Assembly (NCBI RefSeq): GCF_038050405.1
Contig: NZ_CP150901.1
Location: 4,154,001 to 4,218,000, forward strand
DNA length: 64,000 bases
Reading direction: 5' to 3'
Source: Paraburkholderia sp. IMGN_8
Lineage (GTDB): Bacteria; Pseudomonadota; Gammaproteobacteria; Burkholderiales; Burkholderiaceae
The number at the start of each line of letters is the position of its first letter. Position 1 is the stretch's first letter. The position numbers and the translations under genes are program-made. The notes below the pieces were generated by a model. The model saw nothing but the letters and a program-made list of their open reading frames with translations. It was not told where the DNA came from and searched no databases. This document shows, in pieces, positions 1-64,000 of the stretch.

Positions 1-326
1 ACCACGAGGAACTGGCAAAGGCCGGTGTGCTGCTCGACGCAACCGGCCTGCAACCGAGTTCCAAAGGCTGGCGCATTCGCTACAGCGGCGGCAAGCGCAC
101 GGTGCTCGATGGCCCGTTCGCGGAAACCAAGGAACTGATTGCCGGCTACACGCTGATCCAGGTGCGCACGCGCGAAGAAGCGATGGAATGGGCGCGGCGC
201 TTTCCCGCGCCGTTCGGTGAGCACGCCGACGGCGAAATCGAAGTCCGGCAACTGTATGAACTCGAAGACTTCGAGCCCAGTCCCGAAGTGGAGCGCTTCC
301 GCGAACTGAACGCGGCCAAGCGTTGA
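1..326 (+). CDS. YciI/DGPF-domain protein (5' truncated by window edge)
   Basis: The reading frame is open from the first bases of the window, giving HEELAKAG before the first possible GTG at 27, so the true start lies outside. The protein carries the DGPF signature (VLDGPFAETKELIAGYTLIQV) and the charged tail typical of the roughly 120-residue YCII-related/DGPF family, a ferredoxin-like fold of unknown biochemical role. Genes of this family are known partners of ECF42 sigma factors, and one lies three genes downstream (1385-2659) on the same strand. That context makes it a likely member of the same unit. The family call is firm; the function is unknown. Confidence 0.85.
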   Translation, partial: HEELAKAGVLLDATGLQPSSKGWRIRYSGGKRTVLDGPFAETKELIAGYTLIQVRTREEAMEWARRFPAPFGEHADGEIEVRQLYELEDFEPSPEVERFRELNAAKR

Positions 327-375
327 TCGGAACGCTGATTCAAGCGCCGATCCAGCTACATCGAAAGGAATCGTC

Positions 376-903
376 ATGCTCAAAACTATTCTGATCGCCG
401 TCGTCGCGGCCGTGGGCCTGCTGCTGATCTACGCGGCGACGCGCCCCGACAGCTTCCGCATCGAGCGCAGCGTGCGCATCAAGGCGCCGCCCGAGCGGAT
501 TTACGCGCTGATCGACAACCTGCATCAGTTCAACCTGTGGAATCCGTATCTGCGCAAAGATCCCACGACGCAAGGCACGTACAGCGGCTCGACGAGCGGC
601 AAAGGTGCGCGTTACGCGTGGCGAAGCGAAAAGGTCGGCGTGGGGCAGATGGAGATCGCCGATACGGCGGCGCCGTCGAGCGTGACGATGAACCTCGATT
701 TCCTCAAGCCATTCGAGGCGCACAACATCGCCGAATTCACGTTGAAGCCCGATGCGGATGCGACTCAGGTCACCTGGGCGATGCACGGACCGGCACCGTT
801 TCTGTCGAAGCTGATCCAGGTTTTTTTCAGCATGGACAAAATGGTCGGCAAGGATTTCGAAGACGGCCTGGGCAATCTGAAGGCGCTTGCCGAGGCGAGC
901 TGA
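376..903 (+). CDS. SRPBCC (START/polyketide-cyclase-like) family protein with N-terminal membrane anchor
   Basis: 175 residues. The start at 376 follows AAGGA at a good distance. Residues 4-21 form one hydrophobic segment, probably an uncleaved anchor. After it comes a SRPBCC-type hydrophobic-ligand fold: the opening strand FRIERSVRIKAPPERIYALI is typical, followed by a helix with HQFNLWNPY and a C-terminal helix ending FEDGLGNLKALAE. Members bind hydrophobic ligands or act as cyclase-like proteins, but substrate cannot be read from sequence. It lies between the DGPF gene and a VOC gene, a combination often seen around ECF42 sigma genes. Family confident, role unknown. Confidence 0.8.
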   Translation: MLKTILIAVVAAVGLLLIYAATRPDSFRIERSVRIKAPPERIYALIDNLHQFNLWNPYLRKDPTTQGTYSGSTSGKGARYAWRSEKVGVGQMEIADTAAPSSVTMNLDFLKPFEAHNIAEFTLKPDADATQVTWAMHGPAPFLSKLIQVFFSMDKMVGKDFEDGLGNLKALAEAS

Positions 904-972
904 CGGCGCTCCAAACTCGGCGCACCTTAGCGCCCGCGCAGCCCGAACACCACTCGATTAATGGACTCCATC

Positions 973-1380
973 ATGCATAAGCAGATCTACGTGAACCTTG
1001 CCGTCGGCAATCTCGAACGGTCGAAAGTATTTTTCAGCGCGCTCGGATTTACGTTCAACGCGCAATTCACCAACGAACAGGCGGCGTGTCTGATCCTCGG
1101 CGAAAACATCCACGCGATGCTGCTGGTCAAGGATCTGTTCAAGTCCTTCACGCGCAAGGCGCTCTGCAATCCGCAAGAAAGCACCGAGGCGCTGATGGGC
1201 CTGTCGTGCGAGAGCCGCGCAGAGGTGGATGCGCTGGTCGCGAAGGCGATTGCCGCCGGCGGCACGGCGCCGCGCGCGCCGCAGGACCACGGCTTCATGT
1301 ACGGACACGGCTTCGAAGATATCGACGGGCACATCTGGGAGCTGATCTATATGGACCCGAACGTCAAGGCGGCGGGCTGA
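973..1380 (+). CDS. VOC (glyoxalase/bleomycin-resistance fold) family protein
   Basis: About 135 residues from ATG 973; an in-frame ATG at 961 would add MDSI. I prefer 973 because the family usually begins right before the first strand (QIYVNLAVGNLERSKVFFSALGF), although neither start has a convincing Shine-Dalgarno. The C-terminal half shows the second beta-alpha-beta unit, with FEDIDGHIWELIYMDP carrying the conserved Glu of the metal site. Such single-unit VOC proteins include PhnB-like and extradiol-type members; substrate unknown. The stop at 1380 is 4 bases before the sigma-factor GTG, so translational coupling with the sigma gene is likely. Confidence 0.82.
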   Translation: MHKQIYVNLAVGNLERSKVFFSALGFTFNAQFTNEQAACLILGENIHAMLLVKDLFKSFTRKALCNPQESTEALMGLSCESRAEVDALVAKAIAAGGTAPRAPQDHGFMYGHGFEDIDGHIWELIYMDPNVKAAG

Positions 1381-1384
1381 GGCC

Positions 1385-2659
1385 GTGACGACGGCGGCCA
1401 CACATCGTGCCATCGAGGCGGTCTGGCGGATCGAGTCCGCCAAGGTCATCGCCCACGTCGCGCGGATCGTGCGCGACGTCGGGCTGGCTGAAGAGTTGGC
1501 GCAGGACGCGCTGGTGGCGGCGCTCGAACATTGGCCCGACGCGGGCGTGCCTGATAACCCGGGAGCGTGGTTGATGGCGACCGCGAAGAACCGCGCACTC
1601 GACCGCCTGCGCCAGGAAGCGCTGCATGCCCGCAAGCGCGAAGAGCTCGGCCACGATCTCGATGCGCAGGAGGCTCACCTCGTGCCGGATTTCGTCGATG
1701 CCCTCGATGCCGCGCGTGCCGACGATATCGGCGACGATCTGTTGCGGCTGGTGTTCACCGCGTGTCACCCGGTGTTGTCGACCGATGCACGCGTCGCGCT
1801 GACGCTGCGCCTGCTCGGCGGCCTCACCACGGACGAAATCGCGCGCGCATTCCTCGTGCCCGAGCCGACCATCGCGCAGCGCATCGTGCGGGCCAAGCGC
1901 ACGCTGTCGGCGGCCAAGGTGCCGTTCGAGGTGCCGCAAGCGGACGCGCGTGCGCCGCGGCTCGCGTCGGTGCTCGAAGTGATCTATCTGATTTTCAACG
2001 AAGGCTATTCGGCCACCGCCGGTGACGACTGGATGCGTCCGGCGCTTTGCGAGGAAGCGCTACGGCTTGGGCGCGTGCTGAGCGGTCTGGTGCCGGACGA
2101 AAGCGAAGTGCACGGGCTCGTCGCGTTGATGGAGATTCAGGCGTCGCGCACGCATGCGCGTACCGATGCCGAGGGCCGTCCGGTGCTGTTGCTCGAGCAG
2201 GACCGCAGCCGCTGGGATCCGCTCCTGATCCGTCGCGGGCTGGCCGCGCTCGGCAGCTCGCACGCGCTCGGCGGCGCGAGCGGACCGTATGCGCTGCAAG
2301 CGGCGCTGGCCGCGTGTCATGCACGCGCCCGGCGTGCTGAGGACACCGACTGGGCGCAGATCGTCGCGTTGTATGACGCGTTGGCGCAGGTGGCGCCGTC
2401 GCCGGTGGTCGAGTTGAATCGCGCGGTGGCCGTGGGCATGGCGTTCGGGCCGGCCGCGGGTCTGGAAATCGTCGATGCGCTCGCTGCCGATGCGACGCTC
2501 GCGAACTACCACTGGTTGCCGAGCGTGCGGGGCGATCTGCTGGCGAAGCTCGGGCGCGTGGCCGAGGCGCGCGCCGAATTCGAACGCGCCGCGGCGATGA
2601 CGCGCAACGCGCGCGAGCGCGAGTTGTTGCTCGCGCGGGCGCGTGAGATGGCGCATTGA
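1385..2659 (+). CDS. ECF42-type RNA polymerase sigma factor (sigma-70 domains plus DUF6596 extension)
   Basis: 424 residues from a GTG four bases after the VOC stop. The N-terminal 170 residues hold sigma-70 region 2 (ELAQDALVAALEHWP, then NRALDRLRQE) and region 4 (LTLRLLGGLTTDEIARAFL with a helix-turn-helix). The long C-terminal extension contains the FNEGYSAT and HGLVALMEIQASR stretches characteristic of the ECF42/SigJ-like group, ending in a TPR-like helical region (GRVAEARAEFERAAAM). ECF42 factors typically lack an anti-sigma factor and are encoded next to DGPF proteins, as here at 1-326. The extension is thought to control activity. I infer that it directs transcription of this small cluster. 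Confidence 0.9.
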   Translation: MTTAATHRAIEAVWRIESAKVIAHVARIVRDVGLAEELAQDALVAALEHWPDAGVPDNPGAWLMATAKNRALDRLRQEALHARKREELGHDLDAQEAHLVPDFVDALDAARADDIGDDLLRLVFTACHPVLSTDARVALTLRLLGGLTTDEIARAFLVPEPTIAQRIVRAKRTLSAAKVPFEVPQADARAPRLASVLEVIYLIFNEGYSATAGDDWMRPALCEEALRLGRVLSGLVPDESEVHGLVALMEIQASRTHARTDAEGRPVLLLEQDRSRWDPLLIRRGLAALGSSHALGGASGPYALQAALAACHARARRAEDTDWAQIVALYDALAQVAPSPVVELNRAVAVGMAFGPAAGLEIVDALAADATLANYHWLPSVRGDLLAKLGRVAEARAEFERAAAMTRNARERELLLARAREMAH

Positions 2660-2683
2660 GCGGCGGGTCGAAAAGTACCGACC

Positions 2684-2836
2684 TTACCGTATCAACTGCC
2701 GCACACCCAATGCGACGATCAAGCCGCCGCACACGCGATCGATCCAGGCCTTGCAGCGCCGGTACGCCGACGCAATCCGCGAGTGCGACAACGTCAGCGC
2801 AACGAATCCATACCAGCTGCTAGCAATGCGCTTGCC
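2684..2836 (-). pseudogene. C-terminal remnant of a LysE/RhtB-family exporter
   Basis: The minus-strand frame ending at TAA 2684-2686 translates to GKRIASSWYGFVALTLSHSR, followed by a stretch containing IDRVCGGLIVALGVRQLIR. This resembles the last transmembrane helix of LysE/RhtB amino-acid exporters (family pattern: a DR.SG..li.lGvrl ending). Only about 50 residues remain of an expected 200 or so, and similarity stops close to the stop codon of the neighbouring DUF4337 gene (2851). This suggests a deletion fused the two. No start codon or ribosome-binding site is associated. It is probably not functional. Confidence 0.5.
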
Positions 2837-2850
2837 CGCCGCCGCGTGCA

Positions 2851-3429
2851 TCACGCCGAGAGAAACGCCCAGGCGCCCGTCAGCACGCCTGCCGCCGCAA
2901 CGCCGAACGACAGATTGCGCAGCCACGTCTTGCGCGTGAGCAACGTAATCGCGCTCAATGCGATGGCGACCTGGATCAGCGTGGTGGCCTGCGCCCAGCG
3001 ATGATGACCATGCAGAAGCGCCTCGCTTTTAGCGTCGTTTTGCACGACTTCTTTTTCGATCGCTTCAGCCTTCGCGCGGATCGGCTCTTTCTGCTGCGTG
3101 TATTTCTCGACGTCGGCGACGAACTTGGCGTGCGCCTGCGCATTGCCGGCCGACAGCACCGCGCCGAGTTCAGCGAGATTTTGCTTCTCGCCCTTGGCTT
3201 GGTAGTAACTCCATTGATTCGACGCCTCGGTCTTCTTGATGGCGGCTTCGTTCTTGTAGTAGAGCGCCAGATTTTCGCTATTGCCGCTCTGGTACGCGCA
3301 CAGCGCGCCGATCGTCGCGAGGATCGCCGTCATCACGGCCATGCGGCTCGCGAAAGGATCGGCGTCGTGGTGGCCGGCGTGTTCGACCGCATGGTCGTGC
3401 GGGCCATGCACTTCATATTCTTCAGGCAT
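2851..3429 (-). CDS. DUF4337 domain-containing membrane protein
   Basis: 192 residues. The start at 3429 is preceded by GGAG six bases upstream. The layout matches the DUF4337 family: a His-rich N-terminus (HGPHDHAVEHAGHHDAD), a first transmembrane segment (MAVMTAILATIGALCAYQSG), a long central alpha-helical, charged region rich in K/E/Q (residues 65-135, likely coiled coil), then two closely spaced transmembrane segments at the C-terminus. Function is unknown in the family. The gene stands alone on the minus strand; its 3' end abuts the LysE remnant. Confidence 0.8.
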   Translation of the reverse strand: MPEEYEVHGPHDHAVEHAGHHDADPFASRMAVMTAILATIGALCAYQSGNSENLALYYKNEAAIKKTEASNQWSYYQAKGEKQNLAELGAVLSAGNAQAHAKFVADVEKYTQQKEPIRAKAEAIEKEVVQNDAKSEALLHGHHRWAQATTLIQVAIALSAITLLTRKTWLRNLSFGVAAAGVLTGAWAFLSA

Positions 3430-3604
3430 CTCATTCTCCGAGGCAAAGCTTTTCTTGTATTCCGGACGGCGCTCGCTGACGCGAACCGGGCACCGGCATC
3501 GACGCCGGTGCGGCGAGATCTTCCGGAGCCCTCAATCTTAGCGTGAGGCGCCTGGCGATGGGAAAGGTATCGCCGATGCGGCGAAGAAAGCCCCGCTGTC
3601 TCGG

Positions 3605-3781
3605 TCAACGAATGCCGGAACCCAACCACGTCCGCACGAACGGAATCAGATGTTCGCCGCCGAGCATGCCGAGCAATCCGACCAGCGCGATAGTCGGCGG
3701 CGCGGGCGATTTCACCTGTGCCACGTTGTAGAGCAGGCCGACCGCCACGCCGACGGCCAGCGAGATCAAATACGCTTTCAT
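3605..3781 (-). CDS. XapX domain-containing small membrane protein
   Basis: A 58-residue gene. It begins MKAYLISLAVGVAVGLLYNV, has a second hydrophobic stretch containing TIALVGLLGMLGGE, and ends at TGA 3605-3607. Two transmembrane segments with the small Gly-rich LLGMLGGE motif are the hallmark of the XapX family (DUF1427), common in Burkholderiales and of unknown function. It lies between DUF4337 (start 3429) and the quinone oxidoreductase (stop 3840), all on the minus strand but spaced too far apart to prove an operon. Confidence 0.8.
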   Translation of the reverse strand: MKAYLISLAVGVAVGLLYNVAQVKSPAPPTIALVGLLGMLGGEHLIPFVRTWLGSGIR

Positions 3782-3839
3782 GATTGTTCAACCCATTTGA
3801 AACGCGGACGCGCACCGCCGCGCCCGCCGGCCGTTCCGT

Positions 3840-4802
3840 TTACTGCATCGTGATGACGACACGGCCGCGCGTGCCCGCGGCCACCGCCTCGTACGCTTCG
3901 CGCGCCCGCTCCAGCGTGAACTGCTGAGCGATAGCCGGCGCTTGCAGCTTGCCGCTCTCGAAGCCTTCCACCAATGCGGTCATCAACGGTGCCGATTCGG
4001 CTACGCCCAGTTTCGCGCTGTCGACGCCGAGCAGTTGCGTTTCGTTGTGATAGAAATCGATCAGGTCGAACTCGACGCGGCGCTTGCCGGTTCCGCTGAT
4101 TTCCAGCACCCGGCCACGGCGTTTGACGAGACTCAGTGCGGTCTCGAACGCCACGCCGCCGACCGTGTCGTACACCACGTCCGCGCCGCCGGTCAGCGCC
4201 TTGACGCGCTCGGTCACGTGTTCGTCGAAGGGCACGTACTCGTCGATCAGCCGGCCCGCCGGCGAATCAGCCGCAAGCGGCTGACGGTCGACGGCGATCA
4301 CGCTCGCGCCGCGCGCTTTCGCGATCTGCACCACCGCGCCGCCGACCCCGCCGCCCGCGCCGATTACCGCGATGGTTTCGCCGGCTTGCAAGCGCGCGTA
4401 TTCAACCGTGCCGAGCCAGGCGACCACAAAGTTCACGCCGATTGCCGAAGCCTGTGCGTGGCTGAGCGTCGTGGGTTTGCGCGACAGTGCGCCGAGCGGA
4501 ATCTTGATGAACTCGGCGTGCGTGCCGTCGCGCGTGAAGCCGATGTCGCCGCCGGTGCCCCACACTTCGGCGCCGAGCCATGGCTGCGGGCCGTCCACCA
4601 CCACGCCGCTGAAGTCGCGGCCCGGCGTGCGCGGCAGTACCGTGTGTTCGAAATGGCCGGATACGTTCTTGGCGTCGCTCGGGTTCACCGAGGCCGCCTT
4701 GACCTGCACGACGACGCTGTCCGCGTCGGCTTGCGGCGTCGGCAGATCGACGTAGTCGAGCACCTCTGGGCCGCCAAAAGACTTGAACTGAATTGCTTTC
4801 AT
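3840..4802 (-). CDS. NADP-dependent quinone oxidoreductase / zinc-less MDR alcohol dehydrogenase
   Basis: 320 residues from ATG 4802, chosen because AGGAG lies 8 bases upstream; a longer frame upstream lacks support. The MDR (medium-chain dehydrogenase/reductase) fold is clear: a GroES-like N-terminal half (MKAIQFKSFGGPEVLDYVDL, then PRTPGRDFSGVVV) and a Rossmann domain with the nucleotide-binding IGAGGGVGGAVVQIAKA motif near residue 150, followed by an acidic/basic switch region. The Cys/His zinc ligands of alcohol dehydrogenases are absent, as expected for the QOR subfamily. It probably reduces quinones or enals with NADPH in the cytosol. Substrate cannot be assigned. Confidence 0.88.
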   Translation of the reverse strand: MKAIQFKSFGGPEVLDYVDLPTPQADADSVVVQVKAASVNPSDAKNVSGHFEHTVLPRTPGRDFSGVVVDGPQPWLGAEVWGTGGDIGFTRDGTHAEFIKIPLGALSRKPTTLSHAQASAIGVNFVVAWLGTVEYARLQAGETIAVIGAGGGVGGAVVQIAKARGASVIAVDRQPLAADSPAGRLIDEYVPFDEHVTERVKALTGGADVVYDTVGGVAFETALSLVKRRGRVLEISGTGKRRVEFDLIDFYHNETQLLGVDSAKLGVAESAPLMTALVEGFESGKLQAPAIAQQFTLERAREAYEAVAAGTRGRVVITMQ

Positions 4803-4943
4803 CGAGTGTCGCTCCTGTTGGGTCTTACGCTGCGTCGTGCATCGGATGATGCGTAGTCTAGATGGCCGACACAATGGCGTTAAGACAAAGAATTTCGAAT
4901 TCTGGGCAACCCGCGACGGACTCCGATGCGAAGCCTCAATCGC

Positions 4944-5042
4944 TTAACAGGCCGCGGATGCGTCGCTTTTGACCTGCTCGGCTACCGCGGCCGAAGCCTC
5001 TTCGGTCAGCGTGCCGCGCGAATCGGAATCCGTGTTTGGCAC
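4944..5042 (-). CDS. possible small ORF, 32 residues
   Basis: In the 328-bp gap between the oxidoreductase and the GNAT gene, a minus-strand GTG at 5042 with AGGA just upstream opens a frame encoding a hydrophilic Ala/Glu-rich peptide (MPNTDSDSRGTLTEEAS, then AAVAEQVKSDASAAC) ending at TAA. Codon use is GC3-rich like the surrounding genes. No family recognised; it could be the tail of a decayed gene. The rest of the gap shows a GAATTTCGAATTC inverted repeat at about 4891 and nothing else I can assign. Confidence 0.25.
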   Translation of the reverse strand: MPNTDSDSRGTLTEEASAAVAEQVKSDASAAC

Positions 5043-5130
5043 GGTTTCCTGAGTCGGCCTAATCTGCGATCATCCCACGCACTCCTTCAACGCTTCAAAG
5101 TCTCCAAACCCAACCACTCGCCCCTTTTCA

Positions 5131-5664
5131 ATGTCCACCCCCACGCTCCTCACCACCGACCGTCTGATCATGCGTCCGCACACGCGCGACGATTTCCTCG
5201 AGAGCTATGCGATGTGGTCCGATCCCGAGGTGATCCGCTACATCGGCGGCAAGCCGTTCACGCGCGAAGAAGTCTGGGCGCGCCTGTTGCGTTACGCCGG
5301 GCATTGGGCGATGTTGGGTTACGGTTACTGGGTGGTTCGAGAAAAGGAGAGCGGCCGGTTCCTCGGCGAAGTCGGCTTTGCCGACTACCACCGCGAGATC
5401 GAGCCTTCGTTGATGGGCACCCCTGAGATCGGTTGGGCTCTCGATCCGGCGGTGCATGGCCGCGGCTACGCGACCGAAGCCGTGCGCGCCGCGCTGAGTT
5501 GGGCCGACCAGCAGTGGCCGGACGCCGAAACCGCCTGCATCATCGCGCCTGAAAATCTGCCGTCGCTGCGCGTCGCGCATAAGTGCGGCTATCGCGAGCG
5601 GCTTCGCACGACGTACAAAGGCCAACCGACCATCGTGTTGCGGCGCGCGGCAGGCGGTGCCTGA
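5131..5664 (+). CDS. GNAT family N-acetyltransferase, RimJ/RimL-like
   Basis: 177 residues. The N-terminus (LTTDRLIMRPHTRDDFLESY) is typical of the RimJ/RimL branch (Acetyltransf_3). The acetyl-CoA binding segment is present as IGWALDPAVHGRGYATEAVR near residues 105-125, with the Q/R-x-x-G-x-G/A pattern as HGRGYA. It is followed by the helix and the C-terminal NLPSLRVAHKCGY element. Members acetylate N-termini of ribosomal proteins or small amines; the acceptor here is unknown. Stand-alone gene; the ATG at 5131 has no strong Shine-Dalgarno. Confidence 0.87.
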   Translation: MSTPTLLTTDRLIMRPHTRDDFLESYAMWSDPEVIRYIGGKPFTREEVWARLLRYAGHWAMLGYGYWVVREKESGRFLGEVGFADYHREIEPSLMGTPEIGWALDPAVHGRGYATEAVRAALSWADQQWPDAETACIIAPENLPSLRVAHKCGYRERLRTTYKGQPTIVLRRAAGGA

Positions 5665-5709
5665 TTCGTCGCACGCCGTGCGGGTTGTATGTCGTTGCCA
5701 GCTCGCAGC

Positions 5710-6450
5710 TTATTGACCAGACTCACTCGCCGCCGCCCGCTGTTGCGCGATCAGATCCGCCAGCCGTTCAATCTGCTGACCCTGCGCGTCGAAGTTGCCG
5801 GCGTCGAGCCAACGCGCGTAGCACGGACGCAGCGCGGGCCATTCGCCGTCGAGCATCGAGAACCACGCGGTATCGCGATTGCGTTGGCGATACACGATCG
5901 CCTGGCGGAAGATGCCTTCGAACGTGAACCCATAGCGCAGTGCCGCCGTCCGTGACGGACCGTTCAGCGAGTCGCACTTCCATTCGAAGCGGCGATAGCC
6001 GAGGTCGTCGAACACGTGGCTCATCAGCAGGAACATCGCTTCGGTGGCGATGCGGGTGCGCTTCAGGTGCGGCGAATACGTGACGTGCCCGACTTCGATC
6101 ACGCCGTTCGCGCGGTCGATCCGCATCAGCGCCAGGGTGCCGACAGCCTTGCCGGTCGCCAGATCGATCACCGTGTAGTGCAGCGGATCGACAGACGCCG
6201 CCATGCGTGTCAAATGCTCGCGATACGCGGCGAGGCTCTCGAACGGTCCGGCCGCCAGATAGGTCCAGTCGCGGCCATCGGCTGCCGAGCTGTATGCGTC
6301 GTAGAGGTCTTCGGCGTGGCGTTCGACGTCTACCGGTTCGATCCGGCAATAGCGGCCCACCAGCGGCTCGCGGCCGGGCGCCCGGGCGCCGTTCCAGCCC
6401 GGCACCGGTGCGCCGATAGGCTGGTCGAACGCGTTACGTCTGGGTTCCAT
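5710..6450 (-). CDS. GNAT family N-acetyltransferase (YdaF/RimL-like)
   Basis: 246 residues from ATG 6450, preceded by AAGGAGA. The open frame continues upstream but that part crosses the divergent promoter and is not coding. The protein shows GRYCRIEPVDVERHAEDLYD at the start, the acetyl-CoA pocket around YSPHLKRTRIATEAMFLLMS, and the conserved RFEWKCDSLNGPSRTAALRY helix followed by GFTFEGIFRQ, which is typical of the family acting on amino-acid or aminoglycoside-like acceptors. It is divergently arranged with the MocR regulator (6556), sharing a short intergenic region, so it is the first candidate target of that regulator. Confidence 0.87.
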   Translation of the reverse strand: MEPRRNAFDQPIGAPVPGWNGARAPGREPLVGRYCRIEPVDVERHAEDLYDAYSSAADGRDWTYLAAGPFESLAAYREHLTRMAASVDPLHYTVIDLATGKAVGTLALMRIDRANGVIEVGHVTYSPHLKRTRIATEAMFLLMSHVFDDLGYRRFEWKCDSLNGPSRTAALRYGFTFEGIFRQAIVYRQRNRDTAWFSMLDGEWPALRPCYARWLDAGNFDAQGQQIERLADLIAQQRAAASESGQ

Positions 6451-6555
6451 GTCTGCTCTCCTTGGTTCAATCGGTCGATTGTCAGAGAGTACGATACGGC
6501 AATCGTGGCATGTTAAAAAGATCCAGATCGAGAACATTTGATAGGTCCAGAAGCG

Positions 6556-8046
6556 ATGATCGAAATCATTGGTCCGCTCACTAATCAGGCCACCGCGAGC
6601 GGTGCGGGCACCGTCGGCAAAAAACCGGCGCCGCTGCAAAAGCAACTGATTGAGCGCTTGCAGCAGGCGATTCTTGCCGGGCGTTTGCCGGCGGGCTCGC
6701 TGCTGCCGTCGTCGCGTTTGCTGGCGGCGGAGATGGGCGTTTCGCGGAATACGGTAGTGATCGCTTACGAGCATCTCGCCGCAGTCGGCTACGTGGTCGC
6801 CGACAAGAAAGGCACGCGCGTGAGCCCGCTCTCCAGCCCGGCCGCGCGTGGCGAACATCAGACATCGCCCGCCACGCCCGAGGCGGTCTATGCCGCGCGC
6901 GTCGAGCAATTCGCCGCCACGCGCACGCACGCCGACAACACCTTGCCGCTGACGCCAGGCACGCCCGCCCTGGATCGCTTTCCGCTCGGCGCGTGGCGGC
7001 GCGCGCTCGAGCGTTCGATGGAACGCGCGTTGCCGCTAGCGCTCGGCTACGGCGCGCCGACCGGCGAGCCGGCACTGCGCGACGCAATCGCCGCGCATCT
7101 GCGCATGTCGCGCGGCGTGCGCTGCGACGGCTCGCAGGTGGTGATTACCGAAGGCGCGCAGGAAGCGTTGAACCTGTGCGTGCGGCTTTTCACCAACCCG
7201 GGCGACATCGCATGGGTCGAAGATCCCGGCTATCGCGGCGCGAAGGCGGCGTTCAATCTCGGCGATCTGACCACGCTGCCGATGCCGGTCGATCTGGAAG
7301 GCATTGCGGTGCCGCCAGACGCGTGGCGCACGCATTCGCCGAAACTGATCTACACGTCGCCCGCGCATCAGTATCCGACCGGTTCGGTGTTGTCGGTGGC
7401 GCGGCGGCTGGCGTTGATCGCGCAGGCGCGCCGCAGCGGCGCGTGGCTGATTGAGGACGACTACGACGGCGAATTCCGCCACACCGGCGAGCCGATCGCC
7501 AGCTTGCAGGGGCTGGTGCCGGACGCGCCCGTGTTGTACGTCGGCTCGTTCAGCAAAACCATGTTTCCGGCGCTGCGCATCGGCTTCGTCGTGCTGCCGG
7601 GCGCGATCGCCGGGCACGCTGCAGTCGCGTTGCAGGAGATGCTGCGCGGCGGGCACCGTCTGGAACAACTGGCGTTGGCGCACTTCATCGAAAGCGGCGA
7701 GTTCGGGCGCCATCTGGGCCGTATGCGGCGCCTCTATCGGGAACGGCAGCAGGCGCTGCGCGATGCGCTGACCGCGCATTTCGAACCGTCGCAGATTCTC
7801 GGCGGCAATTGCGGCATGCATCTGACGCTTCGCCTGCCGCCGCACCTATCGGATCAGGTGCTCGCTGAGCGTGCGCTCGCAGAGCGGCTCAATCCCCGAG
7901 CGCTGTCCGGTTTCGCGTTGCAGCCTCGCGAGGAAACGAACGGCCTCGTGATCGGCTACGGCAGCACGCCCGCGGAGCAGCTGGCGCCCGCGATCGGCGT
8001 GTTGGCCAGCCTGGCGGGCGAGATGGCAGGTGCACGCGTCGTGTAA
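6556..8046 (+). CDS. MocR/PdxR-type transcriptional regulator (GntR HTH fused to fold-type I aminotransferase)
   Basis: About 496 residues; ATG 6556 is used although an in-frame TTG at 6538 exists. The N-terminal winged helix-turn-helix is GntR-type (PLQKQLIERLQQAILAGRLP, SSRLLAAEMGVSRNTVVIAY). A linker leads to an aspartate-aminotransferase-like domain with EGAQEALNLC, the DDYDGEFR region and the PLP-lysine motif YVGSFSKTMFPALRIGF. MocR proteins bind PLP and sense amino-acid or vitamin B6 related ligands. The divergent GNAT gene at 6450 is the likely target; the ligand is unknown. Confidence 0.92.
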   Translation: MIEIIGPLTNQATASGAGTVGKKPAPLQKQLIERLQQAILAGRLPAGSLLPSSRLLAAEMGVSRNTVVIAYEHLAAVGYVVADKKGTRVSPLSSPAARGEHQTSPATPEAVYAARVEQFAATRTHADNTLPLTPGTPALDRFPLGAWRRALERSMERALPLALGYGAPTGEPALRDAIAAHLRMSRGVRCDGSQVVITEGAQEALNLCVRLFTNPGDIAWVEDPGYRGAKAAFNLGDLTTLPMPVDLEGIAVPPDAWRTHSPKLIYTSPAHQYPTGSVLSVARRLALIAQARRSGAWLIEDDYDGEFRHTGEPIASLQGLVPDAPVLYVGSFSKTMFPALRIGFVVLPGAIAGHAAVALQEMLRGGHRLEQLALAHFIESGEFGRHLGRMRRLYRERQQALRDALTAHFEPSQILGGNCGMHLTLRLPPHLSDQVLAERALAERLNPRALSGFALQPREETNGLVIGYGSTPAEQLAPAIGVLASLAGEMAGARVV

Positions 8047-8267
8047 GTTTTTACGTTTGTCCGCGCGGCCGATGTCGCGCTATCGTGTCGTCTATGCGCG
8101 GCGATTTTCCAGGTGTGCGAGGTTGGCGAATCGCCCGCAGGTCATGCTCAGCGCGCCGCACTGCACCATCGCGTGAAATGTGTGCGCGCATGCCGGGCCG
8201 CTGCCGGGCTCGGGCATGAAGAATGCCTTTGTGGTTGTCTATGACGATTTATCAGACCGGAGAAGAC

Positions 8268-8603
8268 ATGAAGGAAATCGAACCGACCCCATGGTTTGAG
8301 CTTGCCGTCCATACGCCCGTCCGCGAAGGCTGGTACGAGGTGCAGTTGACGAGCGGGGACACGGCATTTGCGAAATTCGGCGATGGCGTATGGACCGAAA
8401 AACCGTTGCTGGTGTTCACGCACTGGCGCGGCCTGTCCGCCGATCCGGCGAACGTTCCCGCAGGCGAGGGGGCCGAATCGATCAGCGCGGAGGCCGCTGC
8501 GGCTCAAGGTGTGCGCGCCGCCTGGGACGTGTTCTTCCCGGGGCTCGGCGAGGAACAGCACAAACCGTTGGATGCGATGCCCAACGGTAAAGCCACGCAT
8601 TGA
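8268..8603 (+). CDS. hypothetical protein, 111 residues
   Basis: Start ATG 8268 is chosen because GGAG lies 7 bases upstream; the open frame extends to 8223 without a ribosome-binding site. The protein has a compact beta-rich N-terminal half (WFELAVHTPVREGWYEVQL, then DTAFAKFGDGVWTEKPLLVF) followed by an acidic Ala-rich helix and a C-terminal segment WDVFFPGLGEEQHKPLDAMP. The opening resembles short DUF-type proteins found in Burkholderia, but I do not recognise a named family. It is soluble, with no signal peptide. It stands alone between MocR and a convergent kinase gene. Confidence 0.65.
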   Translation: MKEIEPTPWFELAVHTPVREGWYEVQLTSGDTAFAKFGDGVWTEKPLLVFTHWRGLSADPANVPAGEGAESISAEAAAAQGVRAAWDVFFPGLGEEQHKPLDAMPNGKATH

Positions 8604-8654
8604 TGCGAACCTGGGCGGCGGCCAGGCGGCTGCCGTCCTGAATCCGCTGGGTTC

Positions 8655-9461
8655 TCAGTCCAGCTTCAACGCTCCGGCAGCCAGTTTGCCGATGTCCATA
8701 TCGATGTCCGGGGTCTCGCCTGTCTCGAGAATCCACGCCGCGGACAGTCCCGACCACGCCAGAATCCATTGCAGCAAACGGCGTCTATCTAGCCCGGCCA
8801 ATTGCGCGACATGTTCGACGCGCCGCTCGAAGCGTCCGGGCGCCAATGCGGACTGCCGGTCGGGGTTGCAGAAAATGTTCGCATAGTCGAAACCGCGCTC
8901 GCCATAGAGGCCTTTCGGGTCGATTGCCAGCCAGCCGCGCGGGCCGAAATCGAGCACGTTGCCGTGATGGATGTCGCCGTGCAGCACGACCGGGTCTTGC
9001 GGGGCGGCAAGCAGCGCTTGCGCCGCTGCGGCACTTTCAGTGAGCCAGCCGCCGTATTGTTGTGCTGCCGGCCAGAGACTTTGAAACCAGCGTGGCAATC
9101 CGATCAGTTCGGGTAGCGGCTTGTTACGGGGCGCGTGCAGTCGCGCAGCGGCTGCGCAGAGGATCTCGGTGGCGGCGTCGTCGGCGTCGCTGTCACCCGT
9201 GCGGACTTTGTCCGCGAGCGCGTGGCTGTTTTGTGCGCGCTCGAGCAGTATCGCGTCGGCATCGTGCGCCAGCACGCGGGCCGCGCCGTCGCCGTCCCAC
9301 CACACCATCAGCTGCACGCCGGATTTCTCTTCGGCTTCCAGCGCGACCTTCAGCATCGCTGCGACGCCGTGCCGGCGTACCGGCAGAAGCCGGCTGCTGT
9401 GCGTGCGGATCGGCTCGCCGTCCGGCAGCAAATCCCACTTGACGATGTACTCGGCGAACAT
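8655..9461 (-). CDS. aminoglycoside/hydroxyurea-type phosphotransferase (APH(6) family kinase)
   Basis: 268 residues. The kinase signature VVLHGDIHHGNVLDFG gives the catalytic loop with its Asp and Asn. AIDPKGLYGERGFDYANIF supplies the metal-binding Asp and the GERGFD tail that characterises the APH_6_hur family, which contains streptomycin 6-kinases and hydroxyurea kinases. The N-lobe is less conserved. Most chromosomal members have no proven antibiotic substrate, so resistance is a possibility and not an assignment. The start lies 6 bases after the stop of the truncated racemase-like ORF (9468-9764) on the same strand, suggesting co-transcription. Confidence 0.85.
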   Translation of the reverse strand: MFAEYIVKWDLLPDGEPIRTHSSRLLPVRRHGVAAMLKVALEAEEKSGVQLMVWWDGDGAARVLAHDADAILLERAQNSHALADKVRTGDSDADDAATEILCAAAARLHAPRNKPLPELIGLPRWFQSLWPAAQQYGGWLTESAAAAQALLAAPQDPVVLHGDIHHGNVLDFGPRGWLAIDPKGLYGERGFDYANIFCNPDRQSALAPGRFERRVEHVAQLAGLDRRRLLQWILAWSGLSAAWILETGETPDIDMDIGKLAAGALKLD

Positions 9462-9467
9462 CGCGGT

Positions 9468-9764
9468 TCAGATCGCAAGCGCGGCCGCTTGAACGGCGGC
9501 GGCGAGGGCGTCGTCGACGGCCGGCCCGAGCGTCGAGCAGGTGAGCAACACGGAGTGCGCGTCGAGGCGGAGCGCGAGGAGTGCTGCGCGGGTTTGCGCC
9601 GCGATTGCATCGGTCAAACCGCCGGCTTGCTCGGCCGCTGCCAGCAGGTCCGCGCGGACCGCGTGATGCAAGTCGAGCGATTGCCACCCGGCGGCGCGGG
9701 CCGCCGCGTCGAACACGGCGATATTGCTGTCAGCGGTATGCAAGCAGACGATGCGCACGGTCAC
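9468..9764 (-). pseudogene. truncated Asp/Glu/hydantoin racemase-like protein (N-terminal part only)
   Basis: 98 residues. The first 87 or so (MTVRIVCLHTADSNIAVFDA, then a helix, then DAHSVLLTCSTLGPAVDDAL) look like the N-terminal half of an aspartate/glutamate-racemase-fold protein of the type often labelled arylsulfatase or racemase. The catalytic-type Cys in LLTCSTLG is retained. Full-length relatives are about 220 residues, so the second Cys-bearing half is missing, and the ORF ends in a short unrelated tail (AAAVQAAALAI). I infer an internal deletion joining it to the kinase gene. It may still be translated. Confidence 0.5.
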
Positions 9765-9942
9765 TCCAACGCGTTTGATGGTGTTGCATTCTCGCCTGGA
9801 AACGGCTCAGGCATGTCGAATCTGATCGGCCGGTCATGGCCCGCGCGCGGAGCCCGTTCGAGCGTCGTCCGCGATGGCGGCGTCAACAACGCCGCGCGTA
9901 CCCCGCTACAATCGACGTCATTCATTGACGTGGAAAGGACAT

Positions 9943-10524
9943 ATGAAAGGCACTCGAGAAGCCGTGGCATTGCCACGGGCGACGCAGTTACTGAACCATG
10001 GACCGGTCACGATCGTCACTAGCGCGCACGACGGGCGCTCGAACGTGATGGCGGCATCGTGGGCGATGCCGCTCGATTTCAACCCGCCGAAGGTCGTCGT
10101 GGTGGTGGACAGCCGCACGCTGACGCGGCAACTGATCGAAGCGAGCGGCGTGTTCGGATTGCAACTGCCGAGCCGCGCTTTTGCCGCGCAGACGCTGGCG
10201 GTGGGGTCGAACGCGGGCGCCGAACTCGACAAGTTCGCCGCCTTCGACCTCGAAACTTTCCCCGCGCAAAACATCGACGTACCGATGCTGGCCGGCTGCA
10301 TCACGTGGATGGAATGCAAGGTGATTCCGGACGACAGCCAACGGCACGATCTGATCATTGGCGAAGTCGTGGCGGCGTACGCGGACAGCCGCGTGTATTC
10401 GAACAACCGCTGGCACTTCGGCGACGATCCGGATCTGCGAACGTGTCACTACGTGGCGGGCGGGACGTTCTTTGCCACCGGCGACGCGTTCGAAGTCGCA
10501 GCAGTGGCGAACGGCACGGCGTAA
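9943..10524 (+). CDS. flavin reductase-like FMN-binding protein
   Basis: 193 residues from ATG 9943 (GGAAAGGA upstream); an upstream ATG at 9874 has weaker support. The protein fits the flavin_reduct split-barrel family: TIVTSAHDGRSNVMAASWAM, then PPKVVVVVDSRTLTRQLIE and FGLQLPSRAFA, then an acidic C-terminal half with LIIGEVVAAYADSRVY. Such proteins use NAD(P)H to reduce FMN/FAD for a partner monooxygenase or act as flavoredoxins. No partner oxygenase is adjacent here, so the physiological role is open. Confidence 0.87.
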   Translation: MKGTREAVALPRATQLLNHGPVTIVTSAHDGRSNVMAASWAMPLDFNPPKVVVVVDSRTLTRQLIEASGVFGLQLPSRAFAAQTLAVGSNAGAELDKFAAFDLETFPAQNIDVPMLAGCITWMECKVIPDDSQRHDLIIGEVVAAYADSRVYSNNRWHFGDDPDLRTCHYVAGGTFFATGDAFEVAAVANGTA

Positions 10525-10567
10525 TAGTTAGCGGCGGCGCGACGCGTTAGTGTCCCGACCAAAACCC

Positions 10568-11104
10568 TCACGCATCGCCATCTGCAAACGCCTTGAGCGC
10601 GTCGCCCGCCAGCCGGTAGCGGACCCACTCGCTTTGCGCGCTCGCACCGATCGATTTGTAGAAGCCGATGGCCGGCTCGTTCCAGTCGAGCACGCTCCAT
10701 TCGAAGCGGCCGCAGCCCGTGTCGCACGCAATGCGTGCGAGGTGGCGCAGCATCTGTTTGCCCGCGCCGCTGCCGCGCGACTTCGGCGACACGTACAGGT
10801 CTTCCAGATAAAGCCCTTGCATGCCGAGCCACGTCGAATAAGAAAAGAAGTAGACGCAGAAGCCAACGGGCTCGCCGTTCATCTCGCAGATCAAAGCCTT
10901 CGCGGTGGATTCGGCCGAGAACAGGCTCGCTTCGATATCTTGGACGGTAGCGACAACCTCGTGCTCCGCTTTCTCATACACCGCGAGTTCGGTGATGAAG
11001 CGCAGAATCAGAGCGGCGTCGGATGTGTGGGCGGGGCGGATGTGGATGGTCAAGGTAAGGTGCTCGGTCGGTTTTGAATGTCGATCGAAGTTTTGCGAGT
11101 ACAC
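10568..11104 (-). CDS. GNAT family N-acetyltransferase, diamine/spermidine acetyltransferase-like
   Basis: 178 residues from a GTG at 11104; an in-frame TTG at 11053 (TIHIRPAHTSDA onwards) is closer to where the domain begins and may be the real start. The sequence IRPAHTSDAALILRFITELA is followed by FFSYSTWLGMQGLYLEDLYV and the acetyl-CoA motif SPKSRGSGAGKQMLRHLA. The C-terminal FEWSVLDWNEPAIGFYKSIG is strongly reminiscent of the SSAT/YncA-like diamine acetyltransferase branch. It likely acetylates a small amine. Single gene, convergent with the flavin reductase. Confidence 0.86.
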   Translation of the reverse strand: MYSQNFDRHSKPTEHLTLTIHIRPAHTSDAALILRFITELAVYEKAEHEVVATVQDIEASLFSAESTAKALICEMNGEPVGFCVYFFSYSTWLGMQGLYLEDLYVSPKSRGSGAGKQMLRHLARIACDTGCGRFEWSVLDWNEPAIGFYKSIGASAQSEWVRYRLAGDALKAFADGDA

Positions 11105-11210
11105 ATCGGCTTCGAATCAAGTCTGCATCGTATCGTTTATCGTGTTGTCCTGACCAGCATGCGCTGGCTCCCAATATGACAGGGCAAGCAAGCGTATGTC
11201 GAGATTACGA

Positions 11211-11240
11211 TTGACGCGTCGTCGCAAAATCGCTTACTGT
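11211..11240 (+). promoter_or_regulatory. candidate sigma-70 promoter of the threonine leader
   Basis: TTGACG (11211-11216) and TACTGT (11235-11240) are separated by 18 bases. Transcription would begin close to the ATG of the leader peptide at 11247, which has no Shine-Dalgarno, so the leader might be translated from a nearly leaderless transcript. Inferred from sequence only. Confidence 0.4.
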
Positions 11241-11246
11241 CGATCC

Positions 11247-11333
11247 ATGGACTTCCACTCGATTCCCTTCGCTGCCGTCACCACCACGACGACCACCTTC
11301 ACAGGCGGGTCGTCTGGAGGTTGCACGCGCTAG
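11247..11333 (+). CDS. threonine leader peptide (28 residues, six consecutive Thr codons)
   Basis: ATG 11247 to TAG 11331 encodes MDFHSIPFAAVTTTTTTFTG followed by GSSGGCTR. Codons 12-17 are ACC ACC ACG ACG ACC ACC, with two more Thr codons at 19 and 27, giving 8 Thr in 28 residues. This is the signature of an amino-acid-sensing leader peptide (compare thrL of enterobacteria, which mixes Thr and Ile; here only Thr is enriched). The Thr run lies inside the first arm of a pause hairpin and is followed by an antiterminator/terminator pair and a threonyl-tRNA synthetase gene at 11451. Stalling at uncharged tRNA-Thr would therefore favour read-through into that gene. Confidence 0.85.
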   Translation: MDFHSIPFAAVTTTTTTFTGGSSGGCTR

Positions 11334-11370
11334 AAGCACGAAGCAGTGGCAAACCACCAAAGGCCCCGCC
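11288..11370 (+). promoter_or_regulatory. attenuator: pause hairpin and antiterminator arms
   Basis: Three mutually exclusive pairings can be drawn. Pause hairpin: GACGACC (11288-11294, within the Thr codons) pairs with GGTCGTC (11308-11314). Antiterminator: 11304-11324 (GGCGGG ... GGAGGTTGC) pairs with 11349-11370 (GCAAACCACC ... CCCGCC), an almost fully complementary 21/22-base match with a few mismatches. Terminator: see 11357-11396. A ribosome stalled on the Thr codons would mask 11288-11294 and leave region 11304-11324 free to form the antiterminator. This is the classical trp/thr-type architecture, read directly from complementarity. Confidence 0.8.
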
Positions 11371-11396
11371 GGAAACGGACGGGGCCTTTGGCGTTT
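11357..11396 (+). terminator. intrinsic terminator of the threonine attenuator
   Basis: A perfect 12-bp stem, CCAAAGGCCCCG (11357-11368) with CGGGGCCTTTGG (11380-11391), closes an 11-base loop that can itself form CCG-GAAA-CGG. It is followed by CGTTT. The T tract is short. It lies 55-95 bases before the synthetase start, and its left arm overlaps the antiterminator arm. Confidence 0.8.
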
Positions 11397-11450
11397 CTGG
11401 ACCTTCGTTTGCGGCATCAATCTGCGGCATCAATCAAACGGAGCGTGACT

Positions 11451-12665
11451 GTGAACGACATCGATCATCGTGTACTGGGCAATAAACTCGACCTCTTCCA
11501 TCAGCAGGAAGAAGGCGTCGGCATGGTGTTCTGGCACCCGCGCGGCTGGGAGCTTTACCGCGTGCTCGAAGACTACATCCGCGCCCGTATGCGGCGCGCC
11601 GGCTTTCGCGAGATTCGTACGCCGCAATTGCTGGCGCGCTCGTTGTGGGAGCAGAGTGGCCATTGGGAGAAGTTCGGCGCGGCGATGTATTCGCTGGCCG
11701 ACGCGGAAGAAGGGCGCGCGCTGTGCCTGAAACCGATGAGTTGTCCGTGCCATGTGCAGGTGTTCAATCGGCGCGTGCGGTCGTATCGCGAGTTGCCGGT
11801 CCGCTATAGCGAGTTCGGCGCCTGTCATCGCGACGAGCCTTCGGGCTCGCTCGAAGGTCTGAAGCGCACGCGTGCCTTCGTGCAGGACGACGCGCATGTG
11901 TTCTGCACGGAGGCGCATATCGAGACCGAAGTCGGCCGCTTCTGCGAATTGTTGCGCACGGTCTATGCGGACCTCGGCTTTCCCGCCTTCAAAGTAGCGC
12001 TCGCCACGCGGCCTGCGATGCGCGCAGGCAACGATCAAACGTGGGATCGCGCGGAAGCCGCATTGACAAACGCGGCCCGCGCGGCGGGCCTCGAATTCGA
12101 TGTACTCGAAGGAGAGGGCGCCTTTTACGGGCCGAAACTGGAGTTTCATCTAACGGATAGCCGCGCGCGCAGCTGGCAATGCGGCACGATTCAACTCGAC
12201 TTCGTGCTGCCTGATCGGCTCGATGCGGAGTTCGTCAACGAGCGGAATGAACGCGAGCGTCCCGTGATGATCCATCATGCGGTGCTTGGCAGCATGGAGC
12301 GCTTCATTGCAATGCTGCTGGAACATCACGAAGGATGGCTACCTGTGTGGCTCGCACCCGAACAAGTCGTGGTCGCGACAATCAGCGACGCAAATACGGC
12401 GTACGCGCAACAGACCATGCAAGCGCTCGACGCCGCCGGTATCAGAGCGCTGCTCGACAAGCGGCCGGAACGGCTGGAAAAGAAGATCGTCGATGCGCGC
12501 GAAAAGCAGGTGCCGATTCTGGTCGCGGTAGGTTCACGCGATGAACGCGATCGGACGATCAGCATTCGCATGCGCGACGGGCGGCAATCGACGCTTGCGA
12601 TGGCGGAGGGCGTCGAGCGGTTGCGGCTCGCCACGTCACCCCCCGCCTCTTTCACCTCTTTTTAG
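11451..12665 (+). CDS. short threonyl-tRNA synthetase lacking TGS and editing domains
   Basis: 404 residues from GTG 11451, which has CGGAG 7 bases upstream; the GTG at 11445 is too close to that site. The class II catalytic core and anticodon-binding domain are complete. LKPMSCPCHVQVF, FGACHRDEPSGSLEGLKRTR, QDDAHVFC and MIHHAVLGSMERF supply motifs 2-3 and the zinc-binding Cys, His and His that correspond to E. coli C334, H385 and H511. The TGS and second-site editing domains that occupy the first 240 or so residues of normal ThrRS (about 640) are absent. No infC-rpmI-rplT follows, so this is probably a second copy and not the housekeeping thrS. It is controlled by the attenuator at 11247-11396. 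It could be a stress or inhibitor-resistant isoform. Confidence 0.9.
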   Translation: MNDIDHRVLGNKLDLFHQQEEGVGMVFWHPRGWELYRVLEDYIRARMRRAGFREIRTPQLLARSLWEQSGHWEKFGAAMYSLADAEEGRALCLKPMSCPCHVQVFNRRVRSYRELPVRYSEFGACHRDEPSGSLEGLKRTRAFVQDDAHVFCTEAHIETEVGRFCELLRTVYADLGFPAFKVALATRPAMRAGNDQTWDRAEAALTNAARAAGLEFDVLEGEGAFYGPKLEFHLTDSRARSWQCGTIQLDFVLPDRLDAEFVNERNERERPVMIHHAVLGSMERFIAMLLEHHEGWLPVWLAPEQVVVATISDANTAYAQQTMQALDAAGIRALLDKRPERLEKKIVDAREKQVPILVAVGSRDERDRTISIRMRDGRQSTLAMAEGVERLRLATSPPASFTSF

Positions 12666-12783
12666 CCCGTTTCGTCGGCCTTCATTTCGCCTTGGGCGCA
12701 ATCGGACGAATCCGAACTTGTGCAAAGTGTTGTACTGGCGTGGAAGTTTTGCAAATGTTGATGTTTCCAGTCGGCATTTTCGA

Positions 12784-12816
12784 ATACGTTATGCGGCTTT
12801 AGTCCGTATAACGTAT
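12784..12816 (+). promoter_or_regulatory. 13-bp hairpin immediately upstream of the tpsA start
   Basis: ATACGTTATGCGG (12784-12796) pairs with CCGTATAACGTAT (12804-12816), all 13 pairs with one G-T, around a 7-base loop. It ends 7 bases before the ATG of the 9.2-kb exoprotein gene and occupies the place where a Shine-Dalgarno would lie; none is visible. It could be a protein-binding dyad or an RNA structure limiting initiation. Confidence 0.5.
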
Positions 12817-12823
12817 CAATAAA

Positions 12824-15800
12824 ATGAATAAGGCGACCTATCGGCTGGTTTTCAGCCGACTCGGAGGCATGCTGGTCGCGGTCGAGGAGACCCCTGCGGG
12901 AACCGGCAAGAGCAATCGGGGAGAAACCATAGGAGCAGGGCGAGGCGTATCTGGTGCGCAGCGCCTATCGTCGTTCGCGTTCAGGCATATTGCCTTTGCG
13001 GCGCTGATACTGATCGGCACGGCACCTCTGCACGCCGACGCGCAGATTGTGCCATCGGGTGCGCACGCGCCCGGCGTCATCCAGACGCAGAACGGTTTGC
13101 CGCAGGTGAACATTGAGCGTCCGTCGGGCGCTGGCGTGTCCATGAACACGTACTCGCAATTCGACGTTCAGAAGAATGGTGCGATCCTGAACAATTCGCC
13201 GACGCTAGTGCAGACACAGCAGGCGGGGTATGTGAACGGCAATCCGAACCTTGGTCCAGGACAGTCGGCACGGGTCATCGTCAACCAGGTCAACAGCAAT
13301 TCGCCGTCGCAGTTGCGCGGCTATCTTGAGGTCGCAGGTAAGCGGGCTGAAGTGGTGGTCGCCAATCCGAACGGCATCCTGGTGGACGGCGGCGGGTTCA
13401 TCAATACGACGAGAGGCATCCTCACGACCGGCACGCCGTTGATCGGCGCGGACGGCAATCTGAACGGCTTTAAAGTTACGCGCGGCAATATCGCCGTACA
13501 GGGTGCGGGCCTGAATACGGCGAACGTCGATCAGGTCGATCTGATCGCGCGAGCGGTGCAGGCCAATGCGGCGATCTACGCGAAAAATCTGAGTGTAGTG
13601 ACGGGCGCGAACAGCGTAGATCACGACACGCTTGCCGCGACGCCGATCGCAGGCGATGGTCCTGCGCCTGGCGTGTCGATCGACGTGAGCAGTCTCGGCG
13701 GCATGTACGCGAACCGTATCGTGCTGCTGGGCACCGAAAACGGTGTTGGCGTGTCCACTAAAGGCGTGCTTGCGGCGCAGGCGGGCGACCTGATACTGAC
13801 CACGCAGGGGAAGCTGATTCTCGCGGGACAGACTAACGCGAGCGGCAATATCGCGCTGTCCGCGCGTGACGGGATCGACAACAGCGGGACGACATACTCC
13901 CAGCAGAACGTCAGCGCGAATACGTCGGGCGCGCTCACAAACAGCGGCGTGCTCGCCGCGCAGCAGAACGCGACCATCGGCGCGGCCAGCGTCGCTTCAA
14001 CGGGCATACTCGGCGCGGGCGTGAACGGCAATGGCAGCCTTGCGCAATCCGGCGACCTGTCGGTGACGACGGGCGGCACACTCGCGGCGACCGGCCGCAG
14101 TGCGGCGGGCCGCAATGCGACCCTGAGCGGTGCAGCGGTCAATCTCGGAGGAAGCAGTACATCGGCTAATGGTTCACTCAAGCTCACGGCGAACAGCGGC
14201 GACCTGAACCTGTCTGGCGCGACGGTGACAGCGGGCGGCATGCTTGACGCACGCGCGGCCGGGACGCTGACGAACGACGGTGGTGTGCTGTCGTCGGGCG
14301 GTGGACAGACCATCACGGCTGGCGGGCTGTCGAACCACGACGGCCAGATCGTTTCGGGCGGCGCGCTGACGGAAAATGTTGCTGGCTCCGTCGCGAACCA
14401 GGGTGGGACGATGCAGGCGGCGGGCGCGCTGTCCGTTACAGCCGGTTCGCTCGACAACACGGGCGGTCATATTGCGTCGCTGAACGCGGACGGCCTGACG
14501 CTGACCACAGGCGGCTCGCTGAACAACGGAGTGGGTGAAACCGGGGCCGGCATCATTGGCGGCAACGGAAATGTGACCGTACAGGCCGGACAGATCGCGA
14601 ACGCAGGGTCGATTACGGCCGTCCAGAACCTGATTGCGACGGCCGTGCAGACGCTATTCAACGGCGGCACGCTGGCCGCGAATGGCAACATCAACGCTTC
14701 GGCTGGCACGACACTGACGAACGCCAGCACGATAGCCGCCGGTCGAACGGCAGCCCTTACCGGTGCCACGTTCGACAACAGCCAGGGCACGACGAACGCC
14801 GACCAGCTCACGTTGCACGCGACGAACCTGGCCAATCACGGCGGCAGTATCACGCAGACGGGCATGGGCGCGACGACCATCGACGTGACCGGCATGCTCG
14901 ACAACTCGGGCGGCACGCTTCAGACCAACGGCGACAGCCTCGCACTCGGCCCCGCCGCGCTCGTCAACGACAACGGCACGATTGCCAGCTCCGGTGCCGG
15001 AACGCTGTCGGTCAATGTAGGCACGCTCTCGAACAACGGCGGGACGATTGCGACGAACGGCGGCCTTGATGTCCGCTCGGGCGCGGCATTGAATCGCGGC
15101 GGCACGCTCGCGGCGCAGACGGGCGCGACGCTCAATGTCTCCTCGCTCGACAACAGCGCGGGCGGCTACGTCGGCGCGCAGACGGTGTCAATCACTGACA
15201 CGGGCGCACTCAACAACGCGGGCGGAACGATCCAGGCGGACGACGCGCTTTCAGTATCCGCGCAGTCGGTTGCCAATGACGGCGGCTCGATCGCGAACAG
15301 TGGTACGGGCACGACGACGGTGAGCGCCAGCGGCGTGGTCACGAACACGCAGAATGGTCTGATCGGCGGTAACGGAAACGTATCGGTGTCGGGCGGCAAC
15401 ATTGGCAATGCAGGCGGCACCATCACGGCGGGCGGCGCGACAACCGTGCAGTCTGGCAGCACGCTCGACAACCGGGCGGGCATGATCCAGGGCAGCGGCA
15501 ATGTGTCGGCGGCGGCGCAAGGCGCGATCGACAACACGGGCGGCCAGATCGAAGCGGACGGCACGGGCGCGACGCTTGCCGTCACGGGTGCATCGCTCGA
15601 CAACACGAACGGGCGCATCGCGAACACAGGATCGGGCGCGACGACAGTCAGCGCCGCTGGAATCACAAACAGCAATACAGGCGGCGTCGCTGGCGCGGGC
15701 ACCATCGGCGGCAACGGTGACGTGACAGTGAACGCGGGTACGCTGTCGAACACGAACAGCGCGCAGCTCGTGTCGGGCCATGACCTCACGCTGAACATCG

Positions 15801-18800
15801 CGCAACTGGCGGACAACACGAACGCGACGCTCTCGGGTGCGAACAATGTCACGCTCAACGGCCCCAACGCGGGTGTCACCAACGCGGGCGGCTCGGTCCA
15901 CGGTAACGGCACGATTGCGGTGAACACGGCCTCGTTCGACAACACGTCGGGCCGCGTCGGCAACGATACGGGTAGCGGCGGCTCGGTGTCCGTCAATACC
16001 GGCACACTTGCGAACCAGAACGGCGCGATCGGTAGCGACCAGGACCTGAGCGTGGTGACGGGTACGCTCACGGGCGACGGACGGATCGTCGCCGGGAACG
16101 ACGGCGCGATCACGATTGGCAGCGACTACGCACTTAACCGCACCAACCAGATTCAGGCGAACCACGACCTGACTTTCACGACCGCGGGCACGTTCGCGAA
16201 TCAGGGCACGCTCGGCGCGGTGAACGCGCTGACTGTGAACGCTGCGAACGTGGATAACCAGGTCGGTGCGGACATCAATTCGTCGAATACGACGGTCAAT
16301 GCCGCGAACACGATCACGAACGAAGGCCGTATCGAAGGCGATTCAGTGACGATGCATAGTGCGTCGCTGACCAACACTGCAATGATCGTTGGTAACACGG
16401 TCACGCTTAACGCCGGCTCGATCGCAAACACGGGCGCGGCGGCGGCCATGGCAGCGGCTTCGCAGCTGAACCTGTATTCGCCCGGCGATATAACGAATAC
16501 GGGCGGCGCAAATATCTTCAGTCTCGGCGACATCAACATCGCGGCCGATGCAGCGCGCGACGCCAACGGCGTGCTCGCGAACCGCGCGAATTCCGTCGCG
16601 AACGATCAGTCGACGATCGAGGCACAAGGAAATCTGGAAATCGCGGCGCAGACGCTGACGAACACGCGCCCCGCTCCCACAGTCGAGACCGTGACGACCG
16701 GTGTCGATACGGTTCATCAGACCAAGCGCGACAAATACGTCGGCTGCGCGACGACTAATGCCAACGGGAAAGCCGGGTGCTCGCAGTCGGCGTGGGACAG
16801 CGGCTACAAATCGCCGGCAACGGCGACCTACAGCGGCGCCGATATCGTATCGAGCCAGAGCGGGCCGAACGCAACCGAACGCGTGCTGGTGGTGAACGTC
16901 AACGGTCAGCCGCAGACGATCTGGTACAACGCGATCACGGCCAATTCCGACGGTACGGTTACGGTCAACTACTGGGACGACTACAACCCGAACGTCAACT
17001 ACGACCCCGCTACCGAGTACGCGACGCGCAGCGACGGACACAAAGGCTACCAGCGCGTCGAGATCGCACGGGACACGACGACCACCACGCAGCAGGATCA
17101 GGTAACAGGGCCGCAGGCACAGCAGGCGCAACTGCTTGCGGGCGGAAATATGACGCTGGCGAACGTCGGCACGCTCAACAACAGCTTTAGCGCGATTGCG
17201 GCCGGTGGCTCAATCCAGATCGGTAGCAGCGAGCAGGACGGCGCGATTGGCAACGGCAGTGGCAACTACGGCGGTACGCTCGTCAACAACACTGGCCAGA
17301 CGCTTTACCAGTATCAGAAGCAGGACATCGTCTCGACTTACGCGTGGAACGAAGACATCACGCGCGACGTGGGGACGGTGGTCGAACCGTCGATTGTGCT
17401 CTCGCCCGTTGCCATCGGCGGTACCGGCGGCACGATCATCGCGAACAACGCGGTGCAGATCAGCGGTACGGACATCAGCAATACGAACGTGGCGGCGGCA
17501 AACTCGGCGACAGGCGCGACCGGCGGCACGCTCGGCGCGAACGGGACCGGGGGTGGCCTCACGGGCGGCGGCGCGCAGACCGTCAACCTCGCAACCGGTC
17601 AGACGCAGACGATCAACGCGCCGCAGTCCGTCGCGGGGCCGACCGGCGCGCTCAATATCACGTTGCCGTCGAGCGGCCTGTACACCTTTAACACTGCACC
17701 CGGCGCTTCGTATCTGGTCGTCACCGATCCCCGATTGACCAGCTATACGAATTTCATTTCAAGCGACTACATGCTTGGACAACTCGGGCTCGACCCGTCG
17801 AAGACCATCAAGCGGCTGGGCGACGGCGTGTACGAAGAACAGATGGTGCGCAACCAGATCACGCAGCTGACGGGCCGCGTCTATCTCCAGGGGTACACCA
17901 GCAACGAGGACGAGTACCGCGCGCTGATGAACAGCGGCGTGCATGCCGCGCAGGAGTTCAATCTTGTTCCGGGTATGGCATTGACTGCCGCGCAGATGGA
18001 TGCGCTTACCAGCGATATCGTGTGGCTGGTCAGTCAGACCGTCGCGCTGCCGGACGGCAGCACGCAGCAGGTGCTGGCGCCAGTTGTCTATCTCGCGCAT
18101 GCGCATGCGAATGACCTGCAACCGACCGGCGCACTGATCGCCGCCGACGATGTCGAGATTCACGCTACCGGTAGCGCGAGCAACTTGGGGGTCATCAAGG
18201 GTGGCACACAAACGGTTATCAGCGCGACCAACATCCTGAACCGGGGTGGTTCGATCGGCAGCAGCATAGACAATGGCGCGACCGTTGTATCGGCGACAAA
18301 TGACGTGGTCAACGCGTCAGGCCAGATCACCGGCAATCGGGTTGCCGTGCTCGCCGGTCATGACATCGTGAACACGACGCTGGTTGACGCGGTCGGCGTC
18401 AGTTCGGTCGCGGGCAACAGCAAGGTCAGTCAGACGCTGCTCGGCACGCAAGGCACGATTGCATCGACGGGCGACATGATCGTGTCGGCGGGCAACGACC
18501 TGAGCGTGCATGGCGCGAACATCACGGCGGGCGGCGATGGACAGATCACGGCGGGCCACGACATCACGGTTGATGCGGTGCAGTCCACAACCTCGCAATC
18601 GGTGACGCTGAACGACCAGCACCATTGGGAAGCGGCCAGCACCACCAACGAGACCAGCGCGATATCGGCAGGCGGCAGCCTGGCGATGCAGAGCGGCAAC
18701 GACATGACGCTCAAGGGGGCGACGGTCAGCGCGGGCGGCGATATGGCTGTCGTGGCGGGCAGCAACCTGACTGCGACGACCGTCACGAATACCGCGACCT

Positions 18801-21800
18801 ACAACAACGTCGCAACGGACGACCGCACGCGCAAGGAAGTCGATCATGCCTATGACGAGCAGGCGGTTGGGACGAGCTTTACGGCGGGTGGGAATGCGAC
18901 GCTGGCGGCAGTCAATACGACGGATGCGAGCAAAGGCAATGTGACGCTGACCGGCTCATCGCTGACAGCGGGTGTGACGGATGGCGCGGATAACGGCACG
19001 GGCGCGGCGACGATCGCGGCCACTGGCAACGTGACGATCAACGAAGGTCGTGAGGAACACGACAGCGCGAGTGCGGTGGAGTCGAAGCGCGGTAGTTTCA
19101 TCGGCGGCTCGACCACCGATACGTCGCAGAACACGCAGGCGAATATTGGTGTGGCAAGCTTGGTGTCGGGGGATTCGGTGACCGTGCAGGCCGGTGAGGA
19201 CCTGACAATTCGGGGCAGCAATGTGGTTGGCACGAACGACGTGAAGCTGGGTGCGGTCGGGAACGTGAACATCACCACCTCGCAGAACACGGCCACGCAA
19301 GACAGCTACTACCACCAGACCCAATCAGGCCTGATGACAGGTGGCTTGAATGTCACCATCGGTCATTCGTCACTGACGGATACCGACCACGCCACGAGCG
19401 TGACGAACAACGCGAGTGTGATCGGTTCGTCAACGGGCAACGTGTCGATCACGGCGGGCCATGACCTCGGGGTCACGGGCAGCAATGTCATAGCGGGCGG
19501 TAATGTGGCGCTGACCGGCCAGAACGTCACGGTCGGTTCGGCCTACGACACCTACAACGAATCGCAGGCGCAGCAGTTCAGCCAGTCGGGCCTGAGCATC
19601 GGCCTGGGTGGAGGTCTGGTGGGCCTGGGACAGGGAATGGCGAGCACCGTGCGCCAGGGCGTGCAGACGGACGACTCGCGCTTGGCTGCCGTGCAGGGTG
19701 TGGCCGCTGCCGAGCAGGCGTACCAGAATCGCGGAGCCATCGAGGGAGCGGCAGACGCGGTAACGAACGGCAATGCGAGCGACGCGACGCAGGGCCTTCA
19801 GGTGCGGGTCAGCATCGGGTCGAGCCACACCAGCAGCAATGCCAGTACGTCGATCACGCGCGCGAAGGGTTCGTCTGTCATCGGCAATGGCAACGTGACG
19901 ATGACGGCAACCGGTACGCCGGAGGCGAACGGCAACGCGCAAGCCGGTACGGGCGACATCACCATGACCGGCGCGACGGTGATGGGGAAGAATGTCACGC
20001 TCGACGCGAATAATGCGATCACTCTGCAAAGCGCGCAGAGCACGGAGCAGGACAGCAGTTCGAACAGTTCGGGTGGCTGGAACGCCGGGGTGGCGCTGGG
20101 TGTCGGGAAAAACACCGGATTCAGCATCTTTGCGAACGCGTCGAACGCACACGGCCAGGGCAACGGCAGCAGCGTTACGCAGGACGATACGACCGTCGCG
20201 GCAAGCGACACGCTGACGATGAAATCGGGCGGCGACACGACGCTCGCGGGTGCGCAGGTATCAGGCAATACGGCGAAGGTCGATGTCGGGGGCAACCTGA
20301 CGATGACGAGTGTCCAGGACACGTCGGACTACGCGAACAACCAGCACAGCAGCGGAATCAGCGGCAGCTTTACGTTTGGCTACGGCGGTGGCGTGGACCT
20401 GTCGATTGGTCATACCAGTATCGACTCCAACTATGCGTCGGTAAACCAGCAGACCGGCATCGTGGCCGGCACGGGCGGTTTCGACGTGAACGTGGCTGGG
20501 CATACGCAACTCAACGGCGCGGAGATTGCGAGCGCCGCTCCAGCTGGCAGCAACAGCGTGACGACCGGCAGCTTCGGATACTCGGATATCCAGAACTCGA
20601 TGTCGTATTCGGGTTCGTCGGAAGGCTTCTCGCTGTCGAACGGCCCGAGCTTTGCGAACACGGGGGACAGCGCGCGCGGGGTCACGCAGGCGGCTGTCAG
20701 TCCGGGAACGATTACGGTGAAGTCGGGCCAGCAGAACGGCACCGACAGCACGGTGGGCCTGTCGCGCGATACGGCCAATGCAAACCAGACCGTACAGAAC
20801 ACGTTTAACCTGCAGCAGGTGCAGAACAACCTGGCCTTTGCGCAGGCGTTCGGCAAGGTGGCAACGACTGCGGCTGGGCAGATTGCGGACCAGCTTGAGA
20901 ACAGCAACCCGGCCTTTGCGGAGGGCGGCGTCGCGCGCGACGCGATGCACGCGGCGGTCGCGGCCATCGGGGCGGCGTTGTCGGGCGGAAACATTGCAGG
21001 GGCAGTCGGCGGGTCTCTGGCGGGCGACGTGTTGCAGTCGCTGGCAAATCCGATCATCGAGCAGGCCGTCGCGCAGGTCCCGCCCGAGAATCGGACTGCG
21101 TTACGTAATGCGCTGAATGAGATTGTTGCGACGGCGGGTGGTGTAGCGGGTGGCGCGTTGACAGGCGGCGGTTCGTCGGGCGCGCTGGCGGGAGCGGGTG
21201 CGGCTATCGACAATGAACGGTTCAACCGGCAGTTGCATCCTGAAGAGAAGACGCTCGCAAAGCAGATCGCGGACAAGAGCGGTGGCAAGTACACGCAGGC
21301 ACAGGTCGAAGACCAATTTCGTATCATGGGCGTAAGCGTGAATGGAACAAGTGAATCCGGCGCACCGACGACCCTGATTGGCCAGACACCCACGGACTCG
21401 GGTGCACAATGGATATCGGCGGGAACAACGGCGGACGGCAAACCGATCCTGACGCAGGTCACGGCACAGGGCGATCCACAGTTGCAGAGCTACATTCTGG
21501 CGAACTACAACAGCGCTTCGTCGGGACAGGTGCCGAGCCAGTTCACGTATGCGCTGACAGGAAACAGCGGATCGATCAACCTGACGGGGCCATTCACGAA
21601 GTTCGATCAGTCGGATGCAGACTACATGCGTAATACGACAGCTGATACGGCTTCGATGATCTCTACGAATGCGGGGCGGTTCAGTGCGCTAACGGCCGCT
21701 GGTGCACAAATTCCATCGCCGTACTCTGCTGGACTCGCAGGAGCAGCTTATGCGGCAGCGGTTGCTGGATTTGGGGCTGACGTAGTGGCACAGCTAGTTA

Positions 21801-22000
21801 AACCGGATGTTGGGCAGTACGCCGTATCCGGCGTGACCGGGTTGATATCCGGGGAGCTGTCTGATCGAGTTCCAGGACTGGGGCCAGCTATTAATGAGAC
21901 TGCGAATACATTCAACAACAGCAAGGCTGGTCAGAAGACCCAGGATTCTTTGAATAACTATTGGAACAATTTCGTGAACTACTGGAGCGGGAAGCAGTGA
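12824..22000 (+). CDS. giant two-partner-secretion exoprotein (TpsA/CdiA-like filamentous hemagglutinin)
   Basis: 3058 residues. The N-terminus begins MNKATYRLVFSRLGGMLVAV, an extended signal peptide region (ESPR), followed by the hydrophobic core and cleavage region ending LHADAQ. The TPS secretion domain (about 70-320) carries the VVVANPNGILVDGGGFINT motif recognised by TpsB. Residues about 330-1300 are degenerate beta-helix repeats of the form N.GG.i.a.g.l.v.a..ldN. A non-repetitive island follows (about 1290-1450: QTKRDKYVGCATTNANGKAG and a Tyr/Asp-rich stretch), then hemagglutinin repeats with GHDI and GGNV units. The conserved pre-C-terminal region (VAQVPPENRTALRNALNEIV) leads to NERFNRQLHPEEK near residue 2797. 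The last 260 or so residues are variable, with a hydrophobic stretch and an Asn-rich tail, and resemble a CDI-type toxic tip. The transporter is at 25933. Confidence 0.93.
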   Translation: MNKATYRLVFSRLGGMLVAVEETPAGTGKSNRGETIGAGRGVSGAQRLSSFAFRHIAFAALILIGTAPLHADAQIVPSGAHAPGVIQTQNGLPQVNIERPSGAGVSMNTYSQFDVQKNGAILNNSPTLVQTQQAGYVNGNPNLGPGQSARVIVNQVNSNSPSQLRGYLEVAGKRAEVVVANPNGILVDGGGFINTTRGILTTGTPLIGADGNLNGFKVTRGNIAVQGAGLNTANVDQVDLIARAVQANAAIYAKNLSVVTGANSVDHDTLAATPIAGDGPAPGVSIDVSSLGGMYANRIVLLGTENGVGVSTKGVLAAQAGDLILTTQGKLILAGQTNASGNIALSARDGIDNSGTTYSQQNVSANTSGALTNSGVLAAQQNATIGAASVASTGILGAGVNGNGSLAQSGDLSVTTGGTLAATGRSAAGRNATLSGAAVNLGGSSTSANGSLKLTANSGDLNLSGATVTAGGMLDARAAGTLTNDGGVLSSGGGQTITAGGLSNHDGQIVSGGALTENVAGSVANQGGTMQAAGALSVTAGSLDNTGGHIASLNADGLTLTTGGSLNNGVGETGAGIIGGNGNVTVQAGQIANAGSITAVQNLIATAVQTLFNGGTLAANGNINASAGTTLTNASTIAAGRTAALTGATFDNSQGTTNADQLTLHATNLANHGGSITQTGMGATTIDVTGMLDNSGGTLQTNGDSLALGPAALVNDNGTIASSGAGTLSVNVGTLSNNGGTIATNGGLDVRSGAALNRGGTLAAQTGATLNVSSLDNSAGGYVGAQTVSITDTGALNNAGGTIQADDALSVSAQSVANDGGSIANSGTGTTTVSASGVVTNTQNGLIGGNGNVSVSGGNIGNAGGTITAGGATTVQSGSTLDNRAGMIQGSGNVSAAAQGAIDNTGGQIEADGTGATLAVTGASLDNTNGRIANTGSGATTVSAAGITNSNTGGVAGAGTIGGNGDVTVNAGTLSNTNSAQLVSGHDLTLNIAQLADNTNATLSGANNVTLNGPNAGVTNAGGSVHGNGTIAVNTASFDNTSGRVGNDTGSGGSVSVNTGTLANQNGAIGSDQDLSVVTGTLTGDGRIVAGNDGAITIGSDYALNRTNQIQANHDLTFTTAGTFANQGTLGAVNALTVNAANVDNQVGADINSSNTTVNAANTITNEGRIEGDSVTMHSASLTNTAMIVGNTVTLNAGSIANTGAAAAMAAASQLNLYSPGDITNTGGANIFSLGDINIAADAARDANGVLANRANSVANDQSTIEAQGNLEIAAQTLTNTRPAPTVETVTTGVDTVHQTKRDKYVGCATTNANGKAGCSQSAWDSGYKSPATATYSGADIVSSQSGPNATERVLVVNVNGQPQTIWYNAITANSDGTVTVNYWDDYNPNVNYDPATEYATRSDGHKGYQRVEIARDTTTTTQQDQVTGPQAQQAQLLAGGNMTLANVGTLNNSFSAIAAGGSIQIGSSEQDGAIGNGSGNYGGTLVNNTGQTLYQYQKQDIVSTYAWNEDITRDVGTVVEPSIVLSPVAIGGTGGTIIANNAVQISGTDISNTNVAAANSATGATGGTLGANGTGGGLTGGGAQTVNLATGQTQTINAPQSVAGPTGALNITLPSSGLYTFNTAPGASYLVVTDPRLTSYTNFISSDYMLGQLGLDPSKTIKRLGDGVYEEQMVRNQITQLTGRVYLQGYTSNEDEYRALMNSGVHAAQEFNLVPGMALTAAQMDALTSDIVWLVSQTVALPDGSTQQVLAPVVYLAHAHANDLQPTGALIAADDVEIHATGSASNLGVIKGGTQTVISATNILNRGGSIGSSIDNGATVVSATNDVVNASGQITGNRVAVLAGHDIVNTTLVDAVGVSSVAGNSKVSQTLLGTQGTIASTGDMIVSAGNDLSVHGANITAGGDGQITAGHDITVDAVQSTTSQSVTLNDQHHWEAASTTNETSAISAGGSLAMQSGNDMTLKGATVSAGGDMAVVAGSNLTATTVTNTATYNNVATDDRTRKEVDHAYDEQAVGTSFTAGGNATLAAVNTTDASKGNVTLTGSSLTAGVTDGADNGTGAATIAATGNVTINEGREEHDSASAVESKRGSFIGGSTTDTSQNTQANIGVASLVSGDSVTVQAGEDLTIRGSNVVGTNDVKLGAVGNVNITTSQNTATQDSYYHQTQSGLMTGGLNVTIGHSSLTDTDHATSVTNNASVIGSSTGNVSITAGHDLGVTGSNVIAGGNVALTGQNVTVGSAYDTYNESQAQQFSQSGLSIGLGGGLVGLGQGMASTVRQGVQTDDSRLAAVQGVAAAEQAYQNRGAIEGAADAVTNGNASDATQGLQVRVSIGSSHTSSNASTSITRAKGSSVIGNGNVTMTATGTPEANGNAQAGTGDITMTGATVMGKNVTLDANNAITLQSAQSTEQDSSSNSSGGWNAGVALGVGKNTGFSIFANASNAHGQGNGSSVTQDDTTVAASDTLTMKSGGDTTLAGAQVSGNTAKVDVGGNLTMTSVQDTSDYANNQHSSGISGSFTFGYGGGVDLSIGHTSIDSNYASVNQQTGIVAGTGGFDVNVAGHTQLNGAEIASAAPAGSNSVTTGSFGYSDIQNSMSYSGSSEGFSLSNGPSFANTGDSARGVTQAAVSPGTITVKSGQQNGTDSTVGLSRDTANANQTVQNTFNLQQVQNNLAFAQAFGKVATTAAGQIADQLENSNPAFAEGGVARDAMHAAVAAIGAALSGGNIAGAVGGSLAGDVLQSLANPIIEQAVAQVPPENRTALRNALNEIVATAGGVAGGALTGGGSSGALAGAGAAIDNERFNRQLHPEEKTLAKQIADKSGGKYTQAQVEDQFRIMGVSVNGTSESGAPTTLIGQTPTDSGAQWISAGTTADGKPILTQVTAQGDPQLQSYILANYNSASSGQVPSQFTYALTGNSGSINLTGPFTKFDQSDADYMRNTTADTASMISTNAGRFSALTAAGAQIPSPYSAGLAGAAYAAAVAGFGADVVAQLVKPDVGQYAVSGVTGLISGELSDRVPGLGPAINETANTFNNSKAGQKTQDSLNNYWNNFVNYWSGKQ

Positions 22001-22269
22001 AGATCCAGGTCATTGAAGACGGTAATTTTAAAAGATGGGTTCGGACGAGCTTGCTTGTCATTGGTTTGCTGACCATGTATCTCGCTTACAAGTTTGTGCC
22101 ACCAGCGCCATTTGGTGGTTTCTTGCTGCTGCTTGGATTCGTGATCGCAGCTATGGGAGGCTATGCGAGCAGAGCGCATCTGCTAAAAATAAAGCCGTTC
22201 GACAAAAGCTACAAGAAGGCCCGCAAGAGCTACGAAGTGAGGGACGACGAGCAAGACAAGTCATCGTAA
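21997..22269 (+). CDS. small two-helix membrane protein, putative immunity protein of the TpsA C-terminus
   Basis: 90 residues from GTG 21997, which overlaps the exoprotein stop as GTGA; GGAG lies 9 bases upstream inside the exoprotein. Two adjacent transmembrane segments (TSLLVIGLLTMYLAYKFV and GFLLLLGFVIAAMGGYA) are followed by a highly charged cytoplasmic tail (KSYKKARKSYEVRDDEQDKS). No family recognised. A small gene translationally coupled to the 3' end of a TpsA/CdiA gene is where CDI immunity genes sit, and a membrane-embedded immunity protein would fit a membrane-acting toxin. Its base composition is lower in GC than the adhesin, as is usual for swapped toxin/immunity cassettes. Confidence 0.7.
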   Translation: MKIQVIEDGNFKRWVRTSLLVIGLLTMYLAYKFVPPAPFGGFLLLLGFVIAAMGGYASRAHLLKIKPFDKSYKKARKSYEVRDDEQDKSS

Positions 22270-22273
22270 CGAT

Positions 22274-22302
22274 AAACCCGGCGATTGCCGGGTTTGTTGT
22301 TT
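22274..22302 (+). terminator. intrinsic terminator after the putative immunity gene
   Basis: AAACCCGGC (22274-22282) pairs with GCCGGGTTT (22287-22295) around GATT, followed by GTTGTTT. It is strong and nearly symmetrical. It can serve both the immunity gene and the convergent SymE-like ORF ending at 22312. Confidence 0.8.
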
Positions 22303-22311
22303 GATGGTTAT

Positions 22312-22521
22312 TCAGTTCCGTTTGCTGCGTCTTTGCAACATGGCCTCGGCTTCTGGCCCGGTCATATACCTGCCAGCGACCCTGTAGTCGGAGTCCGGGG
22401 TAATGGTGAGGTATCCGAGCCGGTAGGCGACGCTGAACAGGACCTGGCGCCCAGGCAGGAAGCCGGCATGTTCGAGCATGGCATCGGTGACCTGCACCCA
22501 GGGAAAGGCGATGCGTTGCAT
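22312..22521 (-). CDS. SymE-like type I toxin family protein, probably N-terminally truncated
   Basis: 69 residues from ATG 22521. The stretch FPWVQVTDAMLEHAGFLPGR followed by QVLFSVAYRLGYLTITPD resembles the AbrB-fold core of SymE family proteins (pattern P.i.l.G.WL..AGF..G..v.v....g.l.i). The usual N-terminal 25 or so residues are not recognisable. The frame stays open for about 24 codons upstream (CDTFVAFYIDERESFPCN) but without a start codon. SymE-like genes are frequent neighbours of contact-dependent toxin loci. It could be a decayed copy or an orphan toxin from an earlier cassette. Confidence 0.5.
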   Translation of the reverse strand: MQRIAFPWVQVTDAMLEHAGFLPGRQVLFSVAYRLGYLTITPDSDYRVAGRYMTGPEAEAMLQRRSKRN

Positions 22522-22976
22522 ATTGCACGGGAAGGACTCGCGCTCGTCGATATAGAAGGCGACGAATGTGTCGCACTGCTTGGCCGCGATGAGTCAGGCT
22601 TGGTGTGGTACATGGTGACAAAGACACAAGATCTGTCGCCGCCGTATGCGATGCAGCATTGCGCTGAAACATAGGCGAAACGCTGTGAAACCAGTGCGAG
22701 CGAGCTGCTCGTCATGCGCCAACATTCCGGTACGCGGATTATCGCAGCACGATTTCAGCATATAAGTTTATCGGCTCGGTTAGTTATGCAAACATATTGA
22801 GATGACCAGAATGAATCTTCTGGCAAACTTCCCTCTCACGATAACAAGTCTGAGCAGTCCCGCATCGATTCAGCATTGAAATAGCAACCGAATTGAACGG
22901 AGCGATCTCGTCGCTACAAGCCATCAAGCGGCAACAAGATCCGGTTCCCTTGAACAATTTTGACGATTAAGAACAA
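22522..22976. other. 455-bp intergenic region
   Basis: Holds the upstream remnant of the SymE-like ORF (to about 22600) and then AT-richer DNA without a convincing ORF. It must contain the promoter of the HAD-UbiA gene cluster, but I could not pick a clear -35/-10 pair. Confidence 0.5.
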
Positions 22977-24413
22977 GTGCAAGAGACAAACGATTTGCCG
23001 CTGGTCGTGGATCTGGATGGAACGCTGACATTGACCGACACGCTGACCGAGTCCGTGATTCAGCTGGTGAAGCGCAATCCGTCGAACATCATTCGTTTGC
23101 CGATGTGGTTGTTGCAAGGACGTTCGGCAATTAAGCACAAGATTGCCGCACGCTCCAATTTCTCGGCGGAATACCTCCCGTATCGCGAAGCATTGATCGA
23201 CTTTTTGACCGTCGAGAAAATACGCGGCCGAAGAATCATTCTTGCCACTGCCGCGCATGGTTCGATTGCTTCCAGTGTGTCTGCACATCTAGGGCTGTTC
23301 GACGAAGTGCTGGCTACAAAGGGAGACATCAACCTGAAAGGATCGGCGAAACTTGAGAAAGTACGCGAATGCGTCGGTGGGCCGTTTGTCTATGTCGGCG
23401 ACAGTTATGCCGATCTACCGGTATGGCTTGGCTCACAGGCGGCCATTCTGGCTGGTGTTTCGCCGCGTCTGGCCGCCTTAGTCCGCGAACACGTTCCGAT
23501 CGAGCGTGAATTCACAAACAGGAAAATCGGTCTTCACGTTTGGCTGAAGGCGCTACGCGTTCATCAGTGGCTCAAGAACCTGTTGCTGTTCGTGCCGCTG
23601 CTGACGGCATTTTCCTTCTTCGATACTGACAAGCTGGTCACGCTCGCGATGGCGTTCATTTCGATGTCGCTGGGCGCTTCCGCAACCTACATCGCAAACG
23701 ATATCTGGGATCTGGAAAGCGACCGTCGGCATCCACGCAAGCAGTATCGTCCTTTCGCAAGCGGAACGCTGACGATATCGAGCGGACTTCTGTCCATTGT
23801 TGCACTTCTCATTGCGTCGGTAGCCCTGGCGTTCTCAGTATCGGTTGAGTTCGCTGCGATGCTGGTGCTGTACCTGGTCCTGACCACAGTCTACAGCTGG
23901 TTTTTGAAGTCTCGTGTGATGATCGACGTGATCACGCTGTCGCTGCTGTACACCCTGAGAATTTTAGCAGGATCAGTAGCGGTTCAAATCAATACGAGCC
24001 GCTGGTTGCTTGCCTTTTCTGTTTTAACATTCCTGAACCTCGCCCTCGTCAAACGCTGTTCGGAGTTGGTGTCTCTGCGTGCGAGCGGCGATACCGCAAC
24101 GGTGGGCCGCGATTACCACGTCGCCGATCTCGAGGTTCTGTGGCCACTTGGCATCGGTGCATCACTCGCGGCCGTGGTCGTCTTCGGTCTTTTCATTAAC
24201 GCGCCTGACACGGCCGTTCGATATGCGTTACCTGACCTGCTGTGGTTAGTCGCGCTCGGTTTGATCTCCCTGTTCGCGCGGCTGTGGATCAAGACCGTAC
24301 GCGGTGCGATGGATGACGACCCGGTCGTCTATCTGATTGAAGATCACGGCAGTCTTCTCACTATCCTGATTATGGTCGCGATCATGATGACGGCCCACTT
24401 TGTACAGCTTTGA
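22977..24413 (+). CDS. HAD phosphatase-UbiA prenyltransferase fusion (DPPR-synthase-like)
   Basis: 478 residues from GTG 22977, without a strong Shine-Dalgarno. Residues 8-190 are a HAD hydrolase: nucleophile motif VDLDGTLT with Asp12 and Asp14, and VGDSYADLPVW as the Mg-binding motif. Residues about 200-478 are a UbiA-family polyprenyl transferase with 7-9 transmembrane segments. The prenyl-diphosphate motif NDIWDLESD begins at residue 241, followed by HPRKQYRPFASG and a second conserved segment YSWFLKSRVMIDV. The closest functional analogues are decaprenyl-phosphate phosphoribosyltransferases, which move phosphoribose to a lipid carrier; the HAD domain could then remove the 5-phosphate. It sits between an exoprotein gene and its transporter, so a role in modifying the surface protein is an inference. 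Confidence 0.88.
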   Translation: MQETNDLPLVVDLDGTLTLTDTLTESVIQLVKRNPSNIIRLPMWLLQGRSAIKHKIAARSNFSAEYLPYREALIDFLTVEKIRGRRIILATAAHGSIASSVSAHLGLFDEVLATKGDINLKGSAKLEKVRECVGGPFVYVGDSYADLPVWLGSQAAILAGVSPRLAALVREHVPIEREFTNRKIGLHVWLKALRVHQWLKNLLLFVPLLTAFSFFDTDKLVTLAMAFISMSLGASATYIANDIWDLESDRRHPRKQYRPFASGTLTISSGLLSIVALLIASVALAFSVSVEFAAMLVLYLVLTTVYSWFLKSRVMIDVITLSLLYTLRILAGSVAVQINTSRWLLAFSVLTFLNLALVKRCSELVSLRASGDTATVGRDYHVADLEVLWPLGIGASLAAVVVFGLFINAPDTAVRYALPDLLWLVALGLISLFARLWIKTVRGAMDDDPVVYLIEDHGSLLTILIMVAIMMTAHFVQL

Positions 24414-24428
24414 CAGGTCATCAACAAA

Positions 24429-25598
24429 ATGAATCAAAAAAATAGAAACAGTATGCTTGCATTCTGCCGGTTCTCGGTCGTATTCGTATTGCTGCTGGTC
24501 TGCAGTGGAAACGTAACCAATAGTGTATTGCTGAAGTTCGGATTTCGCGACGATCACAAGCTCGATGGCTACGCGCAAAGCCTTACGCTGGTCAGCATGA
24601 TGGAGGGGACTGCCCCCAGGCCGTACGTCTATCGCTCTACATTCGCCAAGGTCGCGAAGCGGATGTCAGAGAAGCTCAGCCCGAGCCTGCAGCAGAGGCT
24701 GTTCAAATCCATTACCCGCTACGATTCGCTGCACCACAGCTATTTCAGCGGCGTCCCGGACGTGTTCTGGACGACGACGGTGGCGATCAGCTATCACGTC
24801 GTCTATTTCTTCGTGGTGTTGTCGATGACGCTGACGTTATGGTTGGTCTACGCGCTCGCAAGAATGCACGGCTTGTCGTTCGGGCAGGCATTGGGGTTCC
24901 TGGCCGGCTTTAGCTTTATCTATCCGCTCACGTTCCAGCAGGGTGGGTATTACTACGACTTCATCGAAATACTCGGCGTATTCAGCGCATGCTATTTCAT
25001 GCTGAAGCGATGGATGATCCCCTGCACGCTGGCCATTGCATTCTTTTCGTTCAATAAGGAGACTTTTTTCCTCGTACCGTTCGCTTTGTTTTTTTTGCAC
25101 CAGCAGGAGGTTCCGATTCGCAATCGGATCGGATGGCTGATCGTTCAACTGGCGTGCTGTTTCGCGAGTCGGTTTTTCATCATGAGCGGCTACGAACTGA
25201 ATGGCGGGGGCTTCTTCGAGTTTCACGCAAAGGAGAATCTGCTGTTCTGGCTTAACCCGGCGTCATATGTTCGATTCTATAACCTCATTGCCAAGGGCAT
25301 TTTCACACCGAGTCTGCAGAATCCGCTGATCCTCATACCTGCAGCCGTTTTCTTTCGCCAGGCGTGGCGGGAGACTGGCGCGCGCTACAAGCGGTATTTC
25401 CTCGCAGCTTTCCTGCCGGTTGCCATTCTGTTTGTGCTGTTCGGCTATATCGACGAAGCCCGCAACTTCTCGCTGGCGTTCCCTGCGATCGTACTCGTTG
25501 CACTGAACGCGGCAAGCCGCTTTGGGCAGATTTTTTCGCCTGGGCACGCCGATCAGGCGGAGGTCGAAACGCGCCAGCGCTCGGCCGTGGCGGGTTAA
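24429..25598 (+). CDS. polytopic membrane protein of unknown function
   Basis: 389 residues, with about 8-9 hydrophobic segments. These include an N-terminal signal-anchor (FSVVFVLLLVCSGNV), YHVVYFFVVLSMTLTLWLVY, FLAGFSFIYPLTFQ, IGWLIVQLACCFASRFFIM and YFLAAFLPVAILFVLFGYI. The loop with FNKETFFLVPFALFF and the outward hydrophilic N-terminal region (residues 40-110) recall GT-C type glycosyltransferases and O-antigen-ligase-like proteins, but no catalytic signature is clear. It starts 16 bases after the prenyltransferase stop and ends 3 bases before the small transporter, so it is in the same operon. One possibility is a lipid-linked-sugar-dependent transferase. Confidence 0.75.
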   Translation: MNQKNRNSMLAFCRFSVVFVLLLVCSGNVTNSVLLKFGFRDDHKLDGYAQSLTLVSMMEGTAPRPYVYRSTFAKVAKRMSEKLSPSLQQRLFKSITRYDSLHHSYFSGVPDVFWTTTVAISYHVVYFFVVLSMTLTLWLVYALARMHGLSFGQALGFLAGFSFIYPLTFQQGGYYYDFIEILGVFSACYFMLKRWMIPCTLAIAFFSFNKETFFLVPFALFFLHQQEVPIRNRIGWLIVQLACCFASRFFIMSGYELNGGGFFEFHAKENLLFWLNPASYVRFYNLIAKGIFTPSLQNPLILIPAAVFFRQAWRETGARYKRYFLAAFLPVAILFVLFGYIDEARNFSLAFPAIVLVALNAASRFGQIFSPGHADQAEVETRQRSAVAG

Positions 25599-25600
25599 TC

Positions 25601-25936
25601 ATGTCGTTGATCGCGTTGATTGCCAGCGGTATGTTGAGCGGACTGGCGAGCGTTCTGCTACGGCTCGCCGCGCTCCGGGCCACGGCACCGTCTGCTGAAT
25701 GGGTGCCGCTTCTGCTTCGCGCAGCCGCAATGGGCTCCTATAGCATCGGGTTTGTGCTCTATGCGCTTGCGCTTCGCAAAGCCAATCTGGGCCTCGCCTA
25801 TCCGCTAATGGTCGCCGTCTCGGTCCTCGTAGTACTTGCGTTCACAGCGCTGCACGAGCAAATGTTAAAGCCGACCCAGATAGTCGGCGCGGCAGTGATT
25901 TTTGTTGGTGTCTGGTTGGTAACGAGACAGGTATGA
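25601..25936 (+). CDS. small EamA/SMR-type transporter (ArnE-like, four transmembrane helices)
   Basis: 111 residues, start ATG 25601. Four hydrophobic helices: MSLIALIASGMLSGLASVLL, LLRAAAMGSYSIGFVLYALA, LGLAYPLMVAVSVLVVLAF, IVGAAVIFVGVWLV. The ALRKANLGLAYPLM turn resembles the ALk..plalAYp. motif of SMR and ArnE/ArnF proteins, and LHEQMLKPTQIVGAAVIFVG is the fourth-helix signature. ArnE/F-like proteins flip polyprenyl-linked aminoarabinose; SMR proteins export cations. Placed in an operon with a polyprenyl transferase, a flippase role is the more attractive reading. The stop overlaps the TpsB start (ATGA), indicating translational coupling. Confidence 0.82.
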   Translation: MSLIALIASGMLSGLASVLLRLAALRATAPSAEWVPLLLRAAAMGSYSIGFVLYALALRKANLGLAYPLMVAVSVLVVLAFTALHEQMLKPTQIVGAAVIFVGVWLVTRQV

Positions 25937-27708
25937 CTAGACCGCAACGTATGCAGGTGGGCAGGGCGCTATCGATCCTTCCACTATCGGTTGCTTTCTT
26001 GTCGCTGACCGCTTCTGATTTGCGTGCCCAGCAGGTGCCTGCTGCTCGGGCTGCTGTCCGAATCGGAGCCGAACAGGATCAACGTGCCCGGCAACAGCAG
26101 GAAGCCCGCGAACGCGAACAGACCGTGAACGCCCAGGCGATACGCTCCGCTGCCGTGCCGCCGGCGGTCCTTCCTCAACTACCGGCAGAAACTCCCTGCT
26201 TTCCGATCCGCTCGTTCATGCTGGACGTGCCATCGACTCTTTCAGACGAGGTGCGGGCACAGGGTACATCAGCCTTACCGCTCGACCGCTTCACGTTCGC
26301 CCGCGAATGGCTCGATCACTACGTGGGCCAGTGCATTGGCAAACATGGACTGGACACACTCACGAAAGGCTTGCAGCAGACGATCCTGAGTCGCGGCTAC
26401 ATCACCACGCGCGTGCTGTTACCCGAACAGGACCTGTCGACCGGCGCGCTGAAATTCGCGCTCGTCCCCGGTATCGTCCGCCACCTACGATTTGCCGACC
26501 CATCGACTCGCGGCACATGGAAATCCGCATTCCCCGTCCGCGGCGGCGACATGCTGAACTTGCGTGATCTGGAGCAAGGGTTGGAGCAGATGAAGCGCGT
26601 CAGCAGTCAGGACGTGGACATGAAAATCGAGCCGACCGATACACCGGGCGAAAGCGACGTCGTCGTCACCGTGAAGCGCGCAAAACCGTGGACCGTCGTC
26701 GCGTCGGTCGACAACTCGGGTTTCCGCGCGACGGGCAAGCTGCAGGGCAACGTGAGCATCGGCATCGACAACCCGCTCGGATTGAACGATGTGTTCACTG
26801 TCGGCGCGAACCAGGACCTTGAATTCGGCGACAAGGGTCTCGGCTCGCACGGCTTTAACAGCTCGTACTCAATTCCATGGGGCTACTGGACCGCGACGCT
26901 GTCGGGCAACACAAACACCTACTATCAGCAGATAGCGGGCGCAAACCAGACGTTCATCTCCAGCGGTAATTCGCAGACAGCCGGCTTGAAGTTGCAGCGC
27001 GTTATCAGCCGTAGCCAGAACGACGTGCTCGGCGTCGAGTTCCAGCTATCGAAGCGCTTCGGCGAGAGCTTCATCGACGACACAACGATACCGCAGCAGC
27101 ATCGCAACAACACGTTCGTCGAGGCCGGGTTGACCGACCGTCACTACTTCGGCGACGCCCAGTTCGACGGCACGCTTGCCTATCGCCAGGGCATCAATGA
27201 ATTCGGCGCGACACCTGATCCGTACCCGAGTGGACCGACGTACCGCTTTCACATGGCCGTGCTCGACGCAAACCTCTCGGTGCCGTTCCAGATCGCGCGG
27301 CAAAACCTGCGCTACGTGACGACCGTCCACGGCCAGTTCACGAACAAGACACTGTTCTATATCGACGACCTGACCATTGGCAGCCGCTACACCGTGCGCG
27401 GCTTCGACGGCGAAACGATGCTTGCCGCAGAAAAAGGTTTCTACTGGCGCAACGAATTACAGATGCCGGTCGGACAGACCGGACAGGCGTTGTATGTGGG
27501 AATCGACTACGGGCGCGTGTTCGGCCCGAACACGGCGTTTCTGGCGGGTACGCAACTGGCGGGTGCGGTCATAGGCATTCGCGGCAGTATGCCGGCGCGG
27601 ATCGCAAGGCTCTCCTACGACCTGTTTGCCGGCACGCCGATCTATAAACCATCCGATTTTCCCACCGCACGGGTCACGCTCGGTTTCCAGATGATGGCCC
27701 AGTTTTGA
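25933..27708 (+). CDS. TpsB outer-membrane transporter (ShlB/FhaC/HecB family)
   Basis: 591 residues. A signal peptide (ALSILPLSVAFLSLTASDLRA) is followed by a Gln/Arg-rich periplasmic stretch, two POTRA domains (from about PCFPIRSFMLDVPSTLSDE to VVTVKRAKPWTVVASVDNSG) and a C-terminal 16-strand barrel. The barrel contains the conserved YTVRGFDGETMLAAEKGFYW segment, in which the family's VRG(Y/F) tetrad motif of loop L6 is visible. It exports the giant exoprotein at 12824 across the outer membrane. The gene is separated from its partner by about 3.9 kb holding a prenyltransferase/flippase-like set, which is unlike the usual adjacent tpsB-tpsA or bcpAIOB order. The start overlaps the SMR gene. 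Confidence 0.93.
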   Translation: MTRPQRMQVGRALSILPLSVAFLSLTASDLRAQQVPAARAAVRIGAEQDQRARQQQEAREREQTVNAQAIRSAAVPPAVLPQLPAETPCFPIRSFMLDVPSTLSDEVRAQGTSALPLDRFTFAREWLDHYVGQCIGKHGLDTLTKGLQQTILSRGYITTRVLLPEQDLSTGALKFALVPGIVRHLRFADPSTRGTWKSAFPVRGGDMLNLRDLEQGLEQMKRVSSQDVDMKIEPTDTPGESDVVVTVKRAKPWTVVASVDNSGFRATGKLQGNVSIGIDNPLGLNDVFTVGANQDLEFGDKGLGSHGFNSSYSIPWGYWTATLSGNTNTYYQQIAGANQTFISSGNSQTAGLKLQRVISRSQNDVLGVEFQLSKRFGESFIDDTTIPQQHRNNTFVEAGLTDRHYFGDAQFDGTLAYRQGINEFGATPDPYPSGPTYRFHMAVLDANLSVPFQIARQNLRYVTTVHGQFTNKTLFYIDDLTIGSRYTVRGFDGETMLAAEKGFYWRNELQMPVGQTGQALYVGIDYGRVFGPNTAFLAGTQLAGAVIGIRGSMPARIARLSYDLFAGTPIYKPSDFPTARVTLGFQMMAQF

Positions 27709-27817
27709 CCCAAACAGCCCGTCGACTTGTACGGGCCGCCTCGCCTATGCCGCGTGGCACGACCCACATGATTTAACTGATTTATCGCGTTTCCCCACTA
27801 ATCCATTTCATGGAGTG

Positions 27818-28501
27818 ATGCAATTGAAGTCAACCAGAAAATATGGAGTGCTGATCGCAGCTTCCATCACTATTGCCCTCACTGGATGCGCAACCGAATC
27901 GTCAAGATCACTACCGGTTCCGGTCGTCAGCAGTGCCCAGACACCGTATACGGGCAAACCGGTGGAGATCGCCGTAGGCAAGTTCGACAACCGCTCGAGC
28001 TATATGCGAGGGATTTTCTCGGATGGGATCGATCGCCTGGGCGGTCAGGCCAAAACCATCCTGATTACCCACCTGCAACAGAGCCGCCGCTTCAACGTGC
28101 TGGATCGCGACAATCTGGACGAGATCAGGCAGGAAGCGACATTCACAAAAAAAGCGCAAACCATCAAGGGCGCCAACTTCGTCGTGACAGGCGACGTGAC
28201 CGAATTTGGCCGTAAGGAAGTCGGCGACCAGCAACTGTTCGGCATCCTGGGACGCGGTAAAAGCCAGGTGGCCTACGCGAAGGTGAACCTGAACATCGTC
28301 AACGCAGCGACATCCGAAGTGGTGCTGTCGAGCCAGGGCGCTGGGGAATACAGCCTGTCCAATCGCGAAATCATTGGTTTCGGTGGCACGGCCAGCTATG
28401 ACTCGACACTGAATGGCAAGGTGCTCGACCTGGCAATCCAGGAAGCAGTGAATCATCTGGCTAAGCAGGTTGATGCCGGAGCATTGACGGTGAGCAAATG
28501 A
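27818..28501 (+). CDS. CsgG/HfaB-family lipoprotein
   Basis: About 227 residues from ATG 27818. A TTG at 27824 has better spacing to the GGAG at 27812, so the start may be three codons later. A lipoprotein signal peptide with lipobox ALTGC is visible. The mature part shows CsgG features: VEIAVGKFDNRSSYMRGIFS, then AKTILITHLQQSRRFNVLDR, FVVTGDVTEFGRKE and a C-terminal segment ending DLAIQEAVNHLAKQ. CsgG proteins form outer-membrane pores for curli, or anchors for holdfast; shorter relatives of this size occur in surface-attachment and LpoB-like systems. It forms a tight three-gene operon with the next two lipoproteins (ATGA overlap at 28498). Confidence 0.9.
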   Translation: MQLKSTRKYGVLIAASITIALTGCATESSRSLPVPVVSSAQTPYTGKPVEIAVGKFDNRSSYMRGIFSDGIDRLGGQAKTILITHLQQSRRFNVLDRDNLDEIRQEATFTKKAQTIKGANFVVTGDVTEFGRKEVGDQQLFGILGRGKSQVAYAKVNLNIVNAATSEVVLSSQGAGEYSLSNREIIGFGGTASYDSTLNGKVLDLAIQEAVNHLAKQVDAGALTVSK

Positions 28502-28914
28502 GCACCACTCGAACCACTTTGGCAGACCAACACCTGAACATGAAAGCCATGAGAAACAGCACCATAACGAAGACGATCTGGTTGCCGGTGATGGCAGCCG
28601 GAACATTGCTGGCGGGATGCGCGACGTCAACGCCGACGCTGTATCAGTGGGACGGATATCAGCCGCAGGTCTATGAGTACTTCAAGGGGCAAAAGAGCCC
28701 TGCAGAGCAGATCGATGCGCTCGAAAAGGCACTTCAGGAGATTCGGGCCAAAGGCAACATGCCGCCTCCTGGCTTCCATGCGCACCTCGGGATGTTGTAC
28801 GCGAGCGTCGGCAAGGACCAGCAGGCGCAACAGGAACTGCAGGCGGAAAAACAGTCGTTCCCGGAGTCTTCGACCTACATGGACTTTTTGCTGAAAAAGT
28901 CCAAACAACAATAA
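28498..28914 (+). CDS. DUF4810 domain-containing lipoprotein
   Basis: 138 residues from ATG 28498 overlapping the CsgG stop. In-frame ATGs at 28540 and 28549 lie closer to the signal peptide and either may be the actual start. The lipobox is TLLAGC. The mature protein contains LYQWDGYQPQVYEYFKGQK and a helical TPR-like part with GFHAHLGMLYASVGKDQQAQ, both diagnostic of DUF4810. Members occur as the middle gene of a CsgG-DUF4810-DUF799 trio in many proteobacteria (for example Neisseria NMB1164/NMB1163 neighbours). The molecular role is unresolved, probably an outer-membrane complex. Confidence 0.88.
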   Translation: MSTTRTTLADQHLNMKAMRNSTITKTIWLPVMAAGTLLAGCATSTPTLYQWDGYQPQVYEYFKGQKSPAEQIDALEKALQEIRAKGNMPPPGFHAHLGMLYASVGKDQQAQQELQAEKQSFPESSTYMDFLLKKSKQQ

Positions 28915-28924
28915 GAGGATAACT

Positions 28925-29593
28925 ATGTTCAAATCCATCTTTCTCAAACTGCCTGCAGCGATTTCGGTCCTGGCTCTGCTTGCCGCGTGTACGACACCCG
29001 TCCAGCGTGCCGACTACACGGCCTTCAAGAAGAGCCAGCCGCGTTCGATCCTGGTACTGCCGCCTTTGAATGAAACGTCGGATGTGAAGGCCACGTCCGG
29101 AATGTTGGCCCAGATGACGAAGCCGATTGCGGAAGCCGGATATTACGTTTTGCCCGTCGCTGTGATGGACGAGACTTTCAAACAGAATGGCTTGACCACC
29201 CCAGCAGATATTCAACAGGTCTCCACGGCCAAACTCCGTTCCATTTTTGGCGCGGACGCAGCGTTGTATTCGAAAGTCACCCAGTACGGCTCCGTTTACA
29301 CAGTGGTGGATAGCAATACAGTCGTGACTGCTTCGGCGAAGCTTATCGATCTCACGACGGGTGATGTGCTCTGGCAGGGCTCCGGGAGCGCTTCAGGTAA
29401 GGAGCTCGGGAATTACAGCGTGAATGCCGGACTCATCGGGGCGCTCGTGCAGGCAGCCGTCAAGCAGGTGGCTCACAACCTGTCGGACGATAGCTTTGCG
29501 GTAGCGGGCCTGACTAGCCAACGGTTGCTGTCCGCCGGGCCTCCAAATGGGCTTCTGTACGGACCGCATTCTCCGAAGTACGGTACCGACTGA
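28925..29593 (+). CDS. DUF799 (GNA1162-family) lipoprotein
   Basis: 222 residues, with AGAGGA before ATG 28925. The lipobox is LLAAC. The mature part has RSILVLPPLNETSDVKATSG, then AGYYVLPVAVMDETFKQNGL and LRSIFGADAALYSKVTQYGS, closely following the DUF799/GNA1162 pattern, a TolB N-terminal-like alpha/beta fold. GNA1162 of Neisseria is a surface-related lipoprotein and vaccine candidate. It forms the third gene of the lipoprotein operon. The function of the trio is unknown; the CsgG member suggests export or anchoring of surface material, and its position after tpsB hints at work with the same adhesin. Confidence 0.9.
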   Translation: MFKSIFLKLPAAISVLALLAACTTPVQRADYTAFKKSQPRSILVLPPLNETSDVKATSGMLAQMTKPIAEAGYYVLPVAVMDETFKQNGLTTPADIQQVSTAKLRSIFGADAALYSKVTQYGSVYTVVDSNTVVTASAKLIDLTTGDVLWQGSGSASGKELGNYSVNAGLIGALVQAAVKQVAHNLSDDSFAVAGLTSQRLLSAGPPNGLLYGPHSPKYGTD

Positions 29594-29726
29594 CGGAAGG
29601 GGCTGCAGTTTCGATCCGGCGAACCAGGTTCAAGCTGACCGGCAAGCGCCTGCGCGATACGCTATTCGATTTTGAGAACGGCGCGTAGGCGCGTGCTACG
29701 GGTAATACCTCGCCCAAAGCGAAGGC

Positions 29727-30764
29727 TTAAGCCGGCGGCGACTGCACCACCACGCCATACCACCCCAGCCCGCGATAGCTTTCGTAGCCGGGCGTGGCGG
29801 CGAACGATACGGTGCGACCGTCCGTCAACCGATAGAAGCCGGTCGGCTTGCCGTCGGTCGTCAGGCGAAACTGTTCGTCGAGCACGCCTTGGTCGTCCGA
29901 GCTGGCAATCACGCGATGCGATGCGTTGACGATCATGCAGCGCGTGCGGCGCCATTCTTCGTCCGTGAGACGCACGCCTTTGACGACCGCCGACGCCTGC
30001 GGCGCCCAGTCGAAAAAGATCACCAGCGCGCCGAGCGGCTTGCCGTCGACCGCGCCGTTCTCGCGAATCGCTGTGGCGTAGGTCGCGACTTGCGCGTGCT
30101 TCAGCAGCGGCAGCGCTTCGATATCGCCCGCAACAAAATCCGCGCCAGAAGGCGTTTTCATCGCGTCGCGAAACCAGCTCGCTTCGCCTACGTTGCGGCC
30201 GTGCACCGCGTACATATCGGGCCGCCCGTTCGCGACCACGTTGCCCGACGCATCGACGATCCATAAATCGCGGTACACGGTATAGCTGTCGAGAATCACC
30301 GATAGACGGCGCGACGCATACGCCTGCGTGCCGGCGTTCGCGTCGGCGAGGCAATTCACCACGGCGGAATCGGTGGCCCACCAGCGCACGTCGCATGAGC
30401 GCTCGTACAGATTGCGGTCGATCACGTCGATCATGTTCAGCGCGAGATCGGCGCAACGCTGACCTTCGTGCGAGCGCAGCCGTTCCATCATGCTGTCGCC
30501 GAGGTCGGTCAGCCTGGTCAGCGAACCCGCGAGTTCACGGTTGAGCACGGTAGTGATTTCGCCGATGCGTGCCGACACATGCTTGACCTGATTCGCGACC
30601 ACCGCGAAGCCGCGGCCCGCGTTGCCCGCACGCGCCGCCTCGATCAGTGCGTTGAGCGCAAGGAAAGTGGTTTCGCGATTGATGTCGTTGATATCGGAGA
30701 TTTTGCCTGTGGCGAGCTTCCTGACGTGATGCGTCAGTTCGACAATTTCAAGCGGATTCGACAT
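29727..30764 (-). CDS. soluble chemoreceptor-like protein: MCP signalling tip followed by a Cache-like sensor
   Basis: 345 residues from ATG 30764. Residues about 1-75 contain the highly conserved MCP hairpin tip (TTFLALNALIEAARAGNAGR, then GFAVVANQVKHVSARIGEIT), which contacts CheA/CheW. Residues about 110-345 look like a Cache/PAS-like sensor: VILDSYTVYRDLWIVDASGN, VGEASWFRDAMKTPSGADFV, then GRTVSFAATPGYESYRGLGW. No transmembrane segment or signal peptide is present. In ordinary MCPs the order is sensor, membrane, HAMP, signalling, so this is inverted and soluble, and the signalling helices are short. It probably senses an intracellular ligand. Neighbouring leftward genes are AraC and a DHA2 exporter. 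Confidence 0.8.
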   Translation of the reverse strand: MSNPLEIVELTHHVRKLATGKISDINDINRETTFLALNALIEAARAGNAGRGFAVVANQVKHVSARIGEITTVLNRELAGSLTRLTDLGDSMMERLRSHEGQRCADLALNMIDVIDRNLYERSCDVRWWATDSAVVNCLADANAGTQAYASRRLSVILDSYTVYRDLWIVDASGNVVANGRPDMYAVHGRNVGEASWFRDAMKTPSGADFVAGDIEALPLLKHAQVATYATAIRENGAVDGKPLGALVIFFDWAPQASAVVKGVRLTDEEWRRTRCMIVNASHRVIASSDDQGVLDEQFRLTTDGKPTGFYRLTDGRTVSFAATPGYESYRGLGWYGVVVQSPPA

Positions 30765-30970
30765 GACGTGGTCCCGGTTCCTGGCAATATTGTGCCTGCA
30801 TAAAAGCAAGCATTGGGCCGGGCAGATGAAGAGGGCACCGCGGAGGCTGCCATGCACGCGGCAAACGTTTGGCGGCGAATGACGTGGTGCAAGGTGTCAC
30901 CAGCGCTTACCGGCGACGCACCGCGCTCGTGCATCGCCGTGATGGAACTGGTGGCCTGCAAAGGCGCAAA

Positions 30971-31858
30971 TCAGGCCTTCAAAGGCAACCAGATTTCGAG
31001 CCCACCCATTCCGCTGACGGGATCGAACTTCTCGTCATAGCGCTCGAAGTTCGGCGCATCCGCGGGCACATGTCCCGACGCCGGCAGCCACTGATTCCAG
31101 ATCGTGTTCCAGGTGCGCCGGATCGCCGAGATATGCTCGCGATGGCTGAATACCGCATAGCGCTGTGCGGGAATGCGTACGCGGCTCAACTCGGCCGGCA
31201 GCGTGGAGAAGTCGCTGACTTCGACGCCGCACAGGTAATCGAAATTGCCCGAGTCGTCGGCGTTGTAGCTTACGCCGTAGGCGACGCCGCCTACTTGGGC
31301 CGGCACCTTGCCGTAGTAGGCGCCAAAGCGCTGCCATTGCGAGGGAATGGCCTGGCTGGTGTCGCAGGTGTAGCGTTCGTTCAGACCGGCGACGAGAAAC
31401 GGTTTGCCGTCTTCGAAACGCGGCGGTTCCAGATGGGCGAGAAGGGTTTGGTCCATTTTGATCGGCTCCACGATGGCAAGATTGTCGAGATGACCACGCG
31501 CGCGCAGCGCTTCGGGCGTGAGCCCGAACTGCTCGCGAAACGCGCGCGTGAATGCCTCGTGAGAACCGTATCCGGCGTCGAGTGCGACCGTCAGAATGTC
31601 CGGCGCGCCGTTGGCGAGGCGCCGCGCCGCTTCGCTCAATCGACGCGCGCGGACATAGCGCATGACCGGAACCCCAGTCGCCGCTTCGAACGCGCGCGCC
31701 ATGTGAAAGCGCGACACGCATCCACAGCCGGCGATGTCGTCGAGCGTCAGTTCGCGGGCAAAGTGGCTTTCGATAAACCAGAGTGCTCTTCCGACGGGGC
31801 TCATATCGGCTCTCATGTCAGCATGAAGCCATGCATACCAGGCGGCGAACTGGCGCAT
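30971..31858 (-). CDS. AraC-family regulator with C-terminal GyrI-like ligand-binding domain
   Basis: 295 residues; in-frame ATGs at 31816 and 31804 are alternative starts nearer the domain. The two helix-turn-helix motifs of AraC proteins are at the N-terminus (residues about 20-120: ELTLDDIAGCGCVSRFHMAR, then ILTVALDAGYGSHEAFTRAF and REQFGLTPEALR). The C-terminal 150 residues form a GyrI-like/effector-binding domain (PFLVAGLNERYTCD, VAYGVSYNADDSGNFDYLCG, GGLEIWLPL). This Rob/MarA-plus-GyrI layout is typical of regulators that sense drugs or lipophilic compounds. It lies 126 bases downstream of a DHA2 exporter on the same strand and likely controls it. Confidence 0.9.
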   Translation of the reverse strand: MRQFAAWYAWLHADMRADMSPVGRALWFIESHFARELTLDDIAGCGCVSRFHMARAFEAATGVPVMRYVRARRLSEAARRLANGAPDILTVALDAGYGSHEAFTRAFREQFGLTPEALRARGHLDNLAIVEPIKMDQTLLAHLEPPRFEDGKPFLVAGLNERYTCDTSQAIPSQWQRFGAYYGKVPAQVGGVAYGVSYNADDSGNFDYLCGVEVSDFSTLPAELSRVRIPAQRYAVFSHREHISAIRRTWNTIWNQWLPASGHVPADAPNFERYDEKFDPVSGMGGLEIWLPLKA

Positions 31859-31984
31859 TTGATCGCGCTTGCGGTTTTGCGATTTTTCGCGATCGCCGCG
31901 AGTTCAGGTGGGGGAAACGTCATCGGCCGACGAGCCGAAATAGACCTGCACTTCAACAATCTGGCCGTATGCGTCCCGCGCGAA

Positions 31985-33475
31985 TCAGTAGTTTGGCGTG
32001 GCCGCCTTATTCTCTGTGGGCCGTGAATGTGCGGGTGCCGACGTGTCCTGGCCGTGGGCGTCCGCACTTGCCTGTTGACCCGGGCGCAACAGCAACCCGC
32101 CTAAAATGCCTGCCGCTGCCGCGAAAATCGCCCCGAACAGGAACGCGACGTGATAACCGCTGTTGAGCGTCGCCGCCGCGTTTTCGGAAGCCTGCACAAC
32201 GCTGCTGCGCGCGGCGGCGAGACTCGCAAGCACCGCGAGACCGAGCGCACCACCCATCATGAACGACGTATTGACGATCCCCGACGCGAGGCCCGAATCG
32301 CTCGGATCGACGTCGCTCATCGCGGCCAGCAGCACGGGATTGAATGCAATGCCCGCGCCGAAGCCGAGCAGCATCATGCCGGGCAGCACATCGAGCACGA
32401 AGCTGCCGTTGACCGGCGCGCGTGCGAACAGCGCCAGTCCCGCCGCCGCGACCAGCAGACCGACGGCGAGCGGCACCCGCAGCCCGAAGCGCATCACCAC
32501 GCGCGCTGACAGACCCAGCGAGAAGAACGCCATGATCAGATTCGCGGGCAGAAACGCGAGTCCAACCTGCAACGGCCGGTAGCCCAGCACGCGTTGCAGA
32601 TACAACGCGGAGATGAAGAACCACGCGAACATCGCCGCTGCCCACAGCACGCCGACCACGTTGGCGGTCGCGACGTTGCGCAAGAGGAACAGCCCGAGCG
32701 GCATCAGCGGATGCTGCACGCGCGCTTCGATGAGGAGAAACACCGCGAGCAGCACCAGCGCCGCGAACAGCAGACCGAGCGTCTGCGGTGAGGTCCAGCC
32801 CGCTTCATTGCCGTTCACGACCGCGTACACGGCCAGCATCAGCGAAACGGTGACCGTCACAGCGCCGGCTACATCCAGCCGTTCGCCGTGCGCGTGGCCG
32901 CGCGCCGACGGCAACAGCGCGACGCATAGCGCGTAGACCGCGATACCAATCGGCAGATTGACGAGAAAGATCCAGTGCCAGCTCAGCAGGTTCGTCAGCA
33001 GACCGCCCAGCAATACGCCGATGCTGCCGCCGCCCGCGCAGACGAAACCGTAGACGCCCATTGCTTTTGCGCGTTCGCCGGGCTCGGTGAACAGATTCAT
33101 GATGAGCGACAACGAAACGGCGGAAACGATCGCACCGCCCAAACCTTGAACGGCGCGCGCGCACACCAGCAGCACTTGCGTGTTCGCCATCCCGCATGCG
33201 AGCGACGCGAGCGTGAACAGTGTGATACCGCCGAGGAACAGCTTACGGTGCCCGTACAGATCGCCGAGCCGGCCGCCCAACAGCAAACAGCCGCCGAACG
33301 TGAGCATGTAGGCGTTGACCACCCACACCAGCGAAGTCTCGCTAAAGCCGAGATCCGCCGCGATCGACGGCAGCGCAACGTTCACGATCGTCGTATCGAG
33401 CACAATCATGAGCACGCCGAGGCACAGAACAATCAGCGCCAGCCAGCGTTTGCTGCCATGGATGGAATGGGTCAT
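31985..33475 (-). CDS. DHA2-family MFS multidrug exporter (14 transmembrane segments)
   Basis: 496 residues from ATG 33475 with AAGGAG 8 bases upstream. The first helix MLTFGGCLLLGGRLGDLYGH and RKLFLGG loop match MFS motif A; LIVLCLGVLMIVLDTTIVNV is the D1 motif of DHA2 members (LDxTIVNVALP); VLLGGLLTNLLSWHWIFLVN is motif C-like. Hydrophobic segments number about 14, as expected for the EmrB/QacA group. It probably exports toxic organic compounds using the proton motive force. No periplasmic adaptor gene is adjacent, so it may act alone. The AraC/GyrI regulator follows. Confidence 0.92.
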   Translation of the reverse strand: MTHSIHGSKRWLALIVLCLGVLMIVLDTTIVNVALPSIAADLGFSETSLVWVVNAYMLTFGGCLLLGGRLGDLYGHRKLFLGGITLFTLASLACGMANTQVLLVCARAVQGLGGAIVSAVSLSLIMNLFTEPGERAKAMGVYGFVCAGGGSIGVLLGGLLTNLLSWHWIFLVNLPIGIAVYALCVALLPSARGHAHGERLDVAGAVTVTVSLMLAVYAVVNGNEAGWTSPQTLGLLFAALVLLAVFLLIEARVQHPLMPLGLFLLRNVATANVVGVLWAAAMFAWFFISALYLQRVLGYRPLQVGLAFLPANLIMAFFSLGLSARVVMRFGLRVPLAVGLLVAAAGLALFARAPVNGSFVLDVLPGMMLLGFGAGIAFNPVLLAAMSDVDPSDSGLASGIVNTSFMMGGALGLAVLASLAAARSSVVQASENAAATLNSGYHVAFLFGAIFAAAAGILGGLLLRPGQQASADAHGQDTSAPAHSRPTENKAATPNY

Positions 33476-33652
33476 GCAGGGAACTCCTTTGCCGCGCTCA
33501 GTCGGATGCCGGACGCGCCGCCGCTTCGCGAGACGTCGGCAACTCGTTGATGGCAATGGGGATTTTCGAGTCTAGCCCCGGTAATGCCGGACTACAACTA
33601 CGAATTCCTGGTCGCCCGGCATCGGCTCGCCAGTTGAGGCCGTCCGCCAGCC

Positions 33653-34324
33653 TCAGCTCAGAAGTTCGTACTTGCCGCCGCGTTCGAGCGCGCGCTGATA
33701 AGCCGGCCGCGCATGAATGTGCTTGAGAAATTCGATTACAGTCGGAATCTGGCCTTCCATGCCGCCGCGCGCGGTGGCGGCTTCGAGTGGAAAGCTCATC
33801 TGAATGTCGGCGGCCGTGAAGTCGTTACCGACGAACCAGCCAGTCGCGCTCAATTCATTGTTGACATAACCGAGGTGCAACTTCAACTGCGGATCGATGA
33901 AGCTCGATTGCAGCGTCGCTGCGATCTTGCGGGCGATCGGCTTGGCGAAGAACGGCATCGGCGCGCCGGCAATGCGCAGCGCGATCAGCTTCAGCAGCAG
34001 CGGCGGCATCGCCGAGCCTTCCGCATAGTGCATCCAGATGGTGTAGCGCAGCCGCTCCGGCGTGCCCGCCGCAGGCGCGAGGCGGCCTTGACCGTACTTG
34101 TCGATCAGATACTCGATGATTGCGCCCGATTCGGCGAGGGTCTGGCCGTCGTCGGTAATCACGGGCGATTTGCCGAGCGGATGCACCGCGCGCAACGCCG
34201 GCGGCGCCAGCATCGTTTTCGGGTCGCGCTGGTAGCGCTTGATCTCGTACGGAACGCCGAGTTCTTCGAGCAGCCACAACACGCGTTGCGAGCGGGAGTT
34301 GTTCAGATGATGGACGGTCAGCAT
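33653..34324 (-). CDS. glutathione S-transferase
   Basis: 223 residues. The thioredoxin-fold N-terminus has SRSQRVLWLLEELGVPYEIK, with the catalytic Ser candidate in NNSRSQR, and the glutathione-binding LGKSPVITDDGQTLAESGAI. The all-helical C-terminal domain contains DFTAADIQMSFPLEAA (N-capping box). It fits the bacterial GST group annotated near beta/theta classes. It conjugates or reduces electrophiles with glutathione; the physiological substrate is unknown. Single gene between the exporter and the catabolic operon. Confidence 0.9.
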   Translation of the reverse strand: MLTVHHLNNSRSQRVLWLLEELGVPYEIKRYQRDPKTMLAPPALRAVHPLGKSPVITDDGQTLAESGAIIEYLIDKYGQGRLAPAAGTPERLRYTIWMHYAEGSAMPPLLLKLIALRIAGAPMPFFAKPIARKIAATLQSSFIDPQLKLHLGYVNNELSATGWFVGNDFTAADIQMSFPLEAATARGGMEGQIPTVIEFLKHIHARPAYQRALERGGKYELLS

Positions 34325-34476
34325 GGGTCGAGGGATGTTGGCCTGTGGAGTGTCACATCATAGGGACATTGTGCAGAGGCGTGACTCTAGTCGTATCTCA
34401 CATGCGTGACTTGTTGCCCATCAACTGATTCGACGGTAGCGTCTCGTCGAGCAGTTTGCGCGCGCTCTCGAAGCGA

Positions 34477-36120
34477 CTACGTCATCGTACGCAACGCGAA
34501 GCGTTTGAGCTTGCCGGTTTCGGTACGCGGCAGCGTGTCGATGAAAGCGATGACGCGTGGATATTTATACGGCGCCACGCTATTTTTCACGAAATCCTGC
34601 AGTTGTGCGACCAGTTTGTCATCCGGCGTGTAGCCCGGGTTCAGTACCACGAACGCCTTGACGATCTGCCCGCGCGTTTCGTCCGGTACGCCGACCACGC
34701 CGCATTCGGCCACCGCGTCATGCTGCATCAGCACGCTTTCCACTTCCGGGCCGGAGATGTTGTACCCGGCGGAGACGATCATGTCGTCGGCGCGGGCCTG
34801 GTAAAACACGTAGCCGTCTTCGTCCAGATAGACCGAGTCGCCGGGCAGATTCCAGCCGTCGCGGACGAACTTCGCTTGCCGCTCGTCGGCCAGATAGCGG
34901 CAGCCGGTCGGTCCGCGCACTGCGAGTTTGCCGATCGTGCCGGGCGGGACCGGTTGCATGGCGTTGTCCACAGCTTGTACGACGTAGCCCGGCACCGCGC
35001 GGCCGATTGCATGCGGACGAATCTCATCGCCCTGCGCCGAAATGAAAATATGGATCAGTTCAGTGCCGCCGATTCCGTCGATCATGTCGATGCCGGTGGC
35101 GTCGCGCCATAGATGCCGCGTCGAATCCGGCAACGCTTCACCCGCCGACACCGTCTTTTGCAGGCTCGAAACGTCGTGGTGCGCAACCAGCGGCGCCATC
35201 TGACGGTAAAACGTCGGCGCGGTGAACATGATGGTTGTGTGGAAGCGCTCGACGGTCTGCAGCAAGGTCTCGGGCGTGAGCCGCTCGATCAGCACCGTCG
35301 ACGCGCCGACGCGCAGCGGAAAGCACAGCATGCCGCCGAGCCCGAACGTGAAGGCGAGCGGCGGCGTGCCGCAAAAGATATCGCTCGACGTCGGTTTCAA
35401 CACGTGACGCGGAAACAGATCGCACATCGCCAGGACGTCGCGATGAAAGTGCATGCAGCCCTTGGGCGCGCCGGTCGTGCCGCTGGTGAAAGCGATCAGG
35501 CAGACGTCGTCGGCGGCGGTGTCGCACGCGGTGAACTGGTCCGGCTTGTTGATCGCGAGCGTCTCGAGTGAATCGGCGGCATCGTCATGGAACAGGCGTG
35601 TTTGCTTCAGGCCCGCACAGTAGAACTCGTCTTGAGGATCGTTGCAGCGCGCGAGTTCTTCGGTTAGACGGGCATCGCATAACGCGGCGCCGACTTGCGC
35701 CTTGTCGATGATCTGCTTCAGTTCTTTCGCGCGCAGCAACGGCATGGTCGGCACCACGACGAGGCCCGCCTTCAGCGCGGCGAGTGCGGTCACCGCCATT
35801 TGCAACGTGTTCGGCCCGCGCAGCAGCACGCGGTTGCCCGGTTGCAAACCCATTTCGTCGACCAGCACATGCGCGCTGCGGTTCACCAGCGCGAGGAGCT
35901 CGCCGTAAGTGGTGGCTTGAGGCTTGCCGTCCACCTCGGACCAGATTGCCGGACGATCTCGATGGCCGGCTTCGATGGTCCGGTCCAGCAATTCCGTCGC
36001 GCAATTGAAGCGAGCGGGGTATGCAACGTCGGGATTGTCGAGCAGAAAAACAGGCCATTGATCCTGCGGCGGAAGATTATCGCGCGCGAAGGTATCGACG
36101 TGTGCTGACGGTTCCATCAT
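34477..36120 (-). CDS. abmG: 2-aminobenzoate-CoA ligase-like (benzoate-CoA ligase family)
   Basis: 547 residues from ATG 36120; the second ATG at 36117 is better spaced to GGGAG. The ANL-superfamily motifs are present: the phosphate loop AFTSGTTGAPKGCMHFHRDV, a GGTEL segment and PGYVVQAVDNAMQPVPPGTI before the hinge, the YxYKYPR stretch, and the catalytic Lys region ETGKLKRFALR at the C-terminus. The closest type is aryl-CoA ligase; the neighbourhood of a fused aminobenzoyl-CoA monooxygenase/reductase points to 2-aminobenzoate as substrate: acid + ATP + CoA to aryl-CoA + AMP + PPi. It is the last gene of the operon, 32 bases after RidA. Substrate specificity is inferred from context. Confidence 0.8.
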   Translation of the reverse strand: MMEPSAHVDTFARDNLPPQDQWPVFLLDNPDVAYPARFNCATELLDRTIEAGHRDRPAIWSEVDGKPQATTYGELLALVNRSAHVLVDEMGLQPGNRVLLRGPNTLQMAVTALAALKAGLVVVPTMPLLRAKELKQIIDKAQVGAALCDARLTEELARCNDPQDEFYCAGLKQTRLFHDDAADSLETLAINKPDQFTACDTAADDVCLIAFTSGTTGAPKGCMHFHRDVLAMCDLFPRHVLKPTSSDIFCGTPPLAFTFGLGGMLCFPLRVGASTVLIERLTPETLLQTVERFHTTIMFTAPTFYRQMAPLVAHHDVSSLQKTVSAGEALPDSTRHLWRDATGIDMIDGIGGTELIHIFISAQGDEIRPHAIGRAVPGYVVQAVDNAMQPVPPGTIGKLAVRGPTGCRYLADERQAKFVRDGWNLPGDSVYLDEDGYVFYQARADDMIVSAGYNISGPEVESVLMQHDAVAECGVVGVPDETRGQIVKAFVVLNPGYTPDDKLVAQLQDFVKNSVAPYKYPRVIAFIDTLPRTETGKLKRFALRTMT

Positions 36121-36152
36121 GGTCTCCCGGGTGTAGAGCCGGCTTGGCGGTC

Positions 36153-36548
36153 TTAGTGAGGGATCACTGCTGTCGCTTCGATCTCGACTTTGGCCTCGTC
36201 TTCGATCAACGCGACGACTTGCACCGCGCTCATCGCGATGTCGTAGTCGCCGATCAATTCGCGAAACGCGCGACCGATGTCTTTCAGCGATGCCAGATAT
36301 TCGCGTTTGTCGGTCACGTACCACGTCAGGCGCACCAGATGATGCGGCGAGCCGCCCGCTTCATGCAGTACGGCCAGAATGTTTTTGAGCGCCTGAATGG
36401 CCTGGGCGGCAAAGTCGGTGGTCTGGAAACGCGCCTGTTCGTCCCAGCCGATCTGGCCGGCGATGAACACTTGCGTGCCGGTAGCCGCGACGCCGTTTGC
36501 ATAACCGCGCGGCTTGACCCAACCGGCGGGGAGGAGAGCTGTTTTCAT
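36153..36548 (-). CDS. RidA family protein (enamine/imine deaminase type)
   Basis: 131 residues, start 36548 overlapping the thioesterase stop (ATGA). The sequence GYANGVAATGTQVFIAGQIG, then QAIQALKNILAVLHEAGGSP and KVEIEATAVIPH match the YjgF/YER057c/UK114 fold. RidA proteins hydrolyse reactive enamines and imines to ketones and ammonia. In an aminobenzoyl-CoA pathway, ring reduction yields enamine/imine intermediates, so a deaminating role for this enzyme is plausible (inference). The Arg that binds carboxylates in canonical RidA is not obvious here. Confidence 0.87.
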   Translation of the reverse strand: MKTALLPAGWVKPRGYANGVAATGTQVFIAGQIGWDEQARFQTTDFAAQAIQALKNILAVLHEAGGSPHHLVRLTWYVTDKREYLASLKDIGRAFRELIGDYDIAMSAVQVVALIEDEAKVEIEATAVIPH

Positions 36549-36988
36549 GAGCGTTGCGCCTCGATGGGTTCGGGCTGTGGGGCAAACTTCGCGAGCGCGC
36601 TCGCGATGTCGGCGGGGATGTCGATGGATGTGCCGCTTTCGAGCGAGGTCGTCACGAGCACCTGCTTCGCGCGGAAGCGGGTTTCGTCGCCGCAATAGCC
36701 AACGATGTCGATGCTTAGCGAGCGGCGTCCGATTGCAAGCACGGCGAGCGAAAGCGTGATCGTTTCACCCATCTGGCTCGGCCGCGAAAACTCGCAATCG
36801 AGCTTGACGATCGGCAGGCCGACGCGGCGCTGCGCGATCATGTGCGCGTAGTCGATATGCAAGCCTTCGTTGAACCAGTCTTCAACGAGGGAGTTGGTCA
36901 TCACCAGATATTGCGGAAAGAACACGATGCCCGCCGGATCGCAGTGCGAGAAGCGGATGCGAACGGGCCTTTCGAAGCTCGCGCTCAT
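36545..36988 (-). CDS. hotdog-fold acyl-CoA thioesterase (4-hydroxybenzoyl-CoA thioesterase type)
   Basis: 147 residues. The active-site region [20 protein letters not shown] is the 4HBT signature with the catalytic Asp in HCDPAGIVF. It is followed by the long helix [20 protein letters not shown] and the strands [20 protein letters not shown]. It hydrolyses aryl- or acyl-CoA, perhaps to rescue CoA from dead-end esters in the pathway. Its start overlaps the stop of the acyl-CoA dehydrogenase (ATGA at 36985) and its stop overlaps RidA. Confidence 0.88.
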
Positions 36989-38199
36989 TTCGTATTGTCC
37001 TCACTGTTGTCCTTGAGGGCCGCGGCAGCGTGCGCCTTAAGCAAGTCGCGGCCGACAATCAACTGCTGCACTTCAGTCGCGCCTTCATAGATTCGCAACG
37101 CCCGGATCTCGCGATACAGCATCTCGACGGCCGTGCCGCTCTGCACACCCATGCCACCGAACAGTTGCACGGCGGCGTCGATCACCTGCTGTGCGCCTTC
37201 GCTCGCGTGCCACTTCGCCATGGCGGCTTCACGCGTGACGTTTTCGCCCTGATCGCGCAACCATGCCGCGCGATAGACCAGCAACGCGCTGCTGTCGATC
37301 GTCAACGCCATTTGCGCGAGCTTCGCCTGTGTCAGTTGAAAATCGCCGAGCGTCTGACCAAACATCTTGCGCGACGCTGCGCGAGCGAGACCCTCGGCCA
37401 TCGCATGACGTGCGAAGCCTAAAGACGCCGCCGCCACTGACGTGCGAAAAATATCGAGTGTGCGCATCGCGAGCTTGAAACCTTCGCCGGGTGCGCCGAG
37501 CATCTGGCTGCGTGGCACGCGCGCGCCGGCAAAGTGCAGACGGGCGAGCGGATGCGGCGCGATCACGTCGATACGTTCGGCGATTTCGAGCCCCGGCGTG
37601 TCGGCGTCGACGATGAATGCGCTAATGCCGCGTGCGCCGGGCGCTTCGCCGGTTCTGGCGAACACTACATAGAAATCGGCGATGCCGCCGTTCGAAATCC
37701 ACGTCTTGTCGCCGTCGAGCACATAGGCGTCGCCGTCTTCGCGGGCGGAAAACGCCATCGCGGCGACGTCCGATCCCGCTTCCGGCTCCGACAAAGCGAA
37801 GGCGGCAATAGCCGTGCCGTTCGCCACGCGTGGCAAGTAGCGCGTCTTCTGCTCATGCGTGCCACCGAGCGAGATCGCGCCTGAACCGAGCCCTTGCATT
37901 GCCAAAGCGAAATCGGCGAGGCCGGAATGTTTGGCGAGCGTTTCGCGCAGCAGGCAAACGGCGCGGGTGTCGATAGTGTCGCCATGCCCGCCGTACGCGA
38001 CGCCGCCGACGCCGTATTTCAACCAGCCTGCCGCGCCGAGTTCACGAACGAGCTTGCGGCAGGTGGCATCGACGTCATCGTGTTCGACGTGCGTGAGATT
38101 CGTGCGGGACCATGCCTCGATACCCTCGGCAAGTTCGCGATGGCGCGGTTCAAAAAACGGCCACGCCAGCGCGCTGTGCAGATCTACGTGAGCGCTCAA
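36985..38199 (-). CDS. acyl-CoA dehydrogenase
   Basis: 404 residues from TTG 38199, chosen because AAGGAG lies 6 bases upstream and no ATG is properly placed. The acyl-CoA dehydrogenase fold is complete: helical N-domain, flavin/substrate-binding stretch [60 protein letters not shown] and the C-terminal [19 protein letters not shown] (the catalytic-Glu area). It oxidises an acyl-CoA to the 2,3-enoyl-CoA using FAD and electron-transferring flavoprotein. Within the operon it follows enoyl-CoA hydratase by one base and is likely part of the beta-oxidation-like lower pathway. Confidence 0.9.
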
Positions 38200-38200
38200 C

Positions 38201-39052
38201 TCAATCTCCTTCGAACACTGGGCGCGACTTCGCGGCAAATGCGCTATATGCACGCTCGAAATCGCGCGTGCTCATGCAGATCGCCTGCGCTTGCGCCTCG
38301 GATTCGATCGCTTCGTCGATGCTCATGCTCCATTCCTGGTGCAGCATCTTCTTCGTGATGCCGTGCGCGAAAGTCGGGCCCGCGACCAGGTCTGAAGCGA
38401 GCTTGTGTGCTTCTTCAAGGAGCGCTGCCGGTTCGCACAAACGATTGTAGAAACCCCATGCATAGCTTTCGTCGCCACTGGCCGAGCGGCCGGTGAAGAG
38501 TAATTCGGCGGCGCGACCCTGGCCGATGATGCGCGGCAGGATCGCGCAGGCGCCCATATCGCAACCTGCGAGACCCACTCGCGAGAACAGAAAGGCAAGC
38601 TTGCTGCGCGCGGTGCCGAGCCGCATGTCGGACGCCATTGCGAGAATCGCGCCTGCGCCGGCACATACGCCGTCGACCGCGGCAATCACAGGTTGCGGGC
38701 AATGCCGCATTGCTTTGACGAGATCGCCGGTCATGCGTGTGAACAGTAGCAGTTCCGGCATCGGCAGATCGATCAGCGGCGCGATGATGTCGTGCACGTC
38801 GCCGCCGGAGCAGAAGTTCTCGCCTGCGCCGTGAATCACCACGGCTTTTACGTCGGTCGCATACGCGAGTTGCCTGAACAGGTCGCGCAGCTCCGCATAC
38901 GATTCGAAGGTGAGCGGATTCTTGCGCTCGGGCCGGTTCAGCGTGATCGTCGCGAGCTTATCGGCGACCGACCAGCCGAAGTGCTGCGCCTCGTAACCGG
39001 CGAGCGTCAGACGGTTGCCGGCCAGCAATGCGTCGGCGTTGGATCGTGTCAT
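38201..39052 (-). CDS. enoyl-CoA hydratase/isomerase family protein
   Basis: 283 residues with GGAG 6 bases before ATG 39052. The crotonase fold is shown by [20 protein letters not shown], the oxyanion-hole segment [20 protein letters not shown] and [20 protein letters not shown], then [20 protein letters not shown], where the usual catalytic Glu positions are replaced (GLAGCDMG), as in some non-hydratase members such as isomerases. It probably acts on a ring-derived enoyl-CoA. First gene after the hairpin repeat array; the array separates it from marR, so it may have its own promoter. Confidence 0.88.
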
Positions 39053-39068
39053 GAATGTCTCCTATGTC

Positions 39069-39265
39069 GACCAGAGTTGACGCTTTAGCGTCTTACTCTG
39101 GTCCCATGCAAGATGGTTGTTCGGTTGACGCTTTAGCGTCTTACTCTGGTCCCATGCAAGATAGTTGTTCGGTTGACGCTTTAGCGTGTCGACCAGAGTT
39201 CGCGCTTTAGCGCGCTACTCTGGTCCCATGCAGAGCACTTACTCTGGTCCCATGCAAGATAGTTG
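39069..39265. repeat. hairpin repeat array (48-bp tandem unit, four partial/complete copies)
   Basis: Copy 1 (39069-39103): outer stem GACCAGAGT/ACTCTGGTC with inner stem GACGC-TTTA-GCGTC. Copy 2 (inner stem 39127-39140, right outer arm 39143-39151) follows with an exact 48-base period from 39094 to 39142 and one mismatch. Copy 3 (39175 onwards) is cut and fused to copy 4 (39191-39225), whose inner stem is CGCGC-TTTA-GCGCG, i.e. both arms changed together. An extra right half lies at 39239-39265 (TACTCTGGTCCCATGCAAGA). It sits between marR and the enoyl-CoA hydratase, starting 17 bases from the latter's start codon. It resembles a Burkholderiales intergenic REP-like element. Confidence 0.85.
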
Positions 39266-39281
39266 CCCGGTTCGGTGCAGA

Positions 39282-39839
39282 TCAGTCCTTCAGACTGTCG
39301 AGCAGATGTTTCTTGAGCTTGCCGAGGCGTTGATGGGTACGCGATTTTTCATCAAGGCTCAGGCCGCCGAACAATTCGACGACCCATTGCTCGTGCGCGA
39401 CCGCCATATTGTCGAACGCCTTGCGACCCGCAGGCGTCAGGCAAACGCTGATCGAACGGCGATCGTTGGGATCGGTATCCCGCGAAACGAGCCCTTCTTT
39501 TTCGAGCTGATCCGTAATGCCTGTGACGTTGCCGCCCGTCACCATCAAGCGGCGTGACAACTCGGTCATCTTCAGGCCTTCTGGATGACGTTCAAGTTGC
39601 GCCATCAGGTCGAAACGCGGCAACGTGGTGTCGAATTCGTTACGCAGACGCTTGCGCAGTTCGGCTTGCACAAGATTGGTCGTGGTCAGCATGCGCAGCC
39701 ACAAACGCAAACCCATGTGACTATCGGCACCCGTGCTCATTTCCAGATCCACGACGTTCTCCGCAGGTTTGGCGATGCCTTTGCGCGGCGATTTAGTCTC
39801 AGCCGTCACGGGCTTTTTGACATTCGATGACTTGGTCAC
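39282..39839 (-). CDS. MarR-family transcriptional regulator
   Basis: 185 residues; an N-terminal basic/hydrophilic extension of about 40 residues precedes the winged helix domain. LPRFDLMAQLERHPEGLKMT, ELSRRLMVTGGNVTGITDQL and EKEGLVSRDTDPNDRRSISV are the recognition helix and wing of MarR proteins. It lies inside the catabolic operon and overlaps the SDR stop (ATGA at 39836), so it is co-transcribed with its probable targets. By analogy with MarR regulators of aromatic CoA pathways, an aryl-CoA intermediate is a likely inducer (inference). Confidence 0.9.
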   Translation of the reverse strand: MTKSSNVKKPVTAETKSPRKGIAKPAENVVDLEMSTGADSHMGLRLWLRMLTTTNLVQAELRKRLRNEFDTTLPRFDLMAQLERHPEGLKMTELSRRLMVTGGNVTGITDQLEKEGLVSRDTDPNDRRSISVCLTPAGRKAFDNMAVAHEQWVVELFGGLSLDEKSRTHQRLGKLKKHLLDSLKD

Positions 39840-40609
39840 ATTACTTCTCCACCGGAGATGGAAATGGATTGGCCCGTGATCGCGTCCGAGCCGGGTTGGC
39901 AGAGCCAGAGCACAGCGTTGGCCACCTGTTCAGGACTGACAAAGCGACGCTGCGGATTTGAGCGCAGTAACGTGTCGCGTGCTTGCTGTTCGGTGCGCGA
40001 GGTCTTGCTGGTGATCTGTTCGAGCGATGCGTGCAGCAGTTCGGTCTCGGTATAGCCTGGACACACCGCGTTGACCGTCACACCTTTCGTCGCGACTTCC
40101 AGGGCGAGCGAACGCGTCAGGCCGATCACGCCGTGTTTCGCGGCGCAGTAGGCAGCGACGTACGCGTAGCCGATCTGTCCCGCCGTGCTCGCGACATTGA
40201 CGATGCGGCCGTGGCCGCGTTCGAGCATGCCCGGCAAGGCGGCGCGCGTGCCGAGGAATACGCCGGTGAGGTTGACGTCGAGCATGCGCTGCCAGAGCGC
40301 CATGTCGGTGTGCGTAAATGGGGCGGCTTGTGCCTGGCCCGCGTTGTTGACGAGGATGTCGATTGCGCCGGTTTGAGCGAATGCTTTTTCGACCGAGTCT
40401 TCGCTGGTGACATCCACACTGATGCAAGCGACCTCGCCGAGCGCTTCGAATTTTTCCCGCTGTGTATCGAGACGTTGCGGGTTGCGGCCCATCAAGGTGA
40501 CGCGCGCGCCGGCTCGCAGCAGCGCTTCGGCTACTGCCGCGCCGATGCCGCTGCCGCCGCCGGTGACGACGGCGTGCTGTCCTGCCAGCGTCGAGATCTT
40601 CGTATTCAC
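39836..40609 (-). CDS. short-chain dehydrogenase/reductase (3-hydroxyacyl-CoA dehydrogenase type)
   Basis: 257 residues. The classical SDR motifs are present: [20 protein letters not shown] (nucleotide-binding TGxxxGIG), [12 protein letters not shown] (NNAG), and [20 protein letters not shown] followed by AKHGV for the Ser-Tyr-Lys catalytic triad. The C-terminal [10 protein letters not shown] and [10 protein letters not shown] close the domain. It probably oxidises a 3-hydroxyacyl-CoA with NAD+. The start overlaps the stop of the fused monooxygenase/reductase (40606-40609). Confidence 0.9.
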
Positions 40610-42978
40610 GTGGTTCCTTCAGCGCGTTGCGCGCGTTCTTGTGGCGACAGGCCCGCATTGGCGGCAGCCTGCGCGCGTTCACGTTCGAGATTGCGTTCGA
40701 GCTGCGACTTTGCCGCCATGTAAGGCTTAGGCCACATCACGTCGAAATAGCCGATTTTTGCGGCTTCGTTCAAGGTCCACGACGGATTCGCCAGATGCGG
40801 ACGCGCGATTGCACATAGATCGGCACGGCCCGCCGCGATGATGCTGTTCACGTGATCGGCTTCGGAGATCGCACCGACCGCGATCGTCGCGATGCCAGCT
40901 TCGTTGCGGACACGATCCGCGAACGGCGTCTGAAACATGCGGCCAAATACGGGTTTTTCTTCTTTGCTGACCTGACCCGACGATACGTCGATCATGTCCG
41001 CGCCCGCGGCTTTGAACGCGCGTGCGATTTCAACCGCGTCGTCGGGCGTCGTGCCGCCGTCGACCCAATCGTGGGCGGAAATGCGCACCGAAATCGGCTT
41101 GTCTTGCGGCCAGACTGCGCGGATCGCTTTGAAGACCTGCAACGGGTAGCGTAAGCGGTTTTCCAGCGAGCCGCCGTACTCGTCGGTGCGATGGTTGGTC
41201 AACGGTGACAGGAAGCTCGACAGAAAGTAGCCGTGTGCGCAGTGCAGTTCGAGCCAGTCGAAGCCGGCTTCGTTTGCCATTTGCGTGGCGCGGACGAATT
41301 GCGTTTCGATTTCGCGCAGATCATCCTGGCTCGCTTCGTGCGAGCGTTGGCTGATGCCGCGCAGATATTGCTGTGGCGATGCGGATATAAGCGGCCAGTT
41401 ACCTTCGGCGAGCGGCTGATCGATGCCTTCCCACGCGACGCGGGTCGAACCCTTGGCGCCGGAATGGCCGAGTTGCATGCCGATCTTCGCGTCCGACTGG
41501 CGATGCACGAGATCGACGATGCGTTTCCACGCGGTGAGATGTTCCGGCGCATACATGCCGGGACAAGCGGGCGTGATGCGCGCTTCCGGCGACACGCAGG
41601 TCATTTCCGTCATGACCAGCGCGGCACCGCCCATCGCGCGGGCGCCGAGATGCATGAGGTGATAGTCGCCGGCGATGCCGTCGACAGCGGAATATTGCGC
41701 CATTGGCGAGACGATTACGCGGTTCTTCAGCGTGACGCCGCGTAGCTTGAACGGCGTGAACATCGGCGGGACGGAATGCTTTTCCGGTGCGCGTTCTACG
41801 CCCGAACGCCGCGCGAGCCAGTCTTCGAATTCAGACAAGTAGTGCGCGTCGCGCTCACGCAGATTCTCGTGCGAAATGCGCTGCGAGCGTGTGAGCAACG
41901 AATACGCGAACTGTTCAGGCTCGAACGACGTATAGCGGTCGACGTGCTCGAACCATTCCGTGGAATTGCGTGCGGCGTTCTGAATACGCAGTACGTCGAT
42001 GCTGCGCACGTCCGTGTAATGCTTCAGCGCGGCGGGCAGATCGCCGGGGTGCGCGCCCATGCTGTTCGCGAGTTCGATCGAATCTTCAAGTGCGAGCTTG
42101 GTGCCTGAGCCGATCGAGAAATGCGCTGTGTGCGCCGCGTCGCCCATCAATACGATCGGCGTTTGGGTGCCGTCGGCGTTGTCGCGCCAATGCACCCATT
42201 CCTCATTGACGACGCGCGGAAATCGGATCCATTGCGACGAACCGCGCAGATGCGCGGCGTTCGATAGCAATGCGTTGCCGTCCAGATATTTCGCGAAGAG
42301 CTTTTCGCAGAACGCGATGCTGTCTTCCTTGCTCATCTCGTCGAGACCGGCGGCGCGCCACACGCGCTCGGGTGTTTCGACGATGAAGGTCGAGGTCTGA
42401 TCGTCGAAACGATAGGCGTGCGCCTGAAACCAGCCGAATTCGGTTTCTTCGAAGGCGAAGGTGAAGGCGTCGAATAATTTTTTGGTGCCGAGCCAGACGA
42501 AGCGGCAATCGCGCATGTCGATGCCGGGCTTGTATGTGGCCGCGTGCTTTTGGCGGATGGCGCTGTTGGCGCCGTCGCAGGCGACGATCAGGTCGGCTTC
42601 GTAGGTGGTGTCGTCCGTCACCTGGGTTTCGAAGACCAGCTTGACGCCGAGTTCTTCACAGCGCGCTTGCAGGATATTCAGCAGACGTTTGCGGCCGATG
42701 CCGCAAAAGCCGTGACCCGACGAGCGAATCTGCCTGCCGCGGAAATTGATCTCGATGTCGTCCCAGTGGTTGAAGGCGTCGAGGATCGCATCGGCGCTTG
42801 GGGCGTCCGCTGCGCGCAGGTTGCCGAGGGTCTGGTCGGAGAATACGACGCCCCAGCCGAAGGTGTCGTACGGGCGGTTGCGCTCGACTACTGTGACGTC
42901 ATAAGCCGGGTTCCGGCCCTTCATCAACAAGCCGAAGTACAACCCGGCCGGACCGCCGCCGATACAGACGATGCGCAT
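40606..42978 (-). CDS. abmA: fused FAD monooxygenase / Old-Yellow-Enzyme reductase (2-aminobenzoyl-CoA monooxygenase/reductase-like)
   Basis: 790 residues. The N-terminal ~380 form a PHBH-type flavin monooxygenase: [20 protein letters not shown] (FAD ADP-binding), [13 protein letters not shown] (the DG motif) and [20 protein letters not shown] (GD motif). The C-terminal ~370 ([20 protein letters not shown] onwards) are an OYE/NADH:flavin oxidoreductase with [20 protein letters not shown] and [20 protein letters not shown]. This head-to-tail fusion is known from 2-aminobenzoyl-CoA monooxygenase/reductase (ACMR) of Aromatoleum evansii and related salicylyl-CoA 5-hydroxylase-type proteins, where the ring is hydroxylated and then reduced. 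First gene of the operon, downstream of a good promoter. Confidence 0.88.
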
Positions 42979-43685
42979 GCTTGTTCCCCAATGTGGACTC
43001 TGCTATGGGGGGTAATTTAGGCCTCGATAGTTTAGGTGTCAAGTAAATATTCATGCGATCCAGCCCTATGGCGGCGGCGCTTGTGTCACTACACATTTAA
43101 GTCGTGACGAATTTTCAGGGCGATTTTTATGCATCTAAGATGTGACACCGCTTTCGGAATGTGAAACGAAAGCTGGCGAGGCAAAGCAGGCGCGCCAAGC
43201 AAGGCGATGCGTACGCCGAAAATGCTGCGGAGCGGGGACGTGTTGGTCTCTAAACGTCCGAGTTAATGAGTAGTTATCCAAAGCAATAGTTGTGACAAGA
43301 CGTCCCGTCGGGCTTGTGCGCGAGACCGGAGACGCGCGAACACAAAGGCTTGGAAAATTCCTGTTTTTGTGCTCGGCTCGTCACGAGATAAATGTTAATT
43401 AAATCAATGGTCTAGCTATTTTGCGATGCATCATTGCAAGTGCGACTGTGGTGAAGTCGCGTTACTGCGGGCGGGGCAGTGTGTAGTGGCTGCGCTCGGC
43501 GACGTGCCGCCAGGCGAACGAGGTCAAGTTTGAATTCTTACAGTGACGGACTAATCGTAATAATAATGAAAGATAAGTGGTTTCGACGCAAACCAACTGC
43601 GGTAACATTACGAGGCCGACCCTGGCGCATTATCAATTCATCGTTCCGAGACTCTTCGCTTCGGATTGACCACGAGCATTAGCAA
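42979..43685. other. 707-bp intergenic region at the left boundary of the accessory island
   Basis: Besides the leftward promoter at 43014-43042 it contains no convincing ORF. Base composition drops from the very GC-rich operon to roughly balanced DNA here. Several TGTGAC/TGTGTC words (43083, 43141, 43291) occur but do not line up as repeats. No tRNA gene or obvious integrase remnant marks the junction. An AT-rich stretch at 43380-43410 and 43550-43580 may serve the XRE gene. Confidence 0.5.
43014..43042 (-). promoter_or_regulatory. sigma-70-type promoter of the aromatic-CoA operon
   Basis: Read on the minus strand: TTGACA (43042-43037), 17-base spacer, TAAATT (43019-43014), 36 bases before the ATG at 42978. 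The -35 is consensus. A direct TTTAGG repeat, 16 bases apart, overlaps the spacer and both boxes (43017-43037) and is a candidate MarR operator. Confidence 0.6.
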
Positions 43686-44042
43686 TTGACCGACTCTACG
43701 GAACTCGCGATCGTCGATTATCGACGTCGGCTTGGCGACGTCCTCTGGAACTTGCGCACAAAAAGTGGCAAGACTCAGAGTGATGTCGCAGCGCAGGTCG
43801 GACTCAGTCGACAGTTCTACGCGCACGTGGAACAGGGGCGAACGAATCTCGGGTTTGATGTGTTATTCCGGTTATGTCGCGTTTTTAGCGTGACTCCAGC
43901 AATCCTTCTCAGTATGGTCGAACAGGAAGAGACAACGTCGGACTCAACAATTGCGGAACGTGACGCGACCGAGAACAATGATTGCGCTTTGACGGACGGG
44001 ACTCATTTGCGACCGCAGACCAAGCCGCCCAACCCGTCCTGA
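43686..44042 (+). CDS. XRE-family helix-turn-helix regulator (left copy)
   Basis: 118 residues from TTG 43686; no strong Shine-Dalgarno. The HTH_3 domain spans residues about 10-70: RRRLGDVLWNLRTKSGKTQS, DVAAQVGLSRQFYAHVEQGR, TNLGFDVLFRLCRVFSVTPA. A short acidic, Ser/Thr-rich tail follows. It is organised like the XRE gene at 60628 on the other side of the transposition module, and both are followed by a metallophosphoesterase. Likely a local autoregulator. Confidence 0.8.
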   Translation: MTDSTELAIVDYRRRLGDVLWNLRTKSGKTQSDVAAQVGLSRQFYAHVEQGRTNLGFDVLFRLCRVFSVTPAILLSMVEQEETTSDSTIAERDATENNDCALTDGTHLRPQTKPPNPS

Positions 44043-44468
44043 TATTCAATTGTCCAAAGTCATCAGTGCACGGAAGGTTCGCCGCAATTCGGCACCGAGG
44101 TGCGGGTCAGTCGAAGCGCTGCGACAACGCCATCGCCCTCCTGCATGTAAAACCGCCTTTTGAATTACCGGCGCGGTCACACGGATGACCGCCGTCACCA
44201 ATATTCGCGTTTGCAAGCGTGTCATAGATTGCCGAGTACGCGAATTCGCAATGACCCACCCTGAAAAGGTGAGGGCGCTGTCGCGTCGTTGCTCACCAGT
44301 CATTTTCTTGCGAGTAGAGGGATATACCGAAAGGTGCGATCAGGAGCAGTCCTAGATAATGCGGCTCATGACGCATCCAGGTGTTTACGCTATAAATGTA
44401 ATGTATACATTGCATTGTCGCGCGTATGCTCATAGCCTGATTTGGCATTCCCACTTTTGGAGAAGGCC
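44043..44468. other. 426-bp intergenic region with a 22-bp palindrome
   Basis: No ORF here has coding character. The notable element is the dyad at 44395-44416 (separate entry), about 55 bases before the metallophosphoesterase start. Confidence 0.5.
44395..44416. promoter_or_regulatory. 22-bp near-perfect palindrome, candidate operator
   Basis: AATGTAATGTA and TACATTGCATT are inverted repeats with a single mismatch, centred at 44405/44406; the core AATGTATACATT is perfect. It overlaps the TATAAA at 44391-44396 and precedes the metallophosphoesterase by 52 bases. A dimeric regulator such as the adjacent XRE protein could bind it (inference). Confidence 0.5.
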
Positions 44469-45245
44469 ATGCGGCTTCAGGTTGCGTCTGACCTGCATCA
44501 CGGCTACATCGGTTCCGGCTTGGCGACGGCGCGCCGGTTGACCGTAAGTCCCGAAGCTGACGTCCTCGTGCTGGCGGGGAACGTGCATTCAGGCGCAGAA
44601 GGCATTTCCCTTTACGCGGACATGCATGTGCCGGTTGTCTATGTCCATGGAAATCAGGAGCTACACGGACTGGACATCGACCGCGCGAGACAGGCATTGA
44701 GGAAACGTGCTGCGGCGACGTCCGTCACGTTCCTCGAGTGCGCCGAAACATATATTGAGGGCGTACGGTTCTTGGGCTGCTGTCTATGGACCGACTATCA
44801 ACTGTCATCGATCGACAAAGTGTTGACGATGAGCGAGGCGGACAGGTATCTGGTCGATCACCGGCGAATTCGTCGTGGGGCCAGGAAATTCCTCCCCCAG
44901 GACGCTGTGCGTGAGAATCAGAAGGCGCGTTCCTGGCTAACGGACCGCTTGCACGAGATCACTGCAAGTCCAACGGTAGTGGTCACTCATCACGCACCCT
45001 GTTTGAGGTCAATCCCAGAATCTCTGATTTCAAGTCCGTACGCGCCGAGCCTCGCATCCGATTTGCGAAACCTGCTTCCGCTGGCGAGTCTGTGGATTCA
45101 CGGACATATTCATAACACGCACGAGTACACGGTGGGCGAAACTGCGGTGGTTTGCAATGCTCGAGGCTATCCGTGGGAGAGAAACAGTTTCAGGCGAAAA
45201 TTCGAGCCCGAATTCGTGATTGATATACCAGTGACGAAGCCCTAG
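44469..45245 (+). CDS. metallophosphoesterase (left copy, diverged active site)
   Basis: 258 residues, ATG 44469 after TTTGGAGAAGG. The calcineurin-like fold is recognisable: motif I MRLQVASDLHHG (D-x-H), motif II LVLAGNVHSG, motif III VYVHGNQELHG, then VVVTHHAPC and WIHGHIHNTHEY. Motif II has Asn where GD is normal, and motif III has GNQE where GNHE is normal, so two metal/proton-transfer positions are altered. Activity may be reduced or changed. It is paralogous to the protein at 61766-62548 (shared QVASDLHH, then VLAG.vH.G, G..LWTDY). Substrate unknown. Confidence 0.82.
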   Translation: MRLQVASDLHHGYIGSGLATARRLTVSPEADVLVLAGNVHSGAEGISLYADMHVPVVYVHGNQELHGLDIDRARQALRKRAAATSVTFLECAETYIEGVRFLGCCLWTDYQLSSIDKVLTMSEADRYLVDHRRIRRGARKFLPQDAVRENQKARSWLTDRLHEITASPTVVVTHHAPCLRSIPESLISSPYAPSLASDLRNLLPLASLWIHGHIHNTHEYTVGETAVVCNARGYPWERNSFRRKFEPEFVIDIPVTKP

Positions 45246-45360
45246 ACACCCGGAAGGGTTGAGGATGTCGTCGACGTGGTCCACCAGTCTGAGGACGTTG
45301 CTATTTTGTAGATGAGCAGAAAGAAAGGCAAGTTATACGTTATGTATTAAGGATAGCAAA

Positions 45361-45795
45361 ATGAATACACGTAATCAGGTGGCGTGGCGCGCGTGCGCGT
45401 ACGAAAGAAAGGTCTTACAGGATATGCGTGGTGAGCTGTTGTGGGCTAGTCGCGGGCAATCTCGTTTCGGGCTGGATCGCGAAGCACCGCAGGACATCGC
45501 GAGTCAGTGCCTACTAGCAATGCGTCTGCTGTTTGAGCAACTGCAAAAGGACCACGATCGATCGAAGTCGATGGCTCAGATGTCTCCGGGGATGAGTATC
45601 GTCGTCGAAAATCTCGTCGACGAGCATTCTCTCAGCGGGCCGGTGGTAGCTCATCTCGACATCGATGTCACTAATGGGATTGCATACGCGAGAATTAGTC
45701 CATCGGGATCAGCGATGGTCGAACTAAACCCCATGGTCGTGGAGGCGGACGCAAACGCATGGGCTGTGATCGTTGCGTTGCTCGCGTATCTCTAG
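45361..45795 (+). CDS. hypothetical protein, 144 residues
   Basis: Start ATG 45361 with AAGGA 7 bases upstream. The sequence is soluble: a helical N-terminal half (AWRACAYERKVLQDMRGELL, IASQCLLAMRLLFEQLQKDH) and a beta-rich C-terminal half with VVAHLDIDVTNGIAYARISP and VELNPMVVEADANAWAVIVA. I do not recognise a family. Located 115 bases after the metallophosphoesterase on the same strand, possibly the same transcript. Codon use is typical of the island. Confidence 0.6.
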   Translation: MNTRNQVAWRACAYERKVLQDMRGELLWASRGQSRFGLDREAPQDIASQCLLAMRLLFEQLQKDHDRSKSMAQMSPGMSIVVENLVDEHSLSGPVVAHLDIDVTNGIAYARISPSGSAMVELNPMVVEADANAWAVIVALLAYL

Positions 45796-46131
45796 TCAAC
45801 AACTCGCTCAAGACTCGGTCGTCGTCTTTGGCGTAGAAATCAGGATCAGCCGACTATTGCATCAATTTTTGGTTTTGGTGACCTGGGTCAAATGCGGACC
45901 GAGACTTTTGAGAGACTAGGATTGATGATCTCACGAGAGCGGACATTACAGCGCCCGCTCTCGACTCGCTCGCAGTCAAGACGTAAGACGACACTCGACA
46001 GTGACGTCATGGTGAACCCGTGCAGGTTGTCACTGCCTTACTGTGCCATGTTAAGATTTTCGAAAGAAAATCGCGCAGACGCATTTCACGTTAATCGATG
46101 CAGGGTTAGAGTCAAGTTGGAGCCGGCTAAG

Positions 46132-46950
46132 ATGGACGATACAGCTTTGCAAGATTCGGGTAAGTCGAGCGCAGGAGAGGTGCGGGTTTTATCTCGCGGA
46201 CTCGCCATTTTGCGAGCGTTCACGACCCACAACACGGAGACACCCAGGGGGCCCTGGCTGTCGAACCAGGAAATTGCTGAGGAAGTTGGACTGCCACGTC
46301 CCACGGTATCTCGGCTAACAGCGAATCTGACGTCAGCTGGATATCTCGAATACTCGCATACGACCGCACAATACCGGTTGGCGAGTGCTGTCCTTACATT
46401 AGGCTACGCGGCATTTCTCGCGCTTGACGTTTTTACCGTTGCACGGCCGATTCTGCGATCTTTTGCTGAAAGCGTCGATGCGTTGGTTATACTCGCGACT
46501 CGCGATGGATCACAAATGGTTTGTCACGAAGTCCATCACGGACCGAATCTCGTGACTCTAAAGTTGCAATCGGGCTCCCGAGTACCACTAGCCTGGTCAT
46601 CGATTGGGCACGCTTGGGTCGGAAGCGTTTCTGCGAGCCAGCGTCAAAAGGCGCTTAGTGAACTCCAGGCCCTATATCCGGAAAGTGAGACGCAACTCGA
46701 GAAATTAGTGGGCGACGCGTTGTTGCAGATCGAAACAGATGGGTTTTGCGTTTCGATTGATCCGCAAGGCGAAGGAGTGAATAGCGCGAGTGTCGCGCTG
46801 AACTTCCCCAGGGATTCAAGTACGTACGTGGTCGGTTGCGCGGGGCCAGCGAATAGATTCTCCGCCAACCGCTTGCACACAGAGATTGGCCCGCAATTAA
46901 TCGCGGTCAAACGCAGAATCGAGATGCAGCTGGACGCCAGCACTGGTTAG
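46132..46950 (+). CDS. IclR-family transcriptional regulator
   Basis: 272 residues from ATG 46132 (GGAG 10 bases upstream); the frame is open to 45892 but the extra 80 residues lack family similarity. IclR winged helix: VLSRGLAILRAFTTHNTETP, then LSNQEIAEEVGLPRPTVSRL, TANLTSAGYLEYSHTTAQYR. The effector domain follows from about residue 90 (VARPILRSFAESVDALVILA) to LIAVKRRIEMQL. The tail-to-tail neighbour at 46978 is a second IclR gene. The 336-bp gap before it (45796-46131) shows only the unlikely N-terminal extension. Confidence 0.87.
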   Translation: MDDTALQDSGKSSAGEVRVLSRGLAILRAFTTHNTETPRGPWLSNQEIAEEVGLPRPTVSRLTANLTSAGYLEYSHTTAQYRLASAVLTLGYAAFLALDVFTVARPILRSFAESVDALVILATRDGSQMVCHEVHHGPNLVTLKLQSGSRVPLAWSSIGHAWVGSVSASQRQKALSELQALYPESETQLEKLVGDALLQIETDGFCVSIDPQGEGVNSASVALNFPRDSSTYVVGCAGPANRFSANRLHTEIGPQLIAVKRRIEMQLDASTG

Positions 46951-46977
46951 CGTCCTTTCACGTTGTATCAAGTGACC

Positions 46978-47862
46978 TCATTGAAACAAGGCTTGCCGCT
47001 CCATCGCGGGAGCGTTAGCGGCAGCGGTCGTGTCGACGCGTACGATGTCCTTTTTTATAGCTTCCAGAGCGTCGGTAAGCTGATTGGCCAAATTGCTCTG
47101 CGCTGCGGGTGTATTGAAGTCGGAAAGGGTTGCGGTGCACGAAACTGCGGCGTTGACGGTGTCGCGTACCTGAAGCGGCATCGCAATTGTGAAATCGTTC
47201 GCCGACGACTCGTTCACCTCGGCGCAGTATCCGCAGATTTCCAGGTCGTGGAAAGCGCGATAAACGGCGGAAATGGCGACTCTTCCATATTGCGGTTCGA
47301 CCTCCCTCCGGATTTGTTGTATCAGATCCGCCTGCAGATGCGGTGGCTGTGCCCAGAGCCAGACGCGGCCCAGCAGCGATGCGGCCATCGGAACCGTGGC
47401 GCCCTGCAATGGCCGATCGTTCGCGCCCAGACGTGGCAGATGGAGAACGAACAGCATATCAAGTCTTTCACGAACTCCCACGCACACGCTCGAGCCAGTT
47501 CTCTCAGCTAACGCACCGAGCACAGGTGACGCTGCGCGGACCAGTGCCTCATTTTGAAGAAAGGCATTTCCGAGTTGATGGCAAGCAAAACCAGGTCGAT
47601 AAAGATCGGTTCCCTCGATAGCGGTGATAAATCGCTCCGCGACGAGCGTATTGACGAGACGTACCGCCGTCGGACGCGGTAGGCCTGTTCGCAAGGCAAC
47701 TTGAGCGATGGATAGGGATGTCGTTGTTAAATCGAAGAGCCTGAGGAGTTGCAAGCCACGTTGAAGCGAGTCCACGTTCGCGTGCAGGTCAGGCGCGGTC
47801 GTCAGGCTAGGAAGAGGTTGGTTTCTAACGCGCATTGATGGCAAACGACTAAGTAGCAGCAC
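46978..47862 (-). CDS. IclR-family transcriptional regulator (second, convergent)
   Basis: 294 residues; a later ATG at 47835 (MRVRNQPLPSLTTAPDL) is possible. DNA-binding part: DSLQRGLQLLRLFDLTTTSL, SIAQVALRTGLPRPTAVRLV, NTLVAERFITAIEGTDLYRP. The effector domain spans LVRAASPVLGALAERTGSSV to VNAAVSCTATLSDFNTPAAQ. IclR proteins usually control aromatic or carbon-source catabolism from a neighbouring gene. No catabolic gene lies beside this pair within the island, so the targets are elsewhere or lost. Candidate operators are at 47993-48033 in its promoter. Confidence 0.85.
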   Translation of the reverse strand: MLLLSRLPSMRVRNQPLPSLTTAPDLHANVDSLQRGLQLLRLFDLTTTSLSIAQVALRTGLPRPTAVRLVNTLVAERFITAIEGTDLYRPGFACHQLGNAFLQNEALVRAASPVLGALAERTGSSVCVGVRERLDMLFVLHLPRLGANDRPLQGATVPMAASLLGRVWLWAQPPHLQADLIQQIRREVEPQYGRVAISAVYRAFHDLEICGYCAEVNESSANDFTIAMPLQVRDTVNAAVSCTATLSDFNTPAAQSNLANQLTDALEAIKKDIVRVDTTAAANAPAMERQALFQ

Positions 47863-48645
47863 TCATATGGTCCGGCGCACGACGCTGAATAGGTGCGATG
47901 GTCTCCGTTATCGTTACAAGGCTAAGAGCAGTGTTGACGGCGTTGCCTGGACAACCCGCAGCGCGGACTATGCCGAAGCTCATCCGGGCGTGTTATCAAA
48001 TCATTATCAAATGTAGATATTCCACTTTGATAAGTCAAATTTCATTTTGTCAACACGAGCGTTCGATGTCTTTCTGAACATCGATAACACGTTGTTGATC
48101 CGGTGGTCTTTCCAGTGTGCCAACCCGTACATCGCACAACTGGATGGGCGACCAAACAATCATCCTCTAACGGCCGGCGCATGACAACACGTATAACCGC
48201 CGATCACAGGAGGACTTAGCCTATTTATCAGCTGAATGTTTTAGCTATCCGGCACGTAACTATCCTCAGACAACAGCAAAAATAAGAGTGCGACCCTGTT
48301 TATCCAGTCGGTTTGTCTGACTAAACAACACTCCATTACTGCTCGTGAGAGGGTACGTTCCCGTCAAATTTCATTTCATTGCACAGCCGCTGTGTTTGAA
48401 CTAGTGTTAAAAACCCGACCCTTTGAGGTGGTCGCGGCCGAGCACCCACAGACGGAGGTCGATATGGACGGATGAGAGGGAAAGTGTACAAGCGCGAAAG
48501 GTGTCGAGACAGCGCGCGCGGCGATCCGCCTGGCCTAGTAACCGAAGGATCGCCGCCATCGTCTTCGCACCCGGCATTAACGCCGTTGCTCCTCAGTATA
48601 GCGGAGAAACGGCGATGGTCAACGCACGTCTCTTTGGAGCGCAAT
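47863..48645. other. 783-bp gap upstream of the second IclR gene
   Basis: AT-rich, with no ORF of coding character. It contains three TTATCAAA-type half sites (47993-48033) and a 14-bp direct repeat GTCAAATTTCATTT at 48034-48047 and 48363-48376. These could be regulatory or related to a mobile-element end; I cannot decide. Confidence 0.45.
47993..48033. promoter_or_regulatory. clustered TTATCAAA half sites
   Basis: TTATCAAA occurs at 47993-48000 and 48004-48011, exactly 11 bases apart (one helical turn), and in inverted orientation as TTTGATAA at 48026-48033. The cluster lies 130-170 bases upstream of the IclR start and fits an operator for that or another regulator. Confidence 0.35.
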
Positions 48646-49668
48646 ATGAATTCGTCTGACTTTTCGGCCCTTTCTGAACAGCCTGGCGCGACGCAGCACA
48701 CGCCGCTCTCCACAATCGACGCGGAACCTGCCCCAGCATGCTCGCGCCCCCCGGGCAGACCACTAGGCGGCCACGTCGGATGGGGGTTTCCCGGTTTCGA
48801 CATGTCTATCCTCGCGTTGATTTTGGCCGTATTGCATTGCCCATTTGACGTGACCTCCTGTCTGTTGCATCTGGTCGGCGTGCCTAGCCGAGTAGCGAGA
48901 ATCTTGATTGCACACCTCGCCGCCGAACTCCCCCAATCGGGGGTGTGGATTCCCAAGCCAATCTACGTCTCGAAGGGGATGACCGATCGAGCACTGTCAC
49001 GGCGAATCCGGTCTCTATTGGCGCAGTCGCAATTTACCGGCGAGAGATGTCTGATTTTGGTGCACTGCATCGAGAATCTACATGGAGTGGCACGGTTCAT
49101 CGACGAATTGAGTCGAGCCGATCGCTTCGATTTCTCCAACGCGTCTCTGTTGGTCACGGGGAATTCAGACTCGTTCGCCAGCCGGCGGATATTTGGCGCG
49201 GTAACCGAGGCGAAAAACAGGACCCTGGAGTGCACGAAACACCTGCGGTTTGGAATGTATCTTGAGGAGGACTCGCGAATTCTGGGCGAGATCGCCTGCC
49301 GCCGGTATTTCAGCCATCAGTATCTCAGCGATAGCGAGCCGGGCAAATCGATGGACGGTTACGCGCGAGACGAGATCGTTGACTGCGCCGGCCTTCATGC
49401 GTCCTCGGGCGGAAAGCATCACTACGCGTGTCCGGTTTGTATTCCGGAATTCACGGTCGCACGAGTGCTCCACTGGGCAAACCATTCGACCTTTGCGCTG
49501 GAATACTTCGCGCACGAGGCCGCAGCGTTTCTGAAAGAGGTTGGCTACCCAGACTTCTCCCCTTCTACTCTTTCACATCATCTGGAGTCGAACCTGTTGG
49601 CGAGCTATTCGGACTGGGCCGAAGTCCAGGAGAATCAACCCGTCACGGCAGACGAAGGTTCGAACTAA
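48646..49668 (+). CDS. protein of unknown function, 340 residues, upstream of the transposition genes
   Basis: Start ATG 48646, with TTGGAG 8 bases upstream; the longer frame to 48472 lacks a ribosome-binding site. Visible features: Pro/Ser-rich N-terminus, a hydrophobic stretch FDMSILALILAVLHCPFDVT, basic helices (TDRALSRRIRSLLAQSQFTG), and a candidate zinc site near the C-terminus with HHYACPVC. No named family recognised. It is followed by a strong terminator (49735-49763) and lies in the same orientation as the tns genes. It could be cargo or an accessory factor of the element. Confidence 0.6.
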   Translation: MNSSDFSALSEQPGATQHTPLSTIDAEPAPACSRPPGRPLGGHVGWGFPGFDMSILALILAVLHCPFDVTSCLLHLVGVPSRVARILIAHLAAELPQSGVWIPKPIYVSKGMTDRALSRRIRSLLAQSQFTGERCLILVHCIENLHGVARFIDELSRADRFDFSNASLLVTGNSDSFASRRIFGAVTEAKNRTLECTKHLRFGMYLEEDSRILGEIACRRYFSHQYLSDSEPGKSMDGYARDEIVDCAGLHASSGGKHHYACPVCIPEFTVARVLHWANHSTFALEYFAHEAAAFLKEVGYPDFSPSTLSHHLESNLLASYSDWAEVQENQPVTADEGSN

Positions 49669-49734
49669 TCGTTCCGAGAGTCTCGCAAGAGACGGAGTAT
49701 GCCTGAGCACCAGACCTCGCGCCTGCTGAGGTCA

Positions 49735-49763
49735 AAGGCTTCGGCTCGTAGAGTCGAAGCCTT
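49735..49763 (+). terminator. strong intrinsic terminator
   Basis: AAGGCTTCGGCTC (49735-49747) pairs with GAGTCGAAGCCTT (49751-49763), 13 pairs with one G-T, around a GTA loop, followed by CTACTTC. It ends the transcript of the 48646-49668 gene and could work in both directions. Confidence 0.75.
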
Positions 49764-50052
49764 CTACTTCGCCAACAGGCTCAGCATCCACGCCGGGAAA
49801 ACGTCATAAGGTTGACGAATCGCGTCGTGCGGGGCGCAAAACCTTACTGGACGGGCGTTTGCGGGGAAAATGTTCGAAAAAGTTGATTTGTCTCCGTCGC
49901 GCCGAGTAAAGTTGGTTTCATGGCTTGACACCCCCTTTCACTGGATTCGTCTCACGCAGTCTGCAAAAGTGGATGTTCGAGTTTCGTTATTAATTCGCAG
50001 TGCGAATCGACGTAGTCGTTGCCACCACTCGATCAATGTCAGGAGAATTGCC

Positions 50053-51360
50053 ATGAACAGAACTGAATTTGCGAACAATATTTGTGGTGTGAAGCTCATG
50101 ACGATGGCGGTTTTGGGCAGCCTACCGGACTGGGATGCCTTGCAACCGTTGCTGGTTGACTGCGACGTTGCGGTGACGTACGAATCACCCGAAGTCGTCG
50201 CGCAGCAGCCAGTCGTCATGGCTTGCTCGGGTGTTTCCTTCATCTGCGTCGGAGACGGTCGCGTTGAATCGAACCCCACGTCAAATGACGATGACGCTGG
50301 TTTGTTACCTAAAAACGTTCACGTCCTCAATCGCTCCGAGATTGACCTCGGAATAATCCGACTGGGCGGCGCCTCGCTGACTTTGTCCCCAACGGGCTCG
50401 CATGACCCCGCAATCGGTCGTGCGACGGCGCCTTCCACCAAGGAGGTGGTGACCTTCTGTACGGATGCGGAATGGCTTGCAGACGTCGAGGAACGACACC
50501 CCGGTGATGGGCGGCTCTACGTGCTCGTAATCAGAGGAGGGCAATCGTCGTTGCAAAATCCGGAAACACCTACAGGGGTCCGAGAAACCCTTCATAGTAT
50601 TGGACGTCGAATCCAGCCTCTCCTCAGAGGTGGTCTACGTGTTGACGCCACGCTCAAGGCGCGAAATGAACGAGTCCTGCGAAGGGTCGGTAGCTATGCG
50701 TCCATTCTCATTGATCAACACTCGATAACGTTACCGAAAACTCCACTATTGCCGGACGTGGTGTCCGGTCGAGCGTTGCTTGGGGCACGTCAGCAGGTTT
50801 TCGAAAAGCCAACCACCTGGTTGACAAAATTTTGCATTGGCGACGCATTGTATACAACAGCCAGACGATTTCCGGGAAACGCTAGCGAAGCACCGGTTAC
50901 CGCACACCTGCGGTCGAATGTGCTGGCATGGTGCAACGTCGTGTTACTCGTGACGAGATACGCAACCTTGATCGGTCACCAGTTTGCGATCGAGACGCTG
51001 CCGCTTGAGGCGATAGGTACCTACGATTCAATCTTAGTTGGCACTTTCGTAGAAGGCATTGATGACGCGCTTGCATCCCACATTCGAAGCGAATTGAATC
51101 AGGCAATTCGAAAAACCCGGTACTTCGGATTAGCCAGCGTTCATGTTGCTGGAGTCGACCGACTCACCGAAGTTAAGGCATTCGTGCGTACGCTCTCGGT
51201 GGACGCCATTGAGGCAATTCACGCAGTGATCAGCGGGGATGAAAGTTTCCTCGACGAAACTCTTACGCTCCCTGACAGCGGATCCGCTTTGCAAGAAGAG
51301 CCAGCTTCGATACAACCTGAGGCAGAGCCTGAAGTCGCTCCCGAGGAATCGGTTGCATAG
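50053..51360 (+). CDS. protein of unknown function, 435 residues, upstream of tnsA
   Basis: Start ATG 50053, preceded by AGGAG at 8 bases; the frame is open to 49870 without support. The N-terminal half is beta-rich (VKLMTMAVLGSLPDWDALQP, VVMACSGVSFICVGDGRVES, LGIIRLGGASLTLSPTGSHD), the middle contains RRIQPLLRGGLRVDATLKAR, and the C-terminal half is helical, ending in a Glu/Pro/Ala tail (QPEAEPEVAPEESVA). No family recognised; no membrane segment. It is 134 bases before the partial tnsA and co-oriented with the module. Confidence 0.6.
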   Translation: MNRTEFANNICGVKLMTMAVLGSLPDWDALQPLLVDCDVAVTYESPEVVAQQPVVMACSGVSFICVGDGRVESNPTSNDDDAGLLPKNVHVLNRSEIDLGIIRLGGASLTLSPTGSHDPAIGRATAPSTKEVVTFCTDAEWLADVEERHPGDGRLYVLVIRGGQSSLQNPETPTGVRETLHSIGRRIQPLLRGGLRVDATLKARNERVLRRVGSYASILIDQHSITLPKTPLLPDVVSGRALLGARQQVFEKPTTWLTKFCIGDALYTTARRFPGNASEAPVTAHLRSNVLAWCNVVLLVTRYATLIGHQFAIETLPLEAIGTYDSILVGTFVEGIDDALASHIRSELNQAIRKTRYFGLASVHVAGVDRLTEVKAFVRTLSVDAIEAIHAVISGDESFLDETLTLPDSGSALQEEPASIQPEAEPEVAPEESVA

Positions 51361-51493
51361 CGGGACCCCAGCATCGTCATTAATCACTGTTACCGGAGCA
51401 CGCCCAGCGCGGTGACGGATCAACGCGGTAGCCAGATGAGCCGTCGCGTGCGGTGTTGCGTAAGCGCATCTTCGATTGCTCGTAGGGGCGCAA

Positions 51494-51739
51494 ATGTCTG
51501 AAAACCTTCTTGAGTCTAGTATCTGCTGGAGCGTGGGACGATCAAGCGACCGTGTTCATCGGAGCGGTGCGGCGCGATTTAAAAGCGAAACCATGTACCT
51601 GACGTCCAACTGCGAACTTGCAACATATCTGTTGATGTACAACGCGTTGCCCGTCGTTGTGCAAGGGGATTGTGAGCCTTTCGATGCAGTGCGGATCGCG
51701 GACGAATTGTGTATCAGACGGACACGAACACGCCGATAA
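51494..51739 (+). pseudogene. diverged, truncated second copy of tnsA (N-terminal part)
   Basis: The 81-residue ORF from ATG 51494 (MSENLLESSICWSVG, then RFKSETMYLTSNCELATYLL) aligns along its length with the first 80 or so residues of the complete tnsA (RFKTDAMYLASDCELATYLW). Shared landmarks are GRIHRIGTARFK/DRVHRSGAARFK, DCEPF and RIADEL. It stops just after the RIADEL motif, so the catalytic Asp and Lys of the nuclease are missing. Even the sequence before the start (CGTAGG) is similar to that before tnsA. DNA identity appears moderate, so the duplication is old. It may be a relic or a short regulatory fragment. Confidence 0.7.
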
Positions 51740-51794
51740 ACATTGCAGACAGCGTTGCAATAGTCACATCTTCTTTTACGCGTAGGAAACCTGA

Positions 51795-52559
51795 ATGTCG
51801 GAAGACTTCCCTGAACCAGGTGTGCGACTTAGGGCGGGACCTTCGTGCGGTCGCATTCATCGGATCGGTACGGCGAGATTCAAAACCGATGCGATGTATC
51901 TCGCTTCCGATTGTGAACTGGCGACTTATTTGTGGGTGTACTACATGCGGCCGGCGTTGCACATTGCTGCCCAGGTGGATTGCGAACCGTTTGAGACGGG
52001 ACGCATCGCTGATGAATTACGCATCAGTCACCCACGAAAACGTAATGGGGAGGCACGTGTCATTTCCACTGATCTCGTGGCAACTGTGGCGAAAGACGGT
52101 GAGTCATCGGTCGAAGCCCTAAACGTGAAATATTGGACCTTCGACGTGAAGAAACCATCGTTCGGTCGCCTGTGTTCTATCGAGGCCCGGTACTACACGT
52201 CGCGAGGCGGTGAATGGTATCTGGTCCGAAGTCGCGGCTTGAACACCAACTGGGCAAGGAATTTTTTTTATCTCTATCCAACCTCCGATCTGTATTTTTT
52301 CGAAGGATTTAACGATGCACAACTGACAGCGCAGGACATGTTTCTCAGGCGATTGCGAAACCCTCGTGGGGACGTAACTGTTGGCGACGTGTGCCGAAAC
52401 CTTCAAAAGGATTCACAACTCGGGAATGGTGTTGCAGCGCGAGCATACCGTGAGCTTCTCGCTACAAAACGGCTCTGGACGGACATGAATGTGGACGACC
52501 TGATGCAGATAGCTCCGTCCGCGCTAGTGAGAAACTCGCCTGAACTGGTAATGACCTGA
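51795..52559 (+). CDS. tnsA: TnsA-like endonuclease subunit of the transposase
   Basis: 254 residues, TAGGAAACCTGA before ATG 51795. The N-terminal region carries the PD-(D/E)XK-type nuclease pattern of TnsA: a conserved Glu in SDCELATYLWVYYMRPALHI, an Asp in VISTDLVATVAKDG and the Lys in VEALNVKYWTF. A C-terminal helical domain (TVGDVCRNLQKDSQLGNGVA, then RELLATKRLWTDMNVDDLMQ) resembles the winged-helix TnsA_C part that contacts TnsC. In Tn7, TnsA cuts the non-transferred 5' strand, giving cut-and-paste transposition. Position directly before tnsB supports the call. The assignment of individual catalytic residues is tentative. Confidence 0.8.
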   Translation: MSEDFPEPGVRLRAGPSCGRIHRIGTARFKTDAMYLASDCELATYLWVYYMRPALHIAAQVDCEPFETGRIADELRISHPRKRNGEARVISTDLVATVAKDGESSVEALNVKYWTFDVKKPSFGRLCSIEARYYTSRGGEWYLVRSRGLNTNWARNFFYLYPTSDLYFFEGFNDAQLTAQDMFLRRLRNPRGDVTVGDVCRNLQKDSQLGNGVAARAYRELLATKRLWTDMNVDDLMQIAPSALVRNSPELVMT

Positions 52560-52642
52560 CGACGGCTACAACCAATCGGGATTGGTGAGCAGAAACGGTT
52601 TGCGGCGGTAGAGCCTCCAAAAGGTCATTTCAGGAGAATCAA

Positions 52643-55075
52643 ATGGCGATGCATGTAAAGGCCTTGCGTACGCTCGCCCTGCGTGACCTCTACGAGGAGA
52701 TTGAGAGCAAGGAACTGTTTCGCATCATCTACACCGGCTTCGGTCAACCCAACACCTATCTTTGCAAAATACTCGGAGAGAAGCTTGCAGTTAAACGCTA
52801 TGAGACGGAAGAGTTTTTGAATCTATGTGACGAAGATAATCCGGAGCGACGCTTCACCCAGTTCAAGGGAGAGGATCCATTTTGTCATACACGGCAAGCT
52901 GTCGGTCAAACGGACGGACAAACGGCGAAGACCAGTGAAAACTGGAGAATCACTTCAGGACTCGTCGATGCATTTGACGCGAACGGACGATGGGCAGTCG
53001 AGGAGCTAGTAGATGCGCGAACGCGTCGTCGACGTTTGCTGGAGTACGCGGACGAGCACGACTTCTCCATGCCGTTGCTCTACAAACTCATCCGACGTTA
53101 CTTCCAGAGAGGTATGGACGCAAGAGCGGTTGCGAGTGCCTACGTCAATTGCGGTGCAAAACGGACCAATCTGCTTTACACAGATGGAGTTGGAAAAGAC
53201 GGTCCGGTACAAAGCGTGCCGATAGTAAAAGAGTACACGAAACGCCCGGGTCCGGCGCCCAGTGAGGATGAGTATGATTACGCCATACCTGGGCCAGTCC
53301 TGGAAAAGTTGCTATGGATGCATCTGGATCTGTATACGACATGGCAGCAGGGCGTTTGGACGCTTCCCGAGGAAGCCAGGAAACTCGGAAAGAGATTGCG
53401 TCAGCGCAAACGAGACGAGCGCGGGCTCCTGAAGATTGCGCCGAAAGCCGCTGTAAAAGGATTGATGCCCAAGGCGAACTACAAGCCCGTTAAAGGACGA
53501 CGAGGCAGGCCGTCGCAGCGAGACCTCACGGATTCCATCAACTATCACCTGCGAAGGCGGGTTGAGGTATACGACGAAAGAGGACGGATTCGAAGGCTTG
53601 AGTTTAGTAATCACGCTGTTGTTACTGATCGTCAGGTTCAGTGGTTTTGGCTCACCACCAGACCAAATTTTGTCCGACGGCGACGACGACATCCAGAAGA
53701 AGAGAAGGTACGTAAACGGTCGCCCGAAAGAGGCCACGCTCGTCAACATGTCAAAGGACCAGGGCAGTTCTACATAATCGATTCAACGGTCCTGGATGTT
53801 TATGTCGTTTCGCCGGTGGACCGCAAAATCGTACTAGGCCGGCCAACATTGTACCTGGTAGTGGACTTGTATAGCGGCATGATCTGCGGCATGTACCTGG
53901 GTCTCGAAAACCCGTCGTTCGAAGCATGCGCGTTGGCACTCGTAAACGTGGTGACACCGAAAGCGGAATTTTGCAAAAAATTCGGGATCGAGATATCGGA
54001 TGAGGATTGGCCAGCACGATACCTCCCGTTCGCGTTTCTGGCTGACCGAGGAGCAGAGTTCAAAAGCGTAGAACCGTGGAAATCTTTGATCGAAAAGTTG
54101 CGTTGTGGGATCAGTAATCCGCCACCACGGACACCAGTTGCTCGCAGTGTCGGCGAGCGCCGCTTTGGTTCTGTAACTCGTGGCTACCAAAAGGCAGCGT
54201 TCGGAGTCGTCGAACAGGATTTTCACACTCGTACCGGTCGTTTCTATCCCTGGGATGCCCGATACACACTGTCGGAGGTTACAACAATGTTGCTTCGCGC
54301 CATTCACGATTATCACCGGAATCCGACCGAGGGGGGGCAACCGCCTCCGTCCGAAATGGTGTATCTGGAGAAAACTGACACTCCGCTTAATCGGTGGATC
54401 TACGGCATTAACTCGGAGAGCGGCATGCTTAAGTCGGCAACGCCAGATGAAATGCGACTCGCGGTGTGGCCGCACAGCCGGGCTCGCGCATACGCAAAAG
54501 GGATTTTGTGGAAAAAACTATGGTACAGAAGCGAGTCCCTGAAAGATGAATTTTGGGAATCGCCTGAAATGAAGGGCAAAAAGAAAAGTAAGTCGATTGA
54601 CATTCAGTATGACCCTGCCGACCTTAACGAGATACGGATTGTGTCGTACGGTTATAACGAAATTTGTACGCTAGACCCGAGCAATCGGCACAAGGTAGCA
54701 GATGTATCTCTTGCGGAATGGCTGTTACTTAACGCCCGTGACCGTCGCAATCGTCGCAAAGATCGTCTTGCGAAACAGGCCGAGCGTTACGCGTCAATGC
54801 AGAACACACAGGTCGATGACGAGTTTGCGGCGCACGAGCAGCAGGAGCAACTGAAGACAGCTGGAAAGACACACCCCGACGCGAGTGACATGAGAGCGAA
54901 TCGACGCAAACAACGTTTACTTGATGCTGCTGCAGCTCGGGCTGACAAGAGCAAACCGGCGCAGACTAGTAGCGTGCAACAACCGGCGATAGATGAGTCG
55001 AATGCCGAAACCGAATCGGGGGACATCGCGACCGAAATTAATGACGGCTTGCTGGATGTGTTGCACAACAGCTGA
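52643..55075 (+). CDS. tnsB: TnsB-like DDE transposase
   Basis: 810 residues with CAGGAGAATCAA before ATG 52643. The rve-type catalytic core has Asp380 (IIDSTVLDVYVV), Asp468 (FLADRGAEFKS) and Glu505 (ARSVGERRFGS), a D-x36-E spacing typical of Mu/TnsB transposases. N-terminal helix-turn-helix regions (EYADEHDFSMPLLYKLIRRY, QRGMDARAVASAYVNCG) probably bind the element ends. The C-terminal ~120 residues are basic and helical (NARDRRNRRKDRLAKQAERY), a likely tail that contacts TnsC. TnsB joins the 3' ends to target DNA. It is followed 33 bases later by tnsC. Confidence 0.93.
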   Translation: MAMHVKALRTLALRDLYEEIESKELFRIIYTGFGQPNTYLCKILGEKLAVKRYETEEFLNLCDEDNPERRFTQFKGEDPFCHTRQAVGQTDGQTAKTSENWRITSGLVDAFDANGRWAVEELVDARTRRRRLLEYADEHDFSMPLLYKLIRRYFQRGMDARAVASAYVNCGAKRTNLLYTDGVGKDGPVQSVPIVKEYTKRPGPAPSEDEYDYAIPGPVLEKLLWMHLDLYTTWQQGVWTLPEEARKLGKRLRQRKRDERGLLKIAPKAAVKGLMPKANYKPVKGRRGRPSQRDLTDSINYHLRRRVEVYDERGRIRRLEFSNHAVVTDRQVQWFWLTTRPNFVRRRRRHPEEEKVRKRSPERGHARQHVKGPGQFYIIDSTVLDVYVVSPVDRKIVLGRPTLYLVVDLYSGMICGMYLGLENPSFEACALALVNVVTPKAEFCKKFGIEISDEDWPARYLPFAFLADRGAEFKSVEPWKSLIEKLRCGISNPPPRTPVARSVGERRFGSVTRGYQKAAFGVVEQDFHTRTGRFYPWDARYTLSEVTTMLLRAIHDYHRNPTEGGQPPPSEMVYLEKTDTPLNRWIYGINSESGMLKSATPDEMRLAVWPHSRARAYAKGILWKKLWYRSESLKDEFWESPEMKGKKKSKSIDIQYDPADLNEIRIVSYGYNEICTLDPSNRHKVADVSLAEWLLLNARDRRNRRKDRLAKQAERYASMQNTQVDDEFAAHEQQEQLKTAGKTHPDASDMRANRRKQRLLDAAAARADKSKPAQTSSVQQPAIDESNAETESGDIATEINDGLLDVLHNS

Positions 55076-55108
55076 GCCGAGAAAAGCTCTCTTTTGACTG
55101 GAGGCGAT

Positions 55109-56920
55109 ATGGCAAAGAACGTGACTAAAGTGGATGATCAGATGGATGACGACAAGACGAAGACGGATGAGCCATTTGATCGCCGACGGAAACACGGCGT
55201 GACGGCGGTATATCACGATCCGTTGCTTGAACCGACAGAGTACAGAGATAACCCGCTTATCCTTGCGTTGCCGCCATTTCATCGACGGCTTGAAGTAGCC
55301 ACAGCAGCCCTTCGACAGTTTGAAATGCCTTACAGCCAGGAGTGCCGAACGTGGAGTGACGAAATCAAACTCCTTTCCGTGCAACGAATCTCGCTCAACG
55401 GGATCGCCTTGCCGATCCAGATAAGAATAAGCGACTGGCTGCATGCAGCCATACGCACGCATTACCACTTGCTGCAGCCGATGGAAGAGCCTGATTTTCT
55501 CCAACGGAGGTATGCGGCACTGCAGAATGGGGAGGCGCATGTCCTCGGACAGTTGGTTCAGTCTCACTCAGGTTCCATGCTGGTTATCGGCATATCGGGT
55601 GTGGGCAAAACCACAGCGGCCAAGCTGGGTGTCAGCCAGTTTCCCAGGTTCATTGGTCACGAGTCATTCAACGGTCGACCGTTCCTTAGCGATCAGGTAG
55701 TCTGGATTCACGTAACCTGTCCACATAACGGTTCGATCAAGTCGCTTTGCAAGTCGATTCTGGCATGGGTTGACGATCTTCTCGGGACATTTTACGAGCG
55801 GGAAATGTTGAAGCACGGAGTAAACAGCGCCGACTACGTTGAGAAAGTTGGTAATGTCCTCCTGCATCACATGGTCGGTGTTCTCATTATCGACGAGATT
55901 CAAAATGCGATGCGCGCGACGGATCAGCGCGAGGTCTTCGATATGTTGGTTAACATGTTGAACAAAAATTCGTGCCCTGTCCTCGCCATCGGTACTCCGG
56001 AAGTGGCTACTCTAGCCCCGAAAGCATTTCGTCTTGCGAGACGCATGGCGGGTCGAACCATGACTATGGAGCCGTTTCGCAAGGGACCTAAGTCTAAAAC
56101 TGCTGGCGAACGTGATTTGTACTTGAACGGCGTCACGCGACTGGATTTCTTGCCTACACCGTTCACGAACAAACAAGGTGTTCATGATGCGCTGATGGCG
56201 GTCAGCGCCGGGGTACCGGCGTTCATCACACTTGCGTGGATATTAACTCAGCACGCAGGTATCGTCACGAAAGCGCAGGAAGTGACCCCTTCGCTCATCG
56301 TGGCAGCGACCAAGCAGGCTTTCAGCATTGTGAGCGGATTGCTCGCAGCGATCGAAAGTCGCGATATCAAGAAGCTTGCCACTGTCAGTGATCTCGCTAT
56401 CACCGAAGTTCGAGAGTACATCGAAAAGTTGGTGACCGACGACGGTCGAACTGAGTATGACGAGGCGCGCGACGAATACCGCCGCCTCAACACTTTCTAT
56501 CGGGCCGTGGGGACACTTGTCAACTTGGGAATAGGTCAGGGCTCGGCTGAGCTGGAAGTAGCGACGATTCAGCGTGAGGAACCTGCACTTGATGCCATCG
56601 AACTCGTGCGCAAGGCCATTGATCGCTGTCGCGTGACGATCCCCAAAACGGAGGCGGATGCAGACGCAGGCAATGACACGAAACCGGAGGCTACACCGAC
56701 GGGAGATTCTGTGGGTTCAAATGATTCCGTGAGGCCGAACCAGGCGCCGGAAACGAAGACGGCCGAAGCCCAGCAACATTCGCACGTTGCAGGCTTTCGT
56801 TCTCGCAAAAAGGCATCTTCAGCAGAGGGGACAACACGCGACAAGGGCGACTCGTCGGCGGAAAAGGCTGAGCCTCAGTTCACTGAGTCCCGGCATCCTG
56901 CCTCTGAAGAGGTTATTTGA
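55109..56920 (+). CDS. tnsC: TnsC-like AAA+ ATPase
   Basis: 603 residues from ATG 55109 with GGAGG close upstream; the TTG at 55094 is less likely. Walker A GISGVGKTT (G161, K167) and Walker B VLIIDEIQNA (D262, E263) are intact, with a sensor segment PVLAIGTPEVATLAPKAFRL near residue 290. TnsC forms ATP-dependent filaments on DNA, links target selection (TniQ) to TnsA/TnsB and gives target immunity. The C-terminal ~110 residues are a low-complexity, Thr/Ala/Glu-rich hydrophilic tail, longer than in Tn7 TnsC (555), perhaps the TnsA/TnsB contact. The gap to TniQ (56921-57190) has no convincing gene. Confidence 0.92.
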   Translation: MAKNVTKVDDQMDDDKTKTDEPFDRRRKHGVTAVYHDPLLEPTEYRDNPLILALPPFHRRLEVATAALRQFEMPYSQECRTWSDEIKLLSVQRISLNGIALPIQIRISDWLHAAIRTHYHLLQPMEEPDFLQRRYAALQNGEAHVLGQLVQSHSGSMLVIGISGVGKTTAAKLGVSQFPRFIGHESFNGRPFLSDQVVWIHVTCPHNGSIKSLCKSILAWVDDLLGTFYEREMLKHGVNSADYVEKVGNVLLHHMVGVLIIDEIQNAMRATDQREVFDMLVNMLNKNSCPVLAIGTPEVATLAPKAFRLARRMAGRTMTMEPFRKGPKSKTAGERDLYLNGVTRLDFLPTPFTNKQGVHDALMAVSAGVPAFITLAWILTQHAGIVTKAQEVTPSLIVAATKQAFSIVSGLLAAIESRDIKKLATVSDLAITEVREYIEKLVTDDGRTEYDEARDEYRRLNTFYRAVGTLVNLGIGQGSAELEVATIQREEPALDAIELVRKAIDRCRVTIPKTEADADAGNDTKPEATPTGDSVGSNDSVRPNQAPETKTAEAQQHSHVAGFRSRKKASSAEGTTRDKGDSSAEKAEPQFTESRHPASEEVI

Positions 56921-57190
56921 TGATCCCCTTGCCTGCAACTGCCGATGAGCGAAGGTGGTGGGTAGCGATGCATCTGGTGCGCGTAATGATCCGGAGGCCG
57001 GTGCGACGTGCACGCGGCCCGGATATAAGTTTCTAAAGAGGCCGCAGCGTGCAGTTGCGAAAATCAGCAAGAACCTGTCGACGGTGCGGCGCATTGTGTC
57101 GAACTATGGCTGGAAGCGGTGTCCGGCAGTGTGCTGCTGCAATTTGAACAAATGTGTTCTGCCAGAACAGAAACGGGAGCAGACTGGCCA

Positions 57191-58546
57191 ATGGCGCTAT
57201 ATCTATTCAGCCCGTTCGACGACGAGCTACTCGAAGGGTCATTTTCACGGTACGCACTGGTGTTCAAACTAACGCGCTTCCGACACCTGAGCTACGGTTT
57301 TCAGTTCGACCAGATAGGGTGGGGCACTTTTGGGGCAACCGAAATTATCGCTCGAGAGACTGCTCGATGCTGGGGGTTCGGTTGGGAGGAGGTTTTGAAT
57401 AAGTTGACGCTATTTCCGTTCCTATACGCGTTGACCCCCCCGGCTGAACGAGCCAGGTTACTGTCTACAGCGAGACACAGGCGATGCAGACGCGGGCTTA
57501 TAGTACCTGACGAGCTGAGATATTGCGAAATGTGCTTTGCCGAAGACCGAGATGCAGGAAGACCTGAGTACTGGCGACGCTCACATCAGCTACCAGGCAC
57601 AATGTTTTGTCACATTCACCGATGTGCGTTAGGGCAGATGCCGCGCTTGTCAAAATGGCTAGATCGATTTGATCCTCGAAATCGACGCGACAGTGACATA
57701 TCGAAAGGTCTCGTTTTCTCAAGCGTTCAGCGAGAGCATTGCATTGATCTTGCTATAGCAGGCAATCGTGTCCTTCACGATGCGACTCAGTATTACCCCC
57801 CGGTTCATACATCTGACTGGACTCGTAGCGCTGTGCAGGCGGGGTATTTTCGTTCAAAAAAGAATATTGACGTCCGAAGGCTTGCGCGAGACTACATCGC
57901 ATATTACGGGGAAGACTTCCTGCAGTTGATGCACAGATTACATCTCACTCACACCGCGACACAACTTTCACGGGAGGATTTCTATTTTTCTGTGTTTTCT
58001 TCACGTGCAAATGCATTTTTCCTTGGCACATTCCTCAGGGCGACTGCCGACTCACATGCTGGCTTCGATTGGCCGTATTGCGTGAATCACGCAGCAGATC
58101 ACGGAAATAGGTATCTGGTGGATCACATCGAACGGGCGAAAGACGAGTGGTTCGCTGCCTGCCGTTGTGGCATGAGTTTTACATACTCCACTGTCGAGAA
58201 TGGTCAGGCACGCAATGTGCGAATCATCCGATACGGCAGATTTTTTCAAGAGGAAGTAGCACGCCTATTTGCAGCAGGTCGCAGTGTTCTGGAAATAGCT
58301 GAGCTGACCGGGGCGCCCTGCCGTTCGATCTGGGCTTGGCTAAGTAAACAAAACACATCAAAGCGAGGCCTGAGCAAAGAAGATGTCGAGGATATTGAGC
58401 GGCAGTTTCGTGACGCATTACGGCAACACGGTGAGTTGAAACTGTTGGCGATGAACGATGTGGCTTTGTATCACCGAGTGCTCAGGTATGCGCCGCACTT
58501 GTTGCCGAGAGGTGCAGCAGTAGGACGAAGCCTCAACAAAAAGTAG
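57191..58546 (+). CDS. tniQ: TniQ/TnsD-family target-selection protein
   Basis: 451 residues from ATG 57191 (GGGAG upstream); the frame is open to 57119. The N-terminal TniQ domain begins MALYLFSPFDDELLEGSFSR and carries the CCCH zinc finger RYCEMCFAEDRDAG, then PGTMFCHIHRCAL. A second Cys pair occurs in FAACRCGMSFTY, and the C-terminal part has a helix-turn-helix-like segment FAAGRSVLEIAELTGAPCRS. TnsD-type proteins recognise a fixed attachment site; shorter TniQ proteins partner with other targeting systems. Length between TniQ and Tn7 TnsD (508) and the extra C-terminal DNA-binding region favour a TnsD-like role. Target site unknown. Confidence 0.9.
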   Translation: MALYLFSPFDDELLEGSFSRYALVFKLTRFRHLSYGFQFDQIGWGTFGATEIIARETARCWGFGWEEVLNKLTLFPFLYALTPPAERARLLSTARHRRCRRGLIVPDELRYCEMCFAEDRDAGRPEYWRRSHQLPGTMFCHIHRCALGQMPRLSKWLDRFDPRNRRDSDISKGLVFSSVQREHCIDLAIAGNRVLHDATQYYPPVHTSDWTRSAVQAGYFRSKKNIDVRRLARDYIAYYGEDFLQLMHRLHLTHTATQLSREDFYFSVFSSRANAFFLGTFLRATADSHAGFDWPYCVNHAADHGNRYLVDHIERAKDEWFAACRCGMSFTYSTVENGQARNVRIIRYGRFFQEEVARLFAAGRSVLEIAELTGAPCRSIWAWLSKQNTSKRGLSKEDVEDIERQFRDALRQHGELKLLAMNDVALYHRVLRYAPHLLPRGAAVGRSLNKK

Positions 58547-59096
58547 TTTCTTCCCTGGTGTCGTGAGGACTCGCGGGCGTCTGGTGGCGTGCGCGTATGG
58601 GATGGTAGCGACCGATTCGGATGATGAGGGAGACGCTGAATAAACAAAGTCTGCGTGATATGCACACCATGAGATGCTCCCATCAGCATGAGTAATCGAC
58701 GCCGCTCACGATAGAGCCGGCATTCACAATCGCCAGAATCGCACCGTGTTCCTAAATCAGCAACTCTTCCTGCGGAACATGGCTGCATGGTCGCGCTGGT
58801 TCGTCGAACCGTAGCAGTGACAAAACCTGTTTTTAGCGGTACGCAGCCAGCTTCACGTTCAGTCGCGTCTCCGATATTCGAGTAGGGACGCGATGCGCAT
58901 GCGCGTCTGGGCGTCTCGACACGAGCAATCGCATGTCCGCCGGCATGCAGCGCGGGTCACAACCGCGAGCTATCACCTCGATCCAGATGAAATCTCGATC
59001 ACCATCGCTGAAGGGCTGACGAGTGTCGTCATCGGACTCGGTTAGGTGATGTTGCTGAGAACTGGGAACGGCTAAAAGCCGCTCGCTTAACGTTGG
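58547..59096. other. 550-bp gap between tniQ and the methylase gene
   Basis: Contains no well-supported gene. A short + strand frame at 58891-59045 (MRMRVWASRHEQSHVRRHAA onwards, about 50 residues) has a plausible amino-acid composition but no ribosome-binding site and no recognised family. It may be a relic. Confidence 0.45.
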
Positions 59097-59939
59097 ATGA
59101 CCATTCATCCAACGCCTCAGGCAACTCAGACCACACGGCCCTTCGTCAAATGGGCGGGCGGGAAAAGCCGTTTGTTAAATCATATCATCCCAGCTATTCC
59201 GGCAGGACGACGCTTTGTTGAGCCGTTCCTTGGCGGGGGGGCCGTATTTTTAAATGCGAAAAACTTCGACCAGTACTTGCTTGGCGACAGCAACAAACAC
59301 CTAATCGACCTATACACATGCGTCGTCGAACATCGACATGAGTTCATCGCGTTGGCGTCAACATTTTTTGACGAGAGCTACCGTTCTCCCGAACGGTATC
59401 AGGAGGTACGACATGCATTTAACCATGAGCGTGACGTCATGGTCCGCTCCGCGCGATTCGTATATTTGAATCGATTTGGTTTCAATGGTCTCTGCAGATA
59501 CAACCGGGCCGGCCAATTCAACACACCGTACGGCCACCCCAGGCAAGTCCCGGGTTTTCCAGTCAAGCAGATTCTCGCGTTCGCGGAGAAAGCGCAACGG
59601 GCAACATTTGTTCACGGTGACTTCTCCGAGCTTATGCGGCTGGCCACGCCTGGAGACGTTGTTTACTGCGATCCACCTTATCTAGACCGTGATGACAGCG
59701 CGAGCTTCCGCGCTTACGGCGCAGACGGCTTCGGAGTAGCACGTCAAGGTGAGCTAGCCGAGTTGTCGAGAGAACTCGCTGCAAGAGGAGTTCCGGTCGT
59801 AATCTCGAATCACGATTGTCGTGCTGCACGGGAGTTGTACGCTGGCGCCGAAATCATCACGTTCCCGGCTCGACGCTCCATTAGTGCCGCTACTGGTTCG
59901 CGTGGAAACGTAGGCGAGCTTCTCGCGATTTTTCGATGA
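59097..59939 (+). CDS. Dam-like DNA adenine methyltransferase
   Basis: 280 residues, start ATG 59097. The alpha-class N6-adenine methylase order is visible: PFVKWAGGKSRLLNHIIPAI near the N-terminus, FVEPFLGGGAVFLN (SAM-binding), the target-recognition part with YLNRFGFNGLCRYNRAGQFN, and the catalytic DPPY at residues 192-195 (VVYCDPPYLDR). The Dam family modifies GATC in enterobacteria, but specificity of orphan members varies. No restriction endonuclease gene is next to it, so it looks like an orphan methylase, perhaps element cargo. It could protect the island or alter expression of nearby genes. Confidence 0.9.
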   Translation: MTIHPTPQATQTTRPFVKWAGGKSRLLNHIIPAIPAGRRFVEPFLGGGAVFLNAKNFDQYLLGDSNKHLIDLYTCVVEHRHEFIALASTFFDESYRSPERYQEVRHAFNHERDVMVRSARFVYLNRFGFNGLCRYNRAGQFNTPYGHPRQVPGFPVKQILAFAEKAQRATFVHGDFSELMRLATPGDVVYCDPPYLDRDDSASFRAYGADGFGVARQGELAELSRELAARGVPVVISNHDCRAARELYAGAEIITFPARRSISAATGSRGNVGELLAIFR

Positions 59940-60097
59940 CTTTTGTCGAGATACAAGTCTCGACGAATGTAGCGACGGTGCGGGAGGTGGCGGCAACGAA
60001 GTCGCTGCGCCCATGAGCGTTGCGCACGGCGCCCTGCGTTACGGAATAGAGGAAATTGGGACTATATACGATGGTGAATCTACCACCGGAGATAGCT

Positions 60098-60193
60098 ATG
60101 TCGCAGAATTTCGAAGAGGCTGGCAGATATTACGATGCCGACGAATTTTCGAGGAGGCTGAACTCTGAATTGGACTCGGACGAAGACGCGTGA
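60098..60193 (+). CDS. possible small acidic ORF, 31 residues
   Basis: ATG 60098, with CCGGAG 7 bases upstream, encodes MSQNFEEAGRYYDADEFSRR followed by LNSELDSDEDA. It is highly acidic and hydrophilic. A good ribosome-binding site is the main support. No family recognised. It lies 158 bases after the methylase stop. Confidence 0.35.
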   Translation: MSQNFEEAGRYYDADEFSRRLNSELDSDEDA

Positions 60194-60627
60194 GAACCGA
60201 CAAAGGTTGGCTTTCGCGTTCGAGATTTCGTGCACCCGAAGTCCCATTCACATGACTGCTTTTTACTGCGGTAGATTGTTGTAGCCTGCATTTGTTGCGT
60301 TCGCTCTGCCTGTGCCGTCGGTAACGCGTTTGCATAATCTCCGCGCGGTCATCGAGTTTTCTTCGTTTGACAAGATAAGCACAGTATCTAGGGTGACCCG
60401 ATAGCGAAGCGTGCACGCTCCTGGCTAGCGACTGGTTGCATCTGGCCACAGCCACCGCGCTTGCCTATCTGCACCGAATTGATAACATTACAGAACCAAA
60501 CCGAAACCTGTGAAGAAGACTGCTATCGTGGCTTCGGTGGAAACTTTTGTTATCAAAGTCGCGCGCGTTCTGTGCGAGGCACATCAGATATTGATAATGC
60601 CTATCGAACGTCAAACGAAGGATCGTA
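60194..60627. other. 434-bp promoter region upstream of the right XRE gene
   Basis: No coding ORF is convincing. It holds ATTGATAACATTAC (60478-60491), TTATCAAA (60550-60557) and TTGATAAT (60591-60598). The word TAACATTAC also occurs at 43603-43611 before the left XRE gene, and TTATCAAA recurs before the second IclR gene. These may be operators, or chance in AT-rich DNA. Confidence 0.4.
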
Positions 60628-60891
60628 ATGGTCGAACGTCCTCCCGTAGGTAGAGTCATTCGTTCCTTGCGCCGGGCGCTGGACCTCACGCAAGTTCAAC
60701 TGGCGCGGGAGTGCGGCATATCGAGCCAGTTCCTGTCACTACTGGAGCTTGGCGAAGTCAATGTTTCCCTGGATGTCCTCGTTGCGCTGTCGGCGCGACT
60801 TGGTCAACCGCTGTCAGCCATTTTCCTCGCCGCTGAGAAACCGCTCGCACCGCCGCGTACGACTCGAATCAAGCGAAAGCGGGCCGCATAG
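60628..60891 (+). CDS. XRE-family helix-turn-helix regulator (right copy)
   Basis: 87 residues; ATG 60628 follows AAGGATCGTA. HTH_3 domain: VGRVIRSLRRALDLTQVQLA, RECGISSQFLSLLELGEVNV, SLDVLVALSARLGQPLSAIF. It ends in a basic tail (TTRIKRKRAA). Like the left XRE gene it precedes a metallophosphoesterase, although 875 bases and an insertion-element-like relic separate them here. Confidence 0.85.
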   Translation: MVERPPVGRVIRSLRRALDLTQVQLARECGISSQFLSLLELGEVNVSLDVLVALSARLGQPLSAIFLAAEKPLAPPRTTRIKRKRAA

Positions 60892-61098
60892 CCTCTGGGT
60901 TTAGTGCGTGTGGATAGCCTGAAAACTGCAGCAAACGCGACTCATCGGACGAAAAGAGGCATAGCACGCGCACCGAAAGTCACAAGGAGAGCGCTGACTC
61001 GCTTTGCGCCTTTCAATCACGTTTGCCTCGCAACCGTCACCCGTAAACACGCGTAGCGGACGGCGCGTACCGCCGATCCGCAGATCTCGTTTGCGCGA

Positions 61099-61231
61099 TT
61101 AACGCCCAGCCTTGGTGACAAAGCGGCGCACTGTGTTCCGACTCATCAAAAAGGCTTCCATCAGTCGGCAACCTGCCAGAGCGGATCTCCGTGTCGTGTC
61201 GCCGGGAATAAACAGGGACGCGCCAAATCGA
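61099..61231 (-). pseudogene. possible relic of a transposase N-terminus
   Basis: The minus-strand frame reads GDTTRRSALAGCRLMEAFLM, then SRNTVRRFVTKAGR before a TAA at 61099-61101. The MSRNTVRRFV segment resembles the helix-turn-helix of IS21-type IstA transposases. It lies directly inside the 32-bp repeat array at 61232-61328, the arrangement expected of an insertion-sequence end. No further transposase sequence is recognisable. The remaining gap (60892-61098 and 61329-61765) has no gene; 61428-61445 contains an AATCTAA/TTAGATT dyad. Confidence 0.35.
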
Positions 61232-61328
61232 GATTTCTACACGTTCCGGACAAAAGTAGGCCAGATTTCGACACGTTCCGGACAAAGCTACGCCACATTT
61301 CTACGCATCCCGGACAACCAAGCGGCCA
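61232..61328. repeat. three tandem 32-bp repeats (insertion-sequence-end-like)
   Basis: Units start at 61232 (GATTTCTACACGTTCCGGAC), 61264 (GATTTCGACACGTTCCGGAC) and 61296 (CATTTCTACGCATCCCGGAC) with an exact period of 32. The first 22 bases are best conserved. Multiple short direct repeats at an end are known for IS21-family elements and for TnsB sites of Tn7-like elements. The matching far end was not found in the window. Confidence 0.7.
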
Positions 61329-61765
61329 CGCGCGGGGCGATCGTCAACCATTGCGACCGGTTCGATGCCCGTTTGAGCCTATGCCAAGCACGGCGTAGTG
61401 TGCAGCAAGAAATACAATATATAAACTGATAAAATCTAAACTTAGATTGAATCTTAGCTAGTTGTGCACCATACTGAAAGTGTCGCTGCGAGGCCAGTTC
61501 ACACCGGTTCATAGGTCCGGCGCGAACGAGCCGACAGCAGTCGACAATCCGGCCGGATCGCTGGTGGCGGCTCCAGCCGATACACGTCGTTCCATAAGGT
61601 GTGCATCACCGCACGCGATACGCGATACGCGATGGGTGGTGCCTTGAGGGGAATTGTTGTTGCCACAACGGGCTTGAAACGATTCGCAAGTCGAATCTGA
61701 CACTGGGTTGTTTTTGTTTGAGCTCGCCACGTTGGACACGCAGGCCACAAGAACACGGAGGTGAT

Positions 61766-62548
61766 GTGCGTATCCAAGTCGCATCTGACCTGCATCACGA
61801 AATCGCTGCGCCGGGCAGCGATCTGGCGGCGCCGCTATCGATAGTCTCGGATGTTGATCTTCTTGTTCTTGCTGGCGACATCCACACTGGCACCAAAGGT
61901 GTCGAGCTCTATGCAAACTGTCGCGTGCCAGTGGCATACGTGCTTGGGGACCATGAAGCGCTGGGACACAAATATCCCGCACTCGTCCATGAGATGAAGG
62001 TGCGTGCAAACGGCACCTCAGTCCGGGTGCTGCAAAGCGACGAATGGGTCTACGACGGCGTTCGAATTTTGGGCACCAGTCTTTGGACGGACTATCACCG
62101 CTTTCCGTTGAACCTGGACGACGCACTGAGAGCAAGGTGGGGCAAAACAGCTCAAGACAGGAAAGTCTGGTCATACAGTAGCGAAGTGTTTAAACCTGAG
62201 GATCCGATAGGGCATCAGCGGCGGACCCTTCTGTGGCTGAACGCGCGTCTTGAGGAGCCGTTCGCCGGGAAAACGGTGGTGGTAACACATCACATGCCTT
62301 CAGGAATGTCAGTTCCACAGAAAAACCGCGAGCTTGTGCTTGCGGCGGCACGCGCAACAAACGTTGAACTCCTTGTTCTACGAGCGGATCTGTGGGTGCA
62401 CGGTCACGGGCACTGGAGCAGCGATTATCGGATCGGTGATTGCCGCGTTGTGTGTAATCCCCGTGGTCGCCCTGGTCGTAATCGCACTGCGCCTGAGATT
62501 CCATACGAGAACGCTGCGTTTAACCCGGCCCTCACAATCGAGCTATAA
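61766..62548 (+). CDS. metallophosphoesterase (right copy)
   Basis: 260 residues from GTG 61766, with GGAGGTGAT immediately upstream, the best ribosome-binding site of the island. Motif I VRIQVASDLHHEIA, motif II LLVLAGDIHTG (complete, unlike the left copy), motif III YVLGDHEALG (GDHE in place of GNHE), then VVVTHHMPSG and WVHGHGHWSSDY. It is a paralogue of the 44469-45245 protein with the shared SLWTDYHRF/CLWTDYQL landmark. Likely cytosolic, acting on a phosphoester; substrate unknown. It is followed by small hypothetical genes 27 bases downstream. Confidence 0.87.
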   Translation: MRIQVASDLHHEIAAPGSDLAAPLSIVSDVDLLVLAGDIHTGTKGVELYANCRVPVAYVLGDHEALGHKYPALVHEMKVRANGTSVRVLQSDEWVYDGVRILGTSLWTDYHRFPLNLDDALRARWGKTAQDRKVWSYSSEVFKPEDPIGHQRRTLLWLNARLEEPFAGKTVVVTHHMPSGMSVPQKNRELVLAAARATNVELLVLRADLWVHGHGHWSSDYRIGDCRVVCNPRGRPGRNRTAPEIPYENAAFNPALTIEL

Positions 62549-62575
62549 CGCCCAGCCACGAATTTGGAGACCGAT

Positions 62576-62959
62576 ATGTCAGTGTACACGGTGCTTCATG
62601 GCGAGGAGGTCTTCCTCGAGCGATGGTCGATTCGCGAATCTGACAGGGGTACTCGTCATTTCGTTGGTTTCGATATCCGCCGAGGCGATGGTCGGGTTAG
62701 TACGCCAATCAATGAATTTGACCCGGCAACGCGCACAGGGAAAACAGAGAACGGGAGCCGATACCAATTGATTGGGCGAGCTGGCCATGATTCGGATGCG
62801 GAATACGTATGGCGTATCGCAATAAGAGCATGGGGAATCGGGTCATGGACCGACGTCACCGCCGAACTGGTGCCAAATTGGAGACAGGGGCTTCTGCTTG
62901 CGTCGGGGGATGGTGACGAAGACGCTGAGAGCGGTGAACCAGAGGACGGCATGATTTAG
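62576..62959 (+). CDS. hypothetical protein, 127 residues
   Basis: ATG 62576 with TTTGGAGA 6 bases upstream, 27 bases after the metallophosphoesterase. The sequence has a beta-rich core (EEVFLERWSIRESDRGTRHF, VGFDIRRGDGRVSTPINEFD, YVWRIAIRAWGIGSWTDVTA) and a very acidic tail (GDGDEDAESGEPEDGM). The family is not one I can name, but similar short proteins occur in Burkholderia accessory regions. Probably co-transcribed with the upstream gene. Confidence 0.65.
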   Translation: MSVYTVLHGEEVFLERWSIRESDRGTRHFVGFDIRRGDGRVSTPINEFDPATRTGKTENGSRYQLIGRAGHDSDAEYVWRIAIRAWGIGSWTDVTAELVPNWRQGLLLASGDGDEDAESGEPEDGMI

Positions 62960-63011
62960 CCAATGAGTAGCGGCCCGCGTGTGGCCACTGACATTACAGA
63001 GGGAACCAGCG

Positions 63012-63224
63012 ATGACGACTCCATATGAGCGCACCCAGGCGGTATTGCGCGCACGAGAACTTCTGATGGACCTGACGACAGCGGACGAGAATACAGATTT
63101 AGGGGCGCTTCGCGGCCGCGCACAATCGCTCCTTCGACACTTTCGCGAGCGCGTCCATCTACACCTTAGTGCTGCGTCAGGACTCGGGATCTCGGCGGAT
63201 CCGGATGAGAAATGGTACGAATAG
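63012..63224 (+). CDS. BPSL0761-like small protein
   Basis: 70 residues from ATG 63012 after AGAGGGAA. The pattern MTTPYERTQAVLRARELLMD, then RGRAQSLLRHFRERVHLHL, follows the BPSL0761 family (conserved MT.P.ERTRAVL..R.FL.EL ... R..A..LLRH.P), found almost only in Burkholderiales and of unknown function. Two bases before the next ORF. Confidence 0.65.
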   Translation: MTTPYERTQAVLRARELLMDLTTADENTDLGALRGRAQSLLRHFRERVHLHLSAASGLGISADPDEKWYE

Positions 63225-63226
63225 GC

Positions 63227-63529
63227 ATGAATCGCGATTGCTGTCTGTCCGCGACCATTTGGGACCTTGTCGGCCGAGGGATTTCTGTTGCGCTTACGGG
63301 CCGGGAGGAACTACCTGAGCGACCGGTATTGCCCGACGTCCCAGTCCATAAAAGTGACGACGAGCGGCCGATACCTTATGTACGGTTCAGGGAAATTCCT
63401 GAGCCAGCTCGAAAACTATTCAGGCAGAACATGAAGCTGTCCACCTGTCCAGTTATTGCAAGTGATCCCGATCCGACGGATTGCGCATATCTGTGGGACT
63501 GGGTCGCCTTTTTAGAAGGTAGAAGGTGA
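63227..63529 (+). CDS. hypothetical protein, 100 residues
   Basis: ATG 63227, two bases after the BPSL0761-like stop, so translational coupling is likely. It is hydrophilic with PERPVLPDVPVHKSDDERPI and IASDPDPTDCAYLWDWVAFL. No family recognised. Confidence 0.6.
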   Translation: MNRDCCLSATIWDLVGRGISVALTGREELPERPVLPDVPVHKSDDERPIPYVRFREIPEPARKLFRQNMKLSTCPVIASDPDPTDCAYLWDWVAFLEGRR

Positions 63530-63725
63530 TGGTACTGACGCGCCATCTCGAGTTACGCCAGTGAGAAGCATGCACTGTGGTTTTGGCCGGTGTGCACCGA
63601 CGTTATCTGGACCAGATGAACTTGCACCTCACCGATATCTCCAGGTACTTTGGCGCGCCCGCTCTCATTGATGTAGATAGAACAGGTGGCGAAACCCATC
63701 GATTTCATCGGAATAGGAGGGTAGC

Positions 63726-64000
63726 GTGCCGACAGAACAGGTGGTCCCGGAGGATTTCCCCAGCGGGCCGTGCACAGTATCCATAGCTGGCGCACATCCT
63801 AAACTCGCTGTCAGACGCATCGGCGGTACATATCGTGTTGGTCTCACAGACGAGGAACTGCAGGAACGGTATGGCGCCTGTGAGGATTTGGCCCAGCAGC
63901 TTGCGTCGTACTGTGTACGCAAAGAGTTGGAGAATCCTTCATGGACCCGCGAGCATACTGTTGCCCGAGTAGGTGAAGGCGTTGCACAAAAGGTGACGGC
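63726..64000 (+). CDS. Burkholderia-type hypothetical protein, cut off at the window's right edge
   Basis: A GTG at 63726 with the ideal AGGAGG five bases upstream opens MPTEQVVPEDFPSGPCTVSI, AGAHPKLAVRRIGGTYRVGL, TDEELQERYGACEDLAQQLA and continues to the last base. The shape (MPTEQVVP.DFP ... AG.QPKL.VR ... G.T..E...RY..C.DLA.QL..YC) matches a short family widespread in Burkholderia genomic islands. Function unknown. Partial at 3'. Confidence 0.75.
   Translation, partial: MPTEQVVPEDFPSGPCTVSIAGAHPKLAVRRIGGTYRVGLTDEELQERYGACEDLAQQLASYCVRKELENPSWTREHTVARVGEGVAQKVT

Follow-up and report, generated by a model that had tools for sequence, protein, structure and literature searches.

The attenuator and its surroundings

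The window, that is, the whole 64 kb stretch of DNA analysed, carries on its forward strand a threonine-rich leader, three overlapping RNA helices and, behind them, the gene for a short threonyl-tRNA synthetase (ThrRS). The adjacent upstream gene (10568–11104) lies on the strand opposite to the leader. The features, with the basis of each, are as follows.

11211–11216, + strand: −35 hexamer TTGACG of the predicted leader promoter (sequence reading)
11235–11240, + strand: −10 hexamer TACTGT, spacer 18, ending 6 nt before the leader ATG
11247–11333, + strand: leader peptide ORF MDFHSIPFAAVTTTTTTFTGGSSGGCTR, probably leaderless (ORF translation; conserved Thr-rich leaders)
11280–11297, + strand: Thr codon run ACC ACC ACG ACG ACC ACC (sequence)
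11288–11314, + strand: hairpin 1:2, pause or anti-antiterminator hairpin (folds at −14.9 kcal/mol)
11304–11324, + strand: antiterminator 5′ arm, GGCGGG and GGAGGUUGC (folding and alignment)
11349–11370, + strand: antiterminator 3′ arm, GCAAACCACC and CCCGCC, overlapping the terminator 5′ arm (folding and alignment)
11357–11391, + strand: terminator hairpin, then an imperfect T-tract to 11397 (−31.6 kcal/mol; alignment)
11440–11443, + strand: GGAG, probable ribosome-binding site of the ThrRS gene (sequence)
11451–12665, + strand: short auxiliary ThrRS, 404 aa, GTG start (TIGR00418, PF00587 and PF03129)

Elsewhere in the window an APH(6)-type aminoglycoside/hydroxyurea kinase domain (PF04655, 277 bits) is encoded at 8655–9461 on the reverse strand. 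The short thrS is directly followed, at 12824–22000 on the forward strand, by an ORF whose 3058-aa product contains TPS secretion and haemagglutinin-repeat domains.

The sequence-only reading had described a leader of 28 codons with six consecutive Thr codons, and this is what the ORF contains: 28 codons and a TAG stop, with two more Thr codons, ACA and ACG, downstream of the run. A run of six ACN codons occurs nowhere else in the window on either strand (0.006 would be expected from the frequency of AC), while runs of five occur twice.

Where does transcription of this leader begin? A TTGAC-like hexamer stands 35–37 nt 5′ of the leader ATG in 62 of the 68 loci measured, at 50 nt in two, and is absent from four. 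Since the promoter is thus kept in register with the ATG, we predict a leaderless leader mRNA. The spacing would place the start at about 11247, at the leader ATG itself, and not downstream of 11300, which would have spoken against attenuation. A generic scan of the window for promoters and terminators found neither element on the leader’s strand, and thus missed both.

Three helices that share sequence

The 154-nt leader stretch folds at −73.2 kcal/mol as against −51.6 ± 3.9 kcal/mol in shuffled sequences (z = −5.5), and none of 200 shuffles folded as low. The terminator consists of 12 outer and 3 inner pairs. When the terminator’s 3′ arm was withheld from the fold, the antiterminator (11304–11370) formed at −30.5 kcal/mol. 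Folded separately in this way, the three helices share sequence and overlap as a classical attenuator demands. Both the antiterminator (11304–11324 with 11349–11370) and the terminator had been proposed from the letters of the window, as had their mutual exclusivity; both fold as proposed, they overlap, and each shows compensatory changes among its relatives. The tail 3′ of the terminator is weak in the window copy (TTTGGCGTTTCT), so that termination may be partial here; two relatives (L242 and L245) have runs of six T at this point.

No Rfam family matched the window at gathering level, and hence neither the T-box nor Thr_leader did. Among ten loci of the attenuator family compared with Rfam at the same level, the only match was to C4 RNA, in the locus L346.

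The target is a spare threonyl-tRNA synthetase

What kind of enzyme does the switch control? The gene product scores 455.7 bits against TIGR00418, above the curated cut-off of 383.65, and we infer that it is an active ThrRS. An in-frame stop lies 39 codons upstream of its start. Its domains are PF00587 and PF03129 only, the catalytic core and the anticodon-binding domain; a Pfam domain search found neither the TGS nor the editing domain, and the protein aligns to residues 243–629 of the full-length ThrRS chain 1qf6. The same genome (9.1 Mb, two contigs) encodes a full-length ThrRS that is 52 % identical in the shared part. Given this full-length enzyme and the missing domains, we conclude that the target is an auxiliary, editing-less enzyme. 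The gene had been read as that of a ThrRS, which it is, but it is an auxiliary copy beside a full-length thrS rather than the housekeeping gene.

The closest named relatives of the short ThrRS are from Paraburkholderia, and the short enzymes that we compared span beta- and alphaproteobacteria. The locus is also present in Paraburkholderia xenovorans LB400 (L035). In a midpoint-rooted tree built from 48 selected sequences, all 24 short ThrRSs lie on one side of a branch with support of 100/100. The Acidocella copy (L040) is placed among those of Burkholderiaceae, which suggests transfer. The short ThrRS of the window keeps the residues aligned to the zinc ligands and to motif 2. At window residues 94–101, KPMSCPCH is found in 80 of 88 short ThrRSs as against KPMNCPGH in 62 of 75 full-length ones; this segment surrounds a residue aligned to a zinc ligand.

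Conservation and covariation of the switch

Of the 74 loci first counted as short ThrRS genes with an intact start, 72 were kept, the window included; the two that were removed (L085 and L100) look like frameshifted full-length genes. Four others (L112, L148, L152 and L075) had been left out, their matches either beginning late or extending past the contig end. At one of them, L148 in genome G152, the match to the short thrS does not start until residue 67, and a thrS-type leader (L179) lies about 5 kb off in opposite orientation; an insertion or inversion seems to have disrupted the locus. The 72 loci comprise 63 distinct leader stretches, nine records occurring in two collections.

The terminator motif is present at all 72 loci, in one case (L062) by a relaxed pattern only. 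Strong Thr runs, defined as 5 or more Thr within 8 residues of the leader, are found in 66; the other six leaders, all from Bradyrhizobium, have interrupted runs such as TTTATA. Homologues devoid of Thr codons would have counted against the attenuator, but none of these leaders is of that kind. By contrast, 75 full-length thrS loci used as a control have no comparable leader. At one of them (L086) a short ORF with four Thr codons lies far upstream, which we judge to be chance. Within the genus a close short ThrRS is encoded in 51 of 144 genomes (E ≤ 1e-180); four diverged short ThrRSs were met later, and others may have escaped.

Do the paired positions change together? We examined the named helices individually, because RNAalifold applied to the whole alignment gave the terminator and an unconvincing 5′ helix, and did not recover this pause hairpin. 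The alignment (A1) held 39 sequences less than 93 % alike and was compared with 500 shuffles. In the terminator 94.7 % of cells are paired and 5 pairs have two-sided changes, with 34 such cells as against 11.7 in shuffles; in the antiterminator 85.4 % of cells are paired and 6 pairs have two-sided changes, with 27 cells as against 10.6. Both cell counts lie above all 500 shuffles. The number of covarying pairs does not exceed the shuffles, 58 of the 500 being as high for the terminator and 154 for the antiterminator. When the antiterminator arms are slid against each other, as many as eight pairs show two-sided changes, but fewer cells are then paired. The GGCGGG–CCCGCC pairing is kept in 97 % of cells in A1 and in 98.9 % in a second alignment (A3) of 45 sequences, in which the terminator is paired in 86.1 %. 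In L062 an antiterminator C–G has become U–A at the cost of one terminator pair. Hairpin 1:2 is paired in 85.0 % of cells in the 39 sequences (22 of 500 shuffles as high), and its covariation there is not beyond that of shuffles. Judged on these alignments, covariation supports the terminator and the antiterminator, whose compensatory changes are what the earlier reading required of them, and hardly the pause hairpin; the proposed hairpin at 11288–11314 thus folds as described, but its covariation does not rise above the shuffles.

Might the hairpin be a mere terminator of upstream transcription, with a Thr-rich ORF that arose by chance in GC-rich DNA? Similar CCCCGCC terminators do stand before other genes that lack Thr leaders, and the T-tract is poor. 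But the upstream gene is on the other strand, and such a terminator would explain neither the conserved promoter and leader, nor the covariation of the antiterminator, nor the want of a comparable leader at full-length thrS. We consider this explanation very improbable, a chance origin being excluded mainly by the conservation across loci.

The same attenuator precedes other genes

Is the attenuator confined to short thrS genes? Two covariance models were used, R1 built from 39 thrS leaders and R2 from 45 sequences; downstream genes were identified in part by tblastn comparison with reference proteins and otherwise by eye. In the window’s own genome R1 recovered the window element with 135.6 bits; it also matched, with 58.5 bits, a second site (G000:C2:1159228–1159348, reverse strand; L194) before a DUF2917 gene, whose leader has no Thr run. 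Other matches in that genome (L157/L195 and L159/L196) were rejected by eye as an ordinary terminator and gene end with no leader start; the gene ending at one of them is presumably phasin-like. Across the genus R1 matched in 135 of 144 genomes (E ≤ 0.05). Twenty loci were fetched: 4 precede a short ThrRS gene, 7 an isochorismatase-fold hydrolase gene with a Thr leader, 6 a DUF2917-like gene, and 3 are chance matches or remnants.

The leaders in front of DUF2917-like genes (L194, L208–L210, L212, L266, L269 and L273) resemble the others in their C-terminal tail and terminator and have no Thr run. Pfam confirmed DUF2917 for L194 and L208; L211 had no Pfam match.

The isochorismatase-fold hydrolase (PF00857) is encoded in 17 of the 144 genus genomes (E ≤ 1e-40). 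All 17 copies are preceded by a Thr leader, for example MNLHAIARTTTTTTTASGGS, and the terminator motif was matched at 15. These 17 genomes do not overlap with the 55 of the genus known to have a short ThrRS, where an overlap of 6.5 would be expected; P is 1.5e-4 if genomes are treated as independent, which they are not. Hydrolase genes behind Thr leaders were seen at L214–L230, L282–L284 and L292.

Among 299 genomes of Burkholderiaceae, the genus included, 117 were matched at E ≤ 1e-5. The 42 loci inspected, some of which repeat genus members, comprise 15 short ThrRSs, 14 hydrolases (some partial), 2 transporters of the MFS type and 1 decayed remnant, 3 ABM-domain proteins (PF03992 was tested on one of the three), 1 full-length ThrRS, 3 DUF2917 genes and 3 loci without assignment. 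Beginning at the promoter, the MFS loci match short-thrS loci across the leader, the ribosome-binding site and about the first 17 codons, and then diverge, so that an MFS transporter was apparently placed behind a thrS start. Among NCBIfam models the MFS gene scores best against those of the multidrug efflux proteins MdtH and YdeE, falling far short of the cut-off in each case. In one genome of another genus (locus L305) a Thr leader likewise stands before a similar MFS gene.

Across the phylum R2 matched 25 of 398 genomes (E ≤ 1e-5). The 25 loci inspected comprise 5 short ThrRSs, 4 hydrolases, 9 DUF1127-type genes with non-Thr leaders and 7 others, mostly chance. Matches judged by eye to be chance or plain terminators (L274, L275 and L293–L299) were set aside. 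At Bradyrhizobium-like loci (L285, L286, L288–L291, L300, L302 and L303) a conserved non-Thr leader (for example ...MTRFGWAVGGVVR) and a similar terminator precede a small DUF1127-type gene, confirmed by Pfam for L285 only. In the Bradyrhizobium-like genus as a whole 26 of 146 genomes were matched at E ≤ 1e-12, and a minority of these loci was inspected.

In the genus g75, of the window’s class, 106 of 249 genomes were matched at E ≤ 1e-6. Fifty loci gave 22 hydrolases with Thr leaders, 1 MFS gene, 23 acetyltransferase-like genes, 1 further acetyltransferase-like gene with another leader, and 3 without assignment. Some g75 genomes have several hydrolase loci, as does G1021 (L343, L344 and L345). 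The leaders of the 23 acetyltransferase-like loci are about 20 residues long with 3–4 internal Met each, for example MNNICHTAMMRPYMTAFGGS (L346, L347, L350, L351, L353, L355, L356, L358, L361, L362, L366, L367, L369, L370, L372–L374 and L377–L382), and may represent a methionine counterpart of the Thr device. A 95-aa piece of the acetyltransferase-like protein had no Pfam match.

Does the switch answer to inhibitors of ThrRS?

In one genome (G182) a Thr attenuator precedes a second full-length ThrRS of 647 aa, which has FYSPK, and hence Ser, at the position of E. coli Gly463 and Met at that of Leu489; a further full-length ThrRS in the genome is 59 % identical to it. According to PMC11252418, G463S gives E. 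coli ThrRS resistance to obafluorin, 463 and 489 are the two positions substituted in ObaO, and substitutions at 463 also reduce sensitivity to borrelidin. Inspected by eye, the neighbours of the G182 gene within 30 kb did not resemble an obafluorin cluster. ObaO-type residues were sought in the short ThrRS as a possible explanation for it, without success: the window enzyme keeps Gly463 and Leu489. Among the short ThrRSs read, all 87 have Gly at 463, and 489 is Leu in 84 and Met in 3. Of 75 other full-length ThrRSs, 35 carry Met at 489, 6 carry Ala at 463 and 1 carries Ser there; the substitutions are therefore not unique to immunity enzymes.

The switch may thus serve mainly as a defence against natural inhibitors of ThrRS, which would refine the trigger: a poisoned housekeeping ThrRS would call up one of several effectors. 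We give this something approaching an even chance. The G182 enzyme with both ObaO substitutions, the hydrolase, which in the genus follows a Thr leader in all 17 copies and lies in no genome known to have a short ThrRS, and the MFS gene set behind the thrS leader and first codons, with its efflux-type best models below cut-off, all argue for it. Set against them are the Gly463 and Leu489 of the window enzyme and of short ThrRSs generally, the changes at 463 and 489 in other full-length ThrRSs, and the single instance of the ObaO-like case.

On the other hand, the spare ThrRS might aid charging when threonine or zinc is scarce. Attenuation by Thr codons answers threonine shortage as well as inhibition, and low zinc induces a second, editing-defective ThrRS in Anabaena (PMC4787780). 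But hydrolase, MFS and ABM effectors fit a threonine supply poorly, and the short ThrRS retains the residues aligned to zinc ligands. A response to threonine supply or stress seems to us rather unlikely.

A proposed mechanism

We conclude, with a probability of roughly 0.87, that the window contains a ribosome-mediated leader-peptide attenuator that monitors how well tRNA-Thr is charged and thereby controls a spare ThrRS gene. The transcript would begin with the leader ATG. When Thr-tRNA is abundant, the ribosome would reach the leader stop and cover segment 2, and the terminator would form. With Thr-tRNA in short supply, the ribosome would stall on the Thr codons and hairpin 1:2 would be masked; GGCGGG...GGAGGUUGC would then pair with GCAAACCACC...CCCGCC, blocking the terminator, and the editing-less ThrRS would be made. 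The direction of this response, expression when uncharged tRNA-Thr accumulates, is that expected from how such devices work.

What, then, sets the switch in motion? Because its relatives precede unrelated effectors, we think that the trigger is failure of the housekeeping ThrRS, through an inhibitor or through shortage of threonine. We read the family as one that detects a failure to charge tRNA-Thr and that has exchangeable effectors, which plausibly confer resistance to ThrRS inhibitors. In its most specific form, which we offer tentatively and at somewhat less than even odds, a mobile, leaderless Thr-codon attenuator before exchangeable effectors (editing-less ThrRS, ObaO-like ThrRS, hydrolase, MFS transporter, ABM protein) would provide inducible resistance to natural ThrRS inhibitors in soil proteobacteria, the hydrolase inactivating the inhibitor. 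As the window enzyme lacks the known resistance substitutions, its own trigger may be threonine shortage or another inhibitor. A spare target, an immunity-type target, a hydrolase and a transporter together resemble the usual repertoire of antibiotic resistance.

If this is so, codon-specific stalling of the ribosome would be a general sensor of synthetase poisoning, and the genes behind Thr attenuators would offer a route to resistance genes and, indirectly, to undiscovered ThrRS inhibitors. It also raises the question of why an editing-less ThrRS should be kept for times of stress only, when Ser-tRNA(Thr) errors should cost most.

Comparison with known systems

The mechanism of attenuation is already known; the regulon appears to be new. 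In the literature searched (titles and abstract openings, with subscription journals thinly covered) we found no leader-peptide attenuator described for thrS, isochorismatase or the other targets.

One counterpart is the thr leader of E. coli (Rfam RF00506, Thr_leader), with which the window attenuator shares a Thr-codon leader, pause hairpin, antiterminator and terminator. The RF00506 model aligns end to end (1–118 of 118) with the window leader, but at 19.3 bits, as against a gathering cut-off of 55. The E. coli leader controls biosynthesis rather than a synthetase and senses Ile as well.

Leader-peptide attenuation of aminoacyl-tRNA synthetase genes is described for pheST in gammaproteobacteria and predicted for trpS and leuS in Streptomyces (PMC1262725). 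Those systems concern Phe, Trp and Leu, whereas the present one concerns Thr and a truncated synthetase, and its family also stands before genes that are not synthetases. One of the Streptomyces attenuators involves an auxiliary, antibiotic-resistant synthetase.

ObaO is likewise a second ThrRS, and the G182 copy behind a Thr attenuator shares both of the substitutions given for it in PMC11252418; the window enzyme differs in being short and in having Gly463 and Leu489. The Anabaena ThrRS T2 also represents a duplicated, stress-induced ThrRS with impaired editing (PMC4787780). However, T2 is under Zur control and its editing domain is degenerate, while that of the window enzyme is absent. Finally, the trpL (rnTrpL) leader of Sinorhizobium meliloti also encodes a leader peptide, and its RNA starts at the ATG of that peptide (PMC7298713). 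It differs from the present leader in serving Trp; its start at the ATG is reported, whereas ours is predicted from the spacing of the promoter.
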